This document shows, piece after piece, positions 1 through 44,243 of a stretch of 44,243 bases of DNA. The DNA lies in the IMG/VR virus record IMGVR_UViG_3300046616_000070, positions 1 through 44,243 of that record, one strand, 5' to 3'. The stretch is from a virus. Below the pieces are notes generated by a model. It saw nothing but the letters and a program-made list of their open reading frames with translations. It was not told the origin of the DNA and did not search any database. The number at the start of each line of letters is the position of its first letter. Within the stretch, counting starts at the first letter, position 1. A program made the translations under genes and the position numbers.

Positions 1-127
1 AAGCACTTCTCAAGGGTCTCGAACATGAAGCACCGATGCAGGTGCCGACCGAGGAGAAGCGGTCTCCCGTAGTCTCCTCTGCCGTTCAGCAGCTCACGCC
101 GTTTCTGGGCGCGGGCAAGGACACCTC
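1..127. repeat. 127-bp exact terminal repeat, left copy (contig circularises)
   Basis: Bases 1-127 are identical to 44117-44243. The repeat falls inside one continuous reading frame (the gp16-like gene), so it is not a plausible biological genome end. Its length equals a common assembler k-mer of 127. It is best read as the overlap left when a circular or terminally redundant phage genome is assembled, giving a unit length of 44,116 bp. Confidence 0.95.
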
Positions 128-3100
128 GCATCTCTCTGGGATGCAGGATGTGCTCGCTGATCGACTGACCCGCCTGATCACCGAAGCCCCGCAGTCTGTC
201 CGCGACGGCATCAAGATCAACTCGGGCTATCGTTCCCCTGAGCGTCAGGCTCAGATTTTCAAAGAGGCCGTGGCCAAGTACGGCTCCGAGGCCGCTGCCC
301 GCAAGTGGGCTGCACCTCCGGGGCGGTCGAACCACAATCACGGCCAAGCTGCCGACATCGGCTTCCAGACGGAAGAGGCACGCGCCTACTTCCACGCCAA
401 TGCCTCCCGGTACGACCTCGCGTTCCCCATGGCGCACGAGCCGTGGCACATCGAGACCAAAGAAGCTCGCATGAAGAAGCCAGTCGTGGATGTCCCTGCG
501 GATATTCGCGGCTACATCGAAGAGGCTGCGTCTCGTGCTGGCGTTCCGGTCAACGTCATGATGGCCATCGCCAAGCAGGAGAGTGACTTCGGTCGCGCCA
601 AGGACCCCACGTCGAGTTCGGCGAAGGGTCTCTACCAGTTCATCGACGGGACTTGGGAGAGCATGGTCAAGACGGCTGCGCCGATCTATGGCCTGCCAAC
701 CACGATCACCCGCGACGATCACCGGGCCAGTGCCTTCATGGGCGCTGAGTACGCACGGCAGAACAAGATCGCATTCGAGAAGGTCATGGGCCGTCCGCAG
801 AAGGATGGTGAGATGTACATCTCGCACTTCATGGGCACTCAGGGTGGCATCGACTTCGTGAAGGCATACGAGCAGAACCCCGGTCAGAACGCCGCTGCTG
901 CATTCCCGAAGGCCGCTAACGCCAACAAGACGATCTTCTACAACGACAACGGCACGCCGCGCTCGATGGCTCAGGTCTACAGCAAGCTGTCCGCCTACGT
1001 TGACGGCAACACCGACTACAAGACCGCTGCAGGCCCGATCAACTTCGCAGCTCCGGTCACTCCCGGCGATCTCACCCCGGCTCGTCCTGCGGCTTCGCAG
1101 AAGGAGACGATGGACATGAACGTCGCCATGGCGAAGCGTGAAGCTGAGATGCCGTGGTATCAGGGCGTGGCCGATGCGGTCAGCCAGAACTCGATCACCG
1201 CTCGCATCCTGCAGAACAACCCGCACTTCACTCCAGACGTATCCTTCGTGCTCACGCCGCAGACGCAGCAGCAGCTCCAGAAGGACTATCAGCTCTCCCC
1301 GGAGATGATGCCTCGGCTGGAACAGGCTGTGTCGGCGAACCATGCTGAATACATCGCCGCTCAGGCGCAGCGTGACCAGCAGGCGCAGGAGCACCTCAGC
1401 TCCATGGGCTGGACCGGCGCGGGCCTCTCGCTCGCCACGGCTCTGCTCGATCCTATCGCGCTCGGCGTCGGTATCGGATCAGGTGGCCTCGCGGACATCG
1501 CGGGTGTCGCTATGGGTGCCGGGCAGGTTGGCCGTATGGCACTGCAGGCGGGCGCTGGCGCTGGCGCTAACGTTGGCCTTGAGCTGGCGGAACGGCGCTA
1601 CGGCGGGGCAGGCGAGAACAGCTTGCTCATGACCGCTGCCATGGGTGCGATGTTCGGTGGTGCCTATGGCCTGCTGTCCCGCAACCCGGCGACGCTGGAG
1701 GAAGCACGCAAGCTCTCCCAGCTCGGCAAGTCCATGAAGGACGATCTGCAGAACGGCACCTCGCTGTCATCTGGCAACCTCGGCGCTGCGGGCAACCCCA
1801 ACGCGACCGACGCCTTCCTGAACGACAAGGCATTCATCGCCACTCAGGACAAGGATGTGGCCTACACGGTCAACAGCATCATGGGTGTCAAGACCGGGCG
1901 CTTCGACGCAGTCGGTCAGTTGAAGTCCGTGAAGGACCCCAACACGCGCCTCGTGGGTGGCGCTCTCGGTGAAGACGCCGTGGGCAACGCAGACCACTCA
2001 CTCAACTCGTTCTCGGCCACCGAGGACATGGAGCGCATGCACCGCGCCGATCTCGCGCAGCTCAATCAGATGTGGGCTCCCGCTGCATCGGAGTGGGCGA
2101 AGGACAACGGCTATCGCCTCGGTCGCCTCACAGGCGGCGCAGACTTCAACGATCTCGTCACCTCCTACATCCGTAACACCGACCCGACGTTGGATTGGCA
2201 TCCGGCTGTACAGCGGCTCGGCGATCACATCGCAAAGATGAACCGCGAGAAGCTGCTCGACGCACAGAACCCGCTACGCCGTGAGGGCATGGTAGGGCGT
2301 CCGCTAAAGGGATGGGAGGAAATCCCAGAGAACCCCAACTACATGATGCGCATCTACGACGGCTTCAAGGTCAACCAGCTCATGGACGTTAGCCTCGGCA
2401 ACGCCATCGGCCAGAAGGGCTTGGAGACGTGGTTCAAGAACGCAATGCGCAAGGCGCAGACGTGGATGGACGAAGAGCTGCTCGACCGTATTGCGGCGGG
2501 CACCGTCAAGCGTCTCCGCAACAAAGCCAACGGCATCGACGAAGCGATGAACATGATGCACTCCGGTTTCGATCTGGAGCACCTCAAGGGCATCCTCGTT
2601 GACGAGGGCTTGGACGAGAAGCGCGTCGAGCAAGTGCTCGGTACTGTTCGCATCAACACGGAGACCGGCAAAGACGCTCGCGCCCGGCACCGTATCCTGT
2701 TGGATGAGACGCACGTTGAGCGTGGCTATCGCACTGTCGATGGCAACACTCGCGACATCTCTCTCAGTGACTTCACCGTCACCGATGCGAAGCACCTCAG
2801 TGACATCTACTTCCGTCACATGAATGGCCGCATCGCTCTCGCTCGCGTTCGCATCAAGAACCCGACGACGGGTGAGATGCTCGTCAACGGCATCACGTCG
2901 GACACTGAGTTCGCAACGCTGCGCACGAAGCTGCGTCAGTCGATGCTTGATAGTGGCATGTCGAAGGGGGAGATGGACAAGGCTACGGCCAACCTCGACT
3001 TCCTTTATGACCGCACTCTCGGTCGCCCTGATCCTGCACAGAACGGTGCATGGGCAGACTGGCTGCGTCGCGTCCGCAAGTACAACTTCGTGCGGCAGGC

Positions 3101-4280
3101 TGGTTCGTTCGGTCTGGCTCAGCTTCCTGAAATGGCGATGATCCCGGCACAGCTCGGCGTCAAAGCGTTCATGCAGCACATGCCTGCGTTCAAGCGCATC
3201 ATGACCACCGATGGTCGCACTATCCTCAAGGATGGTCTGGCTGCTGAGTGGGAAGCTGCGTTCGGCAACGGCACCGACCGTATGCGCGGCATGCAGTTCT
3301 TCAAGAACGAAGAGCTGGGTGGCCACACGCAGGGCGCAGTCGGCAAGCTCGACAATGCTCTCGACTTCGCACAGAACGCCGTGGCCGAAGCATCGGGCAT
3401 GACGACGGTCAACACCATGCTGCAGCGTACCACCGCGAAGGTGATCACGCAGAAGTTCGCAGACATGGCCCTCGATCCGTCGAAGATCAACATGAAGCGC
3501 ATGGCCTCACTGGGCCTCAGCGATGAGATGCTCAAGCGCATCCTGTCGCAGACTAAGCACTTCACGAAAGAGGACGGTGTCCTGTTCGACGGCAAGGTCA
3601 CTAAGATGAACCTTGACCACTGGACGGATGCGGAAGCCCGCGCGGCTTTCGAGAACTCTGTCTTCCGTTGGTCGCGTCGCATCATCCAAGAGAACGACAT
3701 CGGCAACATGCATCGCTGGGCCTCGGCTCCGCTGTGGCAGATGCTCTTCCAGTTCCGCACGTTCTCGATCAACTCTTGGAACAAGCAGTTCATGCTGAAC
3801 ATGCACATGCGAGACATGACCTCTTTCCACGTCATGACATACTCGCTCCTCGCGGGCGCGGGTGCTTACGCACTCCGTCAGCAGATCAACGCAGTGGGTC
3901 GCTCCGATAAGGACGACTTCCTCGCCAAGCGCCTGTCTCCCGACAAGCTCGCGCTCGGTGCATTCCAGAATACTGGATGGTCGTCGCTCATCCCCATGGG
4001 CATCGACACTGCAGGCTATCTCACCGGCAACAGCCCGGTGTTCGACGCACGCACCTCAGGCAACGCCTCGGATGTCATCTTCGGTTCGCCCACTGTTGGC
4101 TTCATCGACGACATCGCAAAGGCAGCGAAGGGTGTTGTGCAGCCGATCAAGGATGGCCGCGAACGCTCGCAGTTCGAGTATCGCAACATCGCTGCGGTTG
4201 CACCGCTCAAGAACTGGGCACCATGGCAAGGGCTTCTGTCCTCCATGATCTCCGGTGCCCCTGAACGGCCACCGCGCTAA
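1..4280 (+). CDS. Large internal virion (ejection) protein, T7 gp16-like, with M15 peptidase and lytic transglycosylase domains (3' part)
   Basis: This is the main part of a gene that starts at 43945 and crosses the contig junction; the two parts are in frame and give about 1483 aa (T7 gp16 is 1318 aa). An N-terminal zinc M15/VanY-like peptidase domain shows SGYRS and SNHNHGQAAD followed by EPWHIE. By full-length numbering the likely Zn ligands are H169, D176 and H207. A lytic transglycosylase (SLT) domain follows, with AKQESDFG (catalytic E about 251) and AKGLYQF. The remaining roughly 1200 residues are a helical body with Gly/Ala-rich hydrophobic stretches, as expected for a protein ejected to form the DNA channel. 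It follows the gp13, gp14 and gp15 homologues and precedes the tail fibre, which is T7 order. The family call is strong; the peptidase activity is inferred from motifs. Confidence 0.93.
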   Translation, partial: ALLKGLEHEAPMQVPTEEKRSPVVSSAVQQLTPFLGAGKDTSHLSGMQDVLADRLTRLITEAPQSVRDGIKINSGYRSPERQAQIFKEAVAKYGSEAAARKWAAPPGRSNHNHGQAADIGFQTEEARAYFHANASRYDLAFPMAHEPWHIETKEARMKKPVVDVPADIRGYIEEAASRAGVPVNVMMAIAKQESDFGRAKDPTSSSAKGLYQFIDGTWESMVKTAAPIYGLPTTITRDDHRASAFMGAEYARQNKIAFEKVMGRPQKDGEMYISHFMGTQGGIDFVKAYEQNPGQNAAAAFPKAANANKTIFYNDNGTPRSMAQVYSKLSAYVDGNTDYKTAAGPINFAAPVTPGDLTPARPAASQKETMDMNVAMAKREAEMPWYQGVADAVSQNSITARILQNNPHFTPDVSFVLTPQTQQQLQKDYQLSPEMMPRLEQAVSANHAEYIAAQAQRDQQAQEHLSSMGWTGAGLSLATALLDPIALGVGIGSGGLADIAGVAMGAGQVGRMALQAGAGAGANVGLELAERRYGGAGENSLLMTAAMGAMFGGAYGLLSRNPATLEEARKLSQLGKSMKDDLQNGTSLSSGNLGAAGNPNATDAFLNDKAFIATQDKDVAYTVNSIMGVKTGRFDAVGQLKSVKDPNTRLVGGALGEDAVGNADHSLNSFSATEDMERMHRADLAQLNQMWAPAASEWAKDNGYRLGRLTGGADFNDLVTSYIRNTDPTLDWHPAVQRLGDHIAKMNREKLLDAQNPLRREGMVGRPLKGWEEIPENPNYMMRIYDGFKVNQLMDVSLGNAIGQKGLETWFKNAMRKAQTWMDEELLDRIAAGTVKRLRNKANGIDEAMNMMHSGFDLEHLKGILVDEGLDEKRVEQVLGTVRINTETGKDARARHRILLDETHVERGYRTVDGNTRDISLSDFTVTDAKHLSDIYFRHMNGRIALARVRIKNPTTGEMLVNGITSDTEFATLRTKLRQSMLDSGMSKGEMDKATANLDFLYDRTLGRPDPAQNGAWADWLRRVRKYNFVRQAGSFGLAQLPEMAMIPAQLGVKAFMQHMPAFKRIMTTDGRTILKDGLAAEWEAAFGNGTDRMRGMQFFKNEELGGHTQGAVGKLDNALDFAQNAVAEASGMTTVNTMLQRTTAKVITQKFADMALDPSKINMKRMASLGLSDEMLKRILSQTKHFTKEDGVLFDGKVTKMNLDHWTDAEARAAFENSVFRWSRRIIQENDIGNMHRWASAPLWQMLFQFRTFSINSWNKQFMLNMHMRDMTSFHVMTYSLLAGAGAYALRQQINAVGRSDKDDFLAKRLSPDKLALGAFQNTGWSSLIPMGIDTAGYLTGNSPVFDARTSGNASDVIFGSPTVGFIDDIAKAAKGVVQPIKDGRERSQFEYRNIAAVAPLKNWAPWQGLLSSMISGAPERPPR

Positions 4281-4295
4281 CACACATGCGGGGAG

Positions 4296-4316
4296 GTTGG
4301 GTTGCACTCCTACCTC
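4296..4316 (+). promoter_or_regulatory. Candidate phage RNAP promoter (site D) before the tail fibre gene
   Basis: The core GGTTGCACTCCTACC starts at 4300, in the 58-bp gap between the gp16-like gene and the fibre gene. The same core recurs at 11156, 12023, 21339 and 31271, mostly between genes. T7-like RNAPs use promoters of about 23 bp, and these positions match class II/III promoter positions. Promoter function is inferred from recurrence and location. Confidence 0.6.
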
Positions 4317-4338
4317 CCTGCTTACATCAGAAAGAATA

Positions 4339-5679
4339 ATGGCAAGCTACGTCTTCTATCCGGGTGACGGAACCCAGACTGACTGGGCAGTTCCGTTCCC
4401 CTACCTCTCGACTGACCACGTCAAGGTCTCTGTCGGCGGCGTCGCAAAGACGATCACTTGGCTCAACAGCGCTCTCGTGCGGATCACTCCCGCTGCTGCT
4501 GCAGGCACGGCGGTCCTCGTCCAGCGCGTCACCCAGAAGACGCCGATGACGGTCTTTGAGAATACCAACAACCTCACTGCAGAGAACCTGACGCTCGCCG
4601 AGACGCAGGCTCTGTTCATTGCGGAAGAGGCCAGCGACCGCGCCTCTCTGTCTATCACCATCGACGACGGCACAGGCCAGTACAGCTTCCAAGGACGACG
4701 CGCGATCAACATGGCCGACCCGGTCAATGATCAGGACGCCGTCACGAAGCACTGGGCCGAGACCGGCATGTCGTCCCAACTCCAACAGGCCACATCCGAG
4801 AAGTCTCAGGCTGTCGCAGCTCGACAGGCCGCTGAGGCTGCGCGTGATGTCGCCATCGCTAAGGCTACGGCTACCAATGCCGATGCCGTCGCCACCGCTG
4901 CTGATCGCGTCCAGACAGGACTGGATCGTGTAGCTACCGCTGCTGATGTCGTCACCGTGGCGCAGGACCGTGCTGTAGTTCGCGCAGATCGCGTTGCTGT
5001 CTCTGACGACCGTTCGACTGTCGCTGCAGACAAAGCGACCGTTGCCACTGACAAGGCCACTGTAGCTGCCGATAAGGCAACTGTAGCTGCCGACAAGGCG
5101 ACCACGCAGGGTTACCGCGACACCGCGAAGACTCATCAGGACAATGCTGCTGCTTCGGCTGCTGCTGCCGCTCAGTCGGCGGGTAGCGTCAACGGCCCGA
5201 ACCTCCTGACGAAGGACGGCAATCTCACCGGCTTGGCCGACAAGGGCGCTTCCCGAACCAACCTCGGCCTCGGTGCTGCGGCGGTGAAGGAGGTGGCTAC
5301 GAAAGCTGCCATCGTAAGTGCATCCGGTAGTGACGTGATCGCGACCGATAAGGCGTGGGACGCTGCGAAGTGGGTTGACCTCGGCAACATCTCCGGGGTC
5401 GTCACCATCGACGCCAACACCGGCGCTCGCTTCCGCGCAACGCTGGTAGGAAACGTCACCATCGACGTGAGCAACGTGAAGGACGGTGCGCCGTTCGAGC
5501 TGGCGCTCTCGCAGGATGTCACAGGCAGTCGCACGGTGAGCTGGAACGTTAAGTTCAAGTGGCCGAGTGCTGCTGCTCCCGAGGTGGCAACCGCCGCCAG
5601 CAACTACGCCGTTATCGTGACGGGCGTGGGTGCGTGGAATGGCGACATCCTCGCTGCAGGCTGGAAGGTGACAGCGTAA
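4339..5679 (+). CDS. Tail fibre protein, T7 gp17 N-terminal type
   Basis: This 446-aa protein starts MASYVFYPGDGTQTDWAVPFPYLS, the typical opening of the T7 gp17 N-terminal domain that attaches fibres to the tail. The ATG at 4339 fits the homologous N-terminus; an upstream in-frame start at 4255 would overlap the previous gene and is not needed. Residues about 150-285 are a long Ala/Asp/Arg/Lys heptad-like stretch with repeated DKATVAADKAT units, consistent with a trimeric coiled-coil or triple-helix shaft. The C-terminal 120 residues look like a beta-rich tip or connector. A separate downstream adhesin gene overlaps the stop by one base, so receptor binding is probably shared between two proteins. 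Confidence 0.9.
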   Translation: MASYVFYPGDGTQTDWAVPFPYLSTDHVKVSVGGVAKTITWLNSALVRITPAAAAGTAVLVQRVTQKTPMTVFENTNNLTAENLTLAETQALFIAEEASDRASLSITIDDGTGQYSFQGRRAINMADPVNDQDAVTKHWAETGMSSQLQQATSEKSQAVAARQAAEAARDVAIAKATATNADAVATAADRVQTGLDRVATAADVVTVAQDRAVVRADRVAVSDDRSTVAADKATVATDKATVAADKATVAADKATTQGYRDTAKTHQDNAAASAAAAAQSAGSVNGPNLLTKDGNLTGLADKGASRTNLGLGAAAVKEVATKAAIVSASGSDVIATDKAWDAAKWVDLGNISGVVTIDANTGARFRATLVGNVTIDVSNVKDGAPFELALSQDVTGSRTVSWNVKFKWPSAAAPEVATAASNYAVIVTGVGAWNGDILAAGWKVTA

Positions 5680-6617
5680 TGCTGTTGCCTTTCCTCAAGG
5701 CACGCATTGGCGGCGCTGACATCGACATGCTGCCCAACCCGTTCTCGTTCGCGACAGTGGGTGGCCAACCGCCTAGCACGATGGTGGCGTCTGCCATTGT
5801 GCAGATCACAGGGATCAGCGTCCCTGTGCCCGTCACCGTGAACACCGGCCAATTCCGCATCCTCGACGCCACACAGACCATCGTCATTCAGGATTGGGGC
5901 ACGCTCGGCTCGATCAAGAGGGGTCAGTGCATCCAGCTTCGCCAGACCTCTTCCGGCACCTACAGCGGCTCCGTCTCGATGGGTGTCAATGTCGGTAAGG
6001 CTTCGGTTGTCTGGTACGTCACGACTGTATCGGTCACAGGCGGCTCCGCAGGATGGGGCACCCCCGGCACCTACTACTACCCAATCCCGTACCACAACAC
6101 ATTCAACTTCGATGTCTACGGTGCAGGCGGCGGCGGTGGTGGTTGCGGCGGTGTCATCGTTGGTCCGACTTACTACAGCGGCGGCCCCGGCAGCACTGGC
6201 GGTTACTCGCAGATTTATGACGAGGAAACTGGAGGTGGCAAGGTCAACGTCATCGGCTGGGCTGGTGGCGGCGGGTCAGGCATGCAGTACGTCGGCGGCA
6301 ACTTCACCTACGGCGACGGCGGTGCTGGTAGCGGCCAAGGCGGCGACGGCATCATTCCCGGTGGTGGTGCAGGCGGCGGCGGAAGCAGCGTCATGTATCC
6401 GTCCTACGCACCGGACTTTCGCTACTACGGCGGCAACGGTGGCCCCGGTGGTCGCGCCTATCGCGGCGTGTCTCGCGGCCTTCTCACGCCCGGCACTCGG
6501 CTCGTCATTATCGTCGGCCAAGGCGGCGCACCCGGAGGCGACAGTCCTGACCAAGGCTACGTCCGACAGGGCGGCGGCTGGGGCGGCAACGGCGCTTCTT
6601 ACATTTCATGGGGTTAA
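5679..6617 (+). CDS. Glycine-rich tail fibre adhesin (probable receptor-binding tip)
   Basis: A 312-aa protein whose ATG overlaps the fibre stop (TAATG). Residues about 1-140 are a beta-rich region. From about residue 150 the sequence has many poly-glycine runs such as YGAGGGGGGCGG, AGGGGSG, GGGAGGGGSS and GGNGGPGG, separated by short Tyr/Pro/Ser segments. This pattern resembles the poly-glycine type II sandwich of T4-like gp38 (S16-type) adhesins, where the intervening loops bind the receptor. The link to gp38 rests on composition and context, not on a recognised domain. The probable chaperone gene follows directly. Confidence 0.7.
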   Translation: MLLPFLKARIGGADIDMLPNPFSFATVGGQPPSTMVASAIVQITGISVPVPVTVNTGQFRILDATQTIVIQDWGTLGSIKRGQCIQLRQTSSGTYSGSVSMGVNVGKASVVWYVTTVSVTGGSAGWGTPGTYYYPIPYHNTFNFDVYGAGGGGGGCGGVIVGPTYYSGGPGSTGGYSQIYDEETGGGKVNVIGWAGGGGSGMQYVGGNFTYGDGGAGSGQGGDGIIPGGGAGGGGSSVMYPSYAPDFRYYGGNGGPGGRAYRGVSRGLLTPGTRLVIIVGQGGAPGGDSPDQGYVRQGGGWGGNGASYISWG

Positions 6618-6619
6618 CA

Positions 6620-7108
6620 ATGCAATATGTAGTTCAGGAAACTACTCCCGGTGCGTTCGTCGAAGTACAGTTCGGCGCAAGCATCTCTATCGGCGATGTG
6701 CTGCATCCGTGGCAGATCACCGAACTATGGACTGACGCGGAGCTGGAAGCCATCGGCGTCTTCCGCGTTGAACCCGCTGTACCGCCGAATGAAAACGCGG
6801 TGGTCATCGGTTACTCGTTCAGTCGAGTGGAAGGCAAGGTCTCTCAGCTACTCCAGCTTGAGTTCAAGGATGCACCTGACGTTCGGGTGTCGCCACGGCA
6901 GCTTCGGCTGGCAATGAACCAGATGGGATTGCGGGACCAGATCGAAGACTGGGTCGCGGCTCAGCCTCGCGACGTGCGGGATAGCTGGCAATACTCCACG
7001 GAGTTCTATGCCTCGCACCCGTTCGTCCAAGGCGCGAAGGTCGCACTCGGTAAGTCGGACACGGAGTTGGTGGCACTGTTTGCTGCTGCTTCCATGATCC
7101 CGACATGA
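6620..7108 (+). CDS. Probable tail fibre assembly chaperone-like protein
   Basis: 162 aa. The start at 6620 is preferred over 6608 because GGGG lies 7-10 bases upstream and 6608 would overlap the adhesin. The N-terminal part contains WQITELWTDAELEAIGVFRV, a pattern common in small tail-fibre assembly or XkdW-like proteins, which often bear a motif of the type W..(D)AELA..GV. Position directly after an adhesin supports a folding or assembly role. No catalytic motif is visible. The role is inferred from weak similarity and gene order. Confidence 0.5.
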   Translation: MQYVVQETTPGAFVEVQFGASISIGDVLHPWQITELWTDAELEAIGVFRVEPAVPPNENAVVIGYSFSRVEGKVSQLLQLEFKDAPDVRVSPRQLRLAMNQMGLRDQIEDWVAAQPRDVRDSWQYSTEFYASHPFVQGAKVALGKSDTELVALFAAASMIPT

Positions 7109-7284
7109 ACCTTGAGCATGTAACGAACGGGACGGCAGTAGGCGCTATCACTAGCTACTTCTGGCTCCCGTCGTTCCACTCTATCTCGGCAGCATGCGCC
7201 GAAGTCGTGCCGGTCCTCGGTGCCCTGTGGCTCCTGATCCAGATCGGTTTCAAGTTCTATGATCGGTACTCTGGGCGACCGTGA
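7105..7284 (+). CDS. Holin, T7 gp17.5-like (class II)
   Basis: A 59-aa protein whose ATG overlaps the previous stop (ATGA). It has a hydrophobic stretch around residues 12-33 and a clear transmembrane segment, VVPVLGALWLLIQIGFKFYDRYSG, near the C-terminus. The end resembles T7 gp17.5 (AYTVVQIGAKVVDKM). T7 holin is 67 aa and lies between the tail fibre and the small terminase, as here. It would permeabilise the inner membrane to release endolysin. A second lysis cassette at 34854-36300 makes this one of two holin loci. Confidence 0.72.
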   Translation: MNLEHVTNGTAVGAITSYFWLPSFHSISAACAEVVPVLGALWLLIQIGFKFYDRYSGRP

Positions 7285-7706
7285 TCCGCATTCGTAAGGT
7301 GGACGGTTTCAAACACTCTCGGGTGCTTTGCGACCTCCACGACGAAACCTTCGGTGACAGCGCCCCGCAGCTCGATACGACCTACGGTCACTACTGGATC
7401 GCATACGACGAGGCCACTCCGGTCGGCTTCTGTTGGATGACACAATCCACCCTGGCACCCGACATTGGTTACCTGAAACGCGCTGGCGTCCTCCCTGCAT
7501 ATCGCGGGCAGGGGATGCAGCTCCGTCTCCTTAAGGTCCGCGAAGCTGAGGCTAAGCGGCAGGGATGGACGCGCACGATCAGCGACACCGCATTCCACAA
7601 CATCTCCTCCTCCAACAATCTGATCCGTGCTGGCTACAAGCTGTTCGAGCCGCCCCATCGCTGGGCGTTCGCCAGTGGCCTGTACTGGACGAAGGACCTC
7701 ACATGA
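7281..7706 (+). CDS. GNAT-family N-acetyltransferase
   Basis: 141 aa, GTG start at 7281 overlapping the holin stop by four bases. It shows a GNAT layout: a central beta strand with TPVGFCWM, then the acetyl-CoA pyrophosphate loop GVLPAYRGQGMQLRLL (Q/R-x-x-G-x-G/A type), and SSSNNLIRAGYKLF near the C-terminus as in motif B. The substrate is unknown. GNAT proteins are sometimes found near terminase genes in T7-like phages. Translational coupling to the holin and small terminase suggests late expression. Confidence 0.8.
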   Translation: MIRIRKVDGFKHSRVLCDLHDETFGDSAPQLDTTYGHYWIAYDEATPVGFCWMTQSTLAPDIGYLKRAGVLPAYRGQGMQLRLLKVREAEAKRQGWTRTISDTAFHNISSSNNLIRAGYKLFEPPHRWAFASGLYWTKDLT

Positions 7707-7936
7707 GCAGCAATTCCGGCAAGGCATCGCTGGAGCTGATGGAGATACTCCACGGCATCCTCGCGACCTCGCTCGCCGACAAGATCAGGGACGGCACGGC
7801 CACTGCGGCTGACCTCTCGGTCGCCCGCCAGTTCCTTAAGGACAACGGCGTGGACGCTATCCCGACGAAGGGCAACGGCCTCGGCAAGCTGGCCGAACAG
7901 CTCCCATTCAAAGACACGGACGACGAAGACGAATGA
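7703..7936 (+). CDS. Small terminase subunit, T7 gp18-like
   Basis: A 77-aa acidic-tailed protein (ends KDTDDEDE); T7 gp18 is 89 aa. The helical core SLELMEILHGILATSLADKIRDGT followed by ATAADLSVARQFLKDNGV matches the small terminase family in Autographiviridae. It recognises DNA and recruits the large subunit for packaging. The ATG overlaps the GNAT stop. It is separated from the large terminase by an inserted SGNH-hydrolase gene. Confidence 0.8.
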   Translation: MSSNSGKASLELMEILHGILATSLADKIRDGTATAADLSVARQFLKDNGVDAIPTKGNGLGKLAEQLPFKDTDDEDE

Positions 7937-9375
7937 CACCCGACCTCATCTCGGTTTCTGTTGCTGACTTCCTCTGGAAGGCTGGTATCAAGAAGGCCGG
8001 GGCACTCTCCGCTGCCACGCGCAGTGACGACGGCAAGACCTTCACCGGGTCTGGCGTCAAGCCCGGCTCCAGCGTTGTGGTGCTCGTCAACGCAGCCAGC
8101 GTTGCCACCGTCACCGCCGACGCCTCGGGCAACTGGACTTACACCTTCACGACTGCTCCCGCTGCTGGCTCTGTTGTCGGCTGGGACGGCACCACGACTG
8201 CACCGACGCTGACCGTGCCGCAGGCTGCTACGCCTCCGGTATCTAGCCTGCTCGATCTGCACTCGCGCATCGTCTACTTCGGCGACAGCATCACAGCCAA
8301 CCGGGGCTTCTCAGGCTTCGCTGACTGGTGTCAGTTCTTCTCGCGCGGTCGCTACTTCGGCAAGGCCATCGGCTCCAACGGCCTCGGCCCCACGGGCTGG
8401 AACCAAGGCGTCGTCGGCAACACCACTGACCAGCTCATCGCTCGCATCCAGAACGTTCTCGACGAAGCACCGAAGGTTGTCTTCCTGCTCATCGGCACGA
8501 ACGACATCGGCGCCAGCGGGCGGGATGCGACCTACATCACCACGCGCCTCCGCACGATCATAAACACACTGATCGCTGCCGGTATCAAGGTTGTGGTTGG
8601 CACGATCATCCCTCGCATCGCTGCAGGCTGGGGCTCCACTCAGAATGCCACGAAGGATGCCGTCAACGCTTGGATCAAGGCACAGACGGACATCACCGTT
8701 GCGGACACCGCTGCTGCGATCACCAACGCTGCAACGCAGCTCATGGCAGACGGTACGCACCCGAATGGCCTTGGCGCTCAGCCGATGGGCCGTGTCGCTG
8801 CGACCGCTATCAGCAGCCTGATCTCGACCAACGACATCCTCTACACGCTGCCTACAGCTCCTGCAGAGAACCTCTTCGCCAACCCGTTCTTCACGGGCGG
8901 CACCACGACGGCAACGTCATGGACGTTCTTCCAAGGCTCTAACGGCCTGACGAAGGCGGCGAGTAAGACCACGCTCGATGGCTACGATGCACAGAAGATC
9001 GTGTGGAGTGGCACTTCGAATGCCGCTGTCGCGGACAACATCAACCAGAACGTCACGCCCGCTGGCGGCATCGCCGGAGATCTTTATGAGGCGTGGGTTG
9101 AGGTTCAGGTCAATCGCTTCACAGGCTTCCGTGGCTTGGCGCTTGCGGCTGGCACCAACACCAGCGGCTTCACCGCGATGTCGATCACGGCTGTGGACAC
9201 CGTCGATCAGACGGCTCCGTTCCGGGGCGTGCTTCGCGCACCTCCGTCAGCACTCGCCACCAACGGCGGCACTCTCGCCTCGCGCCTGTCATTCGTCCCC
9301 GCCAATGGCGTGGTGTGTGACGCCGAGGTGCTGATCCTCCGCTCTGGCTTCCGCCGAGTGCCGAACGGCCAATAA
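7933..9375 (+). CDS. Tail-spike-like SGNH/GDSL hydrolase with Ig-like and carbohydrate-binding-like flanks
   Basis: 480 aa, ATGA overlap with the small terminase. Residues about 30-90 resemble a bacterial Ig-like beta domain (TFTGSGVKPGSSVVVLVNA...GNWTYTF). Residues about 112-300 form an SGNH hydrolase: block I YFGDSIT (S119), block II VVGN (G162), block III IGTND (N190), block V DGTHPN (D273, H276). All catalytic residues are present. The last 160 residues look like a beta-sandwich binding module. It probably deacetylates or de-esterifies host surface glycan. Lack of a signal peptide and its place among late genes fit a virion spike. The substrate is unknown. Confidence 0.85.
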   Translation: MTPDLISVSVADFLWKAGIKKAGALSAATRSDDGKTFTGSGVKPGSSVVVLVNAASVATVTADASGNWTYTFTTAPAAGSVVGWDGTTTAPTLTVPQAATPPVSSLLDLHSRIVYFGDSITANRGFSGFADWCQFFSRGRYFGKAIGSNGLGPTGWNQGVVGNTTDQLIARIQNVLDEAPKVVFLLIGTNDIGASGRDATYITTRLRTIINTLIAAGIKVVVGTIIPRIAAGWGSTQNATKDAVNAWIKAQTDITVADTAAAITNAATQLMADGTHPNGLGAQPMGRVAATAISSLISTNDILYTLPTAPAENLFANPFFTGGTTTATSWTFFQGSNGLTKAASKTTLDGYDAQKIVWSGTSNAAVADNINQNVTPAGGIAGDLYEAWVEVQVNRFTGFRGLALAAGTNTSGFTAMSITAVDTVDQTAPFRGVLRAPPSALATNGGTLASRLSFVPANGVVCDAEVLILRSGFRRVPNGQ

Positions 9376-9386
9376 CGAAAGGATAC

Positions 9387-11138
9387 ATGGTCACAAAGAC
9401 TAAGGCCCATCTTAAGGGGACAACCAGCCTAACCAACGCTGATCCCCTTAAGGCGGACTTCCGCAACTTCCTCTGGATGGTCTGGAAGCATCTCAATCTT
9501 CCTGAGCCGACACCAGTCCAGTATGACATCGCCAAGTTCTTGCAGCACGGCCCGCGCCGCTGCGTCATCGAAGCCTTCCGAGGCGTCGGCAAGAGCTGGG
9601 TCACTTCGGCCTTCGTATGCTGGTTGCTGTATTGCGACCCGCAGCTCAAGATCATGGTTGTCTCCGCGAGCAAGACCCGCGCCGACGACTTCTCGACCTT
9701 TACCCTGCGGCTCATCAACGACATCGAGCTGCTACACTTCCTTCGCCCGACTGGCGATCAGCGCAACTCCAAGATCGCCTTCGACGTTGGCCCGGCCCAG
9801 CCTGACCATTCGCCATCGGTGAAGTCGGTCGGCATCACCGGCCAGCTCACGGGCTCCCGCGCCAACTACATCATCGCCGACGATATCGAGGTGGTGAACA
9901 ACTCCGCGACACAGGCCCTCCGCGATAAGCTGAGCGAGCTGGTCAAGGAGTTCGACGCAGTGCTCAAGCCGGGTGGTCGCGTGATCTACCTCGGCACTCC
10001 TCAGTGCGAGCAGTCGCTCTACAACTCACTTCCAGAACGCGGCTACGTCGTCCGCATCTGGCCCGCCCGCTACCCGACGCCCGACAAGCGGGAGAAGTAC
10101 GGGGCCAAGCTGGCACCCTTCATCGCCAACAAGCTGGACCTCGACGAGAGCCTAGCGTGGCAACCCACGGACCCTGTGCGGTTCGACGACGAAGACCTCA
10201 GTGAGCGAGAGATGTCCTACGGGCGCTCTGGCTTTGCCCTTCAGTTCCAACTCGACACGAGCCTTTCAGATGCGGATCGATATCCTCTTCGCTTGCGCGA
10301 TCTTGTTGTTCTCAGCCTTGATCCTCTACGCGCACCTTCGGACCTCGCGTGGGCCTCAGGGCCGGATCAGCTCTTCAACGAAGTCCCTGCTGTCGGACTT
10401 AACGGTGATCATTACTACCGGCCGATTTTCGTAAGTAAGGACTATCTGGAATACGAAGGTTCCGTCATGTTCGTCGATCCCTCGGGACGCGGCAAGGACG
10501 AGACCACCTACGCTGTCGTGAAGATGCTCCATGGGCGTCTGTTTCTCACGGACATCGGGGCGTTCCTCGGTGGCTATGACGACAAGACCCTCGGCGACAT
10601 CTGCATGGCCGCGCGTCGGCAGCATGTGAACCTGATCCTCTGCGAGCCCAACTACGGCGGCGGCATGTTCACCCAGCTCCTCTCGGCCAAGGCCCAGCAG
10701 GTCTACCCGGTCGAGGTGAAGGACGCTGAGTGGGCCAAGGTCCAGAAGGAGATGCGGATCATCGACACGCTGGAGCCGATCATGAACCAGCACCGGCTCG
10801 TGGTCTGTCCGAGTGTCATTCAGAAGGACTACAACTCCACCGAGTCCTACACTGCAGAGAACCAGCAGGCGTACCGGCTGTTCTATCAGATGACCCGGAT
10901 CACTCGTGACAGGGGCGCTCTAAAGCATGACGACAGGCTAGACGCGGTCGCTGGTGCCGTGGCGCACTGGACCGAGTACATGAACCGGGACAGCGAGAAG
11001 GCGCACCTGACGGCTCGTGAGGCCGCTGTGGACGCTGAGCTGGAGAAGTTCATGTCTCAGGTCATTGGCCGGGATCGGTTCAACACCGGAACCGAGGATC
11101 GCTTCGCCAGCTCCATCATGAGTGGCAGACGCCGCTAA
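9387..11138 (+). CDS. Large terminase subunit, T7 gp19-like
   Basis: 583 aa (T7 gp19 is 586). The ATPase domain has Walker A FRGVGKS (K69) and Walker B YIIADDIE (D165/D166, E168). The nuclease domain starts near MFVDPSGRGKDET (D364) and continues with LILCEPNYGGG and HDDRLDA. It drives DNA translocation and cuts concatemers. The ATG at 9387 follows AAAGGA. In T7-like phages the end of this gene lies beside the right genome end, which fits the following non-coding block. Confidence 0.95.
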   Translation: MVTKTKAHLKGTTSLTNADPLKADFRNFLWMVWKHLNLPEPTPVQYDIAKFLQHGPRRCVIEAFRGVGKSWVTSAFVCWLLYCDPQLKIMVVSASKTRADDFSTFTLRLINDIELLHFLRPTGDQRNSKIAFDVGPAQPDHSPSVKSVGITGQLTGSRANYIIADDIEVVNNSATQALRDKLSELVKEFDAVLKPGGRVIYLGTPQCEQSLYNSLPERGYVVRIWPARYPTPDKREKYGAKLAPFIANKLDLDESLAWQPTDPVRFDDEDLSEREMSYGRSGFALQFQLDTSLSDADRYPLRLRDLVVLSLDPLRAPSDLAWASGPDQLFNEVPAVGLNGDHYYRPIFVSKDYLEYEGSVMFVDPSGRGKDETTYAVVKMLHGRLFLTDIGAFLGGYDDKTLGDICMAARRQHVNLILCEPNYGGGMFTQLLSAKAQQVYPVEVKDAEWAKVQKEMRIIDTLEPIMNQHRLVVCPSVIQKDYNSTESYTAENQQAYRLFYQMTRITRDRGALKHDDRLDAVAGAVAHWTEYMNRDSEKAHLTAREAAVDAELEKFMSQVIGRDRFNTGTEDRFASSIMSGRRR

Positions 11139-11155
11139 GGTACAACCCTAGCTTG

Positions 11156-11178
11156 GAATAGGTTGCACTTCTACACTA
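11156..11178 (+). promoter_or_regulatory. Candidate phage RNAP promoter (site A)
   Basis: The core AATAGGTTGCACTTCTACAC lies 18 bp after the large terminase stop. It shares AATAGGTTGC and the CTAC block with sites at 21339 and 31271. It would direct transcription into the non-coding block or, on concatemers, into the next genome unit, as T7 promoters near the genome right end do. Confidence 0.6.
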
Positions 11179-11436
11179 TGCGCTCCCCTCCGTTACCCTA
11201 TAGGGACACTGAGGGGGGCTGTAGGTTCAGTGAAGGTTCTGGGGGGGTACCTTAGGGGTCCCCAATAAGAATAGACCCATAAGAGGGTCCCCTTAGTACG
11301 GTACCCCTTAGAGGGTGACTGAGGGGGGTCCCATTCGAATAGGCCCACCTAAGGGATGACCGAGGGGGGTTCATGTCGAAGGGGGATGCGAGACCCGCCC
11401 TATAGCCTCGCTGACGCTCGGCTCCAGGGCGGAAGT

Positions 11437-11538
11437 ATGGCAAGGCTCTCTAGGAAGCCCGTACAGTGCCCTTTCACCGGCACCCATCCTGACCTAGCGG
11501 GCCACCTCAAAAGACGCACCACGGGCCACGCCTGTTGA
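11437..11538 (+). CDS. Possible 33-aa Cys/His micro-protein
   Basis: A short ORF with GGCGGAAG upstream of the ATG. The product has C-x-F-T-G-T-H and H-L-K-R-R-T-T-G-H-A-C, a spacing that recalls a single small zinc-binding motif. It lies within an otherwise non-coding repeat-rich block and could be chance. No family was recognised. Confidence 0.25.
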   Translation: MARLSRKPVQCPFTGTHPDLAGHLKRRTTGHAC

Positions 11539-11852
11539 TCCTATAGTGTCTATGAAGGGAAGGCGAAGGTGGGTTGCGGATAGTTGGTGCAAATCTCTGA
11601 AGTGGGGGCTCGAACCCTAAGGTGGCGCGTTTCCCCCGTGGCCCCCTCGATCTCTCGTGCATCGCAGGCGCATTGTCACCGCACCTTGTCACCACGCCAC
11701 GCTAAGCCATTGATATCATTGACCATGCACTGGATGATGCATCCGCTTTGCCCATGAAATGCAGGGGGCGGGGGCTATGCGGGCAGTGCGGCGCGTCGCG
11801 TTAGTTGGCCTGTCTCTTCATATCAGTGTTTTTGTGGATGCAGCCCGCACCC

Positions 11853-11896
11853 TCAGATGCACGTCACATGCACCTCACATGCACGTCAGATGCACG
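11853..11896 (+). repeat. Four tandem 11-bp iterons, consensus TCASATGCACS
   Basis: Units start at 11853, 11864, 11875 and 11886: TCAGATGCACG, TCACATGCACC, TCACATGCACG, TCAGATGCACG. They are perfectly phased at 11 bp, about one helical turn, so a bound protein would contact one face of the DNA. Another full copy is at 11954-11964 (TCACATGCACC), preceded by a degenerate TATAGTGCACC. Possible roles are a replication origin, a packaging/terminase site or a regulator-binding array. Confidence 0.8.
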
Positions 11897-11910
11897 GGCA
11901 GGGCGCACAA

Positions 11911-11942
11911 GGTGACAGGGGCAGGCCGCGCGGATTGTCACC
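11911..11942. repeat. Inverted repeat GGTGACA...TGTCACC between iteron clusters
   Basis: Arms at 11911-11917 and 11936-11942 are exact 7-bp reverse complements around an 18-bp GC-rich centre. The arm is the same GGTGACA word that flanks the tRNA-Leu/attP region and appears at 11673, 11686, 12128 and 15951. Confidence 0.7.
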
Positions 11943-12022
11943 TATAGTGCACCTCACATGCACCTAGCGTGTGCCGTATGCCTTCCATTGGCCTGCAGCG
12001 TCATAGCGGCCACCGTTCGCAC

Positions 12023-12041
12023 GGGTTGCACTGTCATTCCA
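12023..12041 (+). promoter_or_regulatory. Candidate phage RNAP promoter (site E, divergent downstream half)
   Basis: GGGTTGCACTGTCATTCCA shares the GGTTGCACT core with the four better sites, but its downstream half differs. It lies in the non-coding block upstream of the early genes. It is the weakest member of the set. Confidence 0.4.
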
Positions 12042-12178
12042 CGTTAGCAGGGCCATCACAGCCACTGCGATTGCACCTAAGATGACGATTTGTTTGGCCT
12101 TCATAACTACACTTCGACTCCAAAAGAGGTGACAAAACAGTGGATTATAAAATTGTTCTGTCTACCCATATTTTTTTG

Positions 12179-12208
12179 TTGACCTTCCAATCGTAGTAAG
12201 TCTATAAC
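12179..12208 (+). promoter_or_regulatory. Host-type early promoter (TTGACC-18-TATAAC)
   Basis: A -35 box TTGACC (12179-12184) and -10 box TATAAC (12203-12208) are separated by 18 bp, after an A/T-rich run TATTTTTTTGTT. It is the best host sigma70-like promoter upstream of the early genes and would play the role of T7 A1-A3. Its spacer contains CCAATCGTAG, shared with six other early sites. Confidence 0.65.
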
Positions 12209-12540
12209 CGTAGCCACTGGACACAACGTAAGTGACCTTCGGGTTCGTCCAGCTACGGCGTAGCAGGCCACGCAAGAGCATAAAAACCTGCAGCACGGTT
12301 GCTCCGATCCAACCGCTCTATGATGCACCTACGCGATTGCGCAAGGCCATTCAAGGGCGCTGCAGGACGGGCGCGGTCTACCGGCGATACACTTCCCAAA
12401 TCAAACACGGAACGCCGCGACGGGCCGCGCCTAACTGCACTTAGCAAGGCGTGATGCCATTACCTGCAACCTGAGCCGGTCACTAGCGGCGTTCAAGTTT
12501 GGCTTGCTGGCCAAAGACTGCATCTGTTTTTTTTGTCCTT

Positions 12541-12570
12541 CACACCTACCAATCGTAGAGGGTCTACAAT
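12541..12570 (+). promoter_or_regulatory. Member of the conserved early 30-bp motif family, just before the first early gene
   Basis: CACACCTACCAATCGTAG followed by AGGGTCTACAAT aligns base for base with the promoter at 12179 (same 18-bp spacing, TACAAT at the -10 position). Here the element overlaps the ribosome site GAGGG and the ATG at 12569, so if it is a promoter it cannot serve that start codon. This argues that the motif may be a regulator-binding site rather than only a promoter. Confidence 0.45.
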
Positions 12571-13315
12571 GTCTAACGGTTTCATCTTCTATCGTGGTCC
12601 GTCCATGCTTGACGGTTCTCCTATCATCGCTGTCGCAACTGGCGTTGAGCGTGGCTCACGCAATGGTAAGACGGGCGGCGGATTGATCCAGACTTGGATC
12701 ATGCGCGACGACATGACACCTACTGACGCTGTCAACACTGGCAGCGACGCGGCGATCTGCGGCGCATGCCCGCACCGTGGCACGGTCGAGAACGGCAAGA
12801 ACGTTGGCCGGTCCTGCTATGTGACCGTGTTTCAAGCCCCGCTCGTTGTCTGGAAGAGCGCCCAGCGCGGCCTATACGAAACCCTCAGTGCATCGCAGGC
12901 TGGCGCGGTTGTTGCTGGTCGCGCTGTCCGTCTGGGCAGCTATGGCGATCCTGCAGCGGTGCCTATGGCAGTCTGGAATGACTTGCTGGCGGCGGTAAGC
13001 GCTAAGGCTGGATACACTCATCAATGGGCACGCTTCCCAGAGCTGGCAGCGTATTGCATGGCGAGCTGTGACACTGCGGCGGATCATGCGGCAGCTAAGG
13101 CTGCAGGCTGGCGCACGTTCCGTGTGCGTCGCTCCACTGATCCGGTCATGCCGCGTGAAGTGATTTGCCCTGCATCTGCAGAGGCTGGCGCTAAGACGTC
13201 ATGCGATGCCTGCAAGGCGTGCGGCGGACACACTGCCAAGGCGAAGGCCGATATCGTCATCGTTGCCCATGGGGCTGCATCTAAGGTGAATGCGTTCGCT
13301 CGTTTTGCGGCCTAG
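12569..13315 (+). CDS. Cysteine-rich early protein, DUF7227-like, unknown function
   Basis: 248 aa. The ATG at 12569 follows GAGGG with 6-bp spacing; an in-frame start at 12533 lacks this. Conserved-looking features are GPSMLDGSPIIAVATG, NGKTGGGLIQTWI, AAICGACPHRG and a C-terminal cysteine cluster ICPAS...SCDACKACGG. Phage proteins with this N-terminal G-P-x-x-x-D-G pattern and CGxCxHR motif occur in many actinobacterial and proteobacterial phages without known function. The cysteines suggest metal or Fe-S binding (inference). As the first gene of the early region it may act on host takeover. Confidence 0.75.
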   Translation: MSNGFIFYRGPSMLDGSPIIAVATGVERGSRNGKTGGGLIQTWIMRDDMTPTDAVNTGSDAAICGACPHRGTVENGKNVGRSCYVTVFQAPLVVWKSAQRGLYETLSASQAGAVVAGRAVRLGSYGDPAAVPMAVWNDLLAAVSAKAGYTHQWARFPELAAYCMASCDTAADHAAAKAAGWRTFRVRRSTDPVMPREVICPASAEAGAKTSCDACKACGGHTAKAKADIVIVAHGAASKVNAFARFAA

Positions 13316-13344
13316 TCACACTACGATTGTAGCATAACTACACA
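13315..13344 (+). promoter_or_regulatory. Early motif family member after the DUF7227-like gene
   Basis: GTCACA then CTACGATTGTAG and TACACA at the 18-bp position. The centre CTACGATTGTAG is a near-palindrome (CTAC-GATT-GTAG). It starts in the stop codon context of the upstream gene, like the copy after the RNAP gene at 21302. Confidence 0.45.
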
Positions 13345-13418
13345 TAGCAAGCTTATCGACACAGGGCATCGCAAGTGCCCTGCACGATGCGCTCATGCAT
13401 CTTTGTGGAGGTTCTACC

Positions 13419-13754
13419 GTGACACGCCGCAACTACAATGCCGCTGCAGTGGATGCAGCAATCGCCCAGAGCAATCGCAGTGGCTGCAAGATCAATGGCC
13501 GCGAGGCTAAGGCAATCCACGCGCTACTGCAGGGCAGGGCACCGCGCCCTTACTACACATTGGCCGTTCGCTATGACGGGCGATGGAGCTGCGAATTTGG
13601 CGACTATGCCCGCGACGTTGTCGAGCAAGAGCTGCAGGACGTTCGCGACAACTCAGGCATCCGCAAAGCCGATCTGAAAATCATCACCACGGGTTCGTCA
13701 CAGGCCGCGATTGATGCGGCGATCAATGCCCTCAATGAGGTATCGGGAAAATGA
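13419..13754 (+). CDS. Hypothetical early protein
   Basis: 111 aa. GTG at 13419 is chosen because TGGAGG lies 7-12 bases upstream; an in-frame ATG at 13395 has no ribosome site. The N-terminal third is basic and helical (NAAAVDAAIAQSNRSGCKINGREAKAIHALLQGR). The middle is beta-rich (YYTLAVRYDGRWSCEFGDY). The C-terminus is a helical AIDAAINALNE. No family recognised. It is translationally coupled to the next gene (ATGA). Confidence 0.65.
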   Translation: MTRRNYNAAAVDAAIAQSNRSGCKINGREAKAIHALLQGRAPRPYYTLAVRYDGRWSCEFGDYARDVVEQELQDVRDNSGIRKADLKIITTGSSQAAIDAAINALNEVSGK

Positions 13755-14008
13755 GACTGTCAAACGTAGCGCAGGTTACCTGCAAGCCCACCGCAACGAA
13801 CACCTATTGCGGCCACTACACATTCCACAGGAAGGGCGGTGTGCTGCGCTTCCGAGGCCACAAGTTCTTCGAGGATCGCGACCATTTCGAGCGCTGTCTG
13901 GTGGCTTGGAACAAGTCGAATGACTGGCACTACGAGGCACGTCTGATGCCCGTCATGTCCATCGGTCAAGACGAGATCGACTACGCGCTGCAGTCGGAGG
14001 CCGCATGA
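13751..14008 (+). CDS. Hypothetical early protein
   Basis: 85 aa, ATGA overlap with the previous gene. It contains three cysteines and several histidines (CGHYTFHRKGG, HKFFEDRDHFERC), with aromatic WNKSNDWHYEARL. A small alpha/beta fold is likely; metal binding is possible. No family recognised. Part of a run of coupled small early genes that probably act on the host. Confidence 0.6.
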   Translation: MRLSNVAQVTCKPTATNTYCGHYTFHRKGGVLRFRGHKFFEDRDHFERCLVAWNKSNDWHYEARLMPVMSIGQDEIDYALQSEAA

Positions 14009-14085
14009 TGACATGGGACCTCAAGTGCATGTTCGTTCTCGCATTCATCGGCGCGTTCGCCATCCCGGTATGGGTGCTGCAGTGA
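14005..14085 (+). CDS. 26-aa single-pass membrane micro-protein
   Basis: MMTWDLKCMFVLAFIGAFAIPVWVLQ. ATGA overlap with the upstream gene and GTGA overlap with the downstream gene place it exactly between two coupled genes. Residues 8-26 form one transmembrane segment. Function unknown; the tight overlaps support that it is translated. Confidence 0.5.
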   Translation: MMTWDLKCMFVLAFIGAFAIPVWVLQ

Positions 14086-14294
14086 ACGATCCGCAGAGCA
14101 AGGTGGAGCGCGTCAAGCACGGCGCACGCGAGACAACTACACATTTGGTGACGGTGGATGACTTGATTGTCTACCGCACGAAAGAGGGCGGGCTCTGTGT
14201 CGAGTTCGTTCGCTGTGATGCCAAGGGCAAGCCCGCTGAGGGCTACCGCGTCACGGTCTGTCCAGAGGATGCAGAGCGCATCCGCAAAGCCTGA
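14082..14294 (+). CDS. Hypothetical early protein
   Basis: 70 aa, GTG start inside the upstream stop (GTGA). The sequence is beta-rich (THLVTVDDLIVYRTKEGGLCVEFVRCDAKGK) and ends with a helix, CPEDAERIRKA. No family recognised. It ends 84 bp before the kinase-like gene. Confidence 0.55.
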   Translation: MNDPQSKVERVKHGARETTTHLVTVDDLIVYRTKEGGLCVEFVRCDAKGKPAEGYRVTVCPEDAERIRKA

Positions 14295-14377
14295 ACTGAT
14301 CCGAGGGGCGGGCGGGGGCCTGCCTCTCCAGTGAGTTCATGTGGACTCTACAACGCGCAACGGGACGGGGAAATTCT

Positions 14378-15493
14378 ATGCGCCTTCGCTACAATCCATT
14401 TCGTCAGGAATTTGAGCACTCACGGGAATACGACAACCTAACAACCTACGAGCGGAAGCTGCTACTCAACCGCGTTAGGGGCTGGTGCCGTGACTGGAAC
14501 GGTCAGCGTGCCATGCACTTCTCGCTGCCAGTCGAGCCGCGCGTCATGATGCGACCGCCGTCGATGCCGCACCGTATGGTGCAGATGAAGCGTGTTGAAG
14601 TGATCCTGACCGAGGCACCGATACCGGGGCGTCGCGAGAATGTCGAAGAGAAGGCACGTCGCGAGCTGATGGACTTCGTGGCGAAGCAAGGCCGCTTGGC
14701 GTGGCCTATGCTGCGTCCCAATGCGTTCCTGCAGATGGCCGCTGGCAATGACAAGCCACCGCGCGACTTCATGTTGCCCACCGCGCAGCAGAAGGCCATG
14801 GCGGACATGAAGGCTTACTGTGTGGCCGACGTGAAGGCACAAATCGCCCTGGCCCCACCGCTGATCGACAACCCCAAGCCCGTCAAGCCACCGCTTGGCA
14901 AGCGCCCGAACCTCTCACGCTGGCAGGACGGCGACCACTTCGTAGAGCGCCTAAAGAAGCGTGGCTACAAGCTGCTAGGTGCTGGCTGCTTCTCTATGGT
15001 GCTGGCTAAGCCCGGTAGTGATCGCGTGATCAAAGTAAACTTCAAATCTGACAACTGGCTGGACTATGTGGTCTGGGCAGCGAAGGTGGGGCAGGCGGGC
15101 AAGATGGCCCCGAAGGTCTACAGCTACCGCCGCTTCAACGAAGGCCGCCACGGCGAGTTCTATGTGGCCATCATGGAGCGGATGGAATGCTGCATGGATG
15201 ACCTCTACCGCAAGGACCCTCGCAAGTATGCCGCCTACAGCGCACTGCGGGAGTTCATCGACTTTAGCAGGGACGCTGAGGGCGTCGCCGCTGAGGTTGT
15301 GATCCCCGGCGCAATCGCGTTCGGCGTCATGCTCCGCAGCTCGTTCAAGGGTCAGCGTCTCGACCTCCACGGCAACAACTGGATGGTCCGTAAGGACGGC
15401 ACCATCGCCTGCACCGATCCGCTGTGTGACGGCAAGTCATCAGCCCCGTCGAGGATGCGTTCGCGCGACCTCGCTGCTCTTTCTGTTGCCTGA
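14378..15493 (+). CDS. Probable protein kinase (T7 gp0.7 positional analogue)
   Basis: 371 aa from ATG 14378, which follows GGGGAAA; ATG 14339 is in frame but lacks a good ribosome site. The C-terminal half has kinase-like marks: a glycine-rich loop LLGAGCFSMVL (G201, G203), VIKVN with K219 as the ATP lysine, a hinge-like YVAIMERMECCMDDLY, a catalytic-loop LDLHGNNWMV (H331, N333/N334) and a metal-binding aspartate IACTDP (D347). T7 gp0.7 is an early Ser/Thr kinase, placed before RNAP, that modifies host RNAP and RNase III. The first 190 residues are basic and unrecognised. An aminoglycoside-phosphotransferase-like fold is the main alternative. Confidence 0.7.
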   Translation: MRLRYNPFRQEFEHSREYDNLTTYERKLLLNRVRGWCRDWNGQRAMHFSLPVEPRVMMRPPSMPHRMVQMKRVEVILTEAPIPGRRENVEEKARRELMDFVAKQGRLAWPMLRPNAFLQMAAGNDKPPRDFMLPTAQQKAMADMKAYCVADVKAQIALAPPLIDNPKPVKPPLGKRPNLSRWQDGDHFVERLKKRGYKLLGAGCFSMVLAKPGSDRVIKVNFKSDNWLDYVVWAAKVGQAGKMAPKVYSYRRFNEGRHGEFYVAIMERMECCMDDLYRKDPRKYAAYSALREFIDFSRDAEGVAAEVVIPGAIAFGVMLRSSFKGQRLDLHGNNWMVRKDGTIACTDPLCDGKSSAPSRMRSRDLAALSVA

Positions 15494-15522
15494 TCACATA
15501 CCATTCATAGGAAGTCTACGAG
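15493..15522 (+). promoter_or_regulatory. Early motif family member before the 62-aa gene
   Basis: ATCACA, spacer TACCATTCATAGGAAGTC, then TACGAG at the -10 position. The spacer matches the family core (T/A)CCAWTCRTAG. It overlaps the AGGAAG ribosome site of the next gene. Confidence 0.4.
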
Positions 15523-15711
15523 ATGAAGCGACGCATCTTTACGAGCATCAAGTCGGCACGCCGCGCAGGGCTGCAGGCTGTGACCGGGCGACACCTCCAG
15601 TTCAAGGTCGAGGCCGCTATCGTTTGGAACGGGGACCGCACCGCCGACATCGGCTGGTCAGTCTCGCTGTGGACGCCAGCAGGCAACATGAAGGGCTGGG
15701 TGCGCGGATGA
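15523..15711 (+). CDS. Hypothetical early protein
   Basis: 62 aa, ATG preceded by AGGAAG. A basic N-terminus (MKRRIFTSIKSARRAG) is followed by a beta-rich segment ending GWVRG. No family recognised. The stop overlaps the next ATG (ATGA). Confidence 0.55.
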   Translation: MKRRIFTSIKSARRAGLQAVTGRHLQFKVEAAIVWNGDRTADIGWSVSLWTPAGNMKGWVRG

Positions 15712-15842
15712 GCTACGAGCAAGCCCTCGATCTAGTCGGTGATCCGCCAGCATGGGTGCTGCAGGGCATCGTTGAGCGCCACCCTCGCAGTTCCAGATAT
15801 GCACGGGCTGCAATGCTGCTACTCAAACGCAAGGCCGAGTAA
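15708..15842 (+). CDS. Hypothetical small early protein
   Basis: 44 aa, ATGA overlap. The sequence MSYEQALDLVGDPPAWVLQG then ARAAMLLLKRKAE suggests two short helices. No family recognised. It is the last gene before the lysogeny module. Confidence 0.5.
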   Translation: MSYEQALDLVGDPPAWVLQGIVERHPRSSRYARAAMLLLKRKAE

Positions 15843-15914
15843 AAGCTGAATGATTTCTGTTGATGGCGTTCGTTTCTGAACAGACATGCAGGATGGAACG
15901 GCAAAAAAATGTTG

Positions 15915-15944
15915 CTGACCTTCCATTCATAAAATATCCACTGC
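15915..15944 (+). promoter_or_regulatory. Early motif family member with degenerate -10, upstream of the 116-aa gene
   Basis: CTGACC followed by TTCCATTCATAA matches the family left half, but the -10 position reads CACTGC. A TTGTCACC site follows at 15951-15958. Probably a regulator site or a weak promoter. Confidence 0.3.
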
Positions 15945-16000
15945 TGTAGTTTGTCACCAACCGCGTAGCGAACGCCTTCACCACAAAGCTAGTTGAGTTA

Positions 16001-16043
16001 AGGGATAAATCCCTAGACAGGGAACGAGCGTTCATGCTACGTT
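16001..16043 (+). promoter_or_regulatory. Perfect inverted repeat and possible leaderless promoter before the 116-aa gene
   Basis: AGGGAT-AA-ATCCCT (16001-16014) is a perfect 14-bp inverted repeat. It is followed by TAGACA (16014-16019), an 18-bp spacer holding GAAC-GAGC-GTTC (16022-16033), and TACGTT (16038-16043), only 3 bp before the ATG at 16047. If these boxes are real, the mRNA would start at or near the ATG (leaderless, like lambda cI from PRM), which fits the absence of a ribosome site. Confidence 0.45.
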
Positions 16044-16046
16044 CTC

Positions 16047-16397
16047 ATGATCATCAATGCCTCAAAGGAACTACACGAGATCATGCGCCATCTATTCGGA
16101 GTTACGGAGTTGCCAACCGAAGTCGAACCCGACCAACTCGTTTCATCGGACATTCCCGAAGGTTATGAAACTGTTGCAGGCTGGTGGGCGACACGCGAGA
16201 CTGCAGCGCTAGAGATGCTGAGCGATCCTATCGCAACGCTCTTTGACGACGAAGAACACCTAATCACCATCGCAGACAAACTGAACATCCTTTGGAAGTG
16301 GGTGCCCGCACCTCCAGCCTTCCAAGCGATGGGCTTCAAAATATCCAAAGCTTTTCCTTTGGAGCTACTGCAACAATTTTATCCGTTGCATCCGTAA
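16047..16397 (+). CDS. Unknown protein at the head of the lysogeny module
   Basis: 116 aa, acidic and mostly helical (ELHEIMRHLFGVTELPTEVEPDQLV, ETAALEMLSDPIATLFDDEEHLITIADKLNILWKW). No ribosome site precedes the ATG. Lower-GC, T-rich stretches at the end (AAAATATCCAAAGCTTTTCC) differ from the neighbouring genes. No DNA-binding helix-turn-helix is evident. Its position next to a MarR-like regulator and integrase suggests a role in the lysogeny decision, immunity or host fitness. Function cannot be assigned. Confidence 0.6.
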   Translation: MIINASKELHEIMRHLFGVTELPTEVEPDQLVSSDIPEGYETVAGWWATRETAALEMLSDPIATLFDDEEHLITIADKLNILWKWVPAPPAFQAMGFKISKAFPLELLQQFYPLHP

Positions 16398-16413
16398 ATC
16401 GAATATACCTCCC

Positions 16414-16438
16414 GGCGCACAATCATTGGAACTGCGCC
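16414..16438. repeat. Inverted repeat GGCGCA...TGCGCC
   Basis: Six-base arms at 16414-16419 and 16433-16438 around a 13-bp centre, immediately before the -35 box of the regulator promoter. Could be an operator or the end structure of the upstream transcript; there is no T-run. Confidence 0.4.
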
Positions 16439-16440
16439 GG

Positions 16441-16484
16441 TTGACGTGAGTGGAACTCCCTGCCTATAGTAGAGTTCTTCGAAC
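16441..16484 (+). promoter_or_regulatory. Promoter of the regulator-integrase operon with nested inverted repeats
   Basis: TTGACG (16441-16446), 18-bp spacer, TATAGT (16465-16470). GAACTC (16453-16458) and GAGTTC (16472-16477) are exact reverse complements bracketing the -10 box. GTTC-TTC-GAAC (16474-16484) is a second short palindrome at the start site. The layout fits autoregulation by the MarR-like product encoded 36 bp downstream. Confidence 0.7.
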
Positions 16485-16519
16485 AGTCGAGTGACTACAA
16501 CCGTACAGGAGCGCAGGCG

Positions 16520-16900
16520 ATGCCGACCAGAGGAACTATAGACGTGATGGGTGGTGAGAACTCGGAGGAGAACGAGTGGATCAACCGGCTTGCGCTGGTG
16601 ATCGACGAGTTCCGTAAGATCAGTCAGGACATCACGGCTAATCAAATGCTGGTCCTGCTTCGAATAGGTGAGCAGCCGGGCATCACGCAGAACAAGCTCG
16701 CTGAACTCACGGGCCTGCGGGACGGCACTATCTCTCGCATCTGCGCACTAATGTCAGAACGCGGTCATCAGTCGCGTGAGGGCCTCAACGTCATCTCCAT
16801 CAACCCAGTCCCCGGAGACTATCGCGCCAAGGGGCAGAAGCTCGTGGGCGACGGGCGACGCATGTTCAATAGCGTCAAGAACCTGATGACTTCGGACTAA
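16520..16900 (+). CDS. MarR-like winged helix-turn-helix regulator
   Basis: 126 aa; ATG 16520 follows AGGAGCGCAGGCG. The core DITANQMLVLLRIGEQPGITQNKLAELTGLRDGTISRICALMSERG matches the MarR-type winged HTH: first helix, the ITQNKLAELTGL-DGTISRICALM helix-turn-helix, then a wing (LNVISINPVPGDYRAKGQKL). Such proteins bind inverted repeats as dimers. It sits 19 bp upstream of the integrase with a palindrome-rich promoter in front. It is the only clear transcription factor of the lysogeny module, hence the best candidate for the lysogeny switch. No cI-like repressor was seen. Confidence 0.78.
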   Translation: MPTRGTIDVMGGENSEENEWINRLALVIDEFRKISQDITANQMLVLLRIGEQPGITQNKLAELTGLRDGTISRICALMSERGHQSREGLNVISINPVPGDYRAKGQKLVGDGRRMFNSVKNLMTSD

Positions 16901-16919
16901 CCAGAAGGACAAGCCGCTT

Positions 16920-18002
16920 ATGGCGACCTACCCTAAAGGCAATAAGTTCATTACTAAATTTATGATCGACGGCGTCCGTCATACTCGGATGCATGATACA
17001 GAAGCTGAGGGCGAAGCGTGGGAGCTGCAAAGCCGCGCTAACCTGAAACTAGGCAAGGCCCTTCCAGTCGCTGAGAAGAAGATCGGCGGCAGCGACGCTG
17101 GTAACCTCGGAAACCTTCTCCGCGAGACGGCAACCCTTCACTGGGCCAAGGGCAAGGACAGCTCCAAGTGCGAGCTGAACGCCACAACCTTCGTCAACTG
17201 GTGCGGCAAGGACATGCCGTCCCGCGATGCCTTCAAGCAGGCCAACATCGACGACTTCGTCGCATACCTCATCAACGAGCGTGAGGTGAGCGGCTCGACG
17301 GTCAATCGGTACTGCTCCGCCATCCGGGTCATGGCCCAGCGGATCATCAAGAAGTCCGACGAACTCCCCACGTTCCCCAAGTATAAAGAGAGCAGGGGCC
17401 GCTTCCGGTTCTTCTCCCACGAGGAGGAGCGCCAGATCACCGCGCTCTGGACGATCTGGGAACGGCATGCCGAACTCGACTTCCTGACCTTCCTGATCGA
17501 CACCGGAGCCCGCACATACACCGAGGGGCAGGCTCTTAAGTGGGACGCCATCCACGCCGACCGGGCCATCTTCTGGGACACCAAGAATGGTGGCTTCCGC
17601 GCGGTGCCGCTGAGCGAGCGGGCCAAGGCTGCGCTGGAGCGGCGGCGTAAACTAAAAGGTAACCAAGCCGGGCCATTCGCCGATCTGGACAAGAGCCACA
17701 TGCGCTGGCTGTGGGAACGCACCCGTGCCCAGCTCCCGCATCTGGAGGATGCCGTCCTGTACTGCACCCGGCACACCTACGGTTCGCGTATGGTCATGAA
17801 CGGGGTACCCCTGTCGGTCTTGAAGAAGCTGATGGGCCACAGCGACATCAAGATGACTGAGCGCTACGCCGTGTTCGAGGACAACGCCGCCTTCGCCGCC
17901 GCGCTTACCGCCTTGAACGGGAACGGCTTTGCACCGCAGCAACCGGCCCTCTCGGTAGTGGTCGATAACGCGAAACTTGCACCTGAAGTCGGGGTGCAGT
18001 AG
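16920..18002 (+). CDS. int: Tyrosine recombinase (phage integrase)
   Basis: 360 aa. The N-terminal arm-binding region (1-55) is followed by a SAM-like core-binding domain (about 60-155) and a catalytic domain. Catalytic residues visible: R198 in GARTYTEGQALKW, K222 in DTKNGGF, R284 in YCTRHTYGS (first His of HxxR replaced by Y281), H307 in MGHSD and nucleophile Y316 in MTERYAVF. It would integrate the phage at attP, probably the tRNA-Leu directly downstream. An integrase upstream of RNAP is typical of temperate marine T7-like phages. It shares the promoter at 16441 with the MarR-like gene. Confidence 0.95.
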   Translation: MATYPKGNKFITKFMIDGVRHTRMHDTEAEGEAWELQSRANLKLGKALPVAEKKIGGSDAGNLGNLLRETATLHWAKGKDSSKCELNATTFVNWCGKDMPSRDAFKQANIDDFVAYLINEREVSGSTVNRYCSAIRVMAQRIIKKSDELPTFPKYKESRGRFRFFSHEEERQITALWTIWERHAELDFLTFLIDTGARTYTEGQALKWDAIHADRAIFWDTKNGGFRAVPLSERAKAALERRRKLKGNQAGPFADLDKSHMRWLWERTRAQLPHLEDAVLYCTRHTYGSRMVMNGVPLSVLKKLMGHSDIKMTERYAVFEDNAAFAAALTALNGNGFAPQQPALSVVVDNAKLAPEVGVQ

Positions 18003-18035
18003 ATACCCCGGCCATGCTGCTCGGGCCTTCGACCG

Positions 18036-18087
18036 GGTGACAATGCGGGTGACAAAGGGGTGCCAATTCGCACCTCTTAGGTGACAA
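18036..18087 (+). repeat. Left arm-type sites: three GGTGACAA direct repeats
   Basis: Exact GGTGACAA at 18036-18043, 18048-18055 and 18080-18087, the last ending one base before the tRNA. Same orientation as four copies to the right of the tRNA. This layout (repeats on both sides of a core) is that of integrase arm sites in attP. A hairpin AGGGGTGC-CAATTC-GCACCTCT (18055-18077 region) lies between copies 2 and 3. Confidence 0.65.
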
Positions 18088-18088
18088 A

Positions 18089-18173
18089 GCGGGCGTGGTG
18101 GAATTGGTAGACACAGCGGCTTTAGGTGCCGCCGCCGAAGGGTTTAGGGGTTCGAGTCCCTTCGCCCGCACCA
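18089..18173 (+). tRNA. tRNA-Leu (anticodon UAG), complete with encoded CCA; probable attP core
   Basis: Acceptor GCGGGCG pairs with CGCCCGC, discriminator A at 18170, CCA at 18171-18173. The anticodon arm GCGGC-TTTAGGT-GCCGC gives anticodon UAG. It has a class II variable region and T arm with TTCGAGT. The tRNA looks functional. A leucine tRNA directly after an integrase, between direct repeats, suggests that it is the site of integration and restores the host tRNA-Leu when the prophage inserts. It may also serve simply as a phage tRNA. Confidence 0.95.
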
Positions 18174-18243
18174 TGAACTACACGGGATTTAGGTTCCCGA
18201 GAGACTTACTCTACGATAGGCAACCTTCTACTAACATATTGAT

Positions 18244-18274
18244 AGCAGTCCAGAAATGGGCTGCTTTTTCTTTT
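18244..18274 (+). terminator. Intrinsic terminator after int/tRNA
   Basis: AGCAGTCC (18244-18251), loop AGAAAT, GGGCTGCT (18258-18265): 7 base pairs plus one T-G pair, followed by TTTTCTTTT. A standard Rho-independent terminator that would isolate the lysogeny operon and tRNA from the RNAP region. Confidence 0.85.
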
Positions 18275-18279
18275 GCCCA

Positions 18280-18309
18280 GTCATACTACGATATGAAGGT
18301 GGATATGGG
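18280..18309 (+). promoter_or_regulatory. Early motif family member upstream of the RNAP operon
   Basis: GTCATA, spacer beginning CTACGATATGAAG, TATGGG at the 18-bp position. It lies just after the terminator and before the small genes leading to RNAP, so it is a candidate promoter for the polymerase operon. Confidence 0.45.
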
Positions 18310-18352
18310 TGACACCCGCTTTGGTGACAGTGGAGCGGTGACAAAGTGACAA
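18308..18352 (+). repeat. Right arm-type sites: four (G/A)GTGACA direct repeats
   Basis: GGTGACA at 18308-18314 and 18323-18329, GGTGACAA at 18337-18344 and AGTGACAA at 18345-18352, all in the same orientation as the three left copies. Together they bracket the tRNA-Leu and support an attP of about 320 bp. Confidence 0.65.
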
Positions 18353-18377
18353 ATCGAGAGAACAGGATGAGAACAGG

Positions 18378-18563
18378 ATGATAACAGTCCGTCCGCTGAC
18401 AAAGGACAACAAGCCATTGCCGAACACGCGGGTCTGGCTCTGGCGCGACGACCAGAAGCAATGGGTAGTCGAGCGGTTCACGCGATCGATCGATGGCTGG
18501 ATCGGCAACCCGGAGCTGGCTTACACGCACTGGGCCGACCTGATCGTGCCGCCACGCCCATGA
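18378..18563 (+). CDS. DUF551-like small protein
   Basis: 61 aa. TRVWLWRDDQKQWV in the middle and THWADLIVPPRP at the end match the typical DUF551 pattern (VLVW..., then THWMPLPEPP), a family of small phage proteins of unknown function. ATG 18378 has AGGA about 10 bases upstream. The stop overlaps the next ATG. Confidence 0.6.
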   Translation: MITVRPLTKDNKPLPNTRVWLWRDDQKQWVVERFTRSIDGWIGNPELAYTHWADLIVPPRP

Positions 18564-18964
18564 GCCCCGAAGAGATTTGGGACTGGCAGTGCAAGATGCA
18601 CATCTGGTCCTGCTGGCTCTACGAGATCGACGCGAGCCCCGCCCTCGACGACAGCGGCTACGACTGGCTCTGCCGGTTGCTCGCCAGCAACTACGCCAAG
18701 CTGCCCGGCTGGTTCACCCAGCGCGTCACCATGGGTGACCTCACCACCGGCACCGGCAGTGCCATCGCCAAGACCCTCACACCCGAAGAGATCGCAGCCG
18801 CCCGCTGGTGGCGCGACGAACACATACCAGCCATGCAAAAGGAAGCTGATGAACGCCGCATTGAAATTGAGAGAAGAGCATCTGGAACAACAGGCCCAGC
18901 ACAAGGGCGCAAAGCGGGTAAGGGATCAGGTCGCAAAGGCAAAGGAACGCGGGCTCGGGGCTGA
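18560..18964 (+). CDS. Hypothetical protein upstream of RNAP
   Basis: 134 aa, ATGA overlap with the DUF551-like gene. It is Trp-rich at the N-terminus (EEIWDWQCKMHIWSCWLYEID), followed by helical segments and a strongly basic tail (RRASGTTGPAQGRKAGKGSGRKGKGTRARG). The tail overlaps the RNAP start by 116 bp in another frame, which may account for its odd composition. No family recognised. Confidence 0.55.
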   Translation: MSPEEIWDWQCKMHIWSCWLYEIDASPALDDSGYDWLCRLLASNYAKLPGWFTQRVTMGDLTTGTGSAIAKTLTPEEIAAARWWRDEHIPAMQKEADERRIEIERRASGTTGPAQGRKAGKGSGRKGKGTRARG

Positions 18965-21302
18965 CACTCCGGGTGGCGTCGCGCTCATGAAGCGGGCCAT
19001 CGAGCCACTCTCGACTGCCATCAAGAACACGATCACCGATGCCCGGTCAGGCAAGGCTGGTCGCCGTCACGTTGCCATCGCCACTCTGGAGAAGATGGAA
19101 CCCGACGTGATCGCCTACCTCACCACCCGCGAGGTGTTGAGCGGTGCCATGGATCAGGCCGGGCTCACCGCCACCGCCATCAAGATCGGCTCGGCGCTGG
19201 AAGAGGAACTGAGGCTGCAGGCGTTCGATGAACAGCAGCCCGACCTCTACCACACCATCATGCGCCGCCTTAAGGAACGCGGAGCCGGGGCCGGGCATGC
19301 CCGTAAGGTGTTCGTGTTCGCGGCCAACAAGCCCGACGCTCAGGTCGAGCTACCGCGCATCGTCAAGACCGAGAAGATGCACATCGGGGTGCGCCTGATC
19401 GAGCTGATGATCGAGGCCACCGGCTTCGTCGAGACGGTCACCGTGCGCGTCGGCAAGTCCAAGACCCGCTCAGTCATCCGCCCAACCGAGGCGGCAGCGA
19501 AATGGATGGAGGACAAGAACCTCCGCGCGGAACTGATCAGCCCGGCCTATGCGCCCATGGTGGTCCCGCCGCTGGACTGGGAGGGCGTCTCGGGCGGCGG
19601 CTACATCAGCCCATCGTTCAAGGCGCTGCCGCTGGTCAAGAAGGCCAACAAGAAGCAGCACCGCGAGCTGCTGGAGCGGGCCGATCTGTCGCTTGTGCTG
19701 CGGGCTCTCAACGCCATCCAGCGCACGCCATGGCAGGTCAACCAGCAGGTTCTCGACGTGATGCAGGAGGTCTGGGACAAGAGCTACGACATCGCCATGC
19801 CGGGCCGAGAGGACAAGCTGCTGCCTCCGATGCCAGCCGGGCACGCTATCGCCGAGACCTCCGAGGAAGCGTGGGCGAACGTCAATCCCGATGCCAAGAA
19901 GGCATGGATGCGCGAAGCCCGCATGGTCTATGAGGGCAACGCCAGCTCCAAGGGCAAGCGGATGGGCATCAGCCAGATCATCCACACCGCGAAGGAACTG
20001 GCCGGGGAGCCTGAGATATACTTCCCCCACCAGCTCGACTTCCGGGGCCGGGCATACGCCGTGCCCATCGGGCTCAACCCGCAGGGTAGCGACCACGCCA
20101 AGGCGCTGCTGCACTTCGCACACGGCAAGGCGATCACCACGCCCCGCGCTGCGGGCTGGCTCGCGATCAACGGTGCCAACCTCTACGGCTTTGACAAGGC
20201 CGCGTTCGCCGACCGCATCGCATGGGTCGAGGAACGAGAGGAGCAGATCAAGTACACCGCACGGTCCCCGCTGGCTGACCTCTGGTGGACTGATGCGGAC
20301 AAGCCGTGGTGCTTCCTCGCTTGGATTTTCGAGTATGCGAAATTCCTGGGGGAAGGTTATGGGTTCGTCTCGACCTACAACTGCTCGGTCGATGGAAGCT
20401 GCAACGGCCTGCAGCATTTCAGTGCCATGCTCCGCGACCCTGTTGGTGGCGCTGCCGTCAACCTCGTGCCCGGCGATCTGCCTGCTGACATCTACCAGCG
20501 CGTGGCCAACCGCGTCATCGAGAAGCTTAAGGCCGAGGATGGCGACGACTGGGTGGCGCGGGGCTGGCTGGACTTCGGCATCAACCGCAAGATCACCAAG
20601 CGCCCGGTCATGGTGCTGCCCTACGGCGGCACGTTCAAGAGCTGCATGGAGTACGTTCGCGAGGCCGTAGGGGAACGCATCGCAGATGGTGCGGAGAACC
20701 CCTTCGGCGACGAGCTGGGCAAGACCACGGCCACGCTCTCACGCTTCGTATGGGACAGCATCGGCGACGTTGTCGTTGCTGCCCGCACGGCAATGGACTG
20801 GCTGCAGAAGTGTGCTCGCGTCGCGTCTAAGCATGGCGTGCCGCTGACATGGACGACGCCGTCAGGCTTCCCCGTGTTCCAGAGCTACATGGACATCACC
20901 CAGCGGCGCGTGAAGACCCGGCTGCAGGGCAGCTTGACGTACCTCTCCATTGCGGAGGAGGGCGACAAGATCGATGCGGGGCGACAGGCGCTGGCAGTGT
21001 CACCAAACTTCGTCCACTCCAAGGACGCGGCGGCAATGATGCTGACCATCGCACTGGCCCTCGACAATGGCGTCTCCGCGTTCGCCATGATCCATGACAG
21101 CTACGGCACCCACGCCGCCGACATGGACATGCTCGCGGCCTGCCTGAGGCATGCGTTCGTTGACCTCTACGAGGAGCACAATGTCCTCGCCGAGTTCCTC
21201 GCCGCACTCCCTGATGCGGTACGGGCCGAGTGCCCGCCGCCACCACCGCTCGGATCGCTGGACATCCAAGGGGTGCTCCAGTCCGAGTTCTTTTTTGCCT
21301 AG
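18849..21302 (+). CDS. Single-subunit DNA-directed RNA polymerase, T7 gp1-like
   Basis: 817 aa from ATG 18849 (AAAAGGAAG upstream); T7 RNAP is 883 aa. Motif A SVDGSCNGLQHFSAM (catalytic D515), motif B KRPVMVLPYGGTF (K584, Y592; T7 K631, Y639), motif C AMIHDSYGTHA (H749, D750; T7 D812), and the C-terminal EFFFA foot (T7 FAFA). It transcribes the phage middle and late genes from phage-specific promoters, for which candidates are given at 4296, 11156, 12023, 21339 and 31271. Divergence in the specificity loop region is expected because those promoters are not T7-like. Confidence 0.97.
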   Translation: MNAALKLREEHLEQQAQHKGAKRVRDQVAKAKERGLGADTPGGVALMKRAIEPLSTAIKNTITDARSGKAGRRHVAIATLEKMEPDVIAYLTTREVLSGAMDQAGLTATAIKIGSALEEELRLQAFDEQQPDLYHTIMRRLKERGAGAGHARKVFVFAANKPDAQVELPRIVKTEKMHIGVRLIELMIEATGFVETVTVRVGKSKTRSVIRPTEAAAKWMEDKNLRAELISPAYAPMVVPPLDWEGVSGGGYISPSFKALPLVKKANKKQHRELLERADLSLVLRALNAIQRTPWQVNQQVLDVMQEVWDKSYDIAMPGREDKLLPPMPAGHAIAETSEEAWANVNPDAKKAWMREARMVYEGNASSKGKRMGISQIIHTAKELAGEPEIYFPHQLDFRGRAYAVPIGLNPQGSDHAKALLHFAHGKAITTPRAAGWLAINGANLYGFDKAAFADRIAWVEEREEQIKYTARSPLADLWWTDADKPWCFLAWIFEYAKFLGEGYGFVSTYNCSVDGSCNGLQHFSAMLRDPVGGAAVNLVPGDLPADIYQRVANRVIEKLKAEDGDDWVARGWLDFGINRKITKRPVMVLPYGGTFKSCMEYVREAVGERIADGAENPFGDELGKTTATLSRFVWDSIGDVVVAARTAMDWLQKCARVASKHGVPLTWTTPSGFPVFQSYMDITQRRVKTRLQGSLTYLSIAEEGDKIDAGRQALAVSPNFVHSKDAAAMMLTIALALDNGVSAFAMIHDSYGTHAADMDMLAACLRHAFVDLYEEHNVLAEFLAALPDAVRAECPPPPPLGSLDIQGVLQSEFFFA

Positions 21303-21331
21303 TCACCTTCAAAACGTAGAGTAGCTATGCA
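21302..21331 (+). promoter_or_regulatory. Early motif family member after RNAP
   Basis: GTCACC, spacer TTCAAAACGTAGAGTAGC, then TATGCA. It begins at the RNAP stop codon and lies directly in front of the phage promoter-like site B, giving two different promoter types in tandem. Confidence 0.45.
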
Positions 21332-21338
21332 AGGTAGG

Positions 21339-21359
21339 AATAGGTTGCACTCTCACCTA
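21339..21359 (+). promoter_or_regulatory. Candidate phage RNAP promoter (site B) for the replication genes
   Basis: AATAGGTTGCACTCTCACCTA, sharing AATAGGTTGCACT with site A. It sits in the 78-bp gap between RNAP and the first middle gene, the expected place for a class II promoter. Confidence 0.65.
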
Positions 21360-21380
21360 ACCGAACGCTGAAAGGTTCAC

Positions 21381-21542
21381 ATGAAGCATTCACTGACCAT
21401 CCGCATGGGCGCTGCCAACTGGGACGCTACGCTGTCCAACGGCACCCGCTTTGACTTCCGCTCGATGACCACCGCCGACCGCAAGAAGTGGTACGGGGCG
21501 TTTATGTCGTCGGTGCGCAAGATGTACCGAGGGGCTCGCTGA
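21381..21542 (+). CDS. Hypothetical small protein, first middle gene
   Basis: 53 aa: it starts MKHSLTIRMGAANWDATLSN and ends KMYRGAR. AAAGG lies 6 bases before the ATG. The beta-rich start and basic helical end give no recognised family. The stop overlaps the next start (TGATG). Confidence 0.65.
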   Translation: MKHSLTIRMGAANWDATLSNGTRFDFRSMTTADRKKWYGAFMSSVRKMYRGAR

Positions 21543-21745
21543 TGCGGGAGACCCTGATCAACCTCGGCCTCTCAGTCGCACTGATGGGCATCACCATCAT
21601 GGGCCTGCTGCTCCTCGGAGTGGAAGCCAAGACGATCCTGTCGTGGTTCGTCGTCGTCTCCCTCGCGTCCGGCGTGGTCTGCGTCATCACCCTCGTGATG
21701 GAGTTCGTGGACACCATGCGGGCATGGCTCAACATCCTGCGGTGA
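21542..21745 (+). CDS. Small membrane protein with two transmembrane segments
   Basis: 67 aa. Hydrophobic segments at about 5-25 (LINLGLSVALMGITIMGLLLL) and 32-53 (ILSWFVVVSLASGVVCVITLVM). The ATG overlaps the previous stop. Function unknown. Confidence 0.65.
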   Translation: MRETLINLGLSVALMGITIMGLLLLGVEAKTILSWFVVVSLASGVVCVITLVMEFVDTMRAWLNILR

Positions 21746-21855
21746 CCGAGTTCATCTCGTTTCTCGCAGGCTTCGGGCTGGGGATCGGCGCGACCTCAGC
21801 CTTCGTCATCCGCGCAGCACTCAAGGACATCAAGGAACTGTCTCAGCTCACATGA
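21742..21855 (+). CDS. 37-aa single-pass membrane protein
   Basis: GTG start overlapping the previous stop (GTGA): TEFISFLAGFGLGIGATSAFVIRAALKDIKELSQLT. One transmembrane segment followed by a short amphipathic tail. An in-frame ATG at 21724 would add six residues. The stop overlaps the next ATG. Confidence 0.5.
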   Translation: MTEFISFLAGFGLGIGATSAFVIRAALKDIKELSQLT

Positions 21856-22115
21856 TCAACCGTGACCAGATGACTAACGCCGACGCTCAGCTCGTTGCTG
21901 ACGCTGGCATCGCCATCCTCGACCGGATGCAGAACTACAAGCCGCACATCCAGCCACTGGCACTGTGCGCCGCGTTCCTCACTCTCGCCGCTCACATCCG
22001 CGTCCCTGCTCAGGACCTCTTCACGCTCACGACCAACATGCTGTCGGAGGAAGAGAACATCGCGGAGTTCAAGGCGCTGCGTGACTACGTCAAGTACGAG
22101 ATCAAGCGTGCTTAG
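21852..22115 (+). CDS. Hypothetical protein
   Basis: 87 aa, ATGA overlap. Fully helical prediction (TNADAQLVADAGIAILDRMQNYKPHIQPLALCAAFLTLAAHI, then EEENIAEFKALRDYVKYEIKRA). No DNA-binding or catalytic motif is evident. It lies among middle-region small genes before the SSB gene. Confidence 0.6.
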   Translation: MINRDQMTNADAQLVADAGIAILDRMQNYKPHIQPLALCAAFLTLAAHIRVPAQDLFTLTTNMLSEEENIAEFKALRDYVKYEIKRA

Positions 22116-22173
22116 GCTCTGGCCGGTCTGGCTGATCCTCGCCGCCGTCGTCATCGGGGCGCTGCCTCGCTGA
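22108..22173 (+). CDS. Possible 21-aa membrane micro-protein
   Basis: GTG start inside the end of the previous gene; the product ends LRLWPVWLILAAVVIGALPR, almost entirely one hydrophobic helix. The stop overlaps the next ATG (TGATG). The overlaps support translation, but the size leaves it uncertain. Confidence 0.35.
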   Translation: MLRLWPVWLILAAVVIGALPR

Positions 22174-22301
22174 TGTCCCGCAACCTCTCACTCGCAATCC
22201 ATATGTGGCGGCAGGGCTATCCAATCCCTGTTGATCTCCACACCGCACTCACCAACGAGGGGCTCAACGTGGCCCGCCTCGAACAGCGCTATCGCGCGTA
22301 A
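22173..22301 (+). CDS. Hypothetical 42-aa protein
   Basis: Starts MSRNLSLAIHMWRQGYPIP and ends VARLEQRYRA. Pattern of a small helical protein with a central YPIPVDL element seen in short phage proteins of unknown function. It precedes the SSB gene by 12 bp. Confidence 0.55.
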   Translation: MSRNLSLAIHMWRQGYPIPVDLHTALTNEGLNVARLEQRYRA

Positions 22302-22313
22302 GGAATACACTGA

Positions 22314-23075
22314 ATGGCAAATGCAAAGCGTCCGCAGGCTCCCAAGGGCACGACCTTCAAGGGCATCTTCAAGTGGCCGAAGCTGACCGAACCTGACTAC
22401 GGTTCGAAGGAGTTCCCCAAGCCCAACGGCGAGTTCAGCACCAAGCTGGTCGGTCGCATGGATGATCCAGACGTGCAGGCGTTCATCGCCAAGTGGCAGC
22501 CGCTGCACGACGAAGCCATCGAGCGGGCCAAGGAAGAGTTCAAGGCCCTCAAGGTCGATGTCCGCAAGAAGCTCAAGGAAGTCACCGTCAACCCGCTCTA
22601 CACTGAGCTGTACGACGAAGAGACCGAAGAGCCGACCGGCGAAGTCGAGTTCAAGTTCACGATGCAGTACAGCGGCGAATACAAGTCTGGTCCGAAGCAG
22701 GGCAAGAAGTGGTACCGCCGTCCCGGCATCTTCGACGCCAAGGGCAACGAGATGAAGCCGACACCGTCCATCTGGGGCGGCACCAAGGGCCGCGTCGCGT
22801 TCGAGGTTGGCCTGAACAAAGAGAACATGCCCGGCTACTTCATCCCCGGCACCGGCGCTGCGGGCCTGACCCTGCGTCTGCAGGCAGCTCGCATCCTCGA
22901 ACTGGTCAGCGAAGGCCAGCGTGACGCCAACAGCTACGGCTTCGGCGAAGAGGAAGAGGGTTACGAATACGACCCGTCCTCGGTCGCATCGAACGACGAC
23001 GCTGGCACCACCGATCAGACGGATGGTGAAGCGGGTGGCGAAGGCAACGACGCTGGCTCGAACCCCGACTTCTAA
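22314..23075 (+). CDS. Single-stranded DNA-binding protein, T7 gp2.5-like
   Basis: 253 aa; AAGGAA upstream of the ATG. The N-terminal KGTTFKGIFKWPKLTEPDYGS and central WGGTKGRVAFEVG match the gp2.5 family OB-fold. The C-terminal 45 residues are acidic and end in NPDF; a terminal Phe on an acidic tail is the mark of gp2.5 and contacts the polymerase and helicase. It is followed by overlapping endonuclease I, as in T7 (gp2.5 then gp3). Confidence 0.85.
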   Translation: MANAKRPQAPKGTTFKGIFKWPKLTEPDYGSKEFPKPNGEFSTKLVGRMDDPDVQAFIAKWQPLHDEAIERAKEEFKALKVDVRKKLKEVTVNPLYTELYDEETEEPTGEVEFKFTMQYSGEYKSGPKQGKKWYRRPGIFDAKGNEMKPTPSIWGGTKGRVAFEVGLNKENMPGYFIPGTGAAGLTLRLQAARILELVSEGQRDANSYGFGEEEEGYEYDPSSVASNDDAGTTDQTDGEAGGEGNDAGSNPDF

Positions 23076-23502
23076 GCTTCGGGGAATTGTTGAGGGCTAC
23101 CGCAGCGGTCTTGAAGAGAAGGTCGCTGCGCAGCTCGCATCCCTTGAGGTGCCCGCTCACTACGAGCAGTACAAACTGAACTACGAAGTCCCGGCCCGTA
23201 AGGCCACCTACACTCCAGACTTCGTGCTCCCCAACGGGATCATCATCGAGACCAAGGGTCGCTTCGTCACCGCTGATCGCAAGAAGCATCAGCTCGTGAA
23301 GGCAAGTCACCCGCAGCTCGACATCCGGTTCGTGTTCTCGAACCCCAACAACCGCATCGGCAAGAAGAGCGAGACCACATACGGCATGTGGTGCAGCAAG
23401 CTCGGCTTCCTCTTCGCCAAAGCATTCATCCCACGCGAGTGGGTGAACGAACCCGTGTGCCCGAAGCGGCTCGCGGCGAACGCAGCAGCGTTCAAGAAGT
23501 AA
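23023..23502 (+). CDS. Endonuclease I (Holliday junction resolvase), T7 gp3-like
   Basis: 159 aa from ATG 23023, the last in-frame ATG; T7 gp3 is 149 aa. GYRSGLEEKVAAQL, then YTPDFVLPNGIIIETKGRF (catalytic E and D of the T7 family: RSGLE..K, TPDF, ETKG) and DRKKH are clear. The start lies 53 bp inside the SSB gene and has no strong ribosome site, so translation may depend on coupling. The first 22 residues (MVKRVAKATTLARTPTSKLRG) are basic and not typical. It resolves branched DNA and degrades host DNA. Confidence 0.9.
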   Translation: MVKRVAKATTLARTPTSKLRGIVEGYRSGLEEKVAAQLASLEVPAHYEQYKLNYEVPARKATYTPDFVLPNGIIIETKGRFVTADRKKHQLVKASHPQLDIRFVFSNPNNRIGKKSETTYGMWCSKLGFLFAKAFIPREWVNEPVCPKRLAANAAAFKK

Positions 23503-23507
23503 CGACC

Positions 23508-23529
23508 GGGGAGGGCACAGGCTCTCCCC
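23508..23529 (+). terminator. GC-rich hairpin without T-run after endonuclease I
   Basis: GGGGAG (23508-23513) pairs with CTCCCC (23524-23529) around a 10-base loop. No T-run follows, so it may be an RNA processing or stability element rather than a terminator. Confidence 0.4.
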
Positions 23530-23571
23530 ACCATCTCAGCTCATAAGCATCCACTGGAAAGAGAACTACAC

Positions 23572-23991
23572 ATGACGAACAAGATCAATCTCGGCGACTG
23601 CGTTGAAGTGCTCGACACCAATGACAACCGCTCGTCCTCCACGTTCAAGACCAGCATCGGCAAGCGCTTCATTGTCGATGGGGTTCGCGGCAACTTCCTC
23701 AGCCTGCGCGGCGTGAAGCGTAAGGGCTGGAGCATGGGCCGCTTCAAGGTCGTCTCGCCGAACTATCCGAAGGCGGACGAGGTCGTCGTCGGCCAGTACA
23801 TCATCATCCTCCGCGATGAGAACGGTGTGCTGCTCCCGGCGAAGAACCCGAAGGTCTACCTGACCGACACGCAAGCCATGAAGATCGGCGAGGTGATGGC
23901 CAAGAAGCACGGCGGCACCTTCCAAGTGTTCAAGGCCATCGGCGAATACGACATGCCGAAGATCACCGCCCCGACCTTCCGCAAGCTCTGA
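23572..23991 (+). CDS. Hypothetical protein in the replication module
   Basis: 139 aa; GGAAAGAG precedes the ATG. The first half is a small beta-barrel-like segment (GDCVEVLDTNDN...FIVDGVRGNFLSLRGVKRKGWSMGRFKVV); the second half reads DEVVVGQYIIILRDENG and ends in a helical basic tail. An SH3-like fold is possible. No family recognised. It lies between endonuclease I and a HTH-type gene. Confidence 0.65.
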   Translation: MTNKINLGDCVEVLDTNDNRSSSTFKTSIGKRFIVDGVRGNFLSLRGVKRKGWSMGRFKVVSPNYPKADEVVVGQYIIILRDENGVLLPAKNPKVYLTDTQAMKIGEVMAKKHGGTFQVFKAIGEYDMPKITAPTFRKL

Positions 23992-24039
23992 TCCCGCCAA
24001 CAGCTCACACAACAGCAACCTCTTAAGGAACCATCACAC

Positions 24040-24276
24040 ATGGCAAAAGACTTCCGCATGGTCGGCAACAAGCCCCAGACCCACATGCTCCTCGATCACT
24101 TCTCGGACAAGTCGTCCATCACTGCAGTCGAGGCGGCGGCGCTGTATCGCATCCGCTCGCTGTCCCGTCGCATCGTCGATCTGTCGAACGATGGCCACCG
24201 CTTCTCCAAGCAGCACAGTGTGGACCCGACCGGGCAGCGTTACGTTCGCTATCACTACCTCGGAGCGTCTGCCTAA
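24040..24276 (+). CDS. HTH-domain protein (HTH_39-like)
   Basis: 78 aa. TQMLL-type start PQTHMLLDHFSDKSSITAVEAAALYRIRSLSRRIVDLSNDGHRF followed by RYVRYHYL resembles the small phage HTH_39 family, where a helix-turn-helix (SITAVEAAALYRI-SLSRRI) is followed by a beta hairpin. TTAAGGAA lies upstream of the ATG. It could regulate middle genes or bind host DNA. Confidence 0.6.
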   Translation: MAKDFRMVGNKPQTHMLLDHFSDKSSITAVEAAALYRIRSLSRRIVDLSNDGHRFSKQHSVDPTGQRYVRYHYLGASA

Positions 24277-24818
24277 TGTGGAAGCGCTTCACCGCACTGA
24301 CCATCGCACTCTCCCTCGCTCTCGCCACCACGGCGGGAGCACGGGCAGGCACCAGCAGCTTCTCCAGTTCGCGGAGTTCGTTCTCCAGCTCGTCGAGCTA
24401 CCGGAGCACGCCAAGCTACTCCTCGCCGAACATGCGCGTCACTCCCAGCTACACCGCTCCAAAGGCGAGTGTGCCAAGCGTGCCCGCACCGAAGCTGAGC
24501 GGCACCGGCATCACGCCACCGGCAGCAGCACCCACCGTGCAGAGCAAGCCTGCCGATACCACGGCCTCGCGCCGCTGGTGGTCATCCTCGACGAGCACGC
24601 CAGCCAAGCCCAGCTACACGCCATCGGCACCGGTAGCTCCAGCGCCCGTCGTGGTGCAGCAGAGCGGTAGCTCGTGGACTACGTGGCTCTTCGCATGGTG
24701 GCTCTTCTCCGATCACAAGAAGGCCGAGGCCAAGCCTGCAGAGGCAAAGGGCCAGGTCGAGAAGTGTGATCCCAAAGCGACCATCGCCGAGAAAGTCTGC
24801 AAGGAAGGAAGCAAGTAA
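24276..24818 (+). CDS. Exported serine-rich protein with C-terminal hydrophobic segment
   Basis: 180 aa, TAATG overlap. A typical signal peptide (MWKRFTALTIALSLALATTAGARA) is followed by a long Ser-rich stretch (TSSFSSSRSSFSSSSSYRS), Pro/Ala-rich linkers, then a hydrophobic GSSWTTWLFAWWLFSDHKK and a charged tail with two cysteines (CDPKATIAEKVC). Low complexity and a signal peptide are unusual in a replication module. It may act at the cell envelope, for example in superinfection exclusion; this is an inference. No family recognised. Confidence 0.65.
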   Translation: MWKRFTALTIALSLALATTAGARAGTSSFSSSRSSFSSSSSYRSTPSYSSPNMRVTPSYTAPKASVPSVPAPKLSGTGITPPAAAPTVQSKPADTTASRRWWSSSTSTPAKPSYTPSAPVAPAPVVVQQSGSSWTTWLFAWWLFSDHKKAEAKPAEAKGQVEKCDPKATIAEKVCKEGSK

Positions 24819-24821
24819 CGC

Positions 24822-25094
24822 ATGCGCTACAAAGAACTGACGGCAGCACTGAAAGCTGCAGGACATCTCGACGCCCTCAAGCTGGTCGAGGGCATGTACG
24901 TCAAGCAGAAGCGACGCCCGATGCGCATGAGTGGTCGACACCTGACCATGGAGGATGCCGTTGCGATCCACAAACTGTATCGCTTCACGCGGCTGAACCA
25001 TGGACAGATCGCCAATCAGCTCGGACTGAACATCGGTCAGGTGACGCACGTCCTGAATGCGGAAGCCTTCCCCGAGGCTGCGCGGCATGCATGA
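24822..25094 (+). CDS. HTH-like hypothetical protein
   Basis: 90 aa. The C-terminal half MEDAVAIHKLYRFTRLNHGQIANQLGLNIGQVTHVLNAEAFP reads as a helix-turn-helix (HGQIANQLGLNIGQVTHVL), close to resolvase or sigma-region-4-type HTH. The N-terminal half is helical and basic. Likely DNA-binding; target unknown. Confidence 0.6.
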   Translation: MRYKELTAALKAAGHLDALKLVEGMYVKQKRRPMRMSGRHLTMEDAVAIHKLYRFTRLNHGQIANQLGLNIGQVTHVLNAEAFPEAARHA

Positions 25095-25278
25095 CACCCA
25101 CCGCGACCATCCCGCCCGACGCCTTCGCCCCCAACGGGTGAAGCTCGTCGAGTATCTCCTGCGCAAACGTGGTCGGTTCTACTACGGAGCCGCCGACGAG
25201 TTCATCGATCAGGTTGGCAAGTTTCATCCTGACGTGCTGCGCGATGCCGACGCGATCCTAGAAGCGATTGGTGTCTGA
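25087..25278 (+). CDS. Hypothetical protein
   Basis: 63 aa, starting 8 bp inside the end of the previous gene. Basic N-terminus (HDTHRDHPARRLRPQRVKLVEYLLRKRGRF) and acidic helical C-terminus. The end overlaps the primase start by 8 bp. No family recognised. Confidence 0.5.
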   Translation: MHDTHRDHPARRLRPQRVKLVEYLLRKRGRFYYGAADEFIDQVGKFHPDVLRDADAILEAIGV

Positions 25279-26965
25279 CGACGACAGCGTCTTCGTCGCG
25301 AAGGAGCCATGCCCTGAGTGTGGCTCCCGCGACAACCTCGCTCGCTACTCCGATGGCCACGCCTTCTGCTTCGGTTGCTCTCACTGGGAGCCGCCGACAG
25401 ACGGCAGCGGCGAGCGCCCCCAGCAAACCGAAAGGAGACAAGTGTCAGGCTTGATTGATGCAGGCGACTTCATTGCGCTAGGCAAACGACAACTATCCGA
25501 AGAAGACTGCCGCAAGGCGGGCTACTCAGTCTCCACCTTCCGAGGACAGCCTGTCCAGATCGCGGCCATCAAGGACCCGATGACAGGCGAGACCATCGCC
25601 CAGAAGGTCAGGCTCCCCAACAAGGACTTCCTGTATCTCGGCGAGACCAAGGATGATCCGTTCTATCTGCAGCATCTCTGGAAGGACGGCGGCAAGCGCG
25701 TCGTCATCACAGAAGGCGAAGTGGACGCGGTCACCGTCCTGAAAATTCAACAACACAAGTGGCCCGTCGTCTCCATCACGAAGGGCGTCAAGGGCGCTAA
25801 GAAGCAGATACAGCAGCAGCTCAAGTGGCTCGACAAGTTCGACGAAGTCGTCCTGATGTTCGACAACGACGAAGAGCACACGCGGCCAGATGGTACCAAG
25901 TGGTATCCCGGTCAAGACACTGCTATCGACTGCGCGTCGGTGTTCAAGCCCGGCAAGTGCAAGATCGCACGGCTCCCGCTCAAGGATGCCAGCGACATGC
26001 ACACTGCAGGCCGCGACGATGAAGTCGTCACCGCGATCTGGAACGCCAAGACCTATCGCCCTGACGGTGTCGTCACCATCGCTGAGGTGCGTGATGCGGT
26101 GCTGCGGGACCCGGAGCAGGGCTTCCCATGGTTCTCCGAGGAACTGACCAAGCAAACCTACGGTCGCCGCCTCGGTGAGATCAGCACGTTCGGCGCAGGC
26201 ACAGGCGTCGGCAAGACCGACTTCCTGACTGAGCAGATGCAGTTCGACATGGTGCAGCTCGGCCAGCCCATCGGCGTGTTCTCGCTCGAACAGCAGCCAG
26301 CGGAGACCGTCAAGCGGCTCGCCGGCAAACAGGCGGGCAAGCGTTTCCACATCCCGTCATCGGATGAGAACGCATGGTCGAAGGATGAGCTGATCGCATC
26401 GCTCGATGTGATGGAAGCTGGCGGCAAGCTGTTCATGTACGACAGCTTCGGTGCCACTGACTGGGGCATCATCCAGACCACCATCCGCTTCTTGCACCAC
26501 AGCGAAGGCGTGAAGCTCTTCTACGTCGATCACCTCACCGGCCTCGCGGCTGCAGAGAGTGACGAGAAGACGGGCATCGAGCGCATCATGGCCGAGATGG
26601 CAGCGCTGGTGAAAGAGCTGAACATCCACATCCATCTGGTGTCGCACCTCGCCACGCCAGAGGGCAAGCCTCACGAAGAGGGCGGTCGCGTCATGATCCG
26701 TCACTTCAAGGGCTCGCGCTCGATTGGCTTCTGGAGCCACAGCATGTTCGGCATGGAGCGCGACCAGCAAGCCGAGAGTGAAGTGCTGCGGACAATCACC
26801 ACGTTCCGCATCCTCAAGCACCGCCCCGATGGTTCGAAAGTCGGGAAGTGCGTCTACTTCGGATACGACAGCGAGATCGGACGATTGTTCGAGACCGAGT
26901 TACCCGAAGAGGTCAACGACAATCCATTCCAAGGCAAAGCCGAAGGGAGCAATACCGATTTCTGA
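25271..26965 (+). CDS. DNA primase-helicase, T7 gp4-like (long form)
   Basis: 564 aa from GTG 25271 (T7 gp4A is 566). The zinc finger is PCPECGSRDNLARYSDGHAFCFGC (CxxC...CxxC) preceded by SDDDSVF as in T7. The RNA-polymerase (TOPRIM) domain has ITEGEVDAVTV and MFDNDEEH. The helicase has Walker A GAGTGVGKTD (K315; T7 K318) and VDHLTG with IHLVSHL. The C-terminus is acidic. An internal GTG with a strong ribosome site (25442) would give the helicase-only form. Confidence 0.95.
   Translation: MSDDDSVFVAKEPCPECGSRDNLARYSDGHAFCFGCSHWEPPTDGSGERPQQTERRQVSGLIDAGDFIALGKRQLSEEDCRKAGYSVSTFRGQPVQIAAIKDPMTGETIAQKVRLPNKDFLYLGETKDDPFYLQHLWKDGGKRVVITEGEVDAVTVLKIQQHKWPVVSITKGVKGAKKQIQQQLKWLDKFDEVVLMFDNDEEHTRPDGTKWYPGQDTAIDCASVFKPGKCKIARLPLKDASDMHTAGRDDEVVTAIWNAKTYRPDGVVTIAEVRDAVLRDPEQGFPWFSEELTKQTYGRRLGEISTFGAGTGVGKTDFLTEQMQFDMVQLGQPIGVFSLEQQPAETVKRLAGKQAGKRFHIPSSDENAWSKDELIASLDVMEAGGKLFMYDSFGATDWGIIQTTIRFLHHSEGVKLFYVDHLTGLAAAESDEKTGIERIMAEMAALVKELNIHIHLVSHLATPEGKPHEEGGRVMIRHFKGSRSIGFWSHSMFGMERDQQAESEVLRTITTFRILKHRPDGSKVGKCVYFGYDSEIGRLFETELPEEVNDNPFQGKAEGSNTDF
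25434..25444 (+). promoter_or_regulatory. Internal ribosome site and GTG start for a gp4B-like short helicase
   Basis: AAAGGAGACAAGTG: the GTG at 25442 is in frame (codon 58) with GGAG at optimal distance. The product of 507 aa would start SGLIDAGDF and lack the zinc finger. T7 makes gp4B from codon 64 in the same way. The internal site is stronger than the one for the long form. Confidence 0.75.
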
Positions 26966-27026
26966 CAAGTGCGAACCGCTTCACAAAGCTGGACCGCTGG
27001 ACCTGCGCATCACTCGCGCGGGTCCG

Positions 27027-27137
27027 ATGATCCTGATCACCACCCTAGACGGCGACGAGGTTGTCGCTGAGCAAGTCATCGCCCGCGAAGGCGTCCCGTC
27101 ATTCATCAAAGCATTGCGCGAGGTGGCCGGTGTCTAA
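27027..27137 (+). CDS. Small hypothetical protein, start uncertain
   Basis: 36 aa from the only in-frame ATG: MILITTLDGDEVVAEQVIAREG then FIKALREVAGV. The frame is open upstream to 26958 and may use an unusual start (ATT 26958, with GGGAG 9-13 bases before), which would add ISDKCEPLHKAGPLDLRITRAGP. The coding-like sequence in that extension favours the longer form. The stop overlaps the next GTG. Confidence 0.45.
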   Translation: MILITTLDGDEVVAEQVIAREGVPSFIKALREVAGV

Positions 27138-27339
27138 GGTCCCCAACGTATTCGCGCTAAGCGCCCATGAGAACGTGCGCGTGGCTATCGACGACAACGA
27201 GATCATCATTGGCGTCCCCGATGAAAAGGCCGTCGTGATCCCGATCCTCCTCTTCGCACACATCGTGCAGAGCATCGACCAACTCTGCATCGCAAACAAC
27301 ATCCTCATTGAAGAAGCGGCTCTGGTAACTAAGCATTGA
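27130..27339 (+). CDS. Hypothetical protein before DNA polymerase
   Basis: 69 aa, GTG start overlapping the previous stop by 8 bp. Beta-rich first half (NVRVAIDDNEIIIGVPDEKAVVIP), helical second half (LLFAHIVQSIDQLCIANNILIEEAALVTKH). The stop overlaps the polymerase TTG start (TTGA). No family recognised. Confidence 0.55.
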   Translation: MSKVPNVFALSAHENVRVAIDDNEIIIGVPDEKAVVIPILLFAHIVQSIDQLCIANNILIEEAALVTKH

Positions 27340-29303
27340 GATATGACTTCGACTGCGAGACGGACGGCCTTCTTGAAGAGCTGACCGTTACCCACTCTCT
27401 GGTGCTCGGAGACATCGATAAGGGCACCACACATTCCTTCTGCGACCAACCGAACTACCCCAAGGTTGACGAAGGTCTACGCGAGCTGATGGACGCGGAC
27501 TTCATCTGCGGCCACAACGTCATCAAGTTCGACATCCCGGCACTGCAGAAAGTCTACCCGTGGTTCAAGCCACGCGGTGAAGTGCAGGACACGCTGGTCC
27601 TGTCACGCCTCATCAAGGCGGACATCAAGGATGACGACTTCGCCTTCGCCAAGAAGATGGAGCGACGCGGCACTCCGCACTTGTTCCCCAAGCACATGAT
27701 CGGCAAGCACTCGCTCGAAAGCTGGGGCTACCGCCTCGGTGAATGGAAGGGTGACTACTCCGATGCCCGCAAGAAGCTCGCGAAAGAGCAGGGCATCAAG
27801 GACAAGGCCGAGATCATGCGCTTCGTCTGGGGCTCATGGAATAAGGAGATGCAGGACTACTGCGAGCAGGACGTTGCTGTCACTCGCAAGCTGCGTGAGT
27901 TCTTCTGGGCCAAGCTGCAAGATGGATGGGGTGAGCACTGCGTTGAGCTGGAGCACGAGGTTGCGTGGCTGATCGCCCGGCAAGAACGCTACGGCGTCGG
28001 CTTCGACGAACCGGCTGCTGCCAAGTTCTACGCCACGCTCGTCGGCCACCAGCAGAAACTGGACAATGAGCTACAGCGCTCGTTCCCGCCGAAGACCGTC
28101 GAGACTGTGTTCATCCCCAAGGTGAACAACAAGAAGATGGGCTATGTGAAGGGCCAGCCGTTCATCAAGCGGCAGATCGTCCCGTTCAACCCCGGCTCCC
28201 GTCAGCAGCTCGCTGAGCGACTGGAGGCACTGGGCTGGAAGCCACAGACCTACGGCAAGGACGGCATCCCGACCATCGACGACGAAGTGTTGAAGAGCCT
28301 GCCATATCCCGAAGTGGCTCCGCTCAAGGACTACTACGTTATCGAGAAGCGCCTCGGTGCACTCGCCAACGGCAAGCAGGCGTGGCTCAAGAATTGTCGC
28401 GGCGGTCGCATCTATCCTGAGGTGATCACCAACGGCGCAGTCACCGGACGCATGACGCATCGCGTCGTGGTCAACGTCCCCGGCGCCATCGACAAGAAGA
28501 CGGGCGAGAAGCAGCTCTACGGTCTCGAATGCCGTGCGCTGTTCATTCCAAAGAAGGGCAACATCCAAGTCGGCTGCGACGCTGACAGCTTGGAAGGCCG
28601 CGTCATGGGCCACTACATGGGCTTCTATGACGGCGGCGCTTACGCCACCTCGCTGCTCTACGGCAACAAGGCCGAAGGCACCGACAACCACTCGCGCACT
28701 GCTGCGGCGCTGGCGAAGTGGAAGTGTCACCGCGAGACGGCGAAGACCTACTTCTATGCTCTGGTCTACGGTGCGTTCGACGCCAAGCTGGGTGAAATCC
28801 TCGGCGCGACCGGCAGCAAGAAGGCCAAGGAAGCTGTCGGCAAGGAAAGCCGTGAAGCTGTGATGAAGGGCATCCCCGGTCTCGACAGGCTGGTGAATGC
28901 GCTCACATCGAAGGCAAAGGCCAACGGCTTCATCATGGGCCTCGACGGTCGCAAGCTCCGCGTCCGTTCGGCTCACGCCATCCTGAATACGCTGTTCCAG
29001 TCCGCTGGTGCCATCGTCATGAAGGAAGCTGCCATCATCCTCGACACCGAACTGTGCGGCGTGAAGCCAAGCGTGATCGGCAAGATGGGTGCGGAAGCGG
29101 CGACCAAGCTTCGCCCTGGCACCGACTATGAGTTCATGTTGAACTACCATGACGAATGGCAGCTCGACGTTCCCCCTCACAACAAGGACACGGTAGCAAC
29201 GGCGGCAACTGATGCCATCCGTAAAGCTGGCGAGTTCTACAAGTTCCGTTGCCCGCTCAAAGGCAACGCGGATATCGGCGATAGCTGGGCCGCAACGCAC
29301 TGA
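27336..29303 (+). CDS. DNA polymerase I-type, T7 gp5-like
   Basis: 655 aa from TTG 27336 (T7 gp5 is 704). The 3'-5' exonuclease has YDFDCETDGL (D6, E8), CGHNVIKFD and YCEQDVAVTRKL. The polymerase has motif A CDADSLEGR (D415), motif B RETAKTYFYALVYGA and motif C YHDEWQ (D606). The segment between exonuclease and palm, where T7 carries its roughly 76-residue thioredoxin-binding loop, is only about 35-40 residues here, which accounts for most of the size difference. The TTG start is fixed by the exonuclease motif at residue 4. Confidence 0.96.
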   Translation: MRYDFDCETDGLLEELTVTHSLVLGDIDKGTTHSFCDQPNYPKVDEGLRELMDADFICGHNVIKFDIPALQKVYPWFKPRGEVQDTLVLSRLIKADIKDDDFAFAKKMERRGTPHLFPKHMIGKHSLESWGYRLGEWKGDYSDARKKLAKEQGIKDKAEIMRFVWGSWNKEMQDYCEQDVAVTRKLREFFWAKLQDGWGEHCVELEHEVAWLIARQERYGVGFDEPAAAKFYATLVGHQQKLDNELQRSFPPKTVETVFIPKVNNKKMGYVKGQPFIKRQIVPFNPGSRQQLAERLEALGWKPQTYGKDGIPTIDDEVLKSLPYPEVAPLKDYYVIEKRLGALANGKQAWLKNCRGGRIYPEVITNGAVTGRMTHRVVVNVPGAIDKKTGEKQLYGLECRALFIPKKGNIQVGCDADSLEGRVMGHYMGFYDGGAYATSLLYGNKAEGTDNHSRTAAALAKWKCHRETAKTYFYALVYGAFDAKLGEILGATGSKKAKEAVGKESREAVMKGIPGLDRLVNALTSKAKANGFIMGLDGRKLRVRSAHAILNTLFQSAGAIVMKEAAIILDTELCGVKPSVIGKMGAEAATKLRPGTDYEFMLNYHDEWQLDVPPHNKDTVATAATDAIRKAGEFYKFRCPLKGNADIGDSWAATH

Positions 29304-29316
29304 CCCGGAAGGGTTC

Positions 29317-29712
29317 GTGTACATCATCACCAACCCGGCATGGCCATCCCACTGCAAGATCGGCAAGGCACTCGTCATGAAAGACCGCGTGAAGGTCTAT
29401 CAGACGGGCTCGCCTTACCGTGACTACAGGGTAGTCGCACATGCGTTCTTCGATGATCGCAAGGCGGCTGAGGCTGAACTGCACGAGCAACTAAGGGGCC
29501 ACCGCGTCGGCAAGACAGAGTGGTTCTTCATCCATCCCGATGACGCCAGCGCGATGCTGCGTCGCATCTCCCGAAGGAAGAAACGACATGAGCGAACACG
29601 ATCAACGCGAATGGTCAAACGACCTCCGAAACAAGTACGGCATCGCGGAACCAATCGAACCCGAAACACTCGCGGACCTGATCCAAGACGCACGAGACGA
29701 GGCAAAGCGTGA
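29317..29712 (+). CDS. GIY-YIG/T5orf172-type nuclease-like protein
   Basis: 131 aa from GTG 29317 (GGAAGGG 4-10 bases upstream); ATG 29212 is a longer alternative overlapping the polymerase by 92 bp. FVYIITNPAWPSHCKIGKA, DRVKVYQTGSPYRDYRVV, AEAELHEQLRGHRVGKTEWFFI match the T5orf172 (GIY-YIG superfamily) pattern: Y..T in strand 1, KIG, and a late E. The last 40 residues are unusually Arg-rich and lie over another gene in a different frame (29588), so they may be unstructured. It may be a homing or DNA-degrading nuclease. Confidence 0.7.
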   Translation: MYIITNPAWPSHCKIGKALVMKDRVKVYQTGSPYRDYRVVAHAFFDDRKAAEAELHEQLRGHRVGKTEWFFIHPDDASAMLRRISRRKKRHERTRSTRMVKRPPKQVRHRGTNRTRNTRGPDPRRTRRGKA

Positions 29713-29722
29713 GAGCATCTGA
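29588..29722 (+). CDS. 44-aa acidic protein nested over the nuclease 3' end
   Basis: MSEHDQREWSNDLRNKYGIA then EPETLADLIQDARDEAKRESI, preceded by GAAGGAAG at good spacing. 125 bp overlap with the T5orf172-type gene in another frame. Acidic, helical composition is more protein-like than the Arg-rich overlapping tail. Function unknown. Confidence 0.55.
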   Translation: MSEHDQREWSNDLRNKYGIAEPIEPETLADLIQDARDEAKRESI

Positions 29723-29900
29723 ACTACACAACAAGATCACCGCGAAGATCGTCTTCCACAACAAGGCGAAGGTTGACGCGGCGAAGCTGGCACGGCGCTA
29801 CATGAACTGCCACGACTTCAATGAAGCTGCCCGCTGGGCTGATGCCGCGAAGGCGCATCGGTTCGCTGCAGACAGCCTGCGGGAATTGCTCGGTCAGTGA
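29709..29900 (+). CDS. Hypothetical helical protein
   Basis: 63 aa, GTG start overlapping both upstream stops. Ala-rich helices (AKVDAAKLARRYMNCHDFNEAARWADAAKAHRFAADSLRELLGQ). No family recognised. Its end overlaps the exonuclease GTG start by 4 bp (GTGA). Confidence 0.5.
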   Translation: MRASELHNKITAKIVFHNKAKVDAAKLARRYMNCHDFNEAARWADAAKAHRFAADSLRELLGQ

Positions 29901-30646
29901 AGGCGAAGCTCACCGTCCTGATCGACGGAGACATCATCGCCTACAAGGCCGCATGCGTGAACCAACAGGACATCGATCTCGGCGACGGGATCATCTCCTC
30001 CAAGACAAACCTCAACGGTGCACTAGAAGATGCTGAACGCATCATCGACGGCATCGCCAACAAGCTGAACGCTGACAGCATCATCGTCGGGCTCACCGGC
30101 CCGCTGATGGAGATCAGCAACCGCAACTTCCGCAAGGAGCTGCTGCCCACCTACAAGGGCAACCGCTCGGGGCCGAAGCCGATCCTGCTGGCCAGTGTCA
30201 AAGAACATATCCGGTCGGCATACGACACCAAGATCAAGGATGGCTTAGAGGCCGACGATACGCTGGGCATCTTGCTCACGCATCCGACGCTGATCCCCGG
30301 CAAGCGTGTTCTCGTCTCCACCGACAAGGACCTCCTGCAGATACCGGGGCGACACTACAATCCCGACAAGGAAGCCAAGCGCATGGTCACCGAAGCGCAG
30401 GGTGACTACTTCCATCTGCTGCAGACCATCACAGGCGATCCCACGGACAACTACTCAGGCTGTCCCGGCATCGGCCCTAAGCGTGCACCCGCCATCGTCG
30501 ATCAGGGCTGGCCGGGCATCGTGGCTGCTTACGAGAAGAAGGGCCTCACCGAGGACGACGCGCTCGTCCAAGCCCGCTGCGCTCGCATCCTCCGACACAC
30601 CGACTACGACTTCAAACTCAAGGAACCCATTCTCTGGACCCCATGA
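29897..30646 (+). CDS. 5'-3' exonuclease, T7 gp6-like (FEN/PIN fold)
   Basis: 249 aa, GTG start 29897 overlapping the previous stop. VLIDGDIIAYKAA (first metal Asp), FRKELLPTYKGNR, GLEADDTLG (acidic cluster), LVSTDKDLLQIPGRHYNP and a helix-hairpin-helix-like DNYSGCPGIGPKRAP are those of gp6/FEN nucleases. It removes RNA primers and degrades host DNA. T7 gp6 is 300 aa. Confidence 0.92.
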   Translation: MKAKLTVLIDGDIIAYKAACVNQQDIDLGDGIISSKTNLNGALEDAERIIDGIANKLNADSIIVGLTGPLMEISNRNFRKELLPTYKGNRSGPKPILLASVKEHIRSAYDTKIKDGLEADDTLGILLTHPTLIPGKRVLVSTDKDLLQIPGRHYNPDKEAKRMVTEAQGDYFHLLQTITGDPTDNYSGCPGIGPKRAPAIVDQGWPGIVAAYEKKGLTEDDALVQARCARILRHTDYDFKLKEPILWTP

Positions 30647-31221
30647 CAGCTCCTCTCATCGGCCTCTATTCCCCCCGCGCACAGTCGGGCAAGTCCACCT
30701 CCGCACGTCACATCGCCCATCGCGCCAAGGGCGTTACCATGTCCTTCGCAGACCCGATGCGTGCAGCCATCGTGCCCATCGCCGCGCCCTTCATGGAAGG
30801 CGGGGAGGATCAGGTCTGGCAGTGGTTCGGCGACGAGCGCAAGGACAAGGCAAAGGTTCCGCAGCTCGACGTGACGCTGCGCTTCCTGTTGCAGACCCTC
30901 GGCACCGCATGGGGCCGGGAGACGATCCACCCGGATGTCTGGGAGATGATCGCCAAAGAGACCTCTCGCAAGCACCGCAAGCGCTGCGTCACCATCATCG
31001 ACGACGTTCGGTTCGAGAACGAGTACGCCATGATCAAACGGGAAGGCGGACTGCTGTTCAAGATCGAGCGACCCGACGCGCCGGTCTCGGGCAACTTCTG
31101 GCACAAGTCAGAGGCCCGGCTGGAGAACCTGCCGTTCGACGAGACGATCATGAACGTGGGCACCGAGGCTGCACTCGTGGCGCAGATCGACGACCTTGTA
31201 TTCGACTACTTCGGAGTGTGA
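30643..31221 (+). CDS. Deoxynucleoside monophosphate kinase
   Basis: 192 aa, ATGA overlap with the exonuclease. P-loop LYSPRAQSGKSTSARHI, TMSFADPMR, then TLRFLLQTLGTAWGRE and VTIIDDVRFENEYAMIKREGG, matching T4 gp1-type dNMP kinases. It would convert dNMPs from degraded host DNA to dNDPs for replication, fitting the exonuclease and endonuclease neighbours. Confidence 0.85.
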   Translation: MTAPLIGLYSPRAQSGKSTSARHIAHRAKGVTMSFADPMRAAIVPIAAPFMEGGEDQVWQWFGDERKDKAKVPQLDVTLRFLLQTLGTAWGRETIHPDVWEMIAKETSRKHRKRCVTIIDDVRFENEYAMIKREGGLLFKIERPDAPVSGNFWHKSEARLENLPFDETIMNVGTEAALVAQIDDLVFDYFGV

Positions 31222-31228
31222 CTACAAA

Positions 31229-31543
31229 GTGGCAAGACTGAACCGTAATCAAGGCGAGGAGGGCGGCGACAATAGGTTGCCCTCCTACCCAACCAATTCG
31301 CCTTCCGTTGCACCTGAGGTGACGACGGAGATCATCAACTATCTGAACGCCAAATTCCCCGACACGCTCCCTCCTGCGGGCTCTGCCTACACTGAGGTGG
31401 AGCGAGCATGGGGAAGGCGCGAGGTGATCGAGCATTTGATCTGGCGTCAGAAACAGAACGAAGAAGAGAACAATGTGCTTCGGCGGCGGATCGACTCCCC
31501 CTCCAGCGCAGGCCCCGGCACCACCGCCGCCGCCTCCGGCTGA
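31229..31543 (+). CDS. Hypothetical protein bridging replication and structural genes
   Basis: 104 aa from GTG 31229 (start uncertain, weak ribosome site). The promoter-like site at 31271 lies inside its 5' end, so the N-terminal 20 residues may be non-essential. EVTTEIINYLNAKFPDTLPPAGSAYTEVERAWGRREVIEHLIWRQKQNEEEN is a helical, conserved-looking core. The 3' end overlaps the next gene by 71 bp. No family recognised. Confidence 0.55.
   Translation: MARLNRNQGEEGGDNRLPSYPTNSPSVAPEVTTEIINYLNAKFPDTLPPAGSAYTEVERAWGRREVIEHLIWRQKQNEEENNVLRRRIDSPSSAGPGTTAAASG
31271..31291 (+). promoter_or_regulatory. Candidate phage RNAP promoter (site C) for structural genes
   Basis: AATAGGTTGCCCTCCTACCCA. It differs from the consensus by C for A at one core position. 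It lies before the small virion proteins, portal and scaffold, the place of a T7 class III promoter. Confidence 0.6.
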
Positions 31544-31709
31544 TACCCCTAGCGCCCCGGTCTACAACGAGAGCAACACCGATGCGAAGAACGCGAGTTC
31601 ATCCATCGAGAACTCCCGGCGTGGACGCAGCTCGCTACTCATCAAGCGTAACACCTCAGGCACCTCGACCAGCAGCGCTGACACGAGCGGCTTGAACATC
31701 CCGACATAA
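31473..31709 (+). CDS. Small virion protein, T7 gp6.7/gp7.3-like (copy 1 of 3)
   Basis: 78 aa starting MCFGGGSTPPPAQ (T7 gp6.7 starts MCFSPK) and ending RRGRSSLLIKRN...TSGLNIPT (T7 gp7.3 ends KKSLSVARSSGGGINI). Pro/Ser-rich and disordered in between. First of three tandem genes with the same Met-Cys start and C-terminal signature. In T7 these are small tail or head-tail assembly proteins carried in the virion. Confidence 0.72.
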   Translation: MCFGGGSTPPPAQAPAPPPPPPADTPSAPVYNESNTDAKNASSSIENSRRGRSSLLIKRNTSGTSTSSADTSGLNIPT

Positions 31710-31711
31710 CC

Positions 31712-32038
31712 GTGTGCACTCTCTCGATGCCGCGCGGCTCCTTCTCCCAGAGCCAGACCGCAATTGGTCAGGTGATCAATAGGGTGCAGGAGACGCAGTA
31801 CGGCGCACGCGATGCCGCCAATGCTGCACCATCCAGTCCTGCCGCTGCCCCTTCGCAGCCCGCTGCTGCTGCACCTCAGTCCGCTGCTCAGCTCGCTATG
31901 GCGAACGGCGGTGGGGTTGCTCCCGGCATGCAGTCGGGTGGTGCGCCAAGTTCATTCAATATCCCGCGCAAGCGCTCCCGAGGTTCCGGCACTGCGTCCG
32001 TAGCTGGTGGCGGCGTTGGGCTCGGTATTCCAACCTAA
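31712..32038 (+). CDS. Small virion protein, T7 gp6.7/gp7.3-like (copy 2 of 3)
   Basis: 108 aa from GTG 31712, chosen because the second codon is Cys (MCTLSMPRGSFSQ) as in its neighbours. Ala/Pro/Gln-rich middle (APSSPAAAPSQPAAAAPQSAAQ). It ends FNIPRKRSRGSGTASVAGGGVGLGIPT, which repeats the (L/F)xIxRKR...GLxIPT signature. Starts 2 bp after the previous stop. Confidence 0.68.
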   Translation: MCTLSMPRGSFSQSQTAIGQVINRVQETQYGARDAANAAPSSPAAAPSQPAAAAPQSAAQLAMANGGGVAPGMQSGGAPSSFNIPRKRSRGSGTASVAGGGVGLGIPT

Positions 32039-32050
32039 GGACCCACCATC

Positions 32051-32296
32051 ATGTGTATGGGTGGGGGCGGATCATCCGCTCCGGTAACCACACCGATGCC
32101 AACGCAGGACGCAGGCAACTCCGCTAATGGAGCTGCCGCTGTTGCTGCTGCACCGGCACCGACCAACTCGACTACCGACACGACCACTACGCCGACCGAG
32201 ACCACCGACCGTGGCGTCTCCTCACTGCGCATCAAGCGTGGCCGAGGCGCAACTAGCGCTGGCTCTAGCGGCACCGGATTGAACATCCCGACGTGA
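32051..32296 (+). CDS. Small virion protein, T7 gp6.7/gp7.3-like (copy 3 of 3)
   Basis: 81 aa: MCMGGGGSSAPVTTP start, Ala/Thr-rich middle, ending SSLRIKRGRGATSAGSSGTGLNIPT. It is closest to copy 1 at both ends. The stop overlaps the portal start (GTGA). Confidence 0.72.
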   Translation: MCMGGGGSSAPVTTPMPTQDAGNSANGAAAVAAAPAPTNSTTDTTTTPTETTDRGVSSLRIKRGRGATSAGSSGTGLNIPT

Positions 32297-33888
32297 CGGA
32301 CGAACCCGATAAGGGAACGGCACAGTCGCGCTACTCACAGCTTGAGCCCCTTCGGCTCCCGTTCCTTACTCGGGCTCGTGACTGCGCTACGCTGACCGTC
32401 CCATACCTGATGCCCCCCGAGGGCATGACCAGCACCACTACGCTGCCCACGCCGTACCAGAGCCTTGGCGCTCGCGGCATCAGGACCCTCTCGGCAAAAC
32501 TATTGCTGAGCCTATTCCCGCCTAACACGACCTTCTTCAAGTACAGCCTCGACGACTTCTTCCTGCAGAAACTGACAGGCAAGGATGACATGCGAGGTGA
32601 GGTCGAGAAGGCACTGTCGTCTCGTGAACGCGCCACTCTCGATGAGATGGAAGGCGCACAGATGCGTCTCGGCGCTTCAATGGCGCTGCAGCACCTTCTG
32701 GTCGCTGGCAACTTCCTCATCCACGTTCCGCCTCAGGGTCGCACTCGTGGCTTCCGTCTCGACCAGTTCGTGGTCAAGCGCGATGCCTCAGGCAATGTCC
32801 TTGAGATCGTCGTCAAAGAGATCGTCAGCCCGACCGTGCTGCCTGATGCTGTTGCTGCTGCCGTCAAGGCGGATGCAGTCAAGAAGCATGGCGGCTCCGA
32901 AGACAAGTCGGCTGAACTCTACACGCATATCATTCGGCATCAAGAACACTGGGAAGTGTATCAGGAAGCGGGCGGTCTTAAGATTGCCGATACAGATGGG
33001 ACATACCCACTGGATCGTTGCCCGTGGCTTCCTCTGCGTCTCGCCACTCAACCCGGCGAAGACTATGGCCGGTCGTATTGTGAAGAGTTTCTCGGTGATC
33101 TGGACAGCCTTGAAGGTTTGTCCGAAACGCTAGTCGAAGGTTCGGCTGCAGCAGCTCGTATCGTGTTCCTCGTAAAGCCGAACGGCGTCACTCAGGTGAA
33201 GGTCGTATCGAAAGCGAAGAACGGCGACGTGGCTGTCGGCAACGCCGAAGACGTGACAGTGATCCAAGCGCAGAAGCAGGCCGACCTTGGTGTCGCGCAG
33301 AAGCAGGCGCAGGAGATCGCACAGCGTCTGTCTTACGCATTCATGCTCAACACTGCCATCCAGCGCAGCGCAGAGCGTGTCACTGCGGAAGAGATCAAGT
33401 ACATGGCGCAGGAACTCGATGATGCCCTCGGCGGCATGTACGCGCTCCTCTCGGCTGAGTTTCAGCTCCCCGTCGTGCTCCTCTTTGAGGACCGCATGGA
33501 GAAGCTGCGTCAGGTCCCGCCGATGCCCAAGGGCGTCGTCAAGCCTACGATCACCACCGGCATGGCCGCGATTGGTCGAGGCATCGATCTGCGCAACCTC
33601 CGCGCATTCACAGCCGACATCGTTCAAACCCTCGGTCCTGAGATCGCCTTCCGCTATCTCCAGCCGACCGAATACATCAAGCGTGCTGCCGCTGCCTATG
33701 GCATCGACACTGGTGGTCTCGTCAAGCCCGACGATCAGATCGCACAGGAAGAGCAGCTCGCTAAACTTGAAGCCCTCGCACAGAACCTTGGACCTCAGGC
33801 CCTCCAGCAAATGGGTGGCATGGGCAAGGAAGTCGTGAAGGGCGCAGTCCAACAGCAAGTAGGTAACAATGGCCAAAGCCCCAGCTAA
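32293..33888 (+). CDS. Portal (head-tail connector) protein, T7 gp8-like
   Basis: 531 aa, GTG start 32293; T7 gp8 is 536. RYSQLEPLRLPFLTRARDCATLTVPYLMPPEG, YQSLGARGIRTLSAKLLLSLFPP and the central EELxYMAQELDDALGGMYALLSAEFQLPVV motif are typical of the family. It forms the dodecameric portal through which DNA is packaged and exits. Confidence 0.96.
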   Translation: MTDEPDKGTAQSRYSQLEPLRLPFLTRARDCATLTVPYLMPPEGMTSTTTLPTPYQSLGARGIRTLSAKLLLSLFPPNTTFFKYSLDDFFLQKLTGKDDMRGEVEKALSSRERATLDEMEGAQMRLGASMALQHLLVAGNFLIHVPPQGRTRGFRLDQFVVKRDASGNVLEIVVKEIVSPTVLPDAVAAAVKADAVKKHGGSEDKSAELYTHIIRHQEHWEVYQEAGGLKIADTDGTYPLDRCPWLPLRLATQPGEDYGRSYCEEFLGDLDSLEGLSETLVEGSAAAARIVFLVKPNGVTQVKVVSKAKNGDVAVGNAEDVTVIQAQKQADLGVAQKQAQEIAQRLSYAFMLNTAIQRSAERVTAEEIKYMAQELDDALGGMYALLSAEFQLPVVLLFEDRMEKLRQVPPMPKGVVKPTITTGMAAIGRGIDLRNLRAFTADIVQTLGPEIAFRYLQPTEYIKRAAAAYGIDTGGLVKPDDQIAQEEQLAKLEALAQNLGPQALQQMGGMGKEVVKGAVQQQVGNNGQSPS

Positions 33889-34015
33889 CGCCGGTTCGGA
33901 AGCCTCCTCGGTAAAGATCGAGGAAGGCACTGAAACCCCGGCAACCCCGAACACCATCGCGAAGCCGAAGACCGTCTCGACGGACAACTTCGGTAATCAG
34001 ATCGAAGAGGCTTAA
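33869..34015 (+). CDS. 48-aa hypothetical protein between portal and scaffold
   Basis: MAKAPANAGSEASSVKIEEG start and DNFGNQIEEA end; AGGTAA precedes the ATG. 20-bp overlap with the portal end and TAATG overlap with the scaffold start. Low complexity and charged, probably disordered. No family recognised. Confidence 0.6.
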   Translation: MAKAPANAGSEASSVKIEEGTETPATPNTIAKPKTVSTDNFGNQIEEA

Positions 34016-34854
34016 TGAGCACCGCCTCGGTCTCATTCCAGACGGCACCGACCGGCGCAGAAGCCCCGGCAGCGGACCCGACGAAGGACATCAATGCGCA
34101 AGCAACGAACCCCGCCGCGCCTGCTGAAGGGTCCAATCCCGACCGGCCTGAGTGGCTCCCGCAAAACTTCGCGACCGTCGAAGACTACGTCAAGTCGAAC
34201 AACGAAGCGCGAGGAGAACTCACCCGTGCGCAGCAGGAACTCGCTAAGCTCCGAAAAAGTGACAGCGAACAGCCCGGCGCGGGGGCAGAACAGTCTTCGC
34301 AGACCCCGGCTGAGAGAGCGGCCAACGAAGCCGTAACCAACGCTGGCCTCGACGTTTCGACGTGGCAGGCCGAGTTCAACGAGACCCGTGATGTGTCCGA
34401 AGAGGGCCGTGCGGCAATCGCTAAGGGTCTCGAAAAGCAGTTCGGCAAGGACGCTCGCGCCCTCGTGGACGACTTCATCGAAGGCCAGAAGATGCGCCTC
34501 TCCAACGTGGAGAATCAGGTGCATCAGCAGGCTGGTGGCAAGGATCAGTACGCTGCAATGATGCAGTGGGCTTCGACGAATATGTCGGCTCAGGAGATCG
34601 CTGCCTACAACACTGCCATGGGCACTGGCGACTTCAACTCGATGTCGCTCGCTGTCGATGGCTTGAAGTCTCGCTTCACCAAGGCTGTCGGCTCCGCACC
34701 GAAGCTGCTCAGCGGTGACAACTCCATCGCCAACAACAGTGGTGGCTTCGGCTCCACGTTCGAGATGACGCAGGCCATGAAGGACCCGCGCTATCGCACC
34801 GACCCGGTCTACCGTAAGGGCGTCGAACAGCGGGCGATGAAGTCCAACTTCTAA
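34015..34854 (+). CDS. Capsid scaffolding protein, T7 gp9-like
   Basis: 279 aa. Disordered acidic N-terminus, RPEWLPQNFATVEDYVKSNNEARGELTRAQQELAKLRK (the conserved W-L-P-x-x-F...Y), a helical middle, and a C-terminal DPRYRTDPVYRKGVEQR segment that would bind capsid. It directs prohead assembly and leaves the mature virion. Confidence 0.92.
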   Translation: MSTASVSFQTAPTGAEAPAADPTKDINAQATNPAAPAEGSNPDRPEWLPQNFATVEDYVKSNNEARGELTRAQQELAKLRKSDSEQPGAGAEQSSQTPAERAANEAVTNAGLDVSTWQAEFNETRDVSEEGRAAIAKGLEKQFGKDARALVDDFIEGQKMRLSNVENQVHQQAGGKDQYAAMMQWASTNMSAQEIAAYNTAMGTGDFNSMSLAVDGLKSRFTKAVGSAPKLLSGDNSIANNSGGFGSTFEMTQAMKDPRYRTDPVYRKGVEQRAMKSNF

Positions 34855-35651
34855 TGCTCCAGGGCGATTATTCTCAGCTATCGCCCAAGGCACTCGACAC
34901 TTCCTTCTACGCTGTCAATCCGCACACCTTCGGTAACTATCGCGCAGGCTACATGACCTTGTGGTCGCGCATGTCGGTTACCAAGGTGAGCGAGGCGTCG
35001 AAGCAAGTCCGCCTCGTGGTCGCTCATCAGGATGTCTATAAGGGCATCGAAGCGGCCACGGGGGTGCCGTGGGCAGCAATCGCAATGCTGCATCTCCGCG
35101 AAGCCGGTCCTCAGGACGTAGGCCGCTGGGAATGCACACTGCACAACGGCGAACGCATCATCGGCAAGGGCACCAAGACCAAGCTCGTTCCGAAGGGCGT
35201 CGGCCCGTTCAAGACATTCAAGGAAGCCGCCATCCATGCCATCCGGCAGGAAGGGCTCGATAAGATCGATTGGGCTAAGGACGGCATCGCGTATCTCGCG
35301 TTCGCCTCCGAGACCTTCAACGGCTTCGGCTATCGCAACAAGGGCATCCCGTCCCCGTACCTTTGGGGCGGCTCGTCCGTCCAGCAGAAGGGCAAGTACG
35401 TCAAGGATGGCGTGTTCGACCGTAACACCATGGACCCGCAGATCGGCACCATGCCGCTCCTCAAGGTCCTCATGGACACCACCGGATACACCTTTGGCAA
35501 AACTCCTGCTGCTGCTGTGGCTGCACCTCAGCCAACCCCAGTCCCGTCCAGTCCCTCGACCTCCAGCGGCATTGATCCGCAGCGTGGGGTAGGGGCGATC
35601 CTGAACGTGGTCTATACCGCCATCCAAGCGGTTCTCAAACGAAAGAGCTAA
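34854..35651 (+). CDS. Endolysin-like peptidoglycan hydrolase
   Basis: 265 aa, TAATG overlap with the scaffold gene. Residues about 65-215 hold VPWAAIAMLHLREAG, CTLHNGERI, PFKTFKEAAIHAI, YLAFASETFNGFGYRNKGIPSPYLWGGSS and GKYVKDGVFD, a pattern of a lysozyme-like (muramidase-type) family common in phage and GTA-like elements; E in HLRE is the likely catalytic acid. The C-terminal 50 residues have a Pro/Ser linker and a hydrophobic AILNVVYTAIQAVL, perhaps a membrane tether. Two membrane proteins follow, giving a lysis cassette. Confidence 0.75.
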   Translation: MLQGDYSQLSPKALDTSFYAVNPHTFGNYRAGYMTLWSRMSVTKVSEASKQVRLVVAHQDVYKGIEAATGVPWAAIAMLHLREAGPQDVGRWECTLHNGERIIGKGTKTKLVPKGVGPFKTFKEAAIHAIRQEGLDKIDWAKDGIAYLAFASETFNGFGYRNKGIPSPYLWGGSSVQQKGKYVKDGVFDRNTMDPQIGTMPLLKVLMDTTGYTFGKTPAAAVAAPQPTPVPSSPSTSSGIDPQRGVGAILNVVYTAIQAVLKRKS

Positions 35652-35653
35652 CC

Positions 35654-35899
35654 ATGTATCGTCGCATCCTGCGGCGGTGCGGGCGGCTTCCCCTGTTCCG
35701 CCTCGGTGCGGCACTGGTCATCTTGAGCCAGATCATTGAGGCCCTCGACGCACTGGTCGGTCTCGACCTCGCGTCCATCCTCCCGGCACACTACAACGTC
35801 GCCGCTATTGTCACGGCCATCGGCCTGCTCAAGATCGTCCTTAGGGGCCTCTTCGTTGTCGCTTCAATGTTCCAAACCAAACCGGAGGAGGGCAGCTAA
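35654..35899 (+). CDS. Probable holin
   Basis: 81 aa with basic N-terminus (MYRRILRRCGRLPLFR), a hydrophobic segment (LGAALVILSQIIEALDALVGL), a second one (NVAAIVTAIGLLKIVLRGLFVVASMF) and a charged tail. Size, topology and placement after the endolysin support a class II holin. TAATG overlap with the next gene. Confidence 0.65.
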   Translation: MYRRILRRCGRLPLFRLGAALVILSQIIEALDALVGLDLASILPAHYNVAAIVTAIGLLKIVLRGLFVVASMFQTKPEEGS

Positions 35900-36300
35900 T
35901 GTGGCTGCTCACCTTCGCACTCAATCTCTTCTCCAGTCCCATACTCGGCAAAGTCGCCGACTACCTCACGAAGCGCTCCAACGACCAAGCCGTCATGCAC
36001 GGCCAAGACATGACCGCAGCCACGTCCATCGTGGTCGCGCAAATCCAAGCGGAGATCGCAGCCCGTCAAGCCCAGCTCGCGTTCTCCTCGCGTCACGACA
36101 AACTCGTGGCATGGATCGTCGCGCCGTTCATCCTCCATGTGTGGATGCTCGTGCTCGACAGATGCTTCCATCTCAACTGGAACATCGAGATGCTACCCGA
36201 CCCACTCAACGACTGGGAAGGTCGCATCCTTCTATCGTTCTTCATCCTCTCGCCCGCAGCTAACCTTGCAAAGGCGGCTCTCGGGCTGGTGAAGAAGTAG
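35899..36300 (+). CDS. Second lysis membrane protein, 3TM-holin-like (GTA type)
   Basis: 133 aa. N-terminal hydrophobic segment (WLLTFALNLFSSPILGKV), a helical stretch rich in Ala/Gln (EIAARQAQLAFSSRHDK), then WIVAPFILHVWMLVLDRCF and a third segment, LLSFFILSPAANLAKAALGLV. This resembles the holin family of three TM segments found in alphaproteobacterial gene transfer agents. It could be a holin, pinholin or antiholin partner to the preceding gene. Confidence 0.6.
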   Translation: MWLLTFALNLFSSPILGKVADYLTKRSNDQAVMHGQDMTAATSIVVAQIQAEIAARQAQLAFSSRHDKLVAWIVAPFILHVWMLVLDRCFHLNWNIEMLPDPLNDWEGRILLSFFILSPAANLAKAALGLVKK

Positions 36301-36352
36301 CAACATGGCCGGTGCCTCTACAGCCTCATCAACTGTACGCGCCGGTCCTCTT

Positions 36353-36442
36353 CTGGATGTAGCTTATAGGGTAAAGCAGCGGCCCACATGCTTGCGTGTG
36401 ATGAAGTCCGTTGAAGGTGGTTCGAGTCCTCCCGTCCAGCCA
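36353..36442 (+). ncRNA. tRNA-like structure with hairpin inserted in the anticodon loop
   Basis: Acceptor CTGGATG (36353-36359) pairs with CGTCCAG (36433-36439), followed by CCA. D arm TA-GCTT-ATAGGGTA-AAGC is typical of tRNA. T arm GGTGG-TTCGAGT-CCTCC has one T-T mismatch. The anticodon stem GCGG/CCGT is present with a 4-base variable loop TGAA, but the loop holds a 6-bp hairpin CACATG-CTTG-CGTGTG (CUUG tetraloop). No normal anticodon can be read. It lies 52 bp after the holin-like gene and 188 bp before the capsid gene. It may be a processing signal cut by RNase P/Z, a degenerate tRNA, or a regulatory mimic. Confidence 0.75.
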
Positions 36443-36470
36443 ACTACACAATCCATAGCGGAAAGCAACG

Positions 36471-36486
36471 TGCCCCTTTTAAGGGG
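36471..36486 (+). other. Hairpin CCCCT-TTTA-AGGGG in the capsid leader
   Basis: Five G-C/A-T pairs closed by a TTTA loop, with flanking AACG/CGTT that could extend it. No T-run follows, so not a standard terminator. Part of the structured leader between the tRNA-like element and the capsid gene. Confidence 0.5.
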
Positions 36487-36526
36487 GCGTTCAGGTCCAA
36501 GACCACCGACTAGACGAAGCCTCTTG

Positions 36527-36560
36527 GCTCACTCTTGATGCATCTGCGGATGCACTGAGC
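36527..36560 (+). other. Extended hairpin in the capsid gene leader
   Basis: TGCATC (36539-36544), tetraloop TGCG, GATGCA (36549-36554) form a perfect stem, enclosed by GCTCA (36527-36531) and TGAGC (36556-36560). A GGTTCGAGG sequence at 36591-36599 recalls a T loop, but no acceptor stem fits well. The element may control capsid mRNA stability or translation. Confidence 0.5.
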
Positions 36561-36630
36561 GTGAATAACCTTTTGCGTCTTCCGATGGCGGGTTCGAGGC
36601 CACTTCCTCAATCCACTATGGAGACTACCA

Positions 36631-37569
36631 ATGACCGACACCGTCGTGTCCCGCACCGGCCAAGTTAACCACACTGGCGATGCACTCGCACTATTCCTCA
36701 AGGTGTTCTCGGGTGAAGTTCTCACCGAGTTCGAGCGCACCACGCTGTTCACCGACAAGCACTTCATCCGACAGATCACGTCGGGCAAGTCGGCGCAGTT
36801 CCCGCTGATCGGTAAGGCGTCCAGCCGTTACCATACGCCCGGTCAGTGGATCGATGGCACTGTCATCGACCACGCCGAGAAGGTGATCACCATCGACGAT
36901 CTGCTGATCGCTGATACGTTCATCGCCAACATCGACGAAGCCATGAACCACTACGACGTTCGTGGTCCTTACTCGCAGGAGCTGGGCCGTGAGCTGGCTC
37001 AGGCGTTCGACACCAACGTCGCTCGCGTCATGGTTCTGGCCGCTCGTGCCTCGAACCCGCTGGCCGGTCGTCCGGGCGGCACCCGCATCTCCAACGCCAA
37101 CATGGACACCGACAAGGACGCTCTGCGTACCTCGCTGTTCTCGGCTGCTCAGAAGCTCGATGAGAAGAACGTCCCCGCTGAAGATCGCACCGCGTTCTTC
37201 CGCCCGGCCCAGTTCTACATCATGGCTCAGGACACCACGCTCATCAACAAGTTCTACGGTGAGACGGGTGGCGATCTGGGCAAGGGCTCGCTGGAGACCG
37301 TCGCTGGCTTCCCGATTGTGAAGTCGAACAACGTTCCGGCTGTCGATGACACCGCGAACACCGCCGTTCACGCCAAGTATCGCGCTGACTTCAGCAAGAC
37401 CGTGGGCGTCATCTCGAACAAGATGGCCGCTGGCACCGTCAAGCTGATGGACCTCGCGATGGACGCTCAGTACGAGCCCCGCCGTCAGGGCACCTTCATG
37501 GTCGCCAAGTACGCGGTCGGCCACGACTGGCTGCGCCCTGAGTGCGCGGTCGAACTCTACAAGGCGTAA
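36631..37569 (+). CDS. Major capsid protein, T7 gp10-like
   Basis: 312 aa (T7 gp10A 345). GDALALFLKVFSGEVLTEFERTTLFTDKHFIRQITSGKSAQFPLIGKA, HTPGQWIDG and the C-terminal GVISNKMAAGTVKLMDL are typical of HK97-fold T7 capsids. TGGAG precedes the ATG. Gene order portal, scaffold, lysis cassette, capsid is unusual: in T7 capsid directly follows the scaffold gene. A strong terminator follows. Confidence 0.96.
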   Translation: MTDTVVSRTGQVNHTGDALALFLKVFSGEVLTEFERTTLFTDKHFIRQITSGKSAQFPLIGKASSRYHTPGQWIDGTVIDHAEKVITIDDLLIADTFIANIDEAMNHYDVRGPYSQELGRELAQAFDTNVARVMVLAARASNPLAGRPGGTRISNANMDTDKDALRTSLFSAAQKLDEKNVPAEDRTAFFRPAQFYIMAQDTTLINKFYGETGGDLGKGSLETVAGFPIVKSNNVPAVDDTANTAVHAKYRADFSKTVGVISNKMAAGTVKLMDLAMDAQYEPRRQGTFMVAKYAVGHDWLRPECAVELYKA

Positions 37570-37583
37570 GCCTTCCACCCATG

Positions 37584-37612
37584 CCGGGGACCTTCGGGTC
37601 CTCGGTTTTTTT
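37584..37612 (+). terminator. Strong intrinsic terminator after the capsid gene (T7 T-phi-like)
   Basis: CCGGGGACC-TTCG-GGTCCTCGG (37584-37605) forms 9 pairs including one G-T, with a stable TTCG loop, followed by seven T. It is in the same place as T7 T-phi, which reduces transcription of tail genes relative to capsid. Confidence 0.93.
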
Positions 37613-37628
37613 CGTTTGAAGGATCACA

Positions 37629-38225
37629 ATGGATACCACTGCGCTCGCTCCCATGACGGAGCTTGAAGCCATCAACGACATGCTGTCGCTCATCTCTGAG
37701 AGCCCGGTGGCCTCCCTTGACGAGGCATCTAGGGTCGCTGATGCACAGACTGCGGTGCAGATACTGCGCCGACAACTACGCGACACCCAGACCCGCAATT
37801 GGGATTGGAACACCGAGAACGGGATGTGGTTCTCGCCCGACATGGACGGCAACATCGTCCTGCCGCGCAACTGCATCAAGGTCGATCCGACCGATCCGCG
37901 CCTCGATTATGTGCGCCGGGGCGACAAGCTCTGGGACCGCACCAACAAGACATTCAACATCGGCAAGCGTGTCCAGCTCGACATCGTCTTCATCCTCCCG
38001 TTCGAGGACATTCCTGAAACCGCCCGCCGCTACATCAGCATCGCCGCTGGTCGCAAGTTCGAGAACCGCATCATCGGTGACAGCACTTCGCATCAGATCA
38101 ACGAAGCGGATGTCATGCAGGCGTGGGCGATCCTGTTGCAGGAGGAATGCGACAACGCCGAACTCAACGTAGTGAAAGACAGCTCGACCGTCCGCAATAT
38201 CAGCCACGGTCGCTACCGAAGGTAA
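37629..38225 (+). CDS. Tail tubular protein A, T7 gp11-like
   Basis: 198 aa (T7 gp11 196). ELEAINDMLSLISESPVASL, LRRQLRDTQTRNWDWNTE and AARRYISIAAGRKFENRIIG match the tail adaptor family. AAGGATCACA precedes the ATG. It forms the adaptor ring between portal and nozzle. Confidence 0.95.
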   Translation: MDTTALAPMTELEAINDMLSLISESPVASLDEASRVADAQTAVQILRRQLRDTQTRNWDWNTENGMWFSPDMDGNIVLPRNCIKVDPTDPRLDYVRRGDKLWDRTNKTFNIGKRVQLDIVFILPFEDIPETARRYISIAAGRKFENRIIGDSTSHQINEADVMQAWAILLQEECDNAELNVVKDSSTVRNISHGRYRR

Positions 38226-40610
38226 ATGACTAAGCCTGCCTCTGGCACAATCCCGAACCTCGTCAACGGCGTCTCCCAGCAAGCCCCAGCACTCCGTCTC
38301 CCCACCCAGTCGGAGCTGCAGGAGAACTACTACTCCACAATCGTGGAAGGCTTGAAGGACCGGCCACCGACCGAACACATCGCCAAAATCCTCGACACTC
38401 TCCCGACGAACGTCTTCACGCACATCATCAACCGCGACATCAACGAGAAGTATCTCGTGGTGTTCGACCCGGAAGATGGCATCCTGCGTGTATTCGACTT
38501 CAACGGCGTCGAGCGTGAGGTCTTCTATCCGCGCGGCTTCGACTACATCAAGGACGCCACCAGCGACATGCTGCGTGCCGTCACCGTGGCCGACTACACC
38601 TTCATCACCAACACCACCGTAGCCACCGCTATGGACACGGAAGTGCAGCCGACGCGCAAGCCCGAGGCACTGATCAACGTCCTCGCGGGCAACTACGGCA
38701 AGACCTACGCAATCCGTATCAACGGCGTCGTCGCGGCCCAGTACATCACTCCAGATGGCGATCAGGCGTCTGAGGCTCCGTTCATCGACACGGTCTACAT
38801 CGCCTCGCAGCTCGATGCGTCGCTCACGGCCAACGGCTTCAATGCGGGCGGCTGGCACTCGAACCGCTACGGCAACGCCATCCACATCTTCCATGAGCTG
38901 GGCGTCCAGTTCAGCGTCGAGGTGCAGGACGGCTACAATGGCAATGCCATGAAGGCCGCGAAGGGAAGCGTACAGCGCTTCTCCGATCTGCCTGCGTTCG
39001 GCCCTGATGGGTTCACCATCGAGATCGCGGGCGACAACGGCAACACCGGAGACAACTACTACGTCCAGTTCCAGAAGGGCGTGGACGGTCCCGGCGTGTG
39101 GAAGGAAGCTGTGAAGCAGGGCGAGAAGCTCTACCTCAAATCCGCGACCATGCCGCATGCGCTGATCTCGGAAGCTGACGGCACGTTCACGTTCGACGAG
39201 ATCGAATGGGACCCGCGTAAGTGCGGCGACAGCGACAGCTCACCGGACCCGTCGTTCGTCGGCGACTACATCGAAGATGTCTTCTTCCATCGCAACCGGC
39301 TCGGCCTGCTGTCTGGCGAGAACTCGATCATGAGCCGCAACGGTTCGTTCTTCGACTTCTTCCGCACCACGGCTACCGCTGTCCTCGACGATGATCCCAT
39401 CGACGTTGGCGCATCGCACGTCAAGGTCTCGCTGCTCAAGCATGCGGTGCCCTATCAGGATCAGCTCGTGCTCTTCTCGGAGCAGACGCAGTTCACTGTC
39501 AGTGGCAACGATCTGCTCACCCCGAAGACCGTCTCGATCCGTCCGCAGACTGAGTATGTGTGCGATGGAAACGTGAGACCAGTCGGCCTGGGGCAGTCCA
39601 TCTTCTTCGCTGCACGGCGAGGGGATTACAGCTCGATCTGGGAATACAACATCGACAAGGTCTCGCAGACCGCCTCGGCCAACGAGGTCACCGCTCACGT
39701 CCCGGCCTATGTGCCGAAGGGTGTGTTCAGGATGGCCGGTACGTCCAACGAGAGCGTCCTTGCGATGCTCGCATCCAGCGACCCCACGCGCATTTATGTC
39801 TACCGCTTCTACACATCCTCGGATGGACAGAGGCTGCAGGCGGCGTGGCAGCGTTGGTCACTGCCGGGCAACCCGAAGATACTGAACGTCGAGTTCATCG
39901 AGAGCGATATGTACGTCGTCGCAGAGCGCGAGGACGGTGTGTATCTGGAGAAGATCAGGATGCAGCCGAACGCCTTCGATGAGGGCCTTGGCTTCCTCGT
40001 GCGGCTCGACCGACGCATCCATACCGATAAGCTCCCAGCTCCGGTCTACAGCCCGCAGTATGGCTACACTGTCTACACCCTGCCTTACATGCCGTCCGAG
40101 AACATCGTGGCGGTCACGTCAACAGGCGGGACGACGCTGCCTGCCATCGAGCTGCCGGTCTCCGCGATCAGCTCTGACGGTCTGCAGGTTGCCCTTACAG
40201 GCGACACCCGTGGCGCGAAGGTGTGGTTCGGTGAACCCTACGAACGCCGCTATCGGTTCTCTCGGTTCTATCTGCGGCAGCAGTCGGCCAACGGCGGCAG
40301 CACGGCTGTACAGTCGGGGCGGCTCCAGCTCAAGCAGTTGACGCTGGCTTACAACAACTCGGCGTACTTCCGCGTCGAGGTCACTCCTGAGGGGCGGCAG
40401 ACCTACGTCTACGAAATGACGGGGCGCACCTTGGGCAACGCTCAGAACATCCTCGGTCATATTCCGCTGCGGTCGGGCAAGATGTCGATCCCACTCATGT
40501 CGCGCAACGACAGGATCACCATCGACCTTAGCTCGTCCAGTTGGATGCCCTCGGCATTCATCAACGCGGAATGGCAGGGGACACATAACGAGAAGGCAAG
40601 AGAGCTTTAA
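38226..40610 (+). CDS. Tail tubular protein B (nozzle), T7 gp12-like
   Basis: 794 aa (T7 gp12 794). IPNLVNGVSQQAPALRLPTQSELQENYYSTIVEGLKDRPPTE, VFFHRNRLGLLSGENSIMSRNGSFFDFF and WQRWSLPG are classic for this family. The ATG follows the gp11-like stop without a gap. Confidence 0.97.
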   Translation: MTKPASGTIPNLVNGVSQQAPALRLPTQSELQENYYSTIVEGLKDRPPTEHIAKILDTLPTNVFTHIINRDINEKYLVVFDPEDGILRVFDFNGVEREVFYPRGFDYIKDATSDMLRAVTVADYTFITNTTVATAMDTEVQPTRKPEALINVLAGNYGKTYAIRINGVVAAQYITPDGDQASEAPFIDTVYIASQLDASLTANGFNAGGWHSNRYGNAIHIFHELGVQFSVEVQDGYNGNAMKAAKGSVQRFSDLPAFGPDGFTIEIAGDNGNTGDNYYVQFQKGVDGPGVWKEAVKQGEKLYLKSATMPHALISEADGTFTFDEIEWDPRKCGDSDSSPDPSFVGDYIEDVFFHRNRLGLLSGENSIMSRNGSFFDFFRTTATAVLDDDPIDVGASHVKVSLLKHAVPYQDQLVLFSEQTQFTVSGNDLLTPKTVSIRPQTEYVCDGNVRPVGLGQSIFFAARRGDYSSIWEYNIDKVSQTASANEVTAHVPAYVPKGVFRMAGTSNESVLAMLASSDPTRIYVYRFYTSSDGQRLQAAWQRWSLPGNPKILNVEFIESDMYVVAEREDGVYLEKIRMQPNAFDEGLGFLVRLDRRIHTDKLPAPVYSPQYGYTVYTLPYMPSENIVAVTSTGGTTLPAIELPVSAISSDGLQVALTGDTRGAKVWFGEPYERRYRFSRFYLRQQSANGGSTAVQSGRLQLKQLTLAYNNSAYFRVEVTPEGRQTYVYEMTGRTLGNAQNILGHIPLRSGKMSIPLMSRNDRITIDLSSSSWMPSAFINAEWQGTHNEKAREL

Positions 40611-41080
40611 TGGGCTACGTCCAGCGGGCAACCGTTGAAGACGTTACGTTCATCTCCAAGAACCTGCGGCAGGCAGATCGAGACGAGTGCGATGCTACAC
40701 TAGCAACGCTGCCCGAATTGATCCTGCCGCAGGCCGTGGCTCCCGGTCGGGATGTGTGGACATTCCACCTGAACGACGGGACCCCGGTTGGAGTGTTCGG
40801 CGTCGATAGAACACCAGACCCGATGGTCGGCATCGTATGGATGCTTTCGACCGACGAGATCAAAAATCACAAACGAGAGTTCCTCGTGGAGAGCAAGCCG
40901 TATGTGCTCGCACTCAACGACGACTTCCCCATCATCACCAACATGGTGGATGCGCGGAACACCTTACATCACCGCTGGCTGAAATGGCTCGGCTTCTCCT
41001 TCCTTCGCAGGATCGAACGATGGGGTGCACGCAGCGTCCCCTTCTATGAGTTCGCAAGGATGAAACAATCATGTGCATAA
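40610..41080 (+). CDS. T7 gp13-like internal protein (DUF2833)
   Basis: 156 aa (T7 gp13 138). Start overlaps the nozzle stop. VQRATVEDVTFISKNLRQADRDEC, PVGVFGVD and FPIITNMVDARNTLHHRWLKWLGFSFLRRIERWGARSVPFYEFAR match the gp13 family, which has an acetyltransferase-like fold. Needed for virion assembly in T7; not always found in the particle. Confidence 0.88.
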   Translation: MGYVQRATVEDVTFISKNLRQADRDECDATLATLPELILPQAVAPGRDVWTFHLNDGTPVGVFGVDRTPDPMVGIVWMLSTDEIKNHKREFLVESKPYVLALNDDFPIITNMVDARNTLHHRWLKWLGFSFLRRIERWGARSVPFYEFARMKQSCA

Positions 41081-41628
41081 TGGCACTGGGTGCGCTCGCA
41101 CCTATCCTCGGCATGATCAGCAGCATCGGCTCCGCTGTCGTCGGCTATGCCGCGCAGAAGCAGCAGGCTGATCAGCAGAATGCTTACTACGCCCAGAACG
41201 CTCGGGCGGCTCAGATGGCTGCTGTCAACCAGTACGCCAACCAGCAGAACCAGATCATCCAGAAGCGCAACGCAGCGAGCCAGCAGGTTGAGGAGACGCA
41301 CATCGCGGCCCTCAAAGCCCGTGGCACTGCGCACGTCGCGTCCGGTGAGGCTGGTGTTACTGGCCTCTCTGTCGATGCCCTCATTGACGACTTCTACGGT
41401 CGTGAGGGTCGGCGCGTCGATAGCATCGATCAGAACTACGAGATGGACCGCGACTACATGCGGGCCAACATGGAAAGCACTGAGGCTCAGGCCCAGCAGC
41501 GCATCAACAGTGTCCGTCAAGCCAGTGAACCGTCCTTCGCAGACGCCGCCATCCGTATCCTCGGAGGTGTCGCCAGCGGCATCGGCGGCATGGCTAAGGG
41601 CGGCATGACACAGGAGTTCGCGAGCTAA
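41071..41628 (+). CDS. Internal virion protein, T7 gp14-like
   Basis: 185 aa (T7 gp14 196). It starts MCIMALGALAPILGMISSIGSAVVGYAAQKQQ, close in plan to T7 MCWAAAIPIAISGAQAIS, with a hydrophobic N-terminus followed by a long coiled-coil (QQADQQNAYYAQNARAAQ). In T7 it forms the outer-membrane pore during ejection. It also bears the Met-Cys start of the three small virion proteins. Confidence 0.9.
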   Translation: MCIMALGALAPILGMISSIGSAVVGYAAQKQQADQQNAYYAQNARAAQMAAVNQYANQQNQIIQKRNAASQQVEETHIAALKARGTAHVASGEAGVTGLSVDALIDDFYGREGRRVDSIDQNYEMDRDYMRANMESTEAQAQQRINSVRQASEPSFADAAIRILGGVASGIGGMAKGGMTQEFAS

Positions 41629-43886
41629 TGGCGCGACAAGGACGAGTACAAGTCGAGGAGCTGCAGGGGCCGGTTCCTCTGCAGGCTGCACCACTGCCGG
41701 GCGACACCTTCACGGGTGCCGCTCAGGCCCCCATCAATACGGACCTCACGCGCCTCGCGGATGCACTGAGCAGCTTCAACACCTCGCTGTCCAGCTTCGG
41801 CACCGCTGCCAAGCAGGCCCAGCTCAAGGCGCTCGACGAGGCTGAGGGCGCTCGCGCCAACAAGATGATTGCAGGCTGGACACCGGAGCAGGCCCGTGAG
41901 GCTGTGCAGAACGGCACGCTCGCCAACTTCCAGCATCCGCACTGGAAGGCCGCAGTCGAGAAGAACAGCGGTCAGGCTTACGGCGAGCAGATCATGGGCT
42001 CCATTCAGGAGCAGATCAAAACGGGTCAGATCGACCTTAGCTCGGATCAGGACAACATCTCGGACGTGGTCACCAAGGCCACCAACGACACGATGCAGAA
42101 CCTGCCGCCGTGGTTCCTCGCATCCAAGTCAGGCATGGCCGGTCTCATGCAGCGCGTCGAGGCTGGTCGAGATCAGCTCATCCGTGCCCAGACCGAACAG
42201 CGTGCTGCGGCCTTCACGCGCAAGCAGGAAGGTGTCGTCTACGAGCAGTTCAGCAAGATGTTCGACGTGACCACGGGTCAGCCCGCCGACATCACGCAGA
42301 GCAAGATCAGGGGCGTCTACGCCGACCTCGGCAACAGCAAGTTCCTGCGCAACGATCAGGTGGATAAGGTCCTCATTGACGTGCTCCGCAACAAGGCCGC
42401 TGATCCCAACTCCGTTGAAGCTGTCGTGCATTCGCTCAGCATCGACCGCGTCGGCAAGGATGGCGAGAAGGTCCCGGCGCTCGGTGCCAACCCGCGTTAC
42501 GCTGCGGACATCGCCCAGATCAGGGACACCGCTCGCGCCACGTTGACCAAGAAGTACGACGACACTGCAGAGGCTACGGCCAAGCAGAACGTGCGTGACG
42601 CCATCGATCGGCAGGACGGTTCACTCTGGACGATGAACTCCCAGAGCTACGAGAACCCGTATGCGAAGGGTGACAAGAGCCGCACCATCGACATGAGCAA
42701 GACCAAGGACGCGGCGGCTACGGACTACCTGACCTACAGCAAGCAGCTCGCTGGCTCGCGTCGGGAGAGCCCGGAGAACCAGTATCAGCGGGAGTGGAAT
42801 ACACTCACTGCGAACAACATGCCGAACCCGGCTTGGACTGAGATGCTGTCGAGTCCGTCGAAGGCGTTCGCCAACCCGCAGTCGCTCACCAACCCAGTGC
42901 AGAGGCAGCAGGCCATCGCCTCGGGCGAGCTGTTCATGCGGATGTCCGAAGCGAACTATCCGTATGTGAAGAACACGCTCAAGCTGGACAAGAACGCTCT
43001 GGACTTCAATCAGGTCTACGCGGTCGCGCGTCAGCTTGGCAAGAACGAGGATCAGGCTCTCGACATGGCGGCGGCTGCTATCCGCACCCCCGACAACGAG
43101 AACGACATGGCCGTGCGCTCGCAGCGTGCGAAGGATGTCGAGGCCAAGGTGAAGTCGATGGACTTCGGTACCGGCTGGTCGAGCTACATCCCGTTCAACA
43201 ACAGTAACGCCAAGAACAGCGGTGCGGTGCAGAAGCGCATCCTCGACGTGGCTACAGTGCTCACTCGCGTCCCCGGCATGTCGCTGGACGATGCAGTCAA
43301 GGGTGCAGCCGAGATGGTGCAGAAGCGCTCCATCTATGTGAACGGTCACGTCGTGGCCGACAACGGCTACATGCCCCCGAAGCAGTTCACGGGCAACATC
43401 GAGAAGGCTCTCGCCGACTACCACAAGCAGTACGGCAAGGCCGAGGCTGTTGGCTCTGCCAGCGACCTCAGCATCGAACCCATGGGCGGCGGCACGTTCC
43501 GCATCATCGACGCCTCACAGGAGGGCGGCAAGCCGCTCTACGCGCAGGACGCCAAGGGCCGTGTGATCCCCGCTACGATCACGATGGCTCAGCTCACGCG
43601 CATGCAGAAGGACACCGAGGCGGGTACCGAAGTGACCCGTGAAGCTGCCCAGCAGGAACAGCTCCGTGCTGCTCAGGCTGCGGATGCCAACCGTCTGCGC
43701 TCGACGCCTGATCGTCTGCTGTCACCAGCACAGCGCGAGACGAAGCGGGCACTGGGTCCAGACCCGGCGCTCGATGCCTTCACCAACCTCAACGGCGGCG
43801 CGGAGATGATCCCACCGCAGCAGTTCGAGGACACCTTCAAGAAGCTCTTCCAGCGTCCCCACGGGCGTCTGGGCAAGCAGAACTAA
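41628..43886 (+). CDS. Internal virion protein, T7 gp15-like
   Basis: 752 aa (T7 gp15 747). TAATG overlap with the gp14-like gene. Helical throughout, with LTRLADALSSFNTSLSSFGTAAKQAQLKALDEAEGARANKM near the N-terminus. In T7 it forms the periplasmic tunnel with gp16 that carries DNA into the cell. Position and length are diagnostic. Confidence 0.9.
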   Translation: MARQGRVQVEELQGPVPLQAAPLPGDTFTGAAQAPINTDLTRLADALSSFNTSLSSFGTAAKQAQLKALDEAEGARANKMIAGWTPEQAREAVQNGTLANFQHPHWKAAVEKNSGQAYGEQIMGSIQEQIKTGQIDLSSDQDNISDVVTKATNDTMQNLPPWFLASKSGMAGLMQRVEAGRDQLIRAQTEQRAAAFTRKQEGVVYEQFSKMFDVTTGQPADITQSKIRGVYADLGNSKFLRNDQVDKVLIDVLRNKAADPNSVEAVVHSLSIDRVGKDGEKVPALGANPRYAADIAQIRDTARATLTKKYDDTAEATAKQNVRDAIDRQDGSLWTMNSQSYENPYAKGDKSRTIDMSKTKDAAATDYLTYSKQLAGSRRESPENQYQREWNTLTANNMPNPAWTEMLSSPSKAFANPQSLTNPVQRQQAIASGELFMRMSEANYPYVKNTLKLDKNALDFNQVYAVARQLGKNEDQALDMAAAAIRTPDNENDMAVRSQRAKDVEAKVKSMDFGTGWSSYIPFNNSNAKNSGAVQKRILDVATVLTRVPGMSLDDAVKGAAEMVQKRSIYVNGHVVADNGYMPPKQFTGNIEKALADYHKQYGKAEAVGSASDLSIEPMGGGTFRIIDASQEGGKPLYAQDAKGRVIPATITMAQLTRMQKDTEAGTEVTREAAQQEQLRAAQAADANRLRSTPDRLLSPAQRETKRALGPDPALDAFTNLNGGAEMIPPQQFEDTFKKLFQRPHGRLGKQN

Positions 43887-43899
43887 ACCCCATCAACCG

Positions 43900-43928
43900 G
43901 CGAGGGGAGAGCTGAGGCTCTCTCCCGC
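43900..43928 (+). terminator. Strong hairpin between gp15- and gp16-like genes
   Basis: GAGAGC-TGAG-GCTCTC inner stem extended outwards by GCG(A)GGG / TCCCGC with one bulge. No T-run follows, so termination is uncertain; it may act on mRNA stability. Confidence 0.5.
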
Positions 43929-43944
43929 TCATTAGGATATCTCA

Positions 43945-44243
43945 ATGGATGAACTCCAGCAGCAGCCTATCGTCCCTGAGGGTGACGTTGTCGTTGCACC
44001 CGAAGTCAAGGAAGAGGTTGCTAAGCCAGCCGTCGAGGCCGCTCCGTCACCGGACGCCGCGCAGCCGGTAGCCAACAGCCAGGTCGAAGCGCAGCCCATC
44101 GCGCCAGTCGCCGACGAAGCACTTCTCAAGGGTCTCGAACATGAAGCACCGATGCAGGTGCCGACCGAGGAGAAGCGGTCTCCCGTAGTCTCCTCTGCCG
44201 TTCAGCAGCTCACGCCGTTTCTGGGCGCGGGCAAGGACACCTC
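43945..44243 (+). CDS. Large internal virion protein, gp16-like (5' part, continues at base 1)
   Basis: ATG 43945 is preceded by AGGATATCTCA. The first 69 residues (MDELQQQPIVPEGDVVVAP, Val/Glu/Ala/Pro-rich) are a disordered N-terminus before the M15 domain. The frame runs through the 127-bp repeat and joins that of base 36, so an apparent start at 36 is only an internal Met. Confidence 0.92.
   Translation, partial: MDELQQQPIVPEGDVVVAPEVKEEVAKPAVEAAPSPDAAQPVANSQVEAQPIAPVADEALLKGLEHEAPMQVPTEEKRSPVVSSAVQQLTPFLGAGKDT
44117..44243. repeat. 127-bp exact terminal repeat, right copy
   Basis: Identical to bases 1-127. One copy should be removed when the sequence is treated as a circle of 44,116 bp. 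Confidence 0.95.

Follow-up and report, generated by a model that had tools for sequence, protein, structure and literature searches.

What is an RNA with the body of a tRNA and no readable anticodon doing directly in front of the capsid gene of a phage? The question is raised by positions 36353-36442 (plus strand) of a viral record of 44,243 bases, which was analysed at its full length and is called the window here. The record carries a 127-base repeat at both ends, and its gene set includes a T7-type RNA polymerase, an integrase beside a tRNA-Leu, a portal, a head-assembly protein and a major head protein; this combination therefore identifies a temperate T7-like phage. The integrase gene is followed by tRNA-Leu(UAG) (window 16920-18173), which is the temperate T7-like arrangement also found in LUZ100 and the pelagiphages, and a tRNA-Leu is present in many relatives of the phage. 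A 93% relative lies within the genome of Rhodopseudomonas palustris XCP, where the corresponding site holds a tRNA-Asn and a tRNA-Trp, which suggests that the host belongs to the group of that strain. As stated in the initial annotation, the element lies upstream of the capsid gene; it is in sense orientation, 188 nt from the major head protein gene (mcp; 36631-37569, plus strand; phrog_267, E 2.4e-90). The site it occupies, referred to here as the slot, is directly preceded by an ORF of 133 aa (35899-36300, plus strand) that matches a family of unknown function (phrog_12264, E 1.6e-13). Directly 3' of the capsid gene, a consensus scan alone placed a terminator-like hairpin, GCCGGGGACC-TTCG-GGTCCTCGGT, followed by a T run (37583-37615, plus strand). 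Upstream of the slot, a repeated-motif search for a phage promoter gave nothing clear, and a sigma-70-type site was not found.

The tRNA derivation of the element, as initially proposed, was confirmed. Rfam RF00005 matched 36353-36440 over model positions 1-71 with 39.6 bits (E 5.1e-5; gathering cut-off 29), a covariance model built from normal slot tRNAs only gave 41.1 bits (E 5.8e-11), and ARAGORN reported 36353-36441 as 'tRNA-???'. A chance origin of the fold was ruled out by the E-values of the covariance models. Reading the stems from the sequence, we found that the acceptor stem (36353-36359/36433-36439; CTGGATG/CGTCCAG) had 7 of 7 pairs with one G.U, the stem of the D arm (36362-36377; GCTT/AAGC) had 4 of 4 pairs, and the stem of the T arm (36416-36432; GGTGG/CCTCC) had 4 of 5 pairs with one U.U. 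The three arms, which the initial annotation called intact, are nearly so. The bases for tertiary contacts (U8, A14, the GG of the D loop and the TTC-A of the T loop, TTCGAGT) were all present, and the acceptor and T stems together make a stacked domain of approximately 12 bp (7 + 5 pairs, including the U.U mismatch) with the T loop, which is an acceptor-T domain of the RNase P/RNase Z type. The CCA end (36440-36442) had also been called intact; it follows straight after G72 with no separate discriminator base and so is not a clean N73-CCA; either N73 is missing or C73 is followed by CAA. This offset and the missing discriminator could impair processing. The minimum-energy fold was the cloverleaf, at an ordinary folding energy (z = 0.30). 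The body was nearest to slot tRNA-Asn, with up to 74% identity, and the parent was probably of the tRNA-Asn type. The window showed no sign of an assembly error, the element being known from this one record only; a parallel case for the assembly question is the tRNA-like of the relative L002, which is identical in two contigs.

The anticodon arm of the element departs from that of a tRNA. The residual anticodon stem (36379-36382/36408-36411) consists of four pairs (GCGG/CCGT), and alignment to the Rfam tRNA model placed 25 nt (36383-36407, plus strand) where the model has 9 positions. No reading of the element yielded U33 with a 7-nt loop, and it should therefore not decode, in agreement with the initial annotation. 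The 25 nt include the hairpin CACATG-CTTG-CGTGTG (36385-36400), which had been described as perfect; it contains one U.G pair, and shuffling of the 25 nt gave a stem of at least six pairs in 937 of 5000 trials (19%). Since so many shuffles equal it, the inserted hairpin is not evidence by itself, and we dropped it as a sign of function. The element is a real tRNA-derived fold in which the acceptor, D and T arms are near intact and the decoding loop is lost. The extra length, 25 as against 9 nt, equals that of the hairpin (16 nt) and could be taken for a small spliced intron in a functional tRNA. Removal of any 16 contiguous nt, however, never produced U33, no bulge-helix-bulge was present, and a group I intron would need a much longer insert; the bulge-helix-bulge splicing endonuclease is not known from bacteria. 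As U33 was never recovered, we rejected this explanation and give it next to no credence.

Relatives were gathered by capsid protein from viral contigs, genomes and named phages, which gave 339 distinct capsid-upstream regions. The slot contained about 29 tRNA lineages (grouped by eye), located approximately 80-320 nt before mcp, and every one found was sense to mcp. The types were Asn, Trp, Cys, Phe, Arg, Tyr, Glu, Met and Gly, with tRNA-Asn present in the LUZ100 clade, the RHEph01 clade, L003, L016, L031, L126, L128, L153, L156 and L481. A tRNA-Asn is already annotated in the slot of RHEph01 and RHEph21 (Rhizobium) and LUZ100 (Pseudomonas), where it lies, like the element, between the capsid-assembly genes and mcp on the same strand, with a conserved leader RNA like that of the window behind it. 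The earlier statement that no described equivalent was known at this place was therefore not borne out, and tRNAs occur at the same place in many uncultivated relatives as well. The tRNAs of RHEph01, RHEph21 and LUZ100 nevertheless carry a normal GUU anticodon, whereas the window element has no readable one. The search for the same element upstream of related capsid genes, which had been proposed as a check, found no homologue of the exact element, and among 50,697 phage records there was no close homologue, the only match being a 28-nt piece in Bacillus phage G (E 0.8). One set of 62 capsid loci contained no slot tRNA, and no new slot tRNAs were found in 392 genomes of the family of R. palustris XCP, 397 genomes of its order or 399 genomes of the genus of P. 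putida HAI-2, each of which held few related capsid loci. A search of the open-access literature for a tRNA upstream of a capsid gene and for RNase P cutting of phage mRNA found no description of the slot.

Comparison of close relatives revealed that the occupant of the slot changes rapidly. Among phages with 92-100% identical capsid proteins, this site was either empty or contained different tRNAs, an endonuclease VII gene or genes on the reverse strand. In particular, L001 (98% capsid protein identity) lacked the element, and its flanks, 51 nt on the 5' side and 189 nt on the 3' side, were 100% identical to the window; the element is therefore optional. The slot of L002 (97% capsid identity) held an unrelated tRNA-like with an enlarged loop, L004-L009 and L019 had no tRNA in the slot, and most other close relatives also lacked the element. 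Two phage regions that are related to each other lie in the contig of L001 (G001, 78,980 bases); in one of them the slot is empty, and the other carries an L002-type tRNA-like (78522-78605). In the RHEph01 clade, the slot held Asn (RHEph01), Cys (L097) or reverse-strand genes, while the leader RNA was nearly constant, and in the L383 clade, it held an odd-armed tRNA, an endonuclease VII gene (PF02945, E 1e-24) or nothing. The endonuclease VII gene at L387 667-1053 occupies the slot that holds a tRNA in L382-L386, and sequence similar to that of the L387 slot was found in L388, L390, L392, L399 and L412; this gene in a tRNA slot suggests homing or cargo exchange. Judged from these sequence comparisons, the slot is a cargo-exchange site and its tRNA is dispensable.

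These comparisons bear on two explanations of the element. The first is that it is a plain relic, a tRNA acquired earlier and now in neutral decay, with the anticodon loop as the first part hit. The presence/absence polymorphism between identical flanks in L001, the non-homologous replacement in L002 and the chance-like inserted hairpin all fit this explanation, to which we assign an even chance. The second is that slot tRNAs, including the dead ones, act as punctuation and are kept by selection because RNase P/RNase Z cut there and so release the leader of the capsid mRNA; decoding would be irrelevant, so isotype and anticodon could drift or vanish. The sense orientation of all slot tRNAs at approximately 80-320 nt upstream of mcp and the many isotypes, dead ones included, with bodies kept are in line with such selection. 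In contrast, the lack of a tRNA in L001, L004-L009 and L019, in L001 between identical flanks, argues that cleavage is unneeded there. Since L001 and most close relatives lack the element, it is not required for capsid mRNA maturation. The initial annotation had named absence from related phages and decay of the acceptor and T stems as signs against a role; the absence was indeed observed, with the slot often empty and the element not conserved at this place, but the acceptor and T stems are undecayed here.

In contrast to the changing occupant, conserved RNAs were found on both sides of the slot. Just 5' of it, a covarying hairpin (36307-36347, plus strand) is followed by CCTCTT in a terminator-like position; 96.4% of its cells were paired compared with 84.0% after shuffling, and its covariation score was 0.368 against 0.126 (0 of 500 shuffles), with slid versions reaching at most 0.091. 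This hairpin, which has a conserved CCUCU/AC internal loop, is common to the window, L004-L008, L016, L017 and L019 and covaries strongly whether or not a tRNA lies behind it. Between the slot and mcp, alignment and RNAalifold covarying pairs revealed a conserved capsid-leader RNA (36467-36580, plus strand), composed in the window of a hairpin, AACGTGCCCCTTTTAAGGGGGCGTT (36467-36491, plus strand), and a motif, TTGGCTCA...GTGAATAACC (36524-36570, plus strand). In general form, it is a hairpin followed by a GGCYC...(hairpin)...GGACAACC motif, also written GGCYC...ACAACC, with a peak 60-100 nt before the start codon. By the same alignment and covarying pairs, the leader RNA recurs across T7-like phages with a capsid protein identity of only about one half; it is also present in L010-L016, L031, L084, L086, L092 and others. 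The motif occurred near mcp in 68 of 332 regions, compared with 3 of 332 further upstream and 1 of 332 after shuffling, and no Rfam family matched the leader RNA. An outer-stem test of this RNA was badly anchored (mean stem 4.97 versus 4.61 shuffled) and was not used. The conserved capsid-leader RNA beside the slot may be a better lead than the element itself.

For LUZ100, RNA 3' ends have been published (PMC10134795), the only public RNA-end data close to a slot tRNA, and the GenBank terminator features of this phage match the -60 to +40 stretches around each end analysed there; the intrinsic terminators T16 and T19 fit this placement. The LUZ100 phi7 promoter lies upstream of the slot tRNA, and the end T14 at 20828-20829 falls 1-2 nt before the 5' end of the tRNA-Asn (20831), a coincidence with a chance probability of about 0.003. 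Both observations would be expected if slot tRNAs acted as punctuation. However, this position is also where a hairpin, GCUCCGU...ACGGAGC, with UUUC behind it comes to an end; we therefore withdrew T14 as proof of RNase P cutting, as it can be accounted for just as well by termination or trimming. Hairpins of this sort lie before several slot tRNAs, and the LUZ100 end T15 lies inside the first hairpin of the capsid-leader RNA.

To what extent is the loss of decoding shared by other slot tRNAs? Clearly unreadable anticodon arms were found in the window, L002, L014 (6-nt loop) and L374 (14-nt loop). Four further cases are ambiguous: L310 and the second element of RHEph21, each with a 5-nt loop or a 4-bp stem with a 7-nt loop; L370; and the L369/L382 group, possibly a tRNA-Arg(CCU) with a long variable arm. 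As an alternative readable anticodon arm exists in each, we withdrew all four from the clearly dead. Two similar tRNA-likes in distantly related phages, L082 1745-1814 and L310 1346-1415, share the 5-nt (or 4-bp stem with 7-nt loop) anticodon arm and differ by several paired changes in the D, anticodon and T stems. At other sites of these phages, the 31 tRNAs fetched and the one of the window itself were all normal, mostly Leu beside the integrase, and one other (G008/L015) was unreadable. The latter, L015 1134-1202 (G008 27620-27688; 46 bits), is a tRNA-like with an unreadable anticodon arm approximately 1.8 kb upstream of mcp and outside the slot. Dead anticodons were in excess in the slot with p = 0.009 when the four ambiguous cases were counted and p = 0.18 for the clear cases only, for lineages grouped by eye. 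This enrichment is suggestive only, because its significance needs the ambiguous cases and the Leu genes used for comparison are related to each other.

The bodies of these tRNAs are informative about decay. The clearly dead slot tRNAs were near-complete, with at most 1-2 unpaired positions, and a structure-blind profile run without filters over the 339 regions found almost no further body-decayed pieces, which speaks against a plain relic, although the covariance model favours intact bodies and some detection bias remains in this comparison. On the other side, the second element of RHEph21 has lost acceptor pairs and kept only four, as ordinary decay predicts, which fits a relic and counts against cargo that is kept processable. 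Additionally, L385 and L393 have a common odd-armed slot tRNA that is 92% identical, compared with 46-79% for the flanks and 74% for the leader RNA, and it shows no change in the acceptor, D or T stems (about 1.5e-4 at 24% divergence). Selection of slot tRNAs as cleavage sites would produce this pattern, but it may also come from cassette recombination, and this tRNA may be readable, as a tRNA-Arg(CCU) with a long variable arm. Relic and punctuation differ only in whether the element is kept for a purpose; we lean towards a relic or neutral cargo, and we consider punctuation unlikely.

A tRNA shape without a decoding anticodon, which is the mark of phage tRNA-like stable RNAs, is also what we found in the element. 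T5 RNA1/RNA2 and T4 species 1/rnaC are likewise phage-encoded, tRNA-shaped and without an assigned decoding role, and the slot-tRNA covariance model finds three annotated stable RNAs of these phages, two of them annotated as tRNA-like, at approximately 20 bits. The matches are L568 10513-10581 and 12963-13030 (T5 RNA1 and RNA2) and L569 1910-2001 (T4 rnaC). In contrast to the element, the T5/T4 RNAs sit in tRNA clusters rather than a capsid leader and score lower, and we claim no homology. Mycobacteriophage cluster C1 tRNAs also have anticodon loops that depart from those of host tRNAs; these loops are mutated with decoding kept (PMC10264068), whereas in the element a 25-nt replacement abolishes decoding. 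Altered anticodon loops in phage tRNAs are predicted to resist anticodon nucleases (PMC10264068), and a role as a decoy or nuclease-resistant tRNA against host tRNA-targeting defences would also agree with the quick turnover of slot isotypes. The published case, however, keeps decoding and changes single loop bases, while here both decoding and the loop that nucleases recognise are gone, which makes counter-defence very improbable, although a decoy for acceptor-end enzymes is conceivable.

We favour, with a probability of about 0.6, the reading that the element is exchangeable tRNA cargo that has lost decoding and should still be cut by tRNA-processing enzymes, which is compatible with both a function and a relic. 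It builds on a tRNA fold without a readable anticodon, dispensable and situated in a slot of rapid turnover, as observed here. A probable tRNA-Asn gene would have entered the slot between the covarying hairpin and the capsid-leader RNA; replacement of its anticodon loop by 25 nt would have ended decoding and left intact the acceptor-T domain recognised by host tRNA-processing enzymes. The element would then be co-transcribed with the capsid mRNA, a step argued by analogy with LUZ100 since no promoter was recognised upstream of the slot. RNase P and 3' processing enzymes would excise it as a putatively stable tRNA-like RNA, and the remaining capsid mRNA would begin just downstream of the element. 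That the slot is selected for tRNA shape rather than anticodon, with RNase P/RNase Z excision setting the capsid mRNA 5' end, is in our estimate a slim prospect, and dead tRNAs such as the window element would be its giveaway if it were true. Mitochondrial tRNA punctuation, in which tRNA shapes mark cuts in polycistronic RNA, would be the counterpart; unlike there, most relatives lack the element, and cleavage here is putative.

Why phages carry tRNA genes and what their stable tRNA-like RNAs do is an old open question, and the slot offers a natural experiment in which near-identical phages have a live tRNA, a dead one or no tRNA at all. If dead tRNAs still shape the capsid mRNA, the slot would be a phage example of tRNA punctuation; if not, it still shows the gain, swap and loss of tRNA cargo.
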